Virus record (IMG/VR): IMGVR_UViG_3300027977_000102
Span: 1-35,219 of that record
Origin: a virus
DNA length: 35,219 nucleotides
Direction: 5' to 3' (one strand)
A program made the position numbers and the translations under genes. Below, piece by piece: positions 1 through 35,219 of this stretch. Every line of letters begins with the position of its first letter. Position 1 is the stretch's first letter. The notes under the pieces were generated by a model, which was given only the letters and a program-made list of their open reading frames with translations, did no database searches and had not been told where the DNA came from.

Positions 1-414
1 CACTTCGAAGGGTTTACGGATGAGTGCCAGGAAGATGCAGAAAGACGCTGCAATCTACCATCCGATGATCCGCAATATTTAGCCGACTACGATGATGTAT
101 ACGACGAGGTCATCGGAGACTTTGTGAAACGAGAAGGCGGCAAGAAACCTATTGAAGTTAATTTTGCCGGTGATGACGACTATCCCATCATATATGCAGT
201 GTTTGACAATTCTGAACCACATAAGAATCCTAAAATAGACGAAGCATCAGGATACATTCCGTCAGCAAAAGAAAAGAACGATCCTCGCTTTAAGACTGCA
301 CTCACTGTAGATGTAAAGCCAGACGCAATCAAAAAGAATGCTAAGGCATTTGGATTCAAGACATCACGAGCAGGCATCCCTCCCCAAGCACGAGCAGATG
401 GAAAGATAAAATGA
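1..414 (+). CDS. Conserved phage protein, 5' end missing
   Basis: The frame is open from the first base, so the protein starts outside the window and a GTG at 124 is probably internal. The visible 137 residues are hydrophilic; the first part is rich in Asp/Glu and the last 40 residues are Lys/Arg-rich (ending in ADGKIK). I see no membrane segment or enzyme motif. The stop codon overlaps the ATG of the next gene (ATGA at 411), so the two are probably translated together. The next gene starts with a possible capsid-targeting peptide, so a virion role is possible but unproven. Function unknown. Confidence 0.75.
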   Translation, partial: HFEGFTDECQEDAERRCNLPSDDPQYLADYDDVYDEVIGDFVKREGGKKPIEVNFAGDDDYPIIYAVFDNSEPHKNPKIDEASGYIPSAKEKNDPRFKTALTVDVKPDAIKKNAKAFGFKTSRAGIPPQARADGKIK

Positions 415-965
415 AAATAACAGAACTACTAAACGAAGGGATGACGTTTAATCCGGTCGTAGAAAAAGAATTCAGCACCGGTGAAAAATACTGGACTGGT
501 TCCGATTGGGAACGCAAGATTACAATAGACTGCCGAGATTGTGATGGTACCGGAAAAGATAGGACACAACTGTGCGTCTACTGCGGGGGAACAGGCAAGG
601 AAGAAGATAGAGTTTCAGATGCTCCGGAACTTCAGGTAAGCAATGCTAACGGTGAAGAGATTCAACGGATGCTAGGACTAGATCCGGATTATTCAGGAAT
701 CATACATAATAAAGACTTGCCTGATATCATGCGTAGATTAATAATGTTGAAAAACAAAGGTAGCCAGCAGTACACAAAAGATGCCAGCGTGGACAGGGGT
801 GTGATGCGCCGACAGAGTGACGATCAAGGAGTTGCTCGTATTGGCCGCGGCCCCACTATGTATGATGCAGGTCGGAGTCAGTCACAGGTTGATCGTTATA
901 TAGATCGACTAATCGAGATCATACAATTCGCACAAAAAAACAATACAAGCATAGGCTGGGGTTAA
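411..965 (+). CDS. CxxCxGxG zinc-site protein, possible virion protein
   Basis: This 184-residue protein has two DnaJ-type half sites, CRDCDGTG (residues 41-48) and CVYCGGTG (55-62), which together could bind one zinc ion. DnaJ has four such repeats plus a J domain; neither the other repeats nor a J domain is present, so it is not a chaperone of that type. The N-terminus MKITELLNEG contains LNE followed by Gly. That fits the (L/I)xE site cut by the T4 prohead protease gp21, so the protein may be packaged in the capsid. The C-terminal third is a basic, probably helical segment. The start overlaps the upstream stop. Function unknown. Confidence 0.7.
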   Translation: MKITELLNEGMTFNPVVEKEFSTGEKYWTGSDWERKITIDCRDCDGTGKDRTQLCVYCGGTGKEEDRVSDAPELQVSNANGEEIQRMLGLDPDYSGIIHNKDLPDIMRRLIMLKNKGSQQYTKDASVDRGVMRRQSDDQGVARIGRGPTMYDAGRSQSQVDRYIDRLIEIIQFAQKNNTSIGWG

Positions 966-1000
966 CCTCGCCTTCAATCATAAACAGATAGAAAGATAAA

Positions 1001-1342
1001 ATGAAAGACGCAATTTACTTTACGGACATTGCTAAAGAACACTTTAAGCAGGTTTGTGATAATTCCAAAGCACTTGGGGTTCGCCTGTTACTTGCCGGCG
1101 GAGGCTGTGCTGGTTTCAGCTACAAATGGGAGTTAGTTAATTCTGCTGACGAGATTCCCTCACATGACTATTGCAAAACGTATGATGATTGGACTTTTTG
1201 GCTAGACAAGACTTCTGAATTGTATTTGCTTGGAAGCACGATAGATAAAAAAGTAGACATCACGGGAAGCGTGATCGAAATTAAATCACCCTTAGCAGCT
1301 AGCAGTTGCGGCTGCGGCGAAAGTATTAGTTTTAAAGCATAA
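1001..1342 (+). CDS. A-type iron-sulfur cluster carrier (IscA/ErpA/HesB family)
   Basis: At 113 residues this is the normal size of an A-type carrier, which takes up Fe-S clusters from a scaffold and passes them to apo-enzymes. The three conserved cysteines are present: C36 in GGGCAGFSY, and C103 and C105 in the C-terminal SSCGCGESI. The strand order around them also fits the family. GAAAG precedes the ATG at a suitable distance. No other Fe-S assembly gene is visible here, so it probably works with the host ISC or SUF machinery. Such carriers are known auxiliary genes in environmental phages. The family call is secure; which host protein it serves is unknown. Confidence 0.9.
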   Translation: MKDAIYFTDIAKEHFKQVCDNSKALGVRLLLAGGGCAGFSYKWELVNSADEIPSHDYCKTYDDWTFWLDKTSELYLLGSTIDKKVDITGSVIEIKSPLAASSCGCGESISFKA

Positions 1343-1347
1343 ACAGG

Positions 1348-1376
1348 TTGACATATGCCCAAACTTTTTGTAGACT
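1348..1376 (+). promoter_or_regulatory. Sigma-70-like promoter, TTGACA-17-TAGACT
   Basis: A perfect -35 box (1348-1353) and a moderate -10 box (1371-1376) are 17 bases apart. The -10 box ends six bases before the ATG at 1383, so the transcript should begin at or next to the start codon. Confidence 0.65.
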
Positions 1377-1382
1377 ACGGGT

Positions 1383-1646
1383 ATGCATGAGTCACGCTTT
1401 CATAATTCAATCGAAGCCCGCAAACTTGTCACAGAACTGCGTGACAGGTTGAAAAGAATGCCCTACAATCCTGATTTGAAGCGGTATTGTGACAATTTGG
1501 ACAAAATGGTCTCGACCCTTAGCTCTCTTGAAGTAGAAGCCCGTAGAACCCGAAAGGTTGAAAAGTATGAGATGCATTCAGTTAAGCTGGAAAAGGCTGT
1601 TGCACATCTGCAACAACTCATGCTCATACACCAACTTATGAGTTAA
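1383..1646 (+). CDS. Small helical hypothetical protein
   Basis: An 87-residue charged protein. Residues 10-85 look almost entirely helical, with leucines spaced as in a coiled coil, so it may form a helical hairpin or dimer. There is no enzyme motif, cysteine pair or membrane segment. The start codon has no Shine-Dalgarno sequence because a sigma-70-like promoter occupies the preceding bases; it may be translated from a leaderless message. A second promoter follows at 1652, so this gene is probably its own unit ahead of the MoxR-like gene. Function unknown. Confidence 0.7.
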   Translation: MHESRFHNSIEARKLVTELRDRLKRMPYNPDLKRYCDNLDKMVSTLSSLEVEARRTRKVEKYEMHSVKLEKAVAHLQQLMLIHQLMS

Positions 1647-1651
1647 AGTGG

Positions 1652-1680
1652 TTGACTTGTGAATTAAGAGTAGCTATATT
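1652..1680 (+). promoter_or_regulatory. Sigma-70-like promoter, TTGACT-17-TATATT
   Basis: -35 TTGACT (1652-1657) and -10 TATATT (1675-1680) with 17-base spacing. It should drive the MoxR-like ATPase through a leader of about 60 bases that ends in AAGGAGC. The boxes match those of the VWA gene promoter at 3455 exactly, suggesting the partners are expressed together. Confidence 0.75.
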
Positions 1681-1748
1681 GTAAACATCAAGAGTGAGTA
1701 ACGGACTCTCTCTTTGATTTTTGATTTTTTTTAAAGGAGCTAAATTAT

Positions 1749-2849
1749 ATGTCTCATGTTTCTGATACCCTGACTGTCACTTCTATTCAGGCTCGTCGGG
1801 CTATTCTCACTGCGTTTAAGGCAAAACGTCCTGTCTTCTTGTGGGGCCCTCCGGGCATCGGCAAGTCCGAATGCGTTCAAGATATCACTGATGAACTCGG
1901 TGGTTATATGGTTGATCTGCGTATGGCGCAGATGGAACCGACTGATATTCGCGGTATTCCTTTCTTCAACAAAGACATCAGCAAGATGGACTGGGCTGAA
2001 CCGGTCGATCTTCCCAGCGAAGAACTTGCTTCGCAATACCCCATCGTCGTTCTCTTTCTTGACGAAATGAACTCGGCCCCGCCCGCGGTTCAGGCTGCTG
2101 GTTATCAGTTGATCCTCAATCGTCGTGTTGGTAAATACAAGCTGCCTGATAACGTCGTTATCGTTGCTGCTGGTAACCGCGACAGCGACAAGGGTGTCAC
2201 GTATCGCATGCCGATGCCGCTTGCTAACCGCTTCATTCACCTTGAAATGCGTTACGACTTCAATGCTTGGCAGACTTGGGCTGTCAACAAAGGCGTTCAC
2301 CGTGACGTTGTTGGTTATCTCTCGTTCGCTAAACAGGACGGTTATGACTTCGACGCTAAGGGTTCGTCTCGTGCATTCGCTACTCCGCGTTCGTGGGTCT
2401 TCGTGAGCGATCTGCTTGCTGATGAAGAAAACATCGACAACGACACGCTGTTCAATCTTGTCGCAGGTTCTGTCGGTGACGGTCTTGCTACGAAGTTCAT
2501 GGCACACCGCAAGGTTGCTGGTCGTATGCCCGACCCCCTCTCTATTCTTGAGGGCAAGGTGAAGGACCTCAACGTCAAGGAAATCTCTGCGATGTATTCG
2601 CTCACGATTTCTATGTGCTACGAACTGAAGGACGTGCTTGACAACAAGCGTGTCGATACGAAGAAGTTCCACGAAATGTGCGACAACTTCTTCGAATACA
2701 TGATGAAGAACTTCGAAACTGAACTGATCGTCATGGGTTCGAAGATTGCTCTCAAGACGTATAAGCTGCCGATCGAGCCTTCTCAGCTTAAGACGTTCGA
2801 TGACTTCCACAAGAAGTACGGCAAGTACATTGTGGCAGCAGGCGAGTAA
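1749..2849 (+). CDS. MoxR/CobS-like AAA+ ATPase
   Basis: A 366-residue MoxR-family AAA+ ATPase. Walker A is GPPGIGKS (33-40), Walker B is LFLDE (102-106), sensor 1 is AAGN (140-143), and the arginine-finger region is LANRF (158-162). MoxR proteins form rings that activate partner enzymes, commonly through a VWA-domain protein; here the next large gene encodes one. In cyanophages, relatives are often annotated cobS after the cobalt chelatase subunit, but no cobalamin genes are visible here. The start has a strong AAGGAG, and codons are rich in C-ending forms, suggesting high expression. A terminator follows. The family is certain; the substrate is unknown. Confidence 0.9.
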   Translation: MSHVSDTLTVTSIQARRAILTAFKAKRPVFLWGPPGIGKSECVQDITDELGGYMVDLRMAQMEPTDIRGIPFFNKDISKMDWAEPVDLPSEELASQYPIVVLFLDEMNSAPPAVQAAGYQLILNRRVGKYKLPDNVVIVAAGNRDSDKGVTYRMPMPLANRFIHLEMRYDFNAWQTWAVNKGVHRDVVGYLSFAKQDGYDFDAKGSSRAFATPRSWVFVSDLLADEENIDNDTLFNLVAGSVGDGLATKFMAHRKVAGRMPDPLSILEGKVKDLNVKEISAMYSLTISMCYELKDVLDNKRVDTKKFHEMCDNFFEYMMKNFETELIVMGSKIALKTYKLPIEPSQLKTFDDFHKKYGKYIVAAGE

Positions 2850-2863
2850 AGCCTGAGCTCCTG

Positions 2864-2897
2864 GGGGAGGGGTTAGAGACAGCCCCTCCCCTTTATT
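2864..2897 (+). terminator. Rho-independent terminator after the MoxR-like gene
   Basis: GGGGAGGGG (2864-2872) pairs with CCCCTCCCC (2883-2891) around a 10-base loop and is followed by a short TTTATT tract. The stem is very stable but the T tract is weak, so read-through to the next gene is possible. Confidence 0.7.
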
Positions 2898-2923
2898 ACG
2901 TGTCTCTTTGAAAGGTCCATATA

Positions 2924-3208
2924 GTGTCTACTAAATTCTTCACCTATAGCGCAGAACAAAAGCATCTTCGCCACTGCCAATCACGAATCAATGGACTTAC
3001 TGCATCCGTGAAGGCCGGAAGTCCATATCAAGCTGAACTCGATCATTGCATCGCTGCCCGCGCCGATATCCTCACCCGTATTTCGGCGTCAGATTTGGCA
3101 GAAATGCAGACTTATGAAGGTCGTGTCCTTACTCAATATGAGAAGGACGAGGAAGCTAAAGCAATGGCAAGGGAAATGAATGAAAATCGTGATCGGCCCT
3201 CAATTTAA
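2924..3208 (+). CDS. Small hypothetical protein, GTG start
   Basis: A 94-residue charged, probably helical protein with no recognised motif. The GTG start is chosen because GAAAGG lies eight bases upstream and no in-frame ATG offers a better site. It sits between the MoxR-like and VWA genes, just after the terminator. Its place in the cluster suggests, without proof, a link to that system. The C-terminal quarter is rich in Glu, Lys and Arg. Function unknown. Confidence 0.65.
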   Translation: MSTKFFTYSAEQKHLRHCQSRINGLTASVKAGSPYQAELDHCIAARADILTRISASDLAEMQTYEGRVLTQYEKDEEAKAMAREMNENRDRPSI

Positions 3209-3220
3209 ACAGGAACAATT

Positions 3221-3451
3221 ATGACTGAAAAGAAAATGAAGATCGTATTTGCTCCGGGTTGTTTTGACAACCTCGACATGACACAAGAAGAAATGGACGA
3301 ACTCCTTGTGGAAATCAACCGCATGGTAGACAGCGGTGAGATGCTAGAGAACGCTGTCCCCGTAAGTGAGTTGGACCTTGATGAACTTCCTGACGATGTG
3401 ATTGAATGGATTGAAGACGACGCCTTCTCCCCGAAAAACACTCGACATTAA
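3221..3451 (+). CDS. Small acidic hypothetical protein
   Basis: A 76-residue strongly acidic protein (many Asp and Glu, for example ELDLDELPDDVIEW) with a hydrophobic start. It follows the previous gene by 12 bases, with AGGA upstream of the ATG, so the two form a pair. Small acidic phage proteins often bind and inhibit or mimic nucleic-acid partners, but nothing here shows that directly. The VWA gene promoter begins four bases after the stop. Function unknown. Confidence 0.65.
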   Translation: MTEKKMKIVFAPGCFDNLDMTQEEMDELLVEINRMVDSGEMLENAVPVSELDLDELPDDVIEWIEDDAFSPKNTRH

Positions 3452-3454
3452 GGC

Positions 3455-3483
3455 TTGACTTCAGCCCTGTCTTATACTATATT
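3455..3483 (+). promoter_or_regulatory. Sigma-70-like promoter, TTGACT-17-TATATT
   Basis: -35 TTGACT (3455-3460) and -10 TATATT (3478-3483) at 17-base spacing. An ATG at 3490 lies six bases after the -10 box, at the expected transcription start. A second in-frame ATG at 3514 has a Shine-Dalgarno sequence. Confidence 0.75.
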
Positions 3484-3513
3484 AGTAACATGATCAAACG
3501 AAAGGCTATCTCA

Positions 3514-4806
3514 ATGAGCGATGTAATTTCCCCCGCTAAGAAAAAGCGTTCTCGCAGTAAGAAATTTGAGAACCTTATCGGTCCTACTGATCCGAAGGTA
3601 GACAATGACGCTCGTGAACGCATCATCACTTCTCGTATCAGCCTGTTGCTCAAGCACTCGTTCTTCGGCAACCTGGCTACTCGCCTCAAGCTGATCAACG
3701 CTGACGAGTGGTGCACGACCGCTGCGACCGACGGTCTTAACTTCTACTACAACTCTCGTTTCATCATGATGCTTCGTCCGAAGGAAGTTGACTTCCTTGT
3801 CGGTCACGAGGTCCTTCACGTTGTCTATGATCACATGGGTCGCCGCGATCATCGTGATCCTCAAGTCTGGAACATCGCGGTTGACTATGCCGTAAACGCA
3901 GACCTGAAGCGTCATAAGATTGGTGAGTTTATCACTACGGTTCCTGCGTTGTTCGAAGCAAAGTATGACAGCGTACCTTCTGAGGAAATCTACGATGACC
4001 TCATGAAGAATGCACAGCATATCAGCATCGACGATCTCCTCGACAAGATGCTCGACGATCACCTTGATGGTGAGGGCGATGGCGAGGAAGATGGCGAGGA
4101 CGGTGACAAGAAGGGCAAAGGTCGTCCGAAACTGTCAGAAGCCGAGAAGGAACAAATCCGTCAGGAAGTGAAGCAGTCTATCATCAATGCTGCACAACAA
4201 GCTGATGCGGGTTCTATCCCTGCAGGTGTTCAGCGTATGATCAAGCAGATGACTGATCCTGTCATGCCCTGGCGTGAACTGATCCAGACTAATCTGACTT
4301 CTGCAATCAAGTCGGACTACTCTTGGATGCGTCCTTCTCGTCGCGGCTGGCACATGGATGCTATCATGCCCGGTATGAATCCTGGTGAAGAGATTGATGT
4401 TACTATCATGATCGACATGTCGGGTTCTATCAGCAACAAGCAGGGTATGCAGTTCATCAGCGAGGTTGCTGGTATGATGGATATCTTTGATGGTTTCAAG
4501 ATCCACATCGCTTGCTTTGACACTCGGGTTTACAATCCGAAGGACTACACTTCCGAGAACCTCGACACGATTGACGATTACGAACTGGCTGGCGGTGGTG
4601 GCACCGACTTTGACTGCATCTTCAGGTATCTCAAGGAAGAAGCTATCGTTCCCAATCGGCTGATCGTCTTCACGGACGGGTATCCGTTTGGTAGCTGGGG
4701 CGATCCGGAATACTGTGATACGACTTGGATCATTCACGGTGACCCGAACCCGAACCCGCCCTTTGGTACGTTTGCACTTTACGACGATCACCGTAGGGGT
4801 AAGTGA
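3514..4806 (+). CDS. VWA-domain protein with HExxH metallopeptidase-like domain (CobT-like)
   Basis: A 430-residue protein in three parts. The N-terminal domain carries HEVLH (98-102) followed by YDHMGRRDH, as in DUF2201-type putative metallopeptidases. A central linker rich in Asp/Glu/Gly (about 183-200) precedes the basic KGKGRPK. The C-terminal von Willebrand A domain has the metal-ion site DMSGSIS (301-307), then GGGGTDF and VFTDG. VWA proteins of this kind act with MoxR ATPases, and the MoxR-like gene is 0.7 kb upstream under an identical promoter. Start 3514 is preferred because GAAAGG lies eight bases upstream; an in-frame ATG at 3490 would be leaderless and add eight residues. Peptidase activity is inferred only. 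Confidence 0.85.
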   Translation: MSDVISPAKKKRSRSKKFENLIGPTDPKVDNDARERIITSRISLLLKHSFFGNLATRLKLINADEWCTTAATDGLNFYYNSRFIMMLRPKEVDFLVGHEVLHVVYDHMGRRDHRDPQVWNIAVDYAVNADLKRHKIGEFITTVPALFEAKYDSVPSEEIYDDLMKNAQHISIDDLLDKMLDDHLDGEGDGEEDGEDGDKKGKGRPKLSEAEKEQIRQEVKQSIINAAQQADAGSIPAGVQRMIKQMTDPVMPWRELIQTNLTSAIKSDYSWMRPSRRGWHMDAIMPGMNPGEEIDVTIMIDMSGSISNKQGMQFISEVAGMMDIFDGFKIHIACFDTRVYNPKDYTSENLDTIDDYELAGGGGTDFDCIFRYLKEEAIVPNRLIVFTDGYPFGSWGDPEYCDTTWIIHGDPNPNPPFGTFALYDDHRRGK

Positions 4807-5036
4807 TTTACGAATCACCTGATAAAGGGAAGACGGTCTATGCAAGAGAGCATGGATCGTCTATCCGCTCCCCGATTATACCGGCTGAATGGTTAGAGAA
4901 GGTTCGGAGTGAGGAGAAGCGTAAAGAACGCCTGCTAAAAATTTGCAAACTAGCAGAAACAAGTCCTACTCTTAATGACCAGCTACTCAAGCTGGAAGAA
5001 CTTTATATGTTGATACGTGATGATAAAGACGATTGA
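4803..5036 (+). CDS. Small hypothetical protein, GTG start
   Basis: A 77-residue protein. Its GTG start overlaps the TGA of the VWA gene (GTGA), so it is probably translated by coupling with it. The N-terminus reads MIYESPDKGKTVYARE, and the rest is charged and helical. The phrase KGKTxYARE also occurs in the small protein at 30159, hinting at a shared short element. There is no known domain. Its coupling to the VWA gene is the only functional clue. Confidence 0.7.
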   Translation: MIYESPDKGKTVYAREHGSSIRSPIIPAEWLEKVRSEEKRKERLLKICKLAETSPTLNDQLLKLEELYMLIRDDKDD

Positions 5037-5268
5037 AAATATTAATCTGGAAACTTGGTTCACCGAGAGGGAACTCTCAGTCAATCCTAAGCACTTCACT
5101 AAGACTTCTACGCCGCTTACCCCCGAAGCAAAGGTATGGATTCTAGAAAGGCTGCACGGTCGCTTTTCCACACACACTGAAAGAACCGGCGCTTGGTTAG
5201 TCGTCTCCGGTTATCCTACATTCGAAGACCCAAAGGAAGCAGTGTTCTATGAACTTACGTGGGGTTAA
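5020..5268 (+). CDS. Small protein of the aromatic-x-L-x-W tail family
   Basis: An 82-residue protein from the ATG at 5020; a GTG at 5017 directly in front is an alternative. It overlaps the upstream gene by 17 bases and has no clear Shine-Dalgarno sequence. It ends in AVFYELTWG. Several small proteins in this window share a tryptophan near the middle, a turn, and a C-terminal strand ending aromatic-x-Leu-x-Trp (5249, 27940, 28143, 29311 and, weakly, 28364). A small alpha-beta fold is likely. Function unknown. Confidence 0.7.
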   Translation: MIKTIENINLETWFTERELSVNPKHFTKTSTPLTPEAKVWILERLHGRFSTHTERTGAWLVVSGYPTFEDPKEAVFYELTWG

Positions 5269-5551
5269 AGCAACTGCAAGCATTATAGATGATGTTAGCG
5301 ACCTAATACCCAAGCATATAACAAACTTTGTTGGGCACCGTCATGGTGCACTGTTGTATTATGCCGATCCAATCAAGTACTCGTTTGCAGAGTTGGAAGA
5401 AATGGTCGACTGGTGTTATGCTACATTCGGTGAATGCGGGTATCGAATCAACACTATGGAAACGGTTTGGAGTTATCAGGCTGAGCCGGACTACCTATTT
5501 TGGTTCGGTGAGGAGAAACACTTGATGCTATTCATATTGCGCTGGTCATAA
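5249..5551 (+). CDS. Small protein of the aromatic-x-L-x-W tail family
   Basis: A 100-residue protein overlapping its neighbour by 20 bases. The centre reads EMVDWCYATFGECGYR and the end reads LMLFILRWS. The protein at 28143 has the matching pair AEMVDWIRGHIGKCE and FIWFRLLWG, so the two look like distant paralogues. The first half (to about residue 45) has no counterpart in the others. No catalytic motif is visible. Function unknown. Confidence 0.7.
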   Translation: MNLRGVKATASIIDDVSDLIPKHITNFVGHRHGALLYYADPIKYSFAELEEMVDWCYATFGECGYRINTMETVWSYQAEPDYLFWFGEEKHLMLFILRWS

Positions 5552-5575
5552 AATATTTTAGCATCGTTTTCTCCT

Positions 5576-5583
5576 GTTAAATA
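5576..5583 (+). promoter_or_regulatory. T4-late-like promoter box (GTTAAATA)
   Basis: TTAAATA followed by C resembles the T4 late box TATAAATA. It lies 33 bases before the ATG at 5617, leaving room for the AAGGAG at 5603-5608. Confidence 0.5.
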
Positions 5584-5616
5584 CTTGTGCTATAAAAACC
5601 TTAAGGAGAAAACACA

Positions 5617-6306
5617 ATGGCTTTTTTAAGACACGTAGGTAAGCAAGGAGACCGCAAAGTAGCGGTAGTATTCCGCGAAGTTCCCGGCGAACCGCACATG
5701 GCCTTGGTTGTTTACACTGAAACTCTAAATCGCAACATTCACGACCCGCTTGTAAAATGTATTGAAAGTGACATCGGCCAGAGCAGTGAAAACTTAGCTG
5801 AGGCTCTCAACCGTACTTATACTACAGACGGACAAATCATCCTCCAGAAGCTTCACGCTGAAGGCATGTTAAAGAAGGTTCAGACTGAACTCATCGTAAT
5901 GACCCCTGCCCCAAACACTCGTATCAAGTTGAATGAACTTAACAAGATTCTTGATGAAATGAAGATGGGTGAAGAAGCAGTCAAGAAATTGGCTGACATG
6001 GACAGCCAGATGGGAATGCAAGACCCTGCTGCTGTAGCAAGACGTATGCGCGGCGACGCAGTTCCTGGACTAGATGCTGCACCAATTCAAGCATCGGGTG
6101 ACGCATTAGGAGACACTGCTCTTGCTGCTAATCTGCGACAGCAAGCCGACCGTATGAGTCGTGAGGCAAACGGACTTCTAGTAGAAGCACAGCGGTTGGT
6201 CGAGCAAGCACGTAGTCTTGATCCTGCTGCGGCTGCCCCTGCGCTTGATTCAACCCCTGTTAAGACAAAAGGTCGTCCTAAGAAAACCCCAGTAGCAGCA
6301 GCTTAA
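5617..6306 (+). CDS. Conserved T4-like phage protein with AT-hook-like tail
   Basis: A 229-residue protein. It begins MAFLRHVGKQGDRKVAVVFR and has a compact N-terminal half containing ECI-like and TETLNRNI segments. A long helical stretch follows (about 145-205, many Ala, Gln, Glu). The basic tail KTKGRPKKTP (about 216-225) resembles an AT-hook core (GRP flanked by Lys/Arg), which binds the minor groove of AT-rich DNA. A strong AAGGAG and a late-like box lie upstream. I recognise it as common in T4-like environmental phages but know no function. DNA binding is inferred from the tail alone. Confidence 0.75.
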   Translation: MAFLRHVGKQGDRKVAVVFREVPGEPHMALVVYTETLNRNIHDPLVKCIESDIGQSSENLAEALNRTYTTDGQIILQKLHAEGMLKKVQTELIVMTPAPNTRIKLNELNKILDEMKMGEEAVKKLADMDSQMGMQDPAAVARRMRGDAVPGLDAAPIQASGDALGDTALAANLRQQADRMSREANGLLVEAQRLVEQARSLDPAAAAPALDSTPVKTKGRPKKTPVAAA

Positions 6307-6318
6307 GGTCAAGAGTGA

Positions 6319-6615
6319 ATGTCCCCTGAGTTTATGAGTAAATGGGAACGTTTACTAGAGGGTGTTGATAAGCAAAAGATTCCGGTCGAGTTCATAAAGA
6401 AGTTAGTTCTTAAACTCGAACGGAAACGGCAACGAACTATCAACATTGAACGTCTTTTGAAAGACGGACTCGATCCTGATCAGGTAGAAGATGCAGTAAG
6501 TAAAGTACTTACTGACCTAGATGATGAGGTAACAGGCATCGAGTTTGTTCTCAATGTGCAATGTATAGCAGAAACAGTGCAACCAGAAACCGATCAGTTA
6601 TTGAAAGGACTATGA
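6319..6615 (+). CDS. Small conserved helical protein
   Basis: A 98-residue charged, largely helical protein (for example KLERKRQRTINIERLL, about 33-48) with an acidic second half. The ATG at 6319 has only a weak upstream AAGAG; the ATG at 6334 is an alternative. Its stop overlaps the dihydrofolate reductase start (ATGA at 6612), so it leads the nucleotide-synthesis operon. No known domain. A regulatory or structural role is possible but unsupported. Confidence 0.7.
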   Translation: MSPEFMSKWERLLEGVDKQKIPVEFIKKLVLKLERKRQRTINIERLLKDGLDPDQVEDAVSKVLTDLDDEVTGIEFVLNVQCIAETVQPETDQLLKGL

Positions 6616-7073
6616 AGCTTATCATTGCAGCAGACCCGAACGGCGGGATAGGATATCAGAACAGATTGCCTTGGACTAGCATCCAAGGCGATTTGCCAAG
6701 ATTCAAGCATCTTACTGGTAACAAAACTGTTATTATGGGCCGTAACACTTGGGATAGCTTACCGAAGAAACCGTTGCCTAATAGGATAAACATTGTCGTA
6801 TCTTCTAGACCACTAGAAGAGGAACATCATAATGTGATTCGTGCTCCGGATATGAGTTTCAACCGTCCTGATGATGTGGAGTTCTGGTTGATCGGCGGCG
6901 CCAAACTTATTGAAAGTTGCCGGGACTTGATCGATGAAGTTCACTTGACTAAGGTACATGACCATTATACTTGTGATACTTTTGTTAATCTGTTATATAT
7001 TGAAGCTAACTTTGATCAGACATACAGCGAGATGCTCCCTGATCACGAGTATCAGATTTGGAAAAGAAAATGA
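6612..7073 (+). CDS. frd: Dihydrofolate reductase
   Basis: A 153-residue enzyme, close to bacterial DHFR size, that reduces dihydrofolate to tetrahydrofolate with NADPH. Key features are the N-terminal strand MKLIIAADPNGGIG, the NRLPW loop (18-22), the catalytic acid D27 in QGDLPRFK, VIMGRNTWDSLP, and LIGGAKL for cofactor binding. The start is set by the ATGA overlap with the preceding gene and an upstream GAAAGG. It precedes thymidylate synthase with another ATGA overlap, as expected for a pair that recycles folate and makes dTMP during phage DNA synthesis. T4 has the same pair. Confidence 0.95.
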   Translation: MKLIIAADPNGGIGYQNRLPWTSIQGDLPRFKHLTGNKTVIMGRNTWDSLPKKPLPNRINIVVSSRPLEEEHHNVIRAPDMSFNRPDDVEFWLIGGAKLIESCRDLIDEVHLTKVHDHYTCDTFVNLLYIEANFDQTYSEMLPDHEYQIWKRK

Positions 7074-7984
7074 AACAGTATCATGACTTACTGCAAGACA
7101 TTTTAATTAACGGTGAAGAGAAGGATGATCGGACCGGCGTCGGCACTATCAGCGTCTTTGCCCGTCAATTGCGATTCGACTTGACAAAAGGCTTTCCGGC
7201 TGTTACAACTAAGAAGCTAGCATGGAAATCTGTAGTTAGTGAACTACTTTGGTTTTTGGAAGGGAGCAATGATGAGCGCAGACTTGCTGAGATTTTATAC
7301 GGAAGACCAGACTCAGAGCGTAGTACGATCTGGACAGGAAACGCTACAGCAGACTATTGGACTCCTAAAGCAAAGTTTTCCGGAGATTTGGGAAGGGTGT
7401 ATGGAGTTCAGTGGCGGCATTGGAGACGGGGACCTAACGTCACAGCCGACGATGTAGTCCATCAGGACGAATTTGGCGCATGGTTTACTACCCCAATTGA
7501 GATTATGAATGACATTGATCAGATTGCAAATCTGATTGAAGGACTCAAGACTGATCCAAACGGACGTAGGCACATCCTTAGTGCATGGAACGTCGGGGAG
7601 TTAGATCAGATGGCTTTACCTCCGTGTCATGTAATGAGTCAATTCTACGTGAGCAATGGAAAGTTAAGCTGTCATATGTATCAGCGTAGCGTTGATGTGT
7701 TTCTTGGCTTGCCTTTCAATATTGCTTCTTATGCTTTGCTTACTCACATGATTGCTCAGGTATGTGACCTAGGGGTAGGGGAACTCATAATTTCAACCGG
7801 CGACACGCATATCTATAAGAATCATGTTGATCAGGTTAATGAGCAGTTGAGTAGAGAAGAATACCCATTACCTGCACTTTCTATCAACCTTGAGATAAAA
7901 GATATTGACAAATTCTCAATGGATGATATAATGCTAGTTGACTATGAGTGTCACGCATCAATCAAGGCAGAAATGGCAGTCTAA
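7070..7984 (+). CDS. td: Thymidylate synthase
   Basis: A 304-residue ThyA-type enzyme converting dUMP to dTMP with methylene-tetrahydrofolate. The catalytic cysteine is C186 in LPPCHV. The substrate-binding segments DDRTGVGT (19-26), CHMYQRSVDVFLGLPFN (about 201-217) and GDTHIY are all present. The ATG at 7070 overlaps the DHFR stop (ATGA); a TTG four codons upstream is less likely. Unlike T4 td, I see no intron. It restores the folate used by its neighbour's reaction and supplies thymidine for replication. Confidence 0.97.
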   Translation: MKQYHDLLQDILINGEEKDDRTGVGTISVFARQLRFDLTKGFPAVTTKKLAWKSVVSELLWFLEGSNDERRLAEILYGRPDSERSTIWTGNATADYWTPKAKFSGDLGRVYGVQWRHWRRGPNVTADDVVHQDEFGAWFTTPIEIMNDIDQIANLIEGLKTDPNGRRHILSAWNVGELDQMALPPCHVMSQFYVSNGKLSCHMYQRSVDVFLGLPFNIASYALLTHMIAQVCDLGVGELIISTGDTHIYKNHVDQVNEQLSREEYPLPALSINLEIKDIDKFSMDDIMLVDYECHASIKAEMAV

Positions 7985-8002
7985 TGTTAAAAAGGAATTA
8001 TA

Positions 8003-9031
8003 ATGTCTAAAACTATTCTCGTTACAGGCGGTGCAGGGTTTATTGCACATCATGTTATTGATACCGTCCTTGCAACTACAGACTGGAATATCGTTTCTCT
8101 TGATCGGTTGGACTACTCAGGCAATCTCAATCGCCTCAATGAAGTCGTGATGAAGTATCCCGAACAGGAACGTAAGCGTGTCAAGGTAGTGCATCACGAT
8201 CTAAAGGCAGAACTCAATCCGCAAATCCGTCAGTTGGTCGGTTCTGTTGACTATATCGCACACCTTGCTGCAGGGTCTCACGTTGATCGTTCAATTGACT
8301 ATCCAATGGAATTCATTCTAGATAACGTCGTAGGTACTGCTAATATTCTTGAGTTTGCGCGCCAGCAAGATAACCTCGAGCGGTTCATTTATTTCTCTAC
8401 AGATGAAATCTTCGGACCCGCCCCTGAAGGCGTCAAGTATCGTGAAAATGATCGATACAATTCGACCAATCCATACTCTGCTTCAAAGGCCGGTGGTGAG
8501 GAGCTTGTCGTAGCATACGAAAATACCTATAAGGTACCGGCTATCATCACTCATACTATGAACGTATTCGGCGAACGTCAGCATCCGGAGAAGTATATTC
8601 CGCTGTGCATTAAGAAGTCTCGTGACGGGGAACTCGTTACAATCCATTCGAACCCTGAAAAGACTAAGGCAGGATCACGGCATTACATCCATGCTGCTGA
8701 TGTTTCAGACGCTCTTATGTTCCTGCTAGATTATCGGGGTATGGATACCCTTGAAGCAGACTACGGTGGCGCCAAGTGTCAGAAGTTCAATATCGTAGGG
8801 GCTGAGGAGCTAGATAATCTTGAACTGGCTCAGATTATTGCTGAGGCTCAGGGAAAGACTCTTAACTATGAAATGGTTGACTTCCATTCACAGCGACCCG
8901 GTCACGATCTGCGATATGCTCTTGACGGCTTCAAGATGAAGTCAATGGGTTGGACACCGCAGCCTGTTCGTGAACGCCTCGGGCAGGTCATCGACTGGTC
9001 ACTGGAAAATAATCGCTGGTTGATGGCATAA
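8003..9031 (+). CDS. NAD-dependent sugar-nucleotide dehydratase (RmlB-like extended SDR)
   Basis: A 342-residue extended short-chain dehydrogenase. The nucleotide-binding motif is TGGAGFI (8-14), the catalytic acid motif is STDE (132-135), and the active-site pair is Y158/K162 in YSASK. SHVDRSI (92-98) and the STDE/IFG stretch are typical of dTDP-glucose 4,6-dehydratase. It should make a 4-keto-6-deoxy sugar nucleotide or a related product. AAAGGA precedes the ATG. No partner epimerase, reductase or glycosyltransferase is visible here, so the product is unknown; surface-sugar or DNA-sugar modification are both possible. Confidence 0.85.
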   Translation: MSKTILVTGGAGFIAHHVIDTVLATTDWNIVSLDRLDYSGNLNRLNEVVMKYPEQERKRVKVVHHDLKAELNPQIRQLVGSVDYIAHLAAGSHVDRSIDYPMEFILDNVVGTANILEFARQQDNLERFIYFSTDEIFGPAPEGVKYRENDRYNSTNPYSASKAGGEELVVAYENTYKVPAIITHTMNVFGERQHPEKYIPLCIKKSRDGELVTIHSNPEKTKAGSRHYIHAADVSDALMFLLDYRGMDTLEADYGGAKCQKFNIVGAEELDNLELAQIIAEAQGKTLNYEMVDFHSQRPGHDLRYALDGFKMKSMGWTPQPVRERLGQVIDWSLENNRWLMA

Positions 9032-9055
9032 CCAAAAAAAGTATCTGGAAAAGCA

Positions 9056-9247
9056 ATGAACAGAGAACAAATTATTAATAGTATGTGTCTCACCTATAGA
9101 CACGACTATGGTCTCATTATCAGCGAAGACGATAAAATGTACACGTTGAGCAGCGGTGTCACTGAACTTGAGCGCAAAAACATTTGGAATACCATGGCTC
9201 AAATCTTTGACAACGATATCGCTCCCCATATGGAATTCAAAGTATAA
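9056..9247 (+). CDS. Small conserved hypothetical protein
   Basis: A 63-residue protein with the N-terminus MNREQIINSMCLTYRHDYG and an ending in IAPHMEFKV. It has a GGAAA sequence before its ATG and follows the dehydratase by 24 bases. I recognise it as a recurrent small phage protein of unknown role. No membrane segment or catalytic motif. Confidence 0.65.
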   Translation: MNREQIINSMCLTYRHDYGLIISEDDKMYTLSSGVTELERKNIWNTMAQIFDNDIAPHMEFKV

Positions 9248-9270
9248 ATTTTGATCTAAACGGGGTTCAT

Positions 9271-9278
9271 GATAAATA
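9271..9278 (+). promoter_or_regulatory. T4-late-like promoter box (GATAAATA)
   Basis: GATAAATA differs from the T4 late box TATAAATA only at the first base. It lies 43 bases before the spanin pair, which is expected to be expressed late. Confidence 0.7.
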
Positions 9279-9321
9279 AAGTTAAGACTTTTTACGTACA
9301 GAAAAGGACATAACTAATATC

Positions 9322-9783
9322 ATGAATGTATTTTGGCTCATCGCATTTCTACCGCACTTCGTTATCCCGTTACTAATCGTAGCTGGTATCGCAGGCCTGC
9401 TAGCAGCGTCATTTGCTAGCAAGATTCCGTTCATTGCTCAATACCACCTTCCAGTCAAGCTTGTTTCCTTGGTTCTACTCGTATGCGGTGTCTATCTACA
9501 GGGCGCATCAGACTATAAAGCAGCTACCGACAAAGCGGTGTCCGAACTTCAAGTAAAGCTAGCCCAAGCTGAAGCAAAGTCTGCACAAACAAATACCGAA
9601 ATCGTCGAGAGAATCGTGCAAGACACTCGGGTAATCCGCCAGCAGGGCGAGACTGTCATTCAGTATATTGATCGTGAAGTTGTCAAGTATGACAACACAT
9701 GTGAAGTTCCTGCTGAAGTCATCCGCGCTCACAATGCAGCAGCAACACTGAACGCTGCTAGATTAGACGGAGAAGAGCAGTGA
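9322..9783 (+). CDS. Inner-membrane spanin (Rz-like)
   Basis: A 153-residue membrane protein with hydrophobic segments at about 4-33 and 46-62, followed by a long periplasmic coiled coil (about 68-130) rich in Ala, Gln, Glu and Val. This is the plan of an i-spanin, which links to an outer-membrane lipoprotein and fuses the membranes at lysis, although most have one membrane segment and this one appears to have two. It overlaps the next gene (GTGA at 9780), which encodes a small lipoprotein: the classic Rz/Rz1 arrangement. A late-like promoter lies upstream. Holin and endolysin are not visible here. Confidence 0.75.
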   Translation: MNVFWLIAFLPHFVIPLLIVAGIAGLLAASFASKIPFIAQYHLPVKLVSLVLLVCGVYLQGASDYKAATDKAVSELQVKLAQAEAKSAQTNTEIVERIVQDTRVIRQQGETVIQYIDREVVKYDNTCEVPAEVIRAHNAAATLNAARLDGEEQ

Positions 9784-10052
9784 AAAAGTTGATGCTTCTC
9801 CCGCTCGTATTACTATCAGGTTGTGCTATCCACGCTGTCCCTGTCACTGCTACTTTTCCAGAAGCCCCGGCGACACTACAAGAAAAATGTGCTGTGCTTA
9901 AAGAAGCTACTGAGGGTATGCCACTTAGCCAGTATACTAGGACTGTGGTTGACAACTACATGCTATATCATGAATGCAGCCGCAAGGTAGAAGGTTGGCA
10001 GGAGTGGTACGACAGGCAAAAAGAAATATTTGAGGCTGCTGCCGAAAAGTAA
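9780..10052 (+). CDS. Outer-membrane spanin lipoprotein (Rz1-like)
   Basis: A 90-residue protein with a short charged start, a hydrophobic signal and the lipobox LLSGC (C15), indicating export and lipidation. The mature part is periplasmic and ends in helical, charged sequence that can pair with the i-spanin coiled coil. The GTG start overlaps the upstream TGA. The lipoprotein call is clear; the spanin role comes from pairing with the upstream gene. It is larger than lambda Rz1, and starts after rather than inside the partner gene. Confidence 0.75.
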   Translation: MKKLMLLPLVLLSGCAIHAVPVTATFPEAPATLQEKCAVLKEATEGMPLSQYTRTVVDNYMLYHECSRKVEGWQEWYDRQKEIFEAAAEK

Positions 10053-10067
10053 ATTGGGTCTTCCTCT

Positions 10068-10075
10068 GATAAATA
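10068..10075 (+). promoter_or_regulatory. T4-late-like promoter box (GATAAATA)
   Basis: GATAAATAC lies 22 bases before a virion gene whose message carries GGAAGG. The same box and following C recur at 13164 and 31341. Confidence 0.75.
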
Positions 10076-10097
10076 CTTAATAAGACGGAAGGCTAAC

Positions 10098-10661
10098 ATG
10101 AGTACAACGCCACTTTATTCACAAGAAGTTATCAACATCGGAGCCAATCCTAACGATGGCGAAGGTGATCCGTTACGTGTTGCGTTTAGTAAAGTCAATA
10201 ACAACTTTTCTAACCTATTCCAGACATTTCTTAACTCCACGGTTTCATATTCATTCGGTAATACTGCCGGACAGGTAATCTTCGAAACTCCTGCCAATAC
10301 GTTTACCCAAGGACAATTCTACATCAAGTCTACTAACGGTGGTACACAAGTTAGCCAGTCTATTCAGTTGTTCGCACAGATCAAGAATGATCTCACTGAT
10401 GTTAAGTTTACTGGGTATGGCTCAACCTTCTTTGGTAATGCAATCTCAAGATATGACATGAACGTGAACAACATCACCGGTAATGTCGAAATCTTAGTCA
10501 ATCCTTTGACTTCTGCCGACCTAACGCACTATGTTGCTTCACAAATCATGTGGGAAGGTCCAAACATTGCAGGAATGTATCTTTCACCAGACGGATACGG
10601 TGCAAATTCCTCAGTAGCTACAGAAACATCAGTTCCTATCACAACCGAACAACCTTCATGA
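10098..10661 (+). CDS. Virion structural protein, tail or fibre type
   Basis: A 187-residue protein. The N-terminal segment INIGANPNDGEGDPLRVAF followed by KVNNNFSNLF is a signature repeatedly found in T4-like baseplate and fibre proteins. The rest is rich in Thr, Ser, Asn and Gly with alternating strand-like segments, as in beta-rich virion proteins. A late-like promoter and GGAAGG lie just upstream. Its stop overlaps the first of three putative internal head proteins. The exact virion location is unknown. Confidence 0.75.
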   Translation: MSTTPLYSQEVINIGANPNDGEGDPLRVAFSKVNNNFSNLFQTFLNSTVSYSFGNTAGQVIFETPANTFTQGQFYIKSTNGGTQVSQSIQLFAQIKNDLTDVKFTGYGSTFFGNAISRYDMNVNNITGNVEILVNPLTSADLTHYVASQIMWEGPNIAGMYLSPDGYGANSSVATETSVPITTEQPS

Positions 10662-11062
10662 GAGCGTACGAATTCATTACCGAACAACGATTAGATCAAG
10701 TACATGATGGACTTGATGTGGCGAATAAATCGTTGCCCAATACCTATGTCATTCCTGAATTAAAAAATAATGATTTCTATGAGTTGTATCGTTTCGGTGT
10801 TGCTATAGCGGCAGTCCGAGGTGAACAGGGACTTGATGACGGTGTGCTGAGCGGGGATGAACCAGAGTTCAGGGCAGAAACTTCCTGGGGAGAACAGCAG
10901 ATTGTAAGTTCATTTGATCCTAATGTAGGACAGATAATTGACAAAGCATTAGCTAAAGTAGGCAAGAGTGGTAAAAAAGAGGTAAGCTCTCCGAGTAGTG
11001 ATGAAATGGATGATACGGGCACCGGATCACCGATGAAGCCTTTCAGAGGATATAAAAGGTGA
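10658..11062 (+). CDS. Putative internal head protein 1, capsid-targeting N-terminus
   Basis: A 134-residue protein starting MRAYEFITEQ. This resembles the T4 internal-protein targeting peptide (MKTYQEFIAEA in IPIII), and ITE fits the (L/I)xE site of prohead protease gp21. It is the first of three tandem relatives; all end in a short basic tail (here SPMKPFRGYKR). The middle has a conserved aromatic segment, then acidic residues. The start is set by the ATGA overlap with the virion gene; a longer reading frame from 10550 is rejected. Proteins with such leaders are packed in the capsid and may be injected. The activity is unknown. Confidence 0.7.
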   Translation: MRAYEFITEQRLDQVHDGLDVANKSLPNTYVIPELKNNDFYELYRFGVAIAAVRGEQGLDDGVLSGDEPEFRAETSWGEQQIVSSFDPNVGQIIDKALAKVGKSGKKEVSSPSSDEMDDTGTGSPMKPFRGYKR

Positions 11063-11439
11063 GAGCATACGAGTTCATCACAGAACAGGACAACGGTACT
11101 GTTTCCGGCAAATTATCTAAACGCCAGCAGCAATCCACTGTTGGTTTAAACGTCTTTGCTATTAGTCAGTACGATAGAACGTATGACCTAAATAGAGTTA
11201 TGATGGCAGTTGCAGCAACTGACGGTGAAATTGAACCCAACATAGATCAAGAAAGTTGGGTAGGTAAACAAAATACTGCACATCCTTATACTGAAGTAGA
11301 GCAGAAAATGTTAGAAAAAGCATTTAAAGCGGCAGGGGTTCCCTTTAAGGATTTGAATAAAGGTGATCTAGCAAGTAGAGAGTTAGACAGCACTCAGTCT
11401 AAAAGCCCGATGAATCCGTTTAAAGGATATAAGAAGTGA
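11059..11439 (+). CDS. Putative internal head protein 2, capsid-targeting N-terminus
   Basis: A 126-residue paralogue starting MRAYEFITEQD, with the same probable ITE cleavage site. It shares with the third copy a core of DRTYDLNRVMMAVA, then WVGKQNTAHPYTEVE, then ELDS. The basic end SPMNPFKGYKK matches the first copy. The GTG start overlaps the upstream TGA (GTGA). The core pattern of helix, gap and aromatic-proline turn suggests a small conserved fold. The two later copies are closer to each other than to the first. Function unknown; packaging is inferred from the leader. Confidence 0.7.
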   Translation: MRAYEFITEQDNGTVSGKLSKRQQQSTVGLNVFAISQYDRTYDLNRVMMAVAATDGEIEPNIDQESWVGKQNTAHPYTEVEQKMLEKAFKAAGVPFKDLNKGDLASRELDSTQSKSPMNPFKGYKK

Positions 11440-11828
11440 GGGCACATGAGTTTGTAAGTGAGGCCAAGGGCAAAGTTCCAAAGAGACATGATAAGGCTCA
11501 GCCCGGCGCTTACAAGTTTATGGATAACGGTACTGATAGGACATATCACTTAAATCAAATCATGAAAGCGGTGGCTATGGCAGACGGCTCATCTACCAAA
11601 GCACTCAAGATGGATGATGAGAGTTTTGCCGGTAAGAACAATCTAGCTTATCCCTATAGTGAGTTAGAACATAACATGATGCAGCAAGCTTTTAACACTG
11701 TATCTCCGACCCAAGCTAAACAAATGATTAAGAGTAGAGATAGTAGCGAGTTAGACAGTGTTAACAAAACGAGTCCAGTTGCTGCAAGACCCAAAGACTT
11801 TAGAAAAATAATATCTCATCGTAGATAG
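11436..11828 (+). CDS. Putative internal head protein 3, capsid-targeting N-terminus
   Basis: A 130-residue paralogue starting MRAHEFVSEAK, where VSE replaces ITE at the probable prohead-protease site. The core DRTYHLNQIMKAVAMADG and FAGKNNLAYPYSELE matches copy 2. The tail is basic but differs (FRKIISHRR). The GTG start overlaps the upstream stop. Three copies joined by 4-base overlaps point to tandem duplication and divergence. These may be packaged effector or DNA-associated proteins, as in T4, but no enzymatic motif is visible. Confidence 0.7.
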   Translation: MRAHEFVSEAKGKVPKRHDKAQPGAYKFMDNGTDRTYHLNQIMKAVAMADGSSTKALKMDDESFAGKNNLAYPYSELEHNMMQQAFNTVSPTQAKQMIKSRDSSELDSVNKTSPVAARPKDFRKIISHRR

Positions 11829-11836
11829 CATAAGTA
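11829..11836 (+). promoter_or_regulatory. Possible late promoter box (CATAAGTA)
   Basis: One base away from the ATAAATA core seen elsewhere. It ends five bases before the ATG at 11842, the same spacing as at 13689 and 15255. Its core has a G where the others have A, so it is weaker evidence. Confidence 0.35.
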
Positions 11837-11841
11837 ATTTT

Positions 11842-12474
11842 ATGGAAACGGTGGCATACGTATACAAGTGGGTTCACATCCCTACTGATAAATGGTATAT
11901 TGGTTCTAGAACACGAGTAGGGTCACATCCTAATGATGGATATTACTGCTCTAGTAAGACAGTTAAGCCCCTTATTCTTGCAAATCCTAATGATTGGAAG
12001 CGTGAAATAATCGCAACAGGTGATCCATTTGAAATGCGTGATTTAGAAACTACGCTGTTACAGGATGCTAATGCAAAGCACGATGATACTAGCTTTAACC
12101 AGCATAACAATGACCGTTCCCCGGTTAGAACAGGTATTCTTCATACTCCTCAATCCATAGAAAAAATGAAAGGACCTAGACACTCTTTAGGTCCCCAGTC
12201 CTCGGAACACATAGAAAAGCGCATTGCACCCAAACGAGGCGTACCTAGACCTGATCTCGGTAACAACAACCGCACTAGAACCGGCGCGAAAAATCCAAAC
12301 TTCGGTAAAACACAGTCGGACGAATGGAAGTTAAAAAATAGCCTAGCTAACCAAAAACCAAAGAATAAAGTGTCCTGTCCACATTGCGGCACGGCCGGCG
12401 GCGAAGGCATCATGCAAAGATGGCACTTTGATAATTGCAAACTTAAGAAAGAAAATATATATGATAGACGTTAA
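11842..12474 (+). CDS. GIY-YIG family endonuclease with zinc-binding C-terminus
   Basis: A 210-residue protein. The N-terminal GIY-YIG-like domain has AYVYKW (5-10) and KWYIGSRT (17-24), the strand pair carrying the catalytic tyrosines, followed by conserved CSSKTVKPLI. The central part has basic, Pro/Gly/Asn-rich repeats like DNA-binding modules (NUMOD-like) of homing endonucleases. The C-terminus has CPHCGTAGG and RWHFDNC, a four-ligand zinc site. These are typical of Seg-type free-standing homing endonucleases in T4-like phages. It lies between internal-protein genes and a methyltransferase. Mobility is inferred; target unknown. Confidence 0.8.
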   Translation: METVAYVYKWVHIPTDKWYIGSRTRVGSHPNDGYYCSSKTVKPLILANPNDWKREIIATGDPFEMRDLETTLLQDANAKHDDTSFNQHNNDRSPVRTGILHTPQSIEKMKGPRHSLGPQSSEHIEKRIAPKRGVPRPDLGNNNRTRTGAKNPNFGKTQSDEWKLKNSLANQKPKNKVSCPHCGTAGGEGIMQRWHFDNCKLKKENIYDRR

Positions 12475-13159
12475 CCAAACCATTGATATTGTTAAACTTC
12501 GCTTTTATAATGATTGGTTGTATAATAACCACATCCACGATGAAGGTGATAGCCAGTTTCACAAGGTCTTAACTACGCAGATCGTAGAGACATATGTTGA
12601 CCCTCTCAATCTTGCCAAAGATGCACACATCCTTGATCTAGGCTGCGGTCCGGGATATTTTCTTGATGAGATGGCCACTAGGGGCTACACTAATCTAACG
12701 GGAATAACACTCAGTCCCGGAGATCAGTCTATCTGTAAAAGCAAGGGCCACACTGTCAAGGGATACGACTTGTCGTTCCTACCACAGCAAGACGGATACT
12801 ATGACGAATCAGTTGACTTTATCTTCCTTCGTCACGCTCTTGAACATTCACCCTATCCCATCTTCTCATTGATGGAATATAATCGTATTCTTAAGCAGGG
12901 TTCGAAGATTTACATCGAAGTTCCTGCTCCTGACTGTGAAAGACAACACGAGTTTAACCTAAACCACTATAGTATTTTTGGGTCAACTCAGTTGAGTGCG
13001 TTGCTTACTCGTTGTGGATTCAATATCGATTTGTTCAATAACCTAGAGTTTGATTTGTCAGTTCCTAATTTGGAAAACCCAGATGAAGAACCAAAGAAGA
13101 TGACTGAAAAGTACTATTGCATCGTTGCTACTAAAGCAAGACCCTTAGATATCAAATAA
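12461..13159 (+). CDS. Class I SAM-dependent methyltransferase
   Basis: A 232-residue methyltransferase of the Methyltransf_11/UbiE type. Motif I is LDLGCGPG (58-65). The acidic and post-motif segments follow, with FLRHALEHSPYP (about 124-135) matching the usual HxLEH region and YIEVPAPD further on. The substrate is probably a small molecule or sugar, because there is no DNA-recognition domain or NPPY/PC motif. The ATG at 12461 is preferred over an upstream ATG because homologous sequence starts near the first helix. It overlaps the endonuclease end by 14 bases. A terminator lies after the stop. Confidence 0.8.
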   Translation: MIDVNQTIDIVKLRFYNDWLYNNHIHDEGDSQFHKVLTTQIVETYVDPLNLAKDAHILDLGCGPGYFLDEMATRGYTNLTGITLSPGDQSICKSKGHTVKGYDLSFLPQQDGYYDESVDFIFLRHALEHSPYPIFSLMEYNRILKQGSKIYIEVPAPDCERQHEFNLNHYSIFGSTQLSALLTRCGFNIDLFNNLEFDLSVPNLENPDEEPKKMTEKYYCIVATKARPLDIK

Positions 13160-13163
13160 GTAA

Positions 13164-13171
13164 GATAAATA
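13164..13171 (+). promoter_or_regulatory. T4-late-like promoter box (GATAAATA)
   Basis: GATAAATAC starts five bases after the methyltransferase stop and overlaps the 5' arm of the terminator at 13169. It should serve the virion gene at 13201. Confidence 0.7.
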
Positions 13172-13200
13172 CTCTCATAGAAATGTGAGAGTATTTTTTT
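13169..13200 (+). terminator. Rho-independent terminator overlapping a late promoter
   Basis: ATACTCTCA (13169-13177) pairs with TGAGAGTAT (13186-13194), a 9-base-pair stem with an 8-base loop, followed by TTTTTTT (13194-13200). It should end messages from the methyltransferase gene. The next gene's ATG follows the T tract directly. Confidence 0.8.
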
Positions 13201-13665
13201 ATGGCTGAGCCCGATCCAAGTAACGTAGCACCCTGGTATCTACGCAATATTAACCAAGCGTTAGAACTCAATGAAGCTACGGGGCAAGTATTTGTTCGTA
13301 CCGGCTTTGAAGGGAACATTATCATTAGTGGTAATGTCACTATTCCTGGTAATGTGGATGCACATGTTTCCGAAATAGGAACTAGCGGAGAACTCACTGT
13401 TCCTTGGATGCCAGTCAGCATTGATGGCAACAGTAATGTCACTATAGCAGGCGGCAATGTCAATGCTGCTGTTACTGGTACCGTAGTGTATGCAGGTTTA
13501 ACCAGCAGCCGTGATGAAGTTGAAATTGGCGATGACATTAAGAAAAGACTGCAACTATGGCGTTATGCTAATGGTACACCCAGTACACTAACACTTGCTG
13601 TAGCGTACACATCTACTAATGCAGATTTGTTGTGGAAAATGGGCTGGGAAGAACTTACTAACTAA
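13201..13665 (+). CDS. Putative virion protein with beta-rich GNV repeats
   Basis: A 154-residue protein, conserved in T4-like environmental phages. It starts MAEPDPSNVAPWYLRNINQAL, then has short glycine/asparagine/valine strands such as GNVTIPGNV and GNSNVTIAGGNV that suggest stacked beta strands, as in fibre or neck proteins. A late-like promoter lies upstream, and the terminase gene follows. The ATG has no Shine-Dalgarno sequence because a terminator T tract occupies that space. The virion role is inferred from composition, promoter and neighbours. Confidence 0.7.
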   Translation: MAEPDPSNVAPWYLRNINQALELNEATGQVFVRTGFEGNIIISGNVTIPGNVDAHVSEIGTSGELTVPWMPVSIDGNSNVTIAGGNVNAAVTGTVVYAGLTSSRDEVEIGDDIKKRLQLWRYANGTPSTLTLAVAYTSTNADLLWKMGWEELTN

Positions 13666-13675
13666 TTGTACTCTC

Positions 13676-13683
13676 ACTAAATA
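13676..13683 (+). promoter_or_regulatory. T4-late-like promoter box (ACTAAATA)
   Basis: TAAATAC ends five bases before the terminase ATG at 13689. The first two bases differ from the consensus. The spacing would give an essentially leaderless terminase message. Confidence 0.55.
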
Positions 13684-13688
13684 CTACT

Positions 13689-15236
13689 ATGGCAAATACA
13701 CCAACCTTAATCAAGGACCCCTATAAGAAAACGGTGTTCAAAAATCAACAGCAACTTGATGAGTTTCTCAAGTGCTGTGACCCAGACACTGGTTATCTGT
13801 ATTTCATGGATAACTTCTTCATAATTCAGCACCCTACTAAGGGCAGCATGAATTATCACCCTTGGGAATACCAAGAACGACTGATCCACACTTATCATAA
13901 TTATCGTTTCTCTATCTCACTGATGCCTAGACAGTCAGGCAAGTCAACATCTGCTGCTGGTTATCTGCTTTGGTATGCAATGTTCGTACCTGATTCTACT
14001 ATTCTAATTGCAGCCCACAAGTACACGGGCGCACAAGAAATCATGCAGCGCATTCGCTATGCATATGAAAACTGCCCCGATCATATTAAAGCTGGCGTGA
14101 CCACATACAACAAGGGTTCGCTCGACTTTGAAAACGGCTCACGTATCGTATCTGCTACTACTACTGAAAATACTGGTCGTGGTATGTCCATCACACTATT
14201 GTATCTTGACGAATTTGCCTTCGTCCGACCTTCAATCGCTAAAGAATTTTGGACTTCTATCACACCCACGCTAGCAACTGGTGGTAAGGCTATCATCACA
14301 TCAACCCCGAACTCGGACGAAGATCAGTTCGCTCTAATCTGGAAGATGGCTAACAAGACCGAAGATGAATTTGGTAACACGACTGAAGTAGGAGTCAACG
14401 GCTTTAAGGCTTATCGTGCTTACTGGCGTGAGCAGCCCGGCAGAGATGATGCTTGGGCTGAGCAGATGAAAGCTCAATTAGGCGATGATCGTTTCAATCG
14501 TGAAATCGGTTGTGAATTCATCATTGCGGACGAGACCTTGATCAATCCAAACACACTGGTCATGCTTGACGGTAGTGAGCCTACACATCGTATGGGACAG
14601 GTTCGCTGGTATAAGAGTCCTGAAAAAGGTAAGCTGTACGTAGTAGCTCTCGACCCTTCATTAGGTACCGGAGGCGACCCCGCTGCTATTCAGATTTTTG
14701 AAGCAAGCACGACTACGCAGATCGGTGAATGGAAACACAACAAGACAGACATTCCTAGTCAGGTTAAGCTACTAGCAGAGATCACCAAATATATCACTGA
14801 GATCACGGGTGAACCTAATAATGTCTATTACTCTATCGAAAACAACGGCATAGGTCAAGCCGCTATTGTATCTCTAAACGAGTACGGGGAGTCAAATATC
14901 CAAGGTATTTTCATTAGCGAGCCGGGAAGAGGTAAAAGAGGATTCAATACCTCTAACAAACCAAAGCTAGCCGCGTGTGTTAAGTTCAAGACATTGCTAG
15001 AATCAAAGAAGATGACTGTTAACAGTCGCTCTCTGATCAGTGAACTCAAGGCTTTCGTTGCACACGGGGGCAGTTATGCAGCTAAGGTAGGTGACACAGA
15101 CGATTTAGTCATGTCTGCACTACTAGCTGTGCGAATGATGATGCAACTCGCAGACTATCACGGTGATTTGGAGAGCCAAATCAAGGACCATGACGAGATG
15201 ATTGCTCCGTTGCCCTTCTTTGCAGTCTTTAACTAA
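13689..15236 (+). CDS. 17: Terminase large subunit (gp17-type)
   Basis: A 515-residue packaging motor, shorter than T4 gp17 (610). The ATPase half has Walker A PRQSGKST (80-87), Walker B LLYLDE (170-175) and the coupling motif TSTPN (204-208). The RNase H-like nuclease half has D322 in ALDPS, E384 in SIENNGIGQ and D471/D472 in GDTDD. It cuts concatemeric DNA and pumps it into the prohead. The missing length is mainly at the N- and C-termini. No small terminase gene is recognised next to it. There is no Shine-Dalgarno sequence at this start. Confidence 0.97.
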   Translation: MANTPTLIKDPYKKTVFKNQQQLDEFLKCCDPDTGYLYFMDNFFIIQHPTKGSMNYHPWEYQERLIHTYHNYRFSISLMPRQSGKSTSAAGYLLWYAMFVPDSTILIAAHKYTGAQEIMQRIRYAYENCPDHIKAGVTTYNKGSLDFENGSRIVSATTTENTGRGMSITLLYLDEFAFVRPSIAKEFWTSITPTLATGGKAIITSTPNSDEDQFALIWKMANKTEDEFGNTTEVGVNGFKAYRAYWREQPGRDDAWAEQMKAQLGDDRFNREIGCEFIIADETLINPNTLVMLDGSEPTHRMGQVRWYKSPEKGKLYVVALDPSLGTGGDPAAIQIFEASTTTQIGEWKHNKTDIPSQVKLLAEITKYITEITGEPNNVYYSIENNGIGQAAIVSLNEYGESNIQGIFISEPGRGKRGFNTSNKPKLAACVKFKTLLESKKMTVNSRSLISELKAFVAHGGSYAAKVGDTDDLVMSALLAVRMMMQLADYHGDLESQIKDHDEMIAPLPFFAVFN

Positions 15237-15241
15237 ATTGG

Positions 15242-15249
15242 CATAAATA
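15242..15249 (+). promoter_or_regulatory. T4-late-like promoter box (CATAAATA)
   Basis: ATAAATA lies five bases after the terminase stop and ends five bases before the next ATG (15255). It differs from the T4 late box at one base. Confidence 0.65.
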
Positions 15250-15254
15250 TCATC

Positions 15255-16631
15255 ATGGCACTAGACACGGAATCATTCAACAAGGAACTTTATGACCTTC
15301 TCAAAGTGAGAGGTTACAAGCCTATTCCGCAAGACCATCGTGGTCAAAGAGTTGCGGCTTCTCAGGATGCTGACGTATTCGAATTTGAATTTATCAAAGA
15401 CAGAGAAAATTATGGCAAAGCTTGGATCACGATTGATGGTTCTAAGAGCGTCAAAATCTATTATGGCGAGGAACAGGAAAATACTCCTAATAATGCTACT
15501 CCCGGGGTAGAATATGATGATACATGGACTGGTTTCTTGAAGCACGTAAAGCAATGGGGACTACGCAGACAACTTGGTTTTGAACTTTTAAATAAAGATC
15601 GGCTCGGAGACGATATGAGACAGAGAAAATACTATAAAGATAAAGAGAAACTCGGAGAGAGCTATCACTCAATGGGCAAGAAAGCTAGTTACAACGATGC
15701 TGTCCCTAATGTGAAGATCGTTATTCAACATAGCCGTGCAATCGAGGAAGGTGAGCAGCGTTATCGTAATGTTGCTAAGATTTTCCTAGAGAACATGGAT
15801 GGTGAAAGGTTCCTTGCTCCTACAACTCGTCCCGGTATCGCTCGTGTATATGCTCGCCATCTTGCAGAAGGCGGAGTACCCAACGATGAACGTTGGGGGC
15901 ATATCAAGTCAATCTGCGAAGAATATAACAAGATGGCAGGATTTGTTCGTGCTACTCGTGGCAAGCAGTTCAACGAATCTGCTCAAGCACTCATCAATGA
16001 GGGAGCCAATCACTATAAAAATCTGCGTGAAACCCTAAGCAGAATGACGGGTCATCGTGGCTACAATACTTATTTTGAATCATGGACTCCTACTCTCATG
16101 GAAGACGAAGGTGACACTTCTATCAACGAATTGTTCGTGCAAGAGACAGTAGACCCTCGCATCGAATCAGTGATGCCAATCCTATCTCGTCTTCGCAAAA
16201 ATGTTTCTGAAGTTAAAGAAGTCGATGCTCTCTCTGAATGGGCAGAAGGTGTCATCAACGAAAAATTGGTAGAAATGGATGATGAGATTGGAAATTCATC
16301 ATCTCGATATGACCCTAATCTTGATGCACATTCTCGTGCAACGAACTTTGCACAGGAAAAGAAAAACCCACTATCCAAACTGGATCCAGACACAGTTACA
16401 GAATTATTAAAGTTTGGTGTACTCGTTTCCGAAGAAGAATTAGAAGAAGGTGAATTTGCCGGCAACTTCAAAACTGGACCTGCCGGTCAATGGCGCAACA
16501 AAGGACCAAAGGCCAATAAGCCTGCAAAGGTCGGTGATTTGGTTGGTGGCGAATCAAAGCAGTACAACGAAGCTCCCATCACTGAAGGTGAAACTGATTT
16601 AGCCAGAATCAGATCACTGCTCATCAGATAA
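15255..16631 (+). CDS. Putative virion protein, possible prohead protease substrate
   Basis: A 458-residue acidic, charged protein downstream of the terminase under a late-like box. It contains several (L/I)xE sites: LINE followed by Gly near residue 255, SINE near 293 and ITE followed by Gly near 444. The end, LARIRSLLIR, resembles tails of capsid-associated proteins in T4-like environmental phages. The middle (about 170-240) is a conserved, well-folded-looking region, and the C-terminal quarter is low in complexity with a KGPKANKPAKVGD linker. In T4 the gene after gp17 is the tail sheath, which this is not. A capsid or core role is inferred. Confidence 0.65.
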   Translation: MALDTESFNKELYDLLKVRGYKPIPQDHRGQRVAASQDADVFEFEFIKDRENYGKAWITIDGSKSVKIYYGEEQENTPNNATPGVEYDDTWTGFLKHVKQWGLRRQLGFELLNKDRLGDDMRQRKYYKDKEKLGESYHSMGKKASYNDAVPNVKIVIQHSRAIEEGEQRYRNVAKIFLENMDGERFLAPTTRPGIARVYARHLAEGGVPNDERWGHIKSICEEYNKMAGFVRATRGKQFNESAQALINEGANHYKNLRETLSRMTGHRGYNTYFESWTPTLMEDEGDTSINELFVQETVDPRIESVMPILSRLRKNVSEVKEVDALSEWAEGVINEKLVEMDDEIGNSSSRYDPNLDAHSRATNFAQEKKNPLSKLDPDTVTELLKFGVLVSEEELEEGEFAGNFKTGPAGQWRNKGPKANKPAKVGDLVGGESKQYNEAPITEGETDLARIRSLLIR

Positions 16632-16690
16632 GTTAGTTACCCTTTTCTCCCCAAAACGCAAAGTATTATTATATTTTGCACCCAATTATG

Positions 16691-16719
16691 TTGTAAATAC
16701 ATTGCACATGAGTTATATT
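16691..16719 (+). promoter_or_regulatory. Sigma-70-like promoter, TTGTAA-17-TATATT
   Basis: -35 TTGTAA (16691-16696) and -10 TATATT (16714-16719) at 17 bases, in the 175-base gap before gp32. TGTAAATA (16692-16699) within it also resembles a late box, so both RNA polymerase forms might start here. Confidence 0.55.
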
Positions 16720-16806
16720 ACGACTTATGTGTAGTTGTCTCCTGACAGCGAAACATTTAACACTTACAAAGCTCAACTTAGGCACATTTATAAAGGAGAA
16801 TTTACA

Positions 16807-17820
16807 ATGGCAAGTCTAGCAGAAATCCGTGCCCGGATCGCGGAACAAGAAAACAAGGCCCAGAACAAGGGTCAAAATTCCCAATCAGATAATGCAATCT
16901 ATGCTCACTGGAACATGGACGAGGGTTCAAGCGCAACAGTTCGCTTCCTGCCCGATGGTAACACAGAGAACACGTTCTTTTGGGTAGAGCGTCAGATCAT
17001 CAAGCTGCCCTTCAATGGCATCAAGGGTGATCCTAACGTAAAGCAGATCACAGTTCAGGTTCCTTGCGTAGAAATGTACGGTGAAAACTGTCCGGTTCTC
17101 GCAGAAGTTCGCCCTTGGTACAAGGATGATACTCTTAAGGAACTCGCTAACAAGTATTGGAAGAAGCGTTCTTATATCTATCAGGGCTTCGTTCGTCAGA
17201 ATCCTATCGGCGACGATGTTACCCCTGCTAACCCGATTCGTCGCTTCATTATCTCCCCTCAGATTCAAACTGTCATCAAGGGTTCTTTGATGGATCCGGA
17301 TATCGAAGAATTGCCGACCGATTACGTTCGCGGTCTTGACTTCAACATGAAGAAGACTAGCAAGGGCGGTTATGCTGATTACTCGACTTCGAATTGGTCC
17401 CGCAAGGAGTCCCCGTTGACCGAAGCTGAACAGGCTGCTATCGAAGCACATGGTCTGTTCAATCTTGCTGACTTCTTGCCGAAGAAGCCATCTGAGGCTG
17501 AACTTCGCATCATCAAGGAAATGTTTGAAGCATCGGTCGATGGTCGTCCGTACGACAGTGACAAGTGGAGTGCATACTATCGTCCCTACGGTCTTGCTGT
17601 CCCTGAAGGTAGTTCAAATGCATCCTCAACTCAGTCTGTCTCGCCGACGGTCGTCAACACTGCTCCGACTCACGGTGCACACTCACAGCCTATTCCCGAC
17701 GATGATATTCCGTTCGAAACTTCGGAACCGGTAGTTGTGCCTAAGGCACAGTCTACTTCTAGTGACAAGGCCGCTGATATTCTAGCCATGATTAAGGCTA
17801 GACAGAATAACAAGGCCTAA
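16807..17820 (+). CDS. 32: Single-stranded DNA-binding protein (gp32-type)
   Basis: A 337-residue gp32-type protein that coats ssDNA and organises replication, recombination and repair. The N-terminal oligomerisation segment MASLAEIRARIAE leads to a core with VRFLPDG, NPIRRFI and YADYSTSNW. T4 has a His/Cys3 zinc site; here only C87 and C95 remain in that place, so zinc binding is probably altered or lost. The acidic C-terminal tail includes PDDDIPF (297-303) and ends in a helix, DILAMIKAR. Start 16807 is fixed by AAAGGAGAA; the longer GTG reading from 16735 is rejected. A terminator follows. Confidence 0.93.
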   Translation: MASLAEIRARIAEQENKAQNKGQNSQSDNAIYAHWNMDEGSSATVRFLPDGNTENTFFWVERQIIKLPFNGIKGDPNVKQITVQVPCVEMYGENCPVLAEVRPWYKDDTLKELANKYWKKRSYIYQGFVRQNPIGDDVTPANPIRRFIISPQIQTVIKGSLMDPDIEELPTDYVRGLDFNMKKTSKGGYADYSTSNWSRKESPLTEAEQAAIEAHGLFNLADFLPKKPSEAELRIIKEMFEASVDGRPYDSDKWSAYYRPYGLAVPEGSSNASSTQSVSPTVVNTAPTHGAHSQPIPDDDIPFETSEPVVVPKAQSTSSDKAADILAMIKARQNNKA

Positions 17821-17827
17821 TGAATCG

Positions 17828-17850
17828 GGGGGAAGGAAACTTCCCCCTTG
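17828..17850 (+). terminator. Terminator-like hairpin after gp32
   Basis: GGGGGAAG (17828-17835) pairs with CTTCCCCC (17840-17847) around a GAAA tetraloop. The T tract (TTGTTCT) is weak, so some read-through to the UvsX operon is likely; the hairpin may also protect gp32 mRNA ends. Confidence 0.7.
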
Positions 17851-17870
17851 TTCTCGCAAGGAGTAGAACC

Positions 17871-18104
17871 ATGACATCACCAGACGAAAGATTCAGAGCA
17901 TTAAAGCAAAGCAAGAAGTTGCTAGAGGAACTTTGTGATCCAGGCAAGACACCCAGGACACCAAGCATCATTCGTGACCGCGCACGTGGGATTCTGAGAC
18001 ATTTTCCAACAGATTACGATTTGGATCAGATCGCAAATAACAGTCCCGAACTACTTGACAAAGCTGCATTCTCTGATAGAGTTTTGAAACAAGTAAACAG
18101 ATAG
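17871..18104 (+). CDS. BPSL0761-like small protein
   Basis: A 77-residue protein starting MTSPDERFRALKQSKKLL. The segments DERxRAL, LCDPGKTPR and ARGILRHFPTDYDL match the small bacterial BPSL0761 family, whose function is unknown. The ATG at 17871 with AAGGAG upstream is clearly the start; a longer reading from 17820 would place the gp32 terminator hairpin inside the gene. It lies between gp32 and uvsX, so it may be expressed by read-through. Confidence 0.75.
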   Translation: MTSPDERFRALKQSKKLLEELCDPGKTPRTPSIIRDRARGILRHFPTDYDLDQIANNSPELLDKAAFSDRVLKQVNR

Positions 18105-18111
18105 GAATATA

Positions 18112-19185
18112 ATGACAACCAAACCATTTGACATTTCGAAATTTCGAAAGGGTATCACTAAGGCTATCGACGGTCTTAGTATCGGATTCAATGACCCGAC
18201 TGACTGGGTGAGTACAGGCAATTATGCCCTCAACTACCGTATTAGCGATGACTTTAACAAAGGTATTCCTCTTGGTAAAGTTACTGTCTTTGCCGGAGAG
18301 TCAGGCTCAGGGAAATCCTATATCTGTTCCGGCAATCTAGTGCGTCACGCACAAGAGCAGGGTATCTATGTTGTTCTAGTTGACAGCGAAAACGCATTGG
18401 ATGAAGCATGGCTTCATGCTCTCGGCGTTGACACGAGTGAAAGCAAGCTGCTCAAGCTGAATATGGCAATGATCGATGACGTTGCTAAGACTATCAGTGA
18501 ATTCATGAAAGAGTACAAGACACTGCCTGAAGGCGAGAAGCCTAAGGTTCTCTTTGTTATTGACTCTCTGGGTATGTTGCTGACACCGACCGACGTTAAT
18601 CAGTTTGAAGCAGGTGATATGAAAGGTGACATGGGCCGCAAGCCTAAGGCACTGACTGCACTTGTTCGTAACTGCGTTAACATGTTCGGCAGTCACAACG
18701 TGGGACTTGTTGCAACTAATCACACGTATGCTTCACAGGATATGTTTGACCCTGACGATAAGATCAGCGGCGGCCAGGGCTTTGTGTACGCATCAAGTAT
18801 CGTTGTTGCTATGAAGAAGCTCAAGCTCAAGGAAGACGAAGACGGTAATAAGATCAGCGAAGTACGAGGCATTCGTGCAATGTGTAAGATCATGAAGACT
18901 CGTTACGCAAAGCCCTTTGAAACTGTGCAGGTCAAAATCCCATATAGCACAGGCATGAATCCTTATTCAGGGTTGCTTGACATGTTTGAAGGTATGGGTC
19001 GATTAAAGAAAGAAGGCAACTCTCTCGTTTACACCGCGCTAGACGGAACCATCATCAAGAAGTTCCGCAAGGCTTGGGAAGCAAATACCGATGGTTGTCT
19101 TGACACCATGATGAATGAGTTTGATAAAAAACCAGAACCTGAGCTAAGTATCGTTACTGACGAACAGGAGAACGGTGAACAATGA
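18112..19185 (+). CDS. uvsX: UvsX recombinase (RecA-like)
   Basis: A 357-residue RecA/UvsX-family strand-exchange ATPase. Walker A is GESGSGKS (62-69), Walker B is VLFVIDS (146-152), and the L2-side region contains KISGGQGF. T4 UvsX has about 390 residues. It drives homologous pairing for recombination-dependent replication, loaded onto gp32-covered DNA by UvsY, encoded one gene downstream. The C-terminus is acidic. It is preceded by TAGGAA and ends in an ATGA overlap with the next gene. Confidence 0.96.
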   Translation: MTTKPFDISKFRKGITKAIDGLSIGFNDPTDWVSTGNYALNYRISDDFNKGIPLGKVTVFAGESGSGKSYICSGNLVRHAQEQGIYVVLVDSENALDEAWLHALGVDTSESKLLKLNMAMIDDVAKTISEFMKEYKTLPEGEKPKVLFVIDSLGMLLTPTDVNQFEAGDMKGDMGRKPKALTALVRNCVNMFGSHNVGLVATNHTYASQDMFDPDDKISGGQGFVYASSIVVAMKKLKLKEDEDGNKISEVRGIRAMCKIMKTRYAKPFETVQVKIPYSTGMNPYSGLLDMFEGMGRLKKEGNSLVYTALDGTIIKKFRKAWEANTDGCLDTMMNEFDKKPEPELSIVTDEQENGEQ

Positions 19186-19457
19186 GCGTAGGACTTATTC
19201 ATGAAGTATGGAAGACACTAAAGTCAAGCATTGAGATAGGTGACCCGGATGGTGCCGCAGAACTTCTTGTCAACTATTTGATTGAAGAAGATTACTCACC
19301 CAATGAGATTAAGAATACTTTTAAGGGCGATTCTTATATCAAGGGTGCGCTAGAGTTTTACCTAGAGAGTCCAGAAGATGGACACTATCACAAAGAGGAC
19401 GACGAAGTCCTCTTTGACTCTGATCTTTTTGATGATGAAGATGACGATTACGAATGA
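19182..19457 (+). CDS. Small acidic protein between UvsX and UvsY
   Basis: A 91-residue protein with a conserved helical front (VWKTLKSSIEIGDPDGAA) followed by DYSPNEIKNTFKGD and a very acidic tail (about 75-91). It overlaps both neighbours with ATGA junctions. I recognise it as a recurring T4-like gene placed between uvsX and uvsY, with no known function. Coupling and place suggest a link to recombination or to UvsX regulation. Confidence 0.75.
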   Translation: MSVGLIHEVWKTLKSSIEIGDPDGAAELLVNYLIEEDYSPNEIKNTFKGDSYIKGALEFYLESPEDGHYHKEDDEVLFDSDLFDDEDDDYE

Positions 19458-19912
19458 CCTGGTACAACAAAATCACTGATGACTTGGGCGTACTACCTGA
19501 CTTCATCACTTACTATGAAGGTGAGTTGCTGAAGGCAAGAGCCGAAGTCAAAGTGTACGGAAAGGTAGAAGCTAACATCGCTGCTCTTCCGGGTATCACC
19601 GAGTACCGCTTCAATCAACTACAAGAGATTGAAGCGGTACTCAACTTCCTTAACATCCAACTGCGAAAGATTCGTAGGAAGCATTTTCAAAAATATCTAG
19701 AAAATTACAATCGTGCCCTGACCTCACGAGACGCCGAAAAGTATGTTGACGGTGAGCAAGAAGTTATAGACTTTGAAGTTCTCATCAACGAAGTTGCATT
19801 GGTTCGTAATAGGTGGTTGGGCATCCTAAAAGGAATTGATACTAAGCAGTGGCAGCTGGGCCATATTGTTCGCCTAAGGACTGCTGGAATGGAAGATATC
19901 ACAATTGGGTAA
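19454..19912 (+). CDS. uvsY: UvsY recombination mediator
   Basis: A 152-residue protein matching UvsY (137 in T4) in its helical layout and conserved segments: MTWYNKITDDLGVLP, LPGITEYRFNQLQEIEAVL, SRDAEKYVDGEQEV and GHIVRLRTAGMEDI. UvsY binds gp32-ssDNA and UvsX and loads the recombinase. The start overlaps the upstream gene (ATGA). It is the end of the recombination operon; the next gene has its own promoter. Confidence 0.93.
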   Translation: MTWYNKITDDLGVLPDFITYYEGELLKARAEVKVYGKVEANIAALPGITEYRFNQLQEIEAVLNFLNIQLRKIRRKHFQKYLENYNRALTSRDAEKYVDGEQEVIDFEVLINEVALVRNRWLGILKGIDTKQWQLGHIVRLRTAGMEDITIG

Positions 19913-19920
19913 GCTGCGGC

Positions 19921-19947
19921 TTGCTTTTCCCCTCAAAAATCTATAAT
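19921..19947 (+). promoter_or_regulatory. Possible sigma-70-like promoter, TTGCTT-15-TATAAT
   Basis: A perfect TATAAT (19942-19947) follows the uvsY stop. The TTGCTT (19921-19926) is only 15 bases away, which is short. The leader to 19999 contains a 5-base-pair stem (GGATG/CATCC). Confidence 0.5.
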
Positions 19948-19998
19948 GTCAAAACATAGGATGAATTGAACGCATCCGGCGTTATATAGAGGGTTAAA

Positions 19999-20418
19999 AT
20001 GACTAAGATTGTATACAATTCTTGTTTCGGTGGATTCGATCTTTCACACGAAGCCATCATGCGTTATGCCGAAATCAAGGGCATGACTCTGTATCTTAAA
20101 GAAGAATCCGTTCTCGGATACCATTATTATCTTTGTCCGCCAGATGAATTTGACCGGATCTACGCCGAAGAGCTTGCGAAGCCTGTATCACCGGATCGGT
20201 TCGAGACTTCAAACCGTCTCTATTTCAGCGTTCGTGATATTGAGCGTAATGATCCTGCTCTGGTTCAGGTAGTTGAAGAACTGGGCGAAGCAGCAAATGG
20301 GAGTTGTTCTAAATTGCAGATTACTGAAGTCCCTGCAGGGACGCTGTATCGTATCGATGCATATGATGGCCGTGAGTATGTGGAAACACGCGACGGCTAC
20401 GACTGGAAGATTGCGTGA
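19999..20418 (+). CDS. Conserved phage hypothetical protein
   Basis: A 139-residue protein beginning MTKIVYNSCFGGFDLSHEA and ending VETRDGYDWKIA. Conserved parts include DPALVQVVEELGEAANG and the sugar-binding-like YRIDAYDGREYVETRD. It is common in large phages, but I know no function. GAGGG precedes the ATG. Its own promoter lies upstream. The stop overlaps a small membrane peptide gene (GTGA at 20415). Confidence 0.75.
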   Translation: MTKIVYNSCFGGFDLSHEAIMRYAEIKGMTLYLKEESVLGYHYYLCPPDEFDRIYAEELAKPVSPDRFETSNRLYFSVRDIERNDPALVQVVEELGEAANGSCSKLQITEVPAGTLYRIDAYDGREYVETRDGYDWKIA

Positions 20419-20489
20419 TCGGTTTTCTACTTTTTATTGCTTTGATTGTTCTTGTAGCTCTATCAAATCTATCTAACCACAAACTATAA
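20415..20489 (+). CDS. Putative 24-residue membrane peptide
   Basis: A 25-codon frame starting GTG in a GTGA overlap with the previous gene. It encodes MIGFLLFIALIVLVALSNLS plus four more residues, a nearly pure single membrane segment. The overlap style matches that of other real genes here. It is too short to prove from one sequence, but the composition is unlike random frames. Confidence 0.4.
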   Translation: MIGFLLFIALIVLVALSNLSNHKL

Positions 20490-20515
20490 GCAATGTTGAA
20501 TTACAGGAGATATGT

Positions 20516-21244
20516 ATGACTCGATTTAATCCCGCTATTGTTAACACTCATGATTGGGACAGTAAATTTGATGTTCCGGAACCAACAACCTTAACTCATG
20601 AGGATCCGTTGCTGCTTAGTTGTGTTCTTTATCGACTAACTAACCAAGATCCTAATATAGAAAACGGTACCTTTGGACATGATTTTACGTCTAACTTCGT
20701 CAAAGAACAGATTACCGAAGAAGATCGTGTCTTTGCAGGAATCGTTCGCAGACATTATAATGATAAGATTGTGTTGACTACACTGCGCGGTGATCACCGC
20801 GCCCGCCTCCATCGCCTGGCTCACTTCCTAAGCGGCGAATTTAAGACAACTGTTCAGACCCATCAATTCCCTACGAAGTTTTTGGGTATGCTGTACAAGC
20901 TGCCTTATTTCTATCACTACGATAAGGAACTTGATTCAGTATTCGATGGTCAGTATCATCCTCTTAAAGGGGACGTACTTAACTACGAAACTGAACAGAA
21001 GGAACTAACCTTCATCAAGAAAGTTAGGTCATATCGCAAGGGCCGTAGCCCACACGAGTATTGGTTCCGTGATCATAAAAATGATCGCATCATGTTGAGC
21101 GTAGACGCTCGCTGTCCGACGACTGACTTGTTTGACCACTATCTATCTACCAATAAAACCGTTGCAGTTAAAGGTTTCTTTAGGGCTGCGCGGAAAGATA
21201 CCTTGGAATATTATCGGGCTCAAACTTGGTCGTTGATTATCTAA
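20516..21244 (+). CDS. Hypothetical protein of unknown function
   Basis: A 242-residue protein with CAGGAGAT upstream of its ATG. It has aromatic and basic segments such as RGDHRARLHRLAHFL, LPYFYHYDKEL and VRSYRKGRSPHEYWF. No Walker, nuclease or membrane motif is visible. The many Arg, His and Tyr residues would suit nucleic-acid or phosphate binding, but that is only a guess. It stands alone between two promoters. Function unknown. Confidence 0.65.
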   Translation: MTRFNPAIVNTHDWDSKFDVPEPTTLTHEDPLLLSCVLYRLTNQDPNIENGTFGHDFTSNFVKEQITEEDRVFAGIVRRHYNDKIVLTTLRGDHRARLHRLAHFLSGEFKTTVQTHQFPTKFLGMLYKLPYFYHYDKELDSVFDGQYHPLKGDVLNYETEQKELTFIKKVRSYRKGRSPHEYWFRDHKNDRIMLSVDARCPTTDLFDHYLSTNKTVAVKGFFRAARKDTLEYYRAQTWSLII

Positions 21245-21263
21245 TTTTTTGGCAATTTTTCGG

Positions 21264-21292
21264 TTGACATCGCCTACCCATTTTGCTATATT
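21264..21292 (+). promoter_or_regulatory. Sigma-70-like promoter, TTGACA-17-TATATT
   Basis: Perfect TTGACA (21264-21269), 17 bases, TATATT (21287-21292): the best sigma-70 match in the window. A leader of about 29 bases ends in AAGGAAG before the ATG at 21328. Confidence 0.85.
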
Positions 21293-21327
21293 AAGAACAT
21301 AGACAGACAAACAGAAGGAAGTAGCAG

Positions 21328-21693
21328 ATGGGTATCTACGTTTACACGCTTCGCAAGAACACTCTCAAAGCAACGGATATGGATATCGGTGCACCGATTG
21401 AGATTGGTGTGACTGCTTACGCTTACAAGGAATCTTATAGCCGCAGCGGCGCGTACAATCGTATGACTGCTCGTATGCATTCTATGGCTGAACGTGCCCG
21501 TGATGCTAATCCTAATCTTGTGCTTGTCACTTTTGGTAATCCGGCGGATCACGATTTTGACCGCTACGGCAAAATGGCAGTCTATCGTGTCAGGCCCACG
21601 ATGACTTGCTTCAATGATATCGCTGCTCCGGGTGAGCAGGTCGGGTATCTTTATAAGAATGGCCGCAAGTTCGAATTCGAACGCAACGTTTAA
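21328..21693 (+). CDS. Conserved hypothetical protein
   Basis: A 121-residue protein beginning MGIYVYTLRKNTLKA, with basic helices in the centre (RMTARMHSMAERARD) and the strand NLVLVTFGNP. It looks like a small alpha-beta protein without known catalytic residues. A strong promoter and Shine-Dalgarno sequence suggest substantial early or middle expression. Two further genes follow closely. Function unknown. Confidence 0.7.
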   Translation: MGIYVYTLRKNTLKATDMDIGAPIEIGVTAYAYKESYSRSGAYNRMTARMHSMAERARDANPNLVLVTFGNPADHDFDRYGKMAVYRVRPTMTCFNDIAAPGEQVGYLYKNGRKFEFERNV

Positions 21694-21705
21694 GAGGAGC
21701 AGACG

Positions 21706-21918
21706 ATGGGTTACCGAGTCTTGAGCCTTTCACAAGAACTTCGCTCTAAGTATCAGCCCCGCAAGGGTCTTGAGGGTCCGTTCTTCTACCCCAGCGGCCG
21801 GGTAACCTACTATGACCCCAAGGAAGGGGCGTACTGGGACCCAACTACTGACTTCTATCTCTCGCATGAGGAAGCCTCAGAACTAAAAAATTCTGTTTTT
21901 GATGTAATCAAGGCTTGA
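21706..21918 (+). CDS. Small conserved hypothetical protein
   Basis: A 70-residue protein with the phrase KGLEGPFFYPSGRVTYYDPK and then DPTTDFYLSHEEA. I recognise this phrase from small proteins common in phages, with no known function. GAGGAGC lies ten bases before the ATG, and the gene follows the previous one by 12 bases. Its last bases overlap a possible promoter for the AAA ATPase. Confidence 0.7.
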   Translation: MGYRVLSLSQELRSKYQPRKGLEGPFFYPSGRVTYYDPKEGAYWDPTTDFYLSHEEASELKNSVFDVIKA

Positions 21919-21943
21919 CATCTACCCAAAACTCAGCTACAGT
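21915..21943 (+). promoter_or_regulatory. Possible sigma-70-like promoter, TTGACA-17-TACAGT
   Basis: Perfect TTGACA (21915-21920); a 17-base spacer gives TACAGT (21938-21943). A better -10, TATATT, lies at 21947-21952 but at 26 bases. The real -10 is therefore uncertain. Confidence 0.45.
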
Positions 21944-21974
21944 AGCTATATTGAAACACGCAGACGGAGCGCAC

Positions 21975-23003
21975 ATGTCCACAGTAATTATCAAATTCGG
22001 TGAGTATCGTAATCAGCCTGTCATCAACAAGCAATTCAAGCTCGTGAAAGGCTTTCATACTGGTAAGAAGGGCAGCTATGTGACCGTAAAGAACGAAGGT
22101 CATTTCTCTGTTGCCATCGACGAGATTAAAATTAAAGTGAACAACATTTCCGACGTTGAATTTGTCGACGGTGAACCGATGCCGGAGACGGTCACCCCTG
22201 TTGTTAAGGTTGCAGAGACCGATGAGGAAGCGATGGACCGCATCGCTACTCGGTTCGAGATTCTCGACGAAATGGCATCCGCTTGCATTCGCGGGGATGT
22301 TCGTGCGATGATCGTCTCTGGTCCTCCGGGAGTTGGCAAGTCGTTCGGTGTCGAGCGCCAGCTTGAGAAAGCTGCGATGTTCGACCATATCGCCGGCAAT
22401 CGCCCTCGCTTTGAAGTTGTCAAGGGCGCGATGACTGCACTCGGCCTGTATGCGCTGCTTTACAAGTATAGCGACAAGAAGAACATTCTCGTGTTCGATG
22501 ACTGCGACAGCGTGTTCGGTGATGAACTTACTCTGAACATTCTCAAGGCTGCGCTCGACAGCGGCAAGCGTCGTCGCATCTGCTGGAACTCGGATTCTCG
22601 TCTGCTTCGTGACGAGGGCATTCCGAACAGCTTCAACTTCAACGGTTCTGCTATCTTCATCACTAACTTGAAGTTCCAGAACGTTCGTTCTAAGAAGTTG
22701 CAAGATCACCTTGAGGCGCTTGAAAGCCGTTGTCACTTCATTGACCTGACTATCGACACCCAGCGTGACAAGATGCTTCGTATCAAGCAGGTTCATCGTG
22801 ATGCCGGTGATATGGGCGGTCTGTTCGCGGACTATCGCTTCGCCGAAGACGAGGGTGATCAGGTGTTTGCTTACATGGAACAGAACATCGGTCGTCTGCG
22901 TGAACTGTCGATTCGCATGGCTCTCAAGATCGCTGATCTTATCAAGATGTCCCCGACGAAGTGGCAGTCTCTCGCTGAGAACACGGTGATGAAGCACACT
23001 TAA
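21975..23003 (+). CDS. AAA ATPase, second in the window
   Basis: A 342-residue ATPase. An N-terminal domain of about 80 residues with alternating strands is followed by an AAA module: Walker A GPPGVGKS (116-123), Walker B ILVFDDCD (171-178), and the sensor-like AIFITNL. The start at 21975 has GGAG upstream; a TTG reading from 21915 would run through the promoter. Codon use is biased to C-ending forms, as in the MoxR-like and gp32 genes, suggesting high expression. It is distinct from MoxR, gp41 and UvsX. A strong terminator follows. Substrate unknown. Confidence 0.85.
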   Translation: MSTVIIKFGEYRNQPVINKQFKLVKGFHTGKKGSYVTVKNEGHFSVAIDEIKIKVNNISDVEFVDGEPMPETVTPVVKVAETDEEAMDRIATRFEILDEMASACIRGDVRAMIVSGPPGVGKSFGVERQLEKAAMFDHIAGNRPRFEVVKGAMTALGLYALLYKYSDKKNILVFDDCDSVFGDELTLNILKAALDSGKRRRICWNSDSRLLRDEGIPNSFNFNGSAIFITNLKFQNVRSKKLQDHLEALESRCHFIDLTIDTQRDKMLRIKQVHRDAGDMGGLFADYRFAEDEGDQVFAYMEQNIGRLRELSIRMALKIADLIKMSPTKWQSLAENTVMKHT

Positions 23004-23026
23004 CTCAACATTCTCCTAAACTATTA

Positions 23027-23049
23027 GGGGGCTTCGGCCCCCTTTTTTT
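23027..23049 (+). terminator. Strong rho-independent terminator with UUCG loop
   Basis: GGGGGC (23027-23032), TTCG loop, GCCCCC (23037-23042) and TTTTTTT. This is the clearest terminator in the window and ends the AAA ATPase unit. Confidence 0.92.
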
Positions 23050-23059
23050 ACCTTTATAA

Positions 23060-23088
23060 TTGCTAAAATCAATATAAGGCACTATGAT
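23060..23088 (+). promoter_or_regulatory. Sigma-70-like promoter, TTGCTA-17-TATGAT
   Basis: -35 TTGCTA (23060-23065) and -10 TATGAT (23083-23088) at 17 bases, just after the terminator. The -10 box ends five bases before the ATG at 23094. Confidence 0.65.
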
Positions 23089-23093
23089 AAGAT

Positions 23094-24122
23094 ATGGATT
23101 GTAAAGAACATCTACTTCACTTCTTCCTGCAAGGAAAGATTAGTCTTAGTCAGTATGACTACAAGTTCATGGCTAACCTGCAAACAATGATCCAAAATAA
23201 CATGCGGGTGACTTCCAATCAGGCTAACTTATTCGATAAGTTGGTCAGTAAATATGCAAAGCAACTGACCAAGGTTGCTTTGGTCTACGCGGAATTGAAG
23301 GTCCTTCCTTGGAAGACTATGGTCGTTGAAAGCACACCCGAATATACTAGTGCAAAGGCGTCACTGTTCGAAGATGTCATCACGTTGCGGGTCCCGTTCA
23401 ACAAGGCGTTCATTTCTTACTTTCGATCTATCGAAGGTAATCCCTTTGAATGGTTCAAGGAAGAAAAACTTTATCGGGCACAGTTCAGCACAGTCGCACT
23501 TAAGACACTCTATCGCACTCTACCTAAGCACTTCGCGGTAGTAAATTACTGCGAGGTATTGAACAACATACTAGAAGATTTAAAACAGTATGAAGGTTTG
23601 ATCTGGGAACCCACGTTGATGAATATCAACGACAGGATCGTTATGGGCGCAGCTAATCCTGCCGTTATAGACCTTATCAGTAACATTGATTTGAGCATTA
23701 CTACTGATACTCTTTATAAACTATCTCGCTACCAGTTTCCGGTACATCCTAACTTTTACGGTGATTCCCCTGAATTGAGGTTTGCGTATGAATACGTAAC
23801 TGAGATTGATATAGACAATCTTGTTCAAGTGGCAAGCTGGATGAGACATTTGAAAGTTCAAAGGGTCCTGCTAGACAGAGTGCTGTCTACGAATCTAAAC
23901 AGAGTGCTGCCTACGGATAGGAATTTGCGCTCAGAGATTGAAGCTGCATTTACAGGGATTTCTGTAGTGCCGTTCTCGACCATGGGCCATGATTCTATGC
24001 CCCCTAGGTCTTTCTTGCTGCAAGCGCATGGTCATTTTAACAACCGCTTAAATACTTACGCAAGTTACAACATCGACAAAATTGTCGTGCTGAAGAATGC
24101 AAGACCAGTCGAGGTAAAATGA
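23094..24122 (+). CDS. Hypothetical protein coupled to UvsW
   Basis: A 342-residue protein. Its start MDCKEHLLHFFLQGK leads into a helical region with YDYKFMANLQTM and TSNQANLFDKLVSKY, a pattern I associate with small helical modules near phage helicases. The rest has no ATPase or nuclease motif. The stop overlaps the UvsW start (ATGA), so the two are translated together. That suggests a partner in DNA branch processing. The ATG follows a sigma-70-like box by five bases and has no Shine-Dalgarno sequence. Function unknown. Confidence 0.75.
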   Translation: MDCKEHLLHFFLQGKISLSQYDYKFMANLQTMIQNNMRVTSNQANLFDKLVSKYAKQLTKVALVYAELKVLPWKTMVVESTPEYTSAKASLFEDVITLRVPFNKAFISYFRSIEGNPFEWFKEEKLYRAQFSTVALKTLYRTLPKHFAVVNYCEVLNNILEDLKQYEGLIWEPTLMNINDRIVMGAANPAVIDLISNIDLSITTDTLYKLSRYQFPVHPNFYGDSPELRFAYEYVTEIDIDNLVQVASWMRHLKVQRVLLDRVLSTNLNRVLPTDRNLRSEIEAAFTGISVVPFSTMGHDSMPPRSFLLQAHGHFNNRLNTYASYNIDKIVVLKNARPVEVK

Positions 24123-25576
24123 GCGAAGCAAAAATAATAATCAAAGATGAAGTCAATGCAAAGATCGAGGGCTTAGAAGTAGGTGATCGTCGTGCGTTGA
24201 TGAAAATGTTTGAATTTGAGATGCCAGGCGCTCGGTATCTTCCAGCAGTACGATTAGGAAGATGGAACGGCAAGATCAGCTATTTCTCGTTAGCTGGCAG
24301 CACATATCTTAATCTGCTAGATGAGATCATTCCTTATCTATATGATAAAGGATACGAAATTGAACTTCAAGACTTACGGCAAACACACGCCGAACTCAAG
24401 TTTGAACAGGTAACAGAAAATACATTCTCTCACATCTGCTGGCCGAAAGGACACGAGCGGGAAGGTCAACCTGTTGTGTTGCGGGATTATCAGATTGAAA
24501 TCATCAACACCTTCTTAGCTAATCCACAGTCACTGCAAGAGATTGCTACAGGTGCGGGCAAGACTGTGATGACAGCCGCCCTGTCGCTATGCGCTGAACC
24601 CTACGGTAGATCGCTTGTGATCGTTCCTAACAAGTCCCTAGTCGTACAGACAGAAGCAGATTACATCAATCTAGGACTTGATGTTGGCGTCTACTTCGGT
24701 GATCGCAAGGACTACGGCAAGACGCATACTATCTGCACATGGCAATCTCTCAACAATCTTCTCAAGGGTACAAAAGAAGATGACAATGATCCTGAAATAG
24801 CAGTATCATTTTTTGAAGGTATCGGTTGCGTCATAGTTGACGAAGTTCATATGGCTAAGGCTGACGTACTCAAGACATTACTCACTGGTGTTCTCTCATA
24901 TGTTCCGATTCGTTGGGGGCTGACTGGAACGATTCCTAAGTCAGAGATGGATCGGGTATCCCTTCTAGTTTCACTTGGTCCTGTTATCGGTAAGCTAGCA
25001 GCAAGTGAACTACAAGACAGGGGCGTTCTCGCTCGGTGCCACGTGAACATTGTTCAACTGAAGGATGCGGTAGAGTTCAGTAACTACCAGAGTGAATTGA
25101 AGCATCTATTAGAAGACAGTCGCCGTCTTGATCGGATAGCTGAACTCATAATGAAGGTCAACGAGACGGGTAATACACTTGTGCTTGTTGATCGTGTTAA
25201 CGCAGGTAAAGAGTTAGTCAGCAGAATACCAGGATCAGTTTTTGTTAACGGTGGCACGAAGCTGACAGAGCGAAAGGAAGAATATGACGAAGTTGCCATT
25301 ATGGATGACAAGATTCTAATATGCACCTATGGTGTGGCCGCAGTTGGTATCAACGTGCCGAGATTATTCAACATAGTATTGATTGAACCTGGAAAATCAT
25401 TTGTACGAGTTATCCAGTCAATCGGTAGAGGCCTAAGAAAGGCAGAGGATAAAGATTTTGTGCAGATATGGGACCTTACTTCCACATGTAAGTTTGCAAA
25501 AAGGCATCTTACTCAACGCAAGCAGTTCTACAAAGAAGCTCAATATCCCTTTGTAATTGAAAAGATAGATTATTGA
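24119..25576 (+). CDS. uvsW: UvsW helicase (SF2)
   Basis: A 485-residue superfamily 2 DNA/RNA helicase. After an N-terminal domain with RLGRWNGKISYF, motif I is ATGAGKT (143-149), motif II is DEVH (241-244), motif III is LTGTIP (268-273) and motif VI is QSIGRGLRK. T4 UvsW unwinds branched DNA and R-loops, shifting replication from origins to recombination. T4 UvsW is about 500 residues. The start is set by the ATGA overlap with the preceding gene. It ends the unit; a new promoter follows. Confidence 0.95.
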   Translation: MSEAKIIIKDEVNAKIEGLEVGDRRALMKMFEFEMPGARYLPAVRLGRWNGKISYFSLAGSTYLNLLDEIIPYLYDKGYEIELQDLRQTHAELKFEQVTENTFSHICWPKGHEREGQPVVLRDYQIEIINTFLANPQSLQEIATGAGKTVMTAALSLCAEPYGRSLVIVPNKSLVVQTEADYINLGLDVGVYFGDRKDYGKTHTICTWQSLNNLLKGTKEDDNDPEIAVSFFEGIGCVIVDEVHMAKADVLKTLLTGVLSYVPIRWGLTGTIPKSEMDRVSLLVSLGPVIGKLAASELQDRGVLARCHVNIVQLKDAVEFSNYQSELKHLLEDSRRLDRIAELIMKVNETGNTLVLVDRVNAGKELVSRIPGSVFVNGGTKLTERKEEYDEVAIMDDKILICTYGVAAVGINVPRLFNIVLIEPGKSFVRVIQSIGRGLRKAEDKDFVQIWDLTSTCKFAKRHLTQRKQFYKEAQYPFVIEKIDY

Positions 25577-25599
25577 GAAGATTTATTTAACCTTTTACA

Positions 25600-25628
25600 T
25601 TGATTTTTCTATTATTTGGTGCTATAAT
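25600..25628 (+). promoter_or_regulatory. Sigma-70-like promoter, TTGATT-17-TATAAT
   Basis: -35 TTGATT (25600-25605) and perfect -10 TATAAT (25623-25628) at 17 bases. It drives a short leader peptide (25635) and the ATT-started gene at 25667. Confidence 0.7.
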
Positions 25629-25634
25629 CATGTT

Positions 25635-25679
25635 ATGATGAAATTAAATCGTAGAGGAGAAGTAAAATTCGCATCCTAA
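25635..25679 (+). CDS. Possible 14-residue leader peptide
   Basis: ATG ATG at the expected transcription start opens a frame encoding MMKLNRRGEVKFAS and a stop. It spans the Shine-Dalgarno sequence and ATT start of the next gene in a different frame. If translated without a leader, ribosomes would cross that start site and could control it. Confidence 0.3.
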   Translation: MMKLNRRGEVKFAS

Positions 25680-26167
25680 CATTAGAGAATACATACTACA
25701 ACCTCGAAACACTTCCCGAAGAGATAGATGATCTTAGGTTTGCTATTCTCGACAACTCAACGCCTGCAAATGTTGACTATTATTATATCCCTCTGATCTT
25801 TTTGGAAACATTCAACAGTCCTGCGTTAGTTCTTCGAATCGGCAATAAGTCTATCAAGATGCCCGTTGATTGGCAGATACTCATCGGGGAACAAGAACAC
25901 GGTGATCTTGAAACTCTTCCTCTCTCCAGTCTCAATGACAGAGGATTCAATGCTTTTCAATTTAATCCACTGAGTTCGTCCTCTCCTACATTCTTACCAA
26001 TAGAGATTCTAGACATCTATCCAGATGTCACTTGGTACGCCCCGAGACTTCGCAATGGGCAGTTCCTGTGTGTTCCTATCGATGACAGTGAGAAACCTAG
26101 GTGTGTTTATTTCGTCAAAGAGGTCAGTAGGAACTGCGAAGTAGTAGACTACAATCAAGTATTTTAA
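25667..26167 (+). CDS. Conserved T4-like phage protein with ATT start codon
   Basis: A 166-residue protein. An in-frame TAG at 25652 limits the start; the only codon at correct distance from AGGAG (25655-25659, seven bases) is ATT at 25667. It would read MRILTLENTYYNLETLPEEI, and continues IDDLRFAILDNSTP, LIFLETFNSP and KMPVDWQILIG. I recognise this as a widespread family in T4-like environmental phages. The next possible start (TTG at 25802) would drop 45 conserved-looking residues. The protein is probably soluble and alpha-beta. Function unknown. ATT starts are very rare, known chiefly from infC. Confidence 0.7.
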   Translation: MRILTLENTYYNLETLPEEIDDLRFAILDNSTPANVDYYYIPLIFLETFNSPALVLRIGNKSIKMPVDWQILIGEQEHGDLETLPLSSLNDRGFNAFQFNPLSSSSPTFLPIEILDIYPDVTWYAPRLRNGQFLCVPIDDSEKPRCVYFVKEVSRNCEVVDYNQVF

Positions 26168-26178
26168 AGGAGAGACCG

Positions 26179-26310
26179 ATGAACATAGAAGTAGCTATCG
26201 AGACTTTTAAGAAAAATAACAAGCAATCAGATATCATGGGTGTGGTACGCACTCTATATAGAAACGTTCAAGTTACTCTTCCTAAGGAAAGAAGCAATGT
26301 TGTACGGTAA
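26179..26310 (+). CDS. Small 43-residue hypothetical protein
   Basis: A 44-codon frame with AAAGGAGAG upstream of its ATG, beginning MNIEVAIETFKKNNK and ending ERSNVVR. It follows the previous gene by 11 bases and overlaps the next by 14. Strong ribosome-binding sequence and place in the operon support it as a real gene. It looks helical and basic. Function unknown. Confidence 0.65.
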   Translation: MNIEVAIETFKKNNKQSDIMGVVRTLYRNVQVTLPKERSNVVR

Positions 26311-26674
26311 GCCCCCGGCACCAGCAAAGTACGCCAGAACAATGGCTGGCAGCATGCCTAGCGAGATTGCATACACTAACATCAAGAAGGAAAAGAAGAT
26401 GGGTTGGTTTAAAAGAAAGTTTGCACAGTGGTCCCGTGAAGCTTGGGAAAATGCTCGCGGCGAAAATGCTTTGGTACGAGAGGCTGATACTCCTTCTCCT
26501 AAGACGAGTATACGCTTTGCTATCTATCCTGCTGCTGGCGGATGGATCATTGAACATAGCAAGAATGATCGTTATAAAGATAATGAAGGTCCTACTTTAA
26601 CCATCATCACTGACTTTGATGATTTGGGGAAGACAGTCGAACACATTATCACTTTGGAAGCGTTGCGCTCCTAA
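26297..26674 (+). CDS. Conserved small phage protein
   Basis: A 125-residue protein from the ATG at 26297, which has AAGGAAAGAAG upstream. The core MGWFKRKFAQWSREAWENA and the end ITLEALRS recur in T4-like environmental phages. The region between has strand-like SIRFAIYPAAGGWIIEH. A longer reading upstream is rejected because it lacks a ribosome site. The ATG at 26399 (MGWF) is an alternative start. It joins the next gene by TAATG. Function unknown. Confidence 0.7.
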   Translation: MLYGKPPAPAKYARTMAGSMPSEIAYTNIKKEKKMGWFKRKFAQWSREAWENARGENALVREADTPSPKTSIRFAIYPAAGGWIIEHSKNDRYKDNEGPTLTIITDFDDLGKTVEHIITLEALRS

Positions 26675-27261
26675 TGGCTAAAGAGAAACTATCAGCAGAC
26701 GAAAAGTTCACAGGTCAAGACTTTGACTTGTTTGACGCCCTAGCGGCTATCGACAAGAAGGACTACTCGTATTATGATAGATTGACTCCCGAACAGCAGA
26801 AGAAGTTTGTGCCGTTCATGATGCTTCATTGGATCAGTGCGGTGAGGGCAAGTTCAGACGTTCAGTCATACTATCTTCAAAGCACCGAATACCACGCTAA
26901 CAAGTATCTGTTCAACGAAGCTGTTCACAAGCATCCTAAGCTGCAATGGCTTATGTTGTGTGCTGCAAGCCCGGGATTGGGTAAGCAGTTCCATCAATGG
27001 ATTCCGCACATCAGGGAGCGGGTTACTCGTTTGCTTGATAGTCCAAAGCAAAAAGAAATCAAAGAATACTTCAAGAAGATATATCCTAAAACTTCTGACA
27101 GTGAACTAACCCTTCTCAGCGAGGTGTATACTGACAATCACAAGAAAAAGATGTATCTTGCTAAGACATTTCCTGAATTAAAATTTGACGAGATTGAGTT
27201 GCTAAGTGACCTCACTACAGACGAAGATATTAAACAGTATGAAAAAGACTCTGGCAATTAA
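26674..27261 (+). CDS. 62: Probable clamp-loader small subunit (gp62-like)
   Basis: A 195-residue mostly helical protein. The N-terminal DFDLFDALAAIDKKDYSYYDRL, cut here into FDALAAIDKKDYSYYD and PEQQKKFVPFMMLHW, followed by a helix with YLQSTEYHANKYLF and HPKLQWLMLCAA, matches my recollection of proteins annotated gp62 in T4-like marine phages (T4 gp62 has 187 residues). Gp62 sits with four gp44 ATPases to load the gp45 sliding clamp. Neither gp44 nor gp45 is in this window, so the assignment rests on pattern and size alone. Confidence 0.5.
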   Translation: MAKEKLSADEKFTGQDFDLFDALAAIDKKDYSYYDRLTPEQQKKFVPFMMLHWISAVRASSDVQSYYLQSTEYHANKYLFNEAVHKHPKLQWLMLCAASPGLGKQFHQWIPHIRERVTRLLDSPKQKEIKEYFKKIYPKTSDSELTLLSEVYTDNHKKKMYLAKTFPELKFDEIELLSDLTTDEDIKQYEKDSGN

Positions 27262-27940
27262 GTCTACGGAATTTAGCTGCGAGTTTTGCAGTAGATCGTT
27301 TCAACGTGAGACAACCATGATGAAGCATCTTTGCGAGAACAAACGCCGCTGGCAGGATAAAGACTTGCCTGGTAACCGCATTGGCTTTCAGTCTTGGCTT
27401 CGTTTCTACGCAAAGAATACTGCAACTAAAAAACAGAAGACATACCTAGACTTTACTAAGTCAGCGTATTACATTGCATTTGTAAAGTTCGGACATTACT
27501 GTGTGAGCATACGTTGTCTGAACGTCAATCGCTATGCGGACTGGTTGCTTAAAAACAATGTGAAGATCGATAGTTGGTGCAGCGATACTAACTACACTAA
27601 GTTCCTCATTCAATATCTAAAGGATGAAGATCCGATGGATGCTGTTGCTCGTAGTATCGAGAACACGATTGAACTTGCAAAAGCAGCAGGAATCGAAACA
27701 AAAGACTGTCTACGTTATGCAAATAGAAACAGGCTAGTCTATTCTATCACTGCCGGTAAGATCAGTCCGTGGATGTTGTATCACAGCGAGAGCGGCATCA
27801 AGATGATTGAAGATTTGGACGAGTCGCAACAAAAGATGATCATAGACTACATCAACCCCGAGCAATGGGCCATCAAGTTCAAGCGTAGCGCCGGCGTCGT
27901 GACTCAGGTAAAAGATTTACTAAATCAGGCTGGATATTAG
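27239..27940 (+). CDS. C2HC zinc-finger protein, conserved in T4-like phages
   Basis: A 233-residue protein. Near the N-terminus are C14, C17, H30 and C32 (CEFCSRSFQRETTMMKHLC), a C2HC form of a classical zinc finger. The rest is helical with WLRFYAKN, CLNVNRYADWLLKNN, SITAGKISPWMLYHS and a C-terminal VKDLLNQAGY. The start at 27239 overlaps the previous gene by 23 bases. The longer reading from 27206 is unlikely. The finger suggests nucleic-acid binding or assembly of a partner complex. Its role is unknown, but it travels with the replication genes. Confidence 0.75.
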   Translation: MKKTLAIKSTEFSCEFCSRSFQRETTMMKHLCENKRRWQDKDLPGNRIGFQSWLRFYAKNTATKKQKTYLDFTKSAYYIAFVKFGHYCVSIRCLNVNRYADWLLKNNVKIDSWCSDTNYTKFLIQYLKDEDPMDAVARSIENTIELAKAAGIETKDCLRYANRNRLVYSITAGKISPWMLYHSESGIKMIEDLDESQQKMIIDYINPEQWAIKFKRSAGVVTQVKDLLNQAGY

Positions 27941-28152
27941 TGTCAACAGTTAGAGACTCAAGTCCTTATAATGTTCTGCTTTCGGATCCTACTAATCCGG
28001 AAGAGATTGAAGAATGGGCTAGAAATCTACCTGACTTTATTGGATTGACGATGACTGATGTGTCTGATGTTTCATCGAGCGATGATATGATTTATGCCTA
28101 TTCCTTTGAGACACAGGAAAGTGTTTCCTGGTTTAAGTTGAGATGGATGTGA
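27940..28152 (+). CDS. Small protein of the aromatic-x-L-x-W tail family
   Basis: A 70-residue acidic protein with a GTG start that overlaps the upstream TAG by one base. The centre reads EEIEEWARNLPDFIG and the end reads ESVSWFKLRWM, the closest match to the family motif. It heads three similar small genes in a row (27940, 28143, 28364). Function unknown; tandem layout suggests duplication. Confidence 0.65.
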   Translation: MSTVRDSSPYNVLLSDPTNPEEIEEWARNLPDFIGLTMTDVSDVSSSDDMIYAYSFETQESVSWFKLRWM

Positions 28153-28388
28153 ATCACTATGACTCAAAAAATGGTTGGGAATTAACTAAACCAGGATGGC
28201 ATGAAGTTCGTATATACGAACCTAATCCATTTAAAAGCATAAAAAGACACGCCGAGATGGTTGACTGGATTCGCGGTCACATCGGCAAGTGTGAACATCA
28301 CTGTAGATGGTATTGTAATGACAATGATCTACACTATAAGTTTAGATATGAAAGGGATTTTATATGGTTCAGACTTCTATGGGGCTAA
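28143..28388 (+). CDS. Small protein of the aromatic-x-L-x-W tail family
   Basis: An 81-residue protein overlapping its neighbours by 10 and 25 bases. AEMVDWIRGHIGKCEHHC resembles EMVDWCYATFGECGYR in the gene at 5249, and both end in a strand with aromatic-x-Leu-x-Trp (here FIWFRLLWG). It has three Cys/His pairs (C-x-x-H-H-C) that could be a weak metal site. Function unknown. Confidence 0.65.
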   Translation: MDVNHYDSKNGWELTKPGWHEVRIYEPNPFKSIKRHAEMVDWIRGHIGKCEHHCRWYCNDNDLHYKFRYERDFIWFRLLWG

Positions 28389-28648
28389 TTAGACCCCTTC
28401 AAGATGAAATCATTGATGTAGTGCCCCAGACGCAGAAGATCAAGAAGAAGATTGCGGTGGATGGTGTCTGGGAAGACAGGACGTTCATCCGTATTCCTAT
28501 TGGTCCAGACAGCCGAGGCCCAGGAAAGCTAGAGAAATGGTGCCGAGAAAGATTAGACAAGCCCGAATACTTAGGGGAGTGGTTCAAGGTCGCAGGCTAT
28601 ATCGTACTTGATGAAAAGACTTATGTTTTTTGGAAGCTATGTGAGTAA
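28364..28648 (+). CDS. Small protein, divergent member of the same family
   Basis: A 94-residue protein with AAAGGGA before its ATG. KLEKWCRERLDKPEYLGEW matches the middle of the family, but the end reads TYVFWKLCE, so the terminal Trp is replaced. The N-terminal part (about 1-45) is unrelated and basic. It overlaps the previous gene by 25 bases and ends the three-gene row. Function unknown. Confidence 0.65.
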   Translation: MVQTSMGLIRPLQDEIIDVVPQTQKIKKKIAVDGVWEDRTFIRIPIGPDSRGPGKLEKWCRERLDKPEYLGEWFKVAGYIVLDEKTYVFWKLCE

Positions 28649-28698
28649 AGAACTAACTGAATATGCCAGATCATTTACCCGAATCACGACCCGCGCCC

Positions 28699-28727
28699 TT
28701 GCTTAATTACCTAAACGGTGATATAGT
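28699..28727 (+). promoter_or_regulatory. Sigma-70-like promoter, TTGCTT-17-TATAGT
   Basis: -35 TTGCTT (28699-28704) and -10 TATAGT (28722-28727) at 17 bases, in the 111-base gap before the exonuclease. The leader ends in TTGGAG before the ATG at 28760. Confidence 0.6.
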
Positions 28728-28759
28728 CAATAAAGATATAGATAACATTTGGAGTTCTA

Positions 28760-29314
28760 ATGCCTAATTCGATTATGATTGATATGGAAACGCTTGACAC
28801 ATCATCGTCAACTGTGATCCTCACTATCGGTGCAGTTTTGTTCGATCCGCGAGGTGAAGGCATGGTTGACCGTATTGAACTTCGTCCTACGATGGAAGAA
28901 CAGACTGACGTTTACGGTCGTAGCATCAGCGATGATACTCTCCGCTGGTGGAGCGAGCAAAGCCCCGAAGCTATTCAAGAGGCGATGGGTGATCAGAATC
29001 GTATTTCTTACCGAGACTGCATGGAGAAGCTTTATAAGTTCTGCTGGAATCGTGCTGATAAGGTTTGGAGCAACGGTTCTGTCTTTGACATCATGATTGC
29101 CGAACATGCTTTCCGTGAACTGGAAATCAAGAATCCTTGGCAGTTCTGGAATATCCGCGACTGTCGTACTATCTATGAACTCGCCGGTGTCTCTCTGAAA
29201 GACGGCGGACATGTGACTTCACACAAAGCACTTGAAGACGCAGAACGTCAGGCCATCGTCGTGCAGAAGGCTTATCAGAAACTCATTTCGGCTGGATTCA
29301 CTCATCTTCGATGA
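28760..29314 (+). CDS. dexA: DexA-type 3'-5' exonuclease
   Basis: A 184-residue DEDDh exonuclease with D8 and E10 in IDMETLD, D110 in GSVFDI, and H155 and D160 in SHKALEDAE. It resembles T4 DexA (227 residues), including WWSEQSPEA and FWNIRDCRT. DexA removes 3' ends of ssDNA; related DEDD enzymes act on RNA. T4 dexA is in a dispensable early region, but here it heads an operon of seemingly replication-linked genes. GGAG and a promoter lie upstream. The stop overlaps the next start (ATGA). Confidence 0.88.
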   Translation: MPNSIMIDMETLDTSSSTVILTIGAVLFDPRGEGMVDRIELRPTMEEQTDVYGRSISDDTLRWWSEQSPEAIQEAMGDQNRISYRDCMEKLYKFCWNRADKVWSNGSVFDIMIAEHAFRELEIKNPWQFWNIRDCRTIYELAGVSLKDGGHVTSHKALEDAERQAIVVQKAYQKLISAGFTHLR

Positions 29315-29586
29315 AAGTTCCTAACCTATTCGAAGACTTTGATCCAGATGATCCTGATATTGAGTTTCGAAACACACGTTGGGAATACTGGGGTATACTT
29401 AAGAAAATCCGAACTGAAGCTTTGGCAAACTCCCCGCAAGGACAGCTTGGACAGCTTGATTTTGTCGAATACATGAAAGATAATTATGGCATCAAGCTAC
29501 ATACGAAATATAACGGTGCGATATCCGATAAGTTTGACATTGTTGATGAAAAGCTATATACATTCTTCTTACTAAAGTGGAAATGA
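29311..29586 (+). CDS. Small protein of the aromatic-x-L-x-W tail family
   Basis: A 91-residue acidic protein overlapping dexA (ATGA). The N-terminal part is NLFEDFDPDDPDIEF, then a helical region; the end KLYTFFLLKWK carries the tail motif. QLDFVEYMKDNYGIKL occupies the usual place of the central helix. It is separate from the 27940-28648 row but in the same strand unit. Function unknown. Confidence 0.65.
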   Translation: MKVPNLFEDFDPDDPDIEFRNTRWEYWGILKKIRTEALANSPQGQLGQLDFVEYMKDNYGIKLHTKYNGAISDKFDIVDEKLYTFFLLKWK

Positions 29587-30162
29587 ATGAAAATTGATTC
29601 TGACATTGACATTGATTTGGGAGACCGCGACAAGCTGCTGGCGGTCATCAAGCATATTCCTGCATCCATGCGTAATGTCAATCCAATTCGCAAGCATCCA
29701 ACTGGTGTCTATATCACTGACGTACCTTACGACCCTATTCATGATATGTCTTCTCTACATTATGCAGTGGCAGAAGATAGAGGTTACTTCAAGCTAGACT
29801 TGCTGAATGTTCATGTCTACAATCAGGTCAAAGATGAAGAACATCTATTGCGTTTGATGCAGGATCCGGATTGGGCAGCACTGAAAGATAGGGCGACGGT
29901 AGAACAGCTAATTCACTTGGGTAACTCGTATGATCTGATGCGTAGAATGCCAGAACCTATCGACAGCATTCCTCGTCTTGCGATGTTCCTAGCAATCATT
30001 CGTCCTGCAAAGCGTCATCTACTTGGTAAGAAGTGGAAAGAGATTAACGAGACTGTCTGGGAAAAGGATCAGTCTGGGTACGCATTCAAAAAAAGCCATG
30101 CGATTAGTTACAGTCAACTCGTAGTAGTCCACATGAACTTGTTGAAAGAGAATTCACAATGA
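29587..30162 (+). CDS. Miniature DNA polymerase III alpha-like (C-family) protein
   Basis: A 191-residue protein that keeps, in order, the catalytic-core motifs of bacterial DnaE: DIDIDLGDRD (6-15; compare PDFDVDF, D401/D403 of E. coli), FKLDLLNV (68-75; compare VKFDFLGL, D555), PRLAMFLAIIRPA (129-141; compare the ALYRPGP region), and GYAFKKSHAISYS (164-176; compare GYGFNKSHSAAY). All three catalytic aspartates are D8, D10 and D71. PHP, tau-binding and clamp-binding parts are absent; DnaE is about 1160 residues. It could be a reduced polymerase-like enzyme or a regulator. Activity is untested. Confidence 0.65.
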   Translation: MKIDSDIDIDLGDRDKLLAVIKHIPASMRNVNPIRKHPTGVYITDVPYDPIHDMSSLHYAVAEDRGYFKLDLLNVHVYNQVKDEEHLLRLMQDPDWAALKDRATVEQLIHLGNSYDLMRRMPEPIDSIPRLAMFLAIIRPAKRHLLGKKWKEINETVWEKDQSGYAFKKSHAISYSQLVVVHMNLLKENSQ

Positions 30163-30404
30163 AGATCATCCATGTTAATCGACAGCACATTGCTATGAAC
30201 GCAAAGGATGGTAAAAATCGTCCGGTCTATACTATCAAAAACAAGGGGAAGACCTTGTACGCTCGTGAGGTCATTATCAATGGCCCCAGCAAACTAGTCT
30301 ACAACGGAGATCAATTGAAATGCGGCGCAAGAGCGTGGATCGAAACCGACAGCGACATTGAACTAGTAGACGAAATGACATTCAAAGAAGTGAGGACAAC
30401 ATGA
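30159..30404 (+). CDS. Small conserved hypothetical protein
   Basis: An 81-residue basic protein beginning MKIIHVNRQHIAMNAKDGK and including KGKTLYAREVIING. I recognise it as a conserved protein in T4-like environmental phages. It overlaps both neighbours with ATGA junctions, between the DnaE-like protein and peptide deformylase. Strand-rich, no metal or nucleotide motif. Function unknown. Confidence 0.72.
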   Translation: MKIIHVNRQHIAMNAKDGKNRPVYTIKNKGKTLYAREVIINGPSKLVYNGDQLKCGARAWIETDSDIELVDEMTFKEVRTT

Positions 30405-30910
30405 ATTTAGAATTACTCAAAGAAAACGACCCGCAGTTACTAGAAGTTTCCGACCTCTGGGATTTTGAAGTCGACGGCGATCCGACTGAACTGGTAACGG
30501 AGATGGCAAAGTTCATGACTGCAAACGGTGGGGTAGGACTTGCAGCGCCGCAGGTTGGTATCAAGAAGCGCATCTTCATCATGGGCAACTTCACCAAGTT
30601 AGTTGCTTGCATCAATCCTATGGTCGTGGCGCTATCCGAAGAGCGTGTGCTTGATCTAGAGGGTTGTCTTAGTTTCCCTGATTTGTTCATGAAGGTGAAG
30701 CGTCCTCCCGGATGCATCGTTCAGTATTATAACACGGACGGTATTCGGCTTGAGCGTGAATTAGAGGGAATGGAAGCCCGAGTGTATCTTCATGAATTTG
30801 ATCATTTAATGGGTGTCACATTTGATCAACGTGTGGGTGATACTACGTTGATGATGGCGAAAGAAAAGCGCAAGAAAGAACTAAAGAAGAAGTCTAAGGC
30901 ATCCGCTTAA
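30401..30910 (+). CDS. def: Peptide deformylase
   Basis: A 169-residue metallo-enzyme that removes the N-terminal formyl group from new proteins. All three motifs are present: GVGLAAPQ (44-51), EGCLS (87-91; C89 binds metal) and HEFDH (131-135; H131 and H135 bind metal, E132 is catalytic). The C-terminus is a short basic tail (KKELKKKSKASA). Phage deformylases are known auxiliary genes, thought to help mature newly made proteins in infection. The ATG overlaps the upstream stop. A reverse-strand gene overlaps its 3' end. Confidence 0.95.
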   Translation: MNLELLKENDPQLLEVSDLWDFEVDGDPTELVTEMAKFMTANGGVGLAAPQVGIKKRIFIMGNFTKLVACINPMVVALSEERVLDLEGCLSFPDLFMKVKRPPGCIVQYYNTDGIRLERELEGMEARVYLHEFDHLMGVTFDQRVGDTTLMMAKEKRKKELKKKSKASA

Positions 30911-31271
30911 CTAGAGTAATTGATCTTCGCTTTGTTCTCTTTTTAGTAAAGTCCGTCATGCTTACGACCGGGCCGTGAAGTACAGCTAAGCTCTTATTGT
31001 TGAAGGTCCTGATAAAGGGCTTGAATATAGCCCAGTCATCTTTTAGAAACAAGTTGATGGGTATTGTTCTATTGGATTCCCACCACCATACCTCTCCCAA
31101 TTCTAAGAACTTAGCCTTAAGCTCAGCAGGAACAATCGCACCGTAATCGTACATAGTAGTAACTAGGTCGTCTCGGTTTTGAATGATACCTACGTAGTCT
31201 TGACTGGCATAGGAACAGATAGAAATGAAAGGGTGATTCTCACTAAGTTTTCTAAAAAATTCGTTGTTCAT
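30894..31271 (-). CDS. Conserved hypothetical protein, only reverse-strand gene
   Basis: A 125-residue protein read on the reverse strand. It begins MNNEFFRKLSENHPFISIC and contains VGIIQNRDD, ELGEVWWWESNRTIPINLF and a basic tail RTKRRSITLV. I recognise this as a widespread protein of T4-like environmental phages, so this reverse frame is real and not a shadow. It runs head-on into the deformylase gene, overlapping 17 bases. CTAAATA on the reverse strand upstream of its ATG resembles the late box. Function unknown. Confidence 0.75.
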   Translation of the reverse strand: MNNEFFRKLSENHPFISICSYASQDYVGIIQNRDDLVTTMYDYGAIVPAELKAKFLELGEVWWWESNRTIPINLFLKDDWAIFKPFIRTFNNKSLAVLHGPVVSMTDFTKKRTKRRSITLVKRMP

Positions 31272-31340
31272 GATCTTAGTTTATTTAGTTTTGGAAACCC
31301 AAAGGTATTTTTAATATTAGTCAATAAGATGCGTTAGGAT

Positions 31341-31348
31341 GATAAATA
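31341..31348 (+). promoter_or_regulatory. T4-late-like promoter box (GATAAATA)
   Basis: GATAAATAC lies 26 bases before the virion gene at 31375, in the 103-base gap after the reverse-strand gene. It matches the boxes at 10068 and 13164. Confidence 0.75.
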
Positions 31349-31374
31349 CAAGACAACAGGGATAGCAACTTTGC

Positions 31375-32160
31375 ATGGCTTACAGTACACAAGTTTTCAT
31401 TTACACTCAGCGCCAAATAGTAGTCCTGCTATCCGGAAACTCACCGAGAGCCTATATGCCACAGTACGCTAAAACATTAACCCTAAACAAGGGGGTAGAC
31501 AATCAGATTCAGTTCCAGTTCCTAAATCAGGAACAGAAGCCAGTGGATATTACTGGAAAGGTCATCACTTTCAGACTTATTAACTATGACGGATCTGCGG
31601 TGTTGCTGAACAAGGCATTAACCTTACAGTTACCGCTCACCGGTATTGCTGTGTTGAACGTAAGCCCCGCTGAGATTGAAGGCATTGACCCTCAAAAAGC
31701 ACACTACTCGCTTGAGATTCCAGTACAAGAATTTGATTATCCTGTGTTTGTTGACCAAAACGCAGGTGCAAGAGGGGATTTGAATGTTGTTAATTCGGTC
31801 CTCCCTTCCTTCGTACCTTCTTCTACTGTTACTATTCCTACTGGACAAGCATTCCCTAATCTGAGTCAAGCTAATCTAGACTATTTCGGTAACGGACAGT
31901 ATATGGAATATCACACGAGTCCTATCTACACGAGCAACAATCCCGTGTTGAGCATCCAAGCTCGTTATACTGACTACTATGGTAATGTTTTGATTGAGGG
32001 TTCTACACAGCCTGATTCAGACTGGTATCCTATCGAGGCACAGGTTGATCTAGCAAACGTAACTGAAACTGTAGGTTATGTTGTGCGAGGGTTTCATCCT
32101 TACGTCCGTATGTCTTTCACTAGCAACGCCGGCGCTGTCACAAACATATTGTCCCGTTAA
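31375..32160 (+). CDS. Putative virion protein with baseplate-like N-terminal domain
   Basis: A 261-residue beta-rich protein. Residues about 33-110 (TLNKGVDNQIQFQF, then KPVDITGKVITFRL and YSLEIPV) look like the Ig-like N-terminal domain of phage baseplate proteins (BppU type). The C-terminal part has LSIQARYTDYYGNVLIEGS and VRMSFTSNAG, like another sandwich domain. A late box precedes it. A tail, baseplate or head-decoration role is inferred. No Shine-Dalgarno sequence is obvious. Confidence 0.7.
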   Translation: MAYSTQVFIYTQRQIVVLLSGNSPRAYMPQYAKTLTLNKGVDNQIQFQFLNQEQKPVDITGKVITFRLINYDGSAVLLNKALTLQLPLTGIAVLNVSPAEIEGIDPQKAHYSLEIPVQEFDYPVFVDQNAGARGDLNVVNSVLPSFVPSSTVTIPTGQAFPNLSQANLDYFGNGQYMEYHTSPIYTSNNPVLSIQARYTDYYGNVLIEGSTQPDSDWYPIEAQVDLANVTETVGYVVRGFHPYVRMSFTSNAGAVTNILSR

Positions 32161-32173
32161 TTAACCGTACTAC

Positions 32174-32201
32174 TTGATTTTTATGTCAAGTGTGTTATAA
32201 T
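32174..32201 (+). promoter_or_regulatory. Sigma-70-like promoter, TTGATT-16-TATAAT
   Basis: -35 TTGATT (32174-32179) and perfect -10 TATAAT (32196-32201). The -10 box ends five bases before the primase ATG at 32207. Confidence 0.7.
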
Positions 32202-32206
32202 GACTT

Positions 32207-33184
32207 ATGTTTGATATCCTGTCTATCATTCCGGGAAAGAAGAAGATTGCCTCAAAAGGGTGGTATAGCTTCAATGCGGTCTGTTGTCATCACAACGGAC
32301 ATCGGGCTGATGACCGAGGCAGAGCAGGTATTACTTTTGATAGCAATGATAGCTGGACATACCATTGCTTCAACTGTGGATTCTCTACTAGATTTACTTT
32401 AGGTAATCCATTCTCATATAAATTGAGAGAGTTACTTTCTTGGTGTGGTGTGGACGATGATCAAATTACCAAATGGAGTTTCGAAAGTCTAAGGCAAAGA
32501 AGAATAATAGATGTTGTAAGTACGTATAAGCCAAAATGGAAAATAAAGTTCGATAAAGTACCTCTTCCAGACCATGCTGTACCTCTTGATCCTTTAAATC
32601 CAGACCATACGAAATATGTTGATTACTTGGCATCTAGAGGATATAAACCCGAAGATTTTTCGTTTATGGTTTCGCCAGAAGATGATGCAAGAAATCGCAA
32701 CAGAATTATCATTCCGTATACGTTCGATGGTAAACCAGTTGGTCACATCAGTCGCTATCTCGACAATCGCATTCCTAAATATATCAAGAACCAACAAGTA
32801 GGGTATGTCTTTGGTTATGATCAGCAACATCCAGACAACGAAGTATGCTTGGTTTTTGAAGGTGTACTTGATGCAATCAGCTTGAATGGTTGTGCAGTAA
32901 CACACGATTCGATTAGCGATGAACAAGCAGATGTATTACGTAGACTGCGCCGCCGCATCATCGTTGTCCCTGATCAAGACAAAACAGGATTAGAAATTAT
33001 AGATAGAGCATTAGAATTGGGATTCCATGTATCATTGCCCGATTGGGGTAAGGGAATAAAGGACGCCAATGATGCTGTAGTAAAATACGGCAGACTTCCT
33101 ACACTACTAAGTATCTTGCAGGCAGCGACGAACAGCAAGATTAAAATTCAGATAGCGAGAACTAAACTTGATAAAAGAATATAA
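32207..33184 (+). CDS. 61: DNA primase (gp61-type)
   Basis: A 325-residue primase (T4 gp61: 342) that makes RNA primers for lagging-strand synthesis with gp41. The N-terminal zinc-binding domain has CCHH (26-29) and CFNCG (54-58). The Toprim-like core has FEGVLDA (217-223) and VPDQDKTG (254-261). The end overlaps the helicase gene by 17 bases, matching their physical partnership. A sigma-70-like promoter abuts the ATG, so the message may have no leader. Confidence 0.93.
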   Translation: MFDILSIIPGKKKIASKGWYSFNAVCCHHNGHRADDRGRAGITFDSNDSWTYHCFNCGFSTRFTLGNPFSYKLRELLSWCGVDDDQITKWSFESLRQRRIIDVVSTYKPKWKIKFDKVPLPDHAVPLDPLNPDHTKYVDYLASRGYKPEDFSFMVSPEDDARNRNRIIIPYTFDGKPVGHISRYLDNRIPKYIKNQQVGYVFGYDQQHPDNEVCLVFEGVLDAISLNGCAVTHDSISDEQADVLRRLRRRIIVVPDQDKTGLEIIDRALELGFHVSLPDWGKGIKDANDAVVKYGRLPTLLSILQAATNSKIKIQIARTKLDKRI

Positions 33185-34574
33185 CACAGACGTACAGGCG
33201 CTGTTCTTGAGAATGATGGTAACTAACGCGGAGTTGTATACTCGTGTTATGAACATCATGAATTCGGAAAACTTTGATAGAACGCTTCGTCCAGTCGCGG
33301 AGTTCATGGTAGAGCATACTACGAAGTATAGTATTATGCCCGATCCAATTCAAATCAAAGCAACGACAGGGGTTGAAGTTGAAGCTATTCCTGAACTTGA
33401 TGAAGGGCATTATGACTGGTTCTTAGAAGAATTTGAACAGTTCACTAAACGTCAGGAGCTTGAACGAGCTATTCTCAAAGCAGCAGACTTGCTTGAACAG
33501 GGAGACTTCGATCCAGTCGAGAAGTTGATCAAGGACGCTGTTCAAATCTCGCTACAGCGTGACATGGGTACAGACTACTTCGCTAACCCTAAAGAACGTC
33601 TCAACAAGTATTTCAATCAAGGCGGCCAGGTGTCAACTGGCTGGCCACAGCTTGATCGTGTCATGTATGGTGGCATGTCTCGAGGCGAACTGAACATCTT
33701 TGCAGGTGGCTCAGGTTCTGGTAAGTCACTAGTCATGATGAACATCGCACTTAACTGGTTGAAGCAGGGCTTGAGTGGTGTCTACGTGACTCTCGAACTC
33801 TCAGAAGAATTGACTTCTTTGCGTACTGACGCAATGCTTACTAGCATGAGTACCAAGGACATTCGTAAGAATCTTGATGATGCTGAACTCAAAGTCAAGA
33901 TGGCTGGCAAGAAGATGGGTCAGTATCGTGTGAAGGGTCTCCCCGCACAATCAAGCGTGAATGTGATTCGTGCATATATCAAGGAAGTGCAGATTCAGAC
34001 TGGTATCAAGATCGACTTTGTGATGATCGACTATCTTGATCTTGTCATGCCGGTCAGTGTCAAGGCAAATCCAAGTGATCAGTTCATCAAGGACAAGTAC
34101 GTCTCAGAAGAACTCCGAAATCTTTCTAAAGAGCTAGGTGTTCTGATGATTACTGCATCTCAGTTGAACCGTTCAGCAGTCGAAGAAATCGAATTCGATC
34201 ACAGTCACATCGCCGGCGGTATCTCTAAGATCAATACTGCTGACTACGTGTTCGGTATCTTTACGTCTAGGTCTATGCGTGAACGTGGCAAGTATCAGAT
34301 TCAGTGTATGAAGTCTCGTAGTTCGACTGGCGTCGGCATGAAGATCGACCTAGAGTATAACATTGAGACTATGCGTATCACAGACGATGATCCGGACGGT
34401 GACAAGAACACTCAAGCAACTCCGTCGCAAATAATGGATAAGATCAAGACTACTAGTCAAGTAGGATCAGTGAACAACGCTGTGCAGGAGGCGATAGATC
34501 AGACAGAAAGACCAGTGGCTGTAGACGCACAATCAGCTAAACTCAAGTCATTACTGAACTCTCTAAAGAAATAA
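33168..34574 (+). CDS. 41: Replicative DNA helicase (gp41-type, DnaB family)
   Basis: A 468-residue hexameric 5'-3' helicase of the DnaB family (T4 gp41: 475). The N-terminal helical domain is followed by the RecA-like motor: Walker A GGSGSGKS (180-187), Walker B FVMIDYLD (284-291), and the DnaB-type QLNRS and MKSRSSTG segments. The TTG start at 33168 is the best supported, with the first residues matching the family; no ATG lies nearby upstream. It overlaps the primase end and forms the primosome with it. It probably depends on translational coupling. Confidence 0.95.
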   Translation: MIKEYNTDVQALFLRMMVTNAELYTRVMNIMNSENFDRTLRPVAEFMVEHTTKYSIMPDPIQIKATTGVEVEAIPELDEGHYDWFLEEFEQFTKRQELERAILKAADLLEQGDFDPVEKLIKDAVQISLQRDMGTDYFANPKERLNKYFNQGGQVSTGWPQLDRVMYGGMSRGELNIFAGGSGSGKSLVMMNIALNWLKQGLSGVYVTLELSEELTSLRTDAMLTSMSTKDIRKNLDDAELKVKMAGKKMGQYRVKGLPAQSSVNVIRAYIKEVQIQTGIKIDFVMIDYLDLVMPVSVKANPSDQFIKDKYVSEELRNLSKELGVLMITASQLNRSAVEEIEFDHSHIAGGISKINTADYVFGIFTSRSMRERGKYQIQCMKSRSSTGVGMKIDLEYNIETMRITDDDPDGDKNTQATPSQIMDKIKTTSQVGSVNNAVQEAIDQTERPVAVDAQSAKLKSLLNSLKK

Positions 34575-34588
34575 TTTCAAGTTCTTAG

Positions 34589-34596
34589 ACTAAATA
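34589..34596 (+). promoter_or_regulatory. T4-late-like promoter box (ACTAAATA)
   Basis: TAAATA after the helicase stop, 21 bases before the ATG at 34618. The first two bases differ from the ATAAATA core. It would serve the following putative virion genes. Confidence 0.45.
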
Positions 34597-34617
34597 AGAC
34601 TATAGGATCCTTAAACT

Positions 34618-34863
34618 ATGCAAAAAAAGACTAAGAGCCTTTTAGAAGAACTACAAGCGTACGGTGATACTCGTGACATTTCGCATGTCATTGAGAGCCG
34701 GGCGTCGAATGTTATTGCCAGCGCAATTCATCTTATTGAATTGATGCAACGGCACTATACTTCCGAAAAGGCCGAACTTCTTGAAAAGAAGCTCTTAAGT
34801 GCTATCAAGAGTAAGGATCAAGCAAGATTTTCTAAGAGCTTGAGGAAAAAACATGAAGATTAA
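34618..34863 (+). CDS. Small conserved helical protein
   Basis: An 81-residue basic, helical protein starting MQKKTKSLLEELQAYGD and containing ESRASNVIASAIHLIELM and a final KSLRKKHED. I recognise it as conserved in T4-like environmental phages, usually next to the following gene. GGATCC precedes the ATG with a poor ribosome site. It overlaps the next gene by 11 bases. Function unknown; the place suggests a virion-assembly or packaged role. Confidence 0.7.
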   Translation: MQKKTKSLLEELQAYGDTRDISHVIESRASNVIASAIHLIELMQRHYTSEKAELLEKKLLSAIKSKDQARFSKSLRKKHED

Positions 34864-35219
34864 TGAACTTAAAAAGCCAAAACCTCAAATTAATGAAGGA
34901 TTTTTAGATGCCCTGATCGGTGATTATGGCGCGGCTAGCTTACAGAGTATGTTTAAGTCTGGGACGACTACCAAAGCTCAATTAGCTAAAAACATCTTCA
35001 TTAAAGACTTCGTGGGTGACGCAATGGCGTCATTGACCACTGGTTTACAATCCGGTAGAGTCGTTCCTAGTGCTGCCCCTGCTGCCGGTGGTGCTGTTTC
35101 CCCTGCTGCCGGTGGTGCTGTTGCCCCTGCTGCTGTCGGCGCTGCTGCCCCTGCTGCTGGCGGCGCTGCTGCCCCTGCTGCCGGTGGTGCTGTTGCCCCT
35201 GCTGCCGGTGGTGCTGCTG
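34853..35219 (+). CDS. Pro/Ala/Gly-repeat virion-type protein, 3' end missing
   Basis: At least 122 residues, running off the window. The start MKINELKKPKPQINEGF includes INE followed by Gly, a possible prohead-protease site. A conserved segment FLDALIGDYGAASLQSMF follows, then a helix, then a repetitive region of 8-residue PAAGGAVA-like units. Such flexible linkers are common in virion proteins. It overlaps the previous gene by 11 bases. Whether a domain follows cannot be seen. A virion role is inferred from the N-terminus and the repeat. Confidence 0.65.
   Translation, partial: MKINELKKPKPQINEGFLDALIGDYGAASLQSMFKSGTTTKAQLAKNIFIKDFVGDAMASLTTGLQSGRVVPSAAPAAGGAVSPAAGGAVAPAAVGAAAPAAGGAAAPAAGGAVAPAAGGAA
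35078..35219 (+). repeat. 24-base tandem repeat coding for PAAGGAVA
   Basis: Six units of 24 bases (the last cut by the window end) encode PAAGGAVS, PAAGGAVA, PAAVGAAA, PAAGGAAA, PAAGGAVA and PAAGGAA. Units are near-identical at DNA level, so the copy number may vary by slippage. Confidence 0.9.

Follow-up and report, generated by a model that had tools for sequence, protein, structure and literature searches.

The phrog_11279 gene in the window (the whole 35,219-nucleotide stretch of viral DNA that we analyzed) starts with ATT and not with ATG, GTG, or TTG, and sequence comparison confirmed this codon, at position 25667, as authentic and as the only workable start. Non-canonical starts of this class are conserved behind a good Shine-Dalgarno (SD) sequence in dozens of relatives, with canonical starts in other clades. 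Of the explanations considered, we favor control by the initiation factor IF3, for which conservation makes a far stronger case than the single sequence could.

The ATT start and the region before it

The features around the start are the following:

24119 to 25576, plus strand: uvsW-like helicase gene with a canonical ATG, directly upstream of the phrog_11279 gene
25600 to 25628, plus strand: sigma-70-type promoter (TTGATT at 25600-25605, 17-nt spacer, TATAAT at 25623-25628; score 10/12)
25635 to 25679, plus strand: upstream open reading frame in leaderless geometry (the leader ORF), beginning ATGATG, product MMKLNRRGEVKFAS, 14 codons followed by TAA at 25677-25679
25652 to 25654, plus strand: in-frame stop TAG just 5' of the gene
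25655 to 25659, plus strand: SD sequence AGGAG
25667 to 25669, plus strand: ATT start codon, seven bases 3' of GGAG
25667 to 26167, plus strand: phrog_11279 gene, 166 amino acids, function not assigned (profile match, E 1e-46)

Only the codons AGG, AGA, AGT, and AAA lie between the TAG and the ATT, and the first canonical codon 3' of the ATT is a TTG at 25802, codon 46 of the gene. Starting at this TTG would cost 45 residues, including many positions that are invariant among relatives, whereas family homology starts exactly at codon 1, where the ATT aligns with the ATG of relatives. Since no canonical alternative exists and homology runs from codon 1, the ATT is, by sequence, the real start. 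An earlier sequence-only reading of this DNA had named the in-frame stop, the AGGAG, and the ATT as the sole well-placed codon, together with a TATAAT followed after six bases by ATGATG (25635-25640) and a 14-codon frame running over the SD and the start; all of these positions were borne out. The TATAAT is part of an extended -10, TGCTATAAT, and the promoter would put the transcription start at or adjoining 25635. The main gene itself is not in leaderless geometry, its ATT being preceded by an SD and a 32-nt leader.

A sequencing error or a decayed start would fit the ATG of the nearest relatives. We give this explanation practically no credence, as the same ATT is present in a separate IMG/VR contig (L011, also described as the window's own copy) and the ATT class is kept in distant relatives, including Vibrio phage 2.275.O.

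The profile match covers residues 2-154 of the product. The gene belongs to large T4-like phages, and tblastn found relatives in jumbo phages (the PA5oct group, Atu_ph07, Phosso, RaK2, 121Q, GAP32, and others). The AlphaFold2 model of the product is all-beta (pLDDT 92.6), with a weak likeness of the predicted fold to the Hint (intein/Hedgehog) fold (PDB matches with E 4e-4 and weaker, TM 0.5-0.66). The Cys/Ser nucleophile expected at a Hint/intein N terminus is absent from the product, which begins (start)RILTL.

Start codons across the family

Among the 80 nearest IMG/VR relatives, 75 start with ATG, three with ATT, and two with CTG. More distant members came from two scans of viral contigs. 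The first, restricted to ATT and to N6 spacing, brought up 44 stretches, with a tblastn match to the phrog_11279 family at each locus; it is left out of frequency estimates, and its loci are included in the tree below. The neutral scan, GGAG-N5-8-NTN, gave at least 91 new family loci, not deduplicated, with starts at ATG (at least 40), ATT (at least 27), CTG (at least 16), TTG (at least 3), ATC (at least 3), GTT (at least 1), and GTG (at least 1). Pooling the matches listed and removing identical proteins left at least 199 distinct proteins: 130 with ATG, 13 with CTG, four with TTG, one each with ATC, GTT, and GTG, and 49 with ATT. ATT-selected loci are part of this pool, so that none of its counts is a frequency. 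A scan of genome contigs yielded eight relatives, and neither ATT nor CTG was the start in any of them.

Non-canonical starts thus account for 64 of the 199 distinct proteins among the matches listed, and all 64 stand behind an SD. For nearly all ATT and CTG starts the SD is GGAG at 6-7 nt, with a single case of 8 nt, although both scans of viral contigs sought GGAG, so that family members with a poor SD would escape them. No canonical codon occurs between the upstream stop and the start in 41 of the 64, and none of the 64 has an in-frame upstream canonical codon with an SD. In 11 of 14 CTG contexts, as read from the sequences, the codon directly before the CTG is ATT, and either could serve as the start.

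A quick IQ-TREE of the family proteins, computed with the first residue excluded, contains a supported clade of 26 members with 19 ATT, six CTG, and one GTT. ATG, GTG, and TTG are absent from this clade, though ATT is one base from ATG. The homologue in Vibrio phage 2.275.O, 34% identical, has an ATT behind AGGAGG; its annotation (AUS02591.1) starts 12 codons 3' of the ATT (L005:601-636), an example of how standard gene callers truncate such genes. In seven relatives (L190, L194, L195, L197, L187, L213, and L229) the TAG of the upstream gene may overlap the ATT (AATTAG), which suggests translational coupling.

General use of ATT by these phages was considered and rejected. The uvsW genes of these contigs had 114 distinct starts: 95 ATG, four TTG, and 15 others such as AAA or CTA. 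The 15 were reached by extrapolation, the alignment starting only at residue 3, and ATG or TTG is the next codon in all 12 of them that were listed; none of the 114 was ATT, ATC, CTG, or GTT. DNA polymerase relatives had 39 ATG, 12 TTG, and one ATT, that is, ATT in a single lineage. This seeming ATT start belongs to the polymerase gene of phage contig G010 (L342:8786, G010:168786).

Leaderless-type relatives and a probable exchange of the 5' module

The nearest relatives start with ATG, lack an SD, and carry a sigma-70 promoter right before the ATG. In 94 of 97 distinct core ATG relatives, 5-6 nt separate the end of the -10 box from the ATG (6 nt in 83, 5 nt in 11); shuffled upstream sequences averaged 1.2 such cases and never exceeded 5. 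An SD-like 4-mer at -14 to -5 was found in none of the 97. This layout of the core ATG relatives is the one typical of a leaderless mRNA, and the leader ORF of the window has the same 6-nt spacing from its -10. Leaderless mRNA is known in phages from lambda cI transcribed from PRM. The ATG relatives and the leader ORF resemble it in having a -10 about 6 nt before the AUG and no SD; the family differs in that one and the same gene can carry either a leaderless or an SD-plus-non-AUG module.

Promoter type and start codon go together. All 95 members with a leaderless-type promoter, among the matches listed in the pool of 199, start with ATG, and no such promoter was found among the 64 non-canonical members. 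An independent-pairs test on starred branches gave 3-4 pairs in favor and none against, which is not significant at its low power.

The closest comparison is with L176, whose protein is 99% identical to that of the window but which has an ATG and is leaderless. The first 50-nt bin of the two genes is only 80% identical and later bins are 88-98% identical, while the upstream regions are unlike; the end of the leader, the SD, and the ATT are common to the window and L307. The 5' module of the window (promoter, leader, SD, ATT, and first codons) was thus probably exchanged by recombination, not altered by a one-base change. The sequence-only reading had held that ATG relatives without the leader frame would suggest a point change. 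The nearest relatives are indeed of this kind, but what they carry is a different, leaderless 5' module. Such an exchange would link the SD, the leader, and the start codon, so that the pairing of SD and start would partly be linkage and independent origins would be fewer than the protein tree suggests.

IF3, the leader ORF, and upstream RNA elements

IF3 antagonizes leaderless translation and discriminates against triplets other than AUG, GUG, and UUG, and on leaderless mRNA the AUG cannot be replaced by other start codons (review PMC4611024). This AUG-only rule matches the ATG-only leaderless class found here. Because IF3 antagonizes both leaderless and non-canonical initiation, the gene would be under IF3-limited translation. 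With the ATT as the authentic start, we favor on balance the reading that initiation in much of the family is confined to routes against which IF3 discriminates, either by an SD with a non-canonical codon or by a leaderless AUG. This limit would not be universal, because a third arrangement, SD with ATG, exists in a 13-member clade (L242), the L248 clade, and RaK2/121Q/GAP32.

Under IF3-discriminated initiation, little phrog_11279 protein would be translated as long as IF3 is in ample supply compared with 30S subunits, and more would follow a drop in free IF3 or in the 30S/70S balance, such as might occur at some point during infection; IF3 behavior is here carried over from other bacteria. 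In the window, the 5' end of the RNA would be the leaderless AUG of the short ORF that crosses the SD and the ATT, and this ORF may add a second, competing layer on initiation at the ATT. A broader proposal, which we put forward tentatively and with less than even confidence, is that IF3 sensitivity serves large phages as a regulatory signal, one gene switching between two unrelated architectures, leaderless AUG and SD with AUU, CUG, or AUC, by 5' module exchange and being expressed mainly when free IF3 or the 30S pool drops in infection. If true, phages would exploit initiation-factor discrimination, and the family would be a natural system in which to ask whether IF3 level signals in infection.

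Characterized genes with IF3-discriminated starts are few, and we found no phage example among the open-access papers searched. The tested precedent is Streptomyces sigR, which starts with GTC (GTT in two species) and is repressed by IF3 (PMC5472188). As in sigR, the non-canonical start stands behind a strong, conserved ribosome binding site and is kept in relatives, and GTT occurs once here too. However, this is a phage gene that uses mostly ATT, CTG, and ATC and alternates with leaderless AUG, and repression by IF3 would be by analogy. As cited in PMC5472188, infC starts with ATT in E. coli and ATC in Streptomyces and is autoregulated by IF3. The phrog_11279 family shares ATT and ATC starts with infC as described there, but neither the sequence nor the predicted fold of its product is that of IF3, and the gene is not known to be autoregulated.

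The main rival is dose tuning, in which the protein has to stay scarce and weak initiation, by a leaderless AUG or by an SD with a bad codon, simply keeps output low and steady whatever the IF3 supply. Either architecture should initiate weakly, and the SD-with-ATG clades may tune dose in some other way. Yet the milder codons are hardly used (four TTG and one GTG versus 64 non-canonical starts), and the SD of non-canonical starts stays GGAG at close to constant spacing, with the reservation that GGAG-based scans miss a poor SD. We regard dose tuning alone as the less likely reading.

The sequence-only reading had proposed that expression may respond either to initiation-factor level or to translation of a possible leaderless leader peptide. 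The leader ORF overlaps the SD and the ATT in another frame (+1 relative to the gene), and its geometry stands; similar leaderless-geometry ORFs overlap or abut the SD in L307, L172, L313, and L234, with a weaker case in L256. As a general feature it fell away, a leader being present in about 6 of 68 distinct non-canonical contexts. Control by the leader, its translation occluding or feeding the ATT site (occlusion or reinitiation), would fit these ORFs but is improbable for the family: ATT persists behind quite different upstream regions, and leader residues are common only where the SD and the gene's own codons force them, so the conserved peptide of an attenuator is not seen outside the overlap. 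Because most ATT and CTG members are without a leader, it is not the core of the mechanism, though it may be translated in the window and may modulate expression in lineages that carry it.

The +1 offset of the leader, with an AAA at the junction in the window and L172, would also suit programmed -1 frameshifting out of the leader and into the gene at A AAA, yielding an extended protein for which the ATT is never a start. We consider this highly improbable: there is no tandem slippery heptamer, most ATT members have no such leader, and the ATT aligns exactly with the ATG of relatives.

Two partners were considered and rejected. A special initiator tRNA could not read ATT, CTG, and GTT with a single anticodon; the window is without tRNA genes, and the 209-kb G010 has tRNAs for Arg, Leu, Glu, Asp, and Tyr only. 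Genes for IF3 are present in phages Phosso, Atu_ph07, Vibrio 2.275.O, GAP32, 121Q, and RaK2 (L328-L333) and absent from PA5oct, SCTP-2, and 12 IMG/VR contigs (possibly fragments), with no evident link between an IF3 gene and the ATT state.

Many ATT and CTG members carry a two-hairpin RNA element in their 5' region, and the element is also present upstream of the apparent polymerase ATT of G010. Its layout is stem A, then stem B-G-stem C-loop-stem C'-GCG-stem B'. Its covariation is strong: over 25 sequences, pairing is kept in 98.8% of cells, and 78 cells are double-changed versus 24 in shuffles. Each of five phage contigs has 3-13 copies in intergenic or 5'UTR positions, often directly 3' of a T4-late-like TGTAAATACAT motif; no Rfam match was found in the sources searched. 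Copies include the following:

L335:1194-1260: two-hairpin element
L342:8657-8722 (G010): two-hairpin element
G002, G003, G004, and G009: further copies

The element was rejected as the cause of ATT, since many ATT members, and the window, are without it.

A different hairpin-like element, GAGTCGCTCACG..CGAGCATGTA..CGGC..CCGGCCACAAACGGAG, covers the SD of the polymerase gene about 60 nt before the start and is conserved in L346-L424. An autogenous operator is known for gp43 of T4 and RB69, and the polymerase hairpin is possibly such an operator. Within the window, positions 19593-19650 form a palindromic hairpin that matches Rfam on both strands, though weakly and below threshold.
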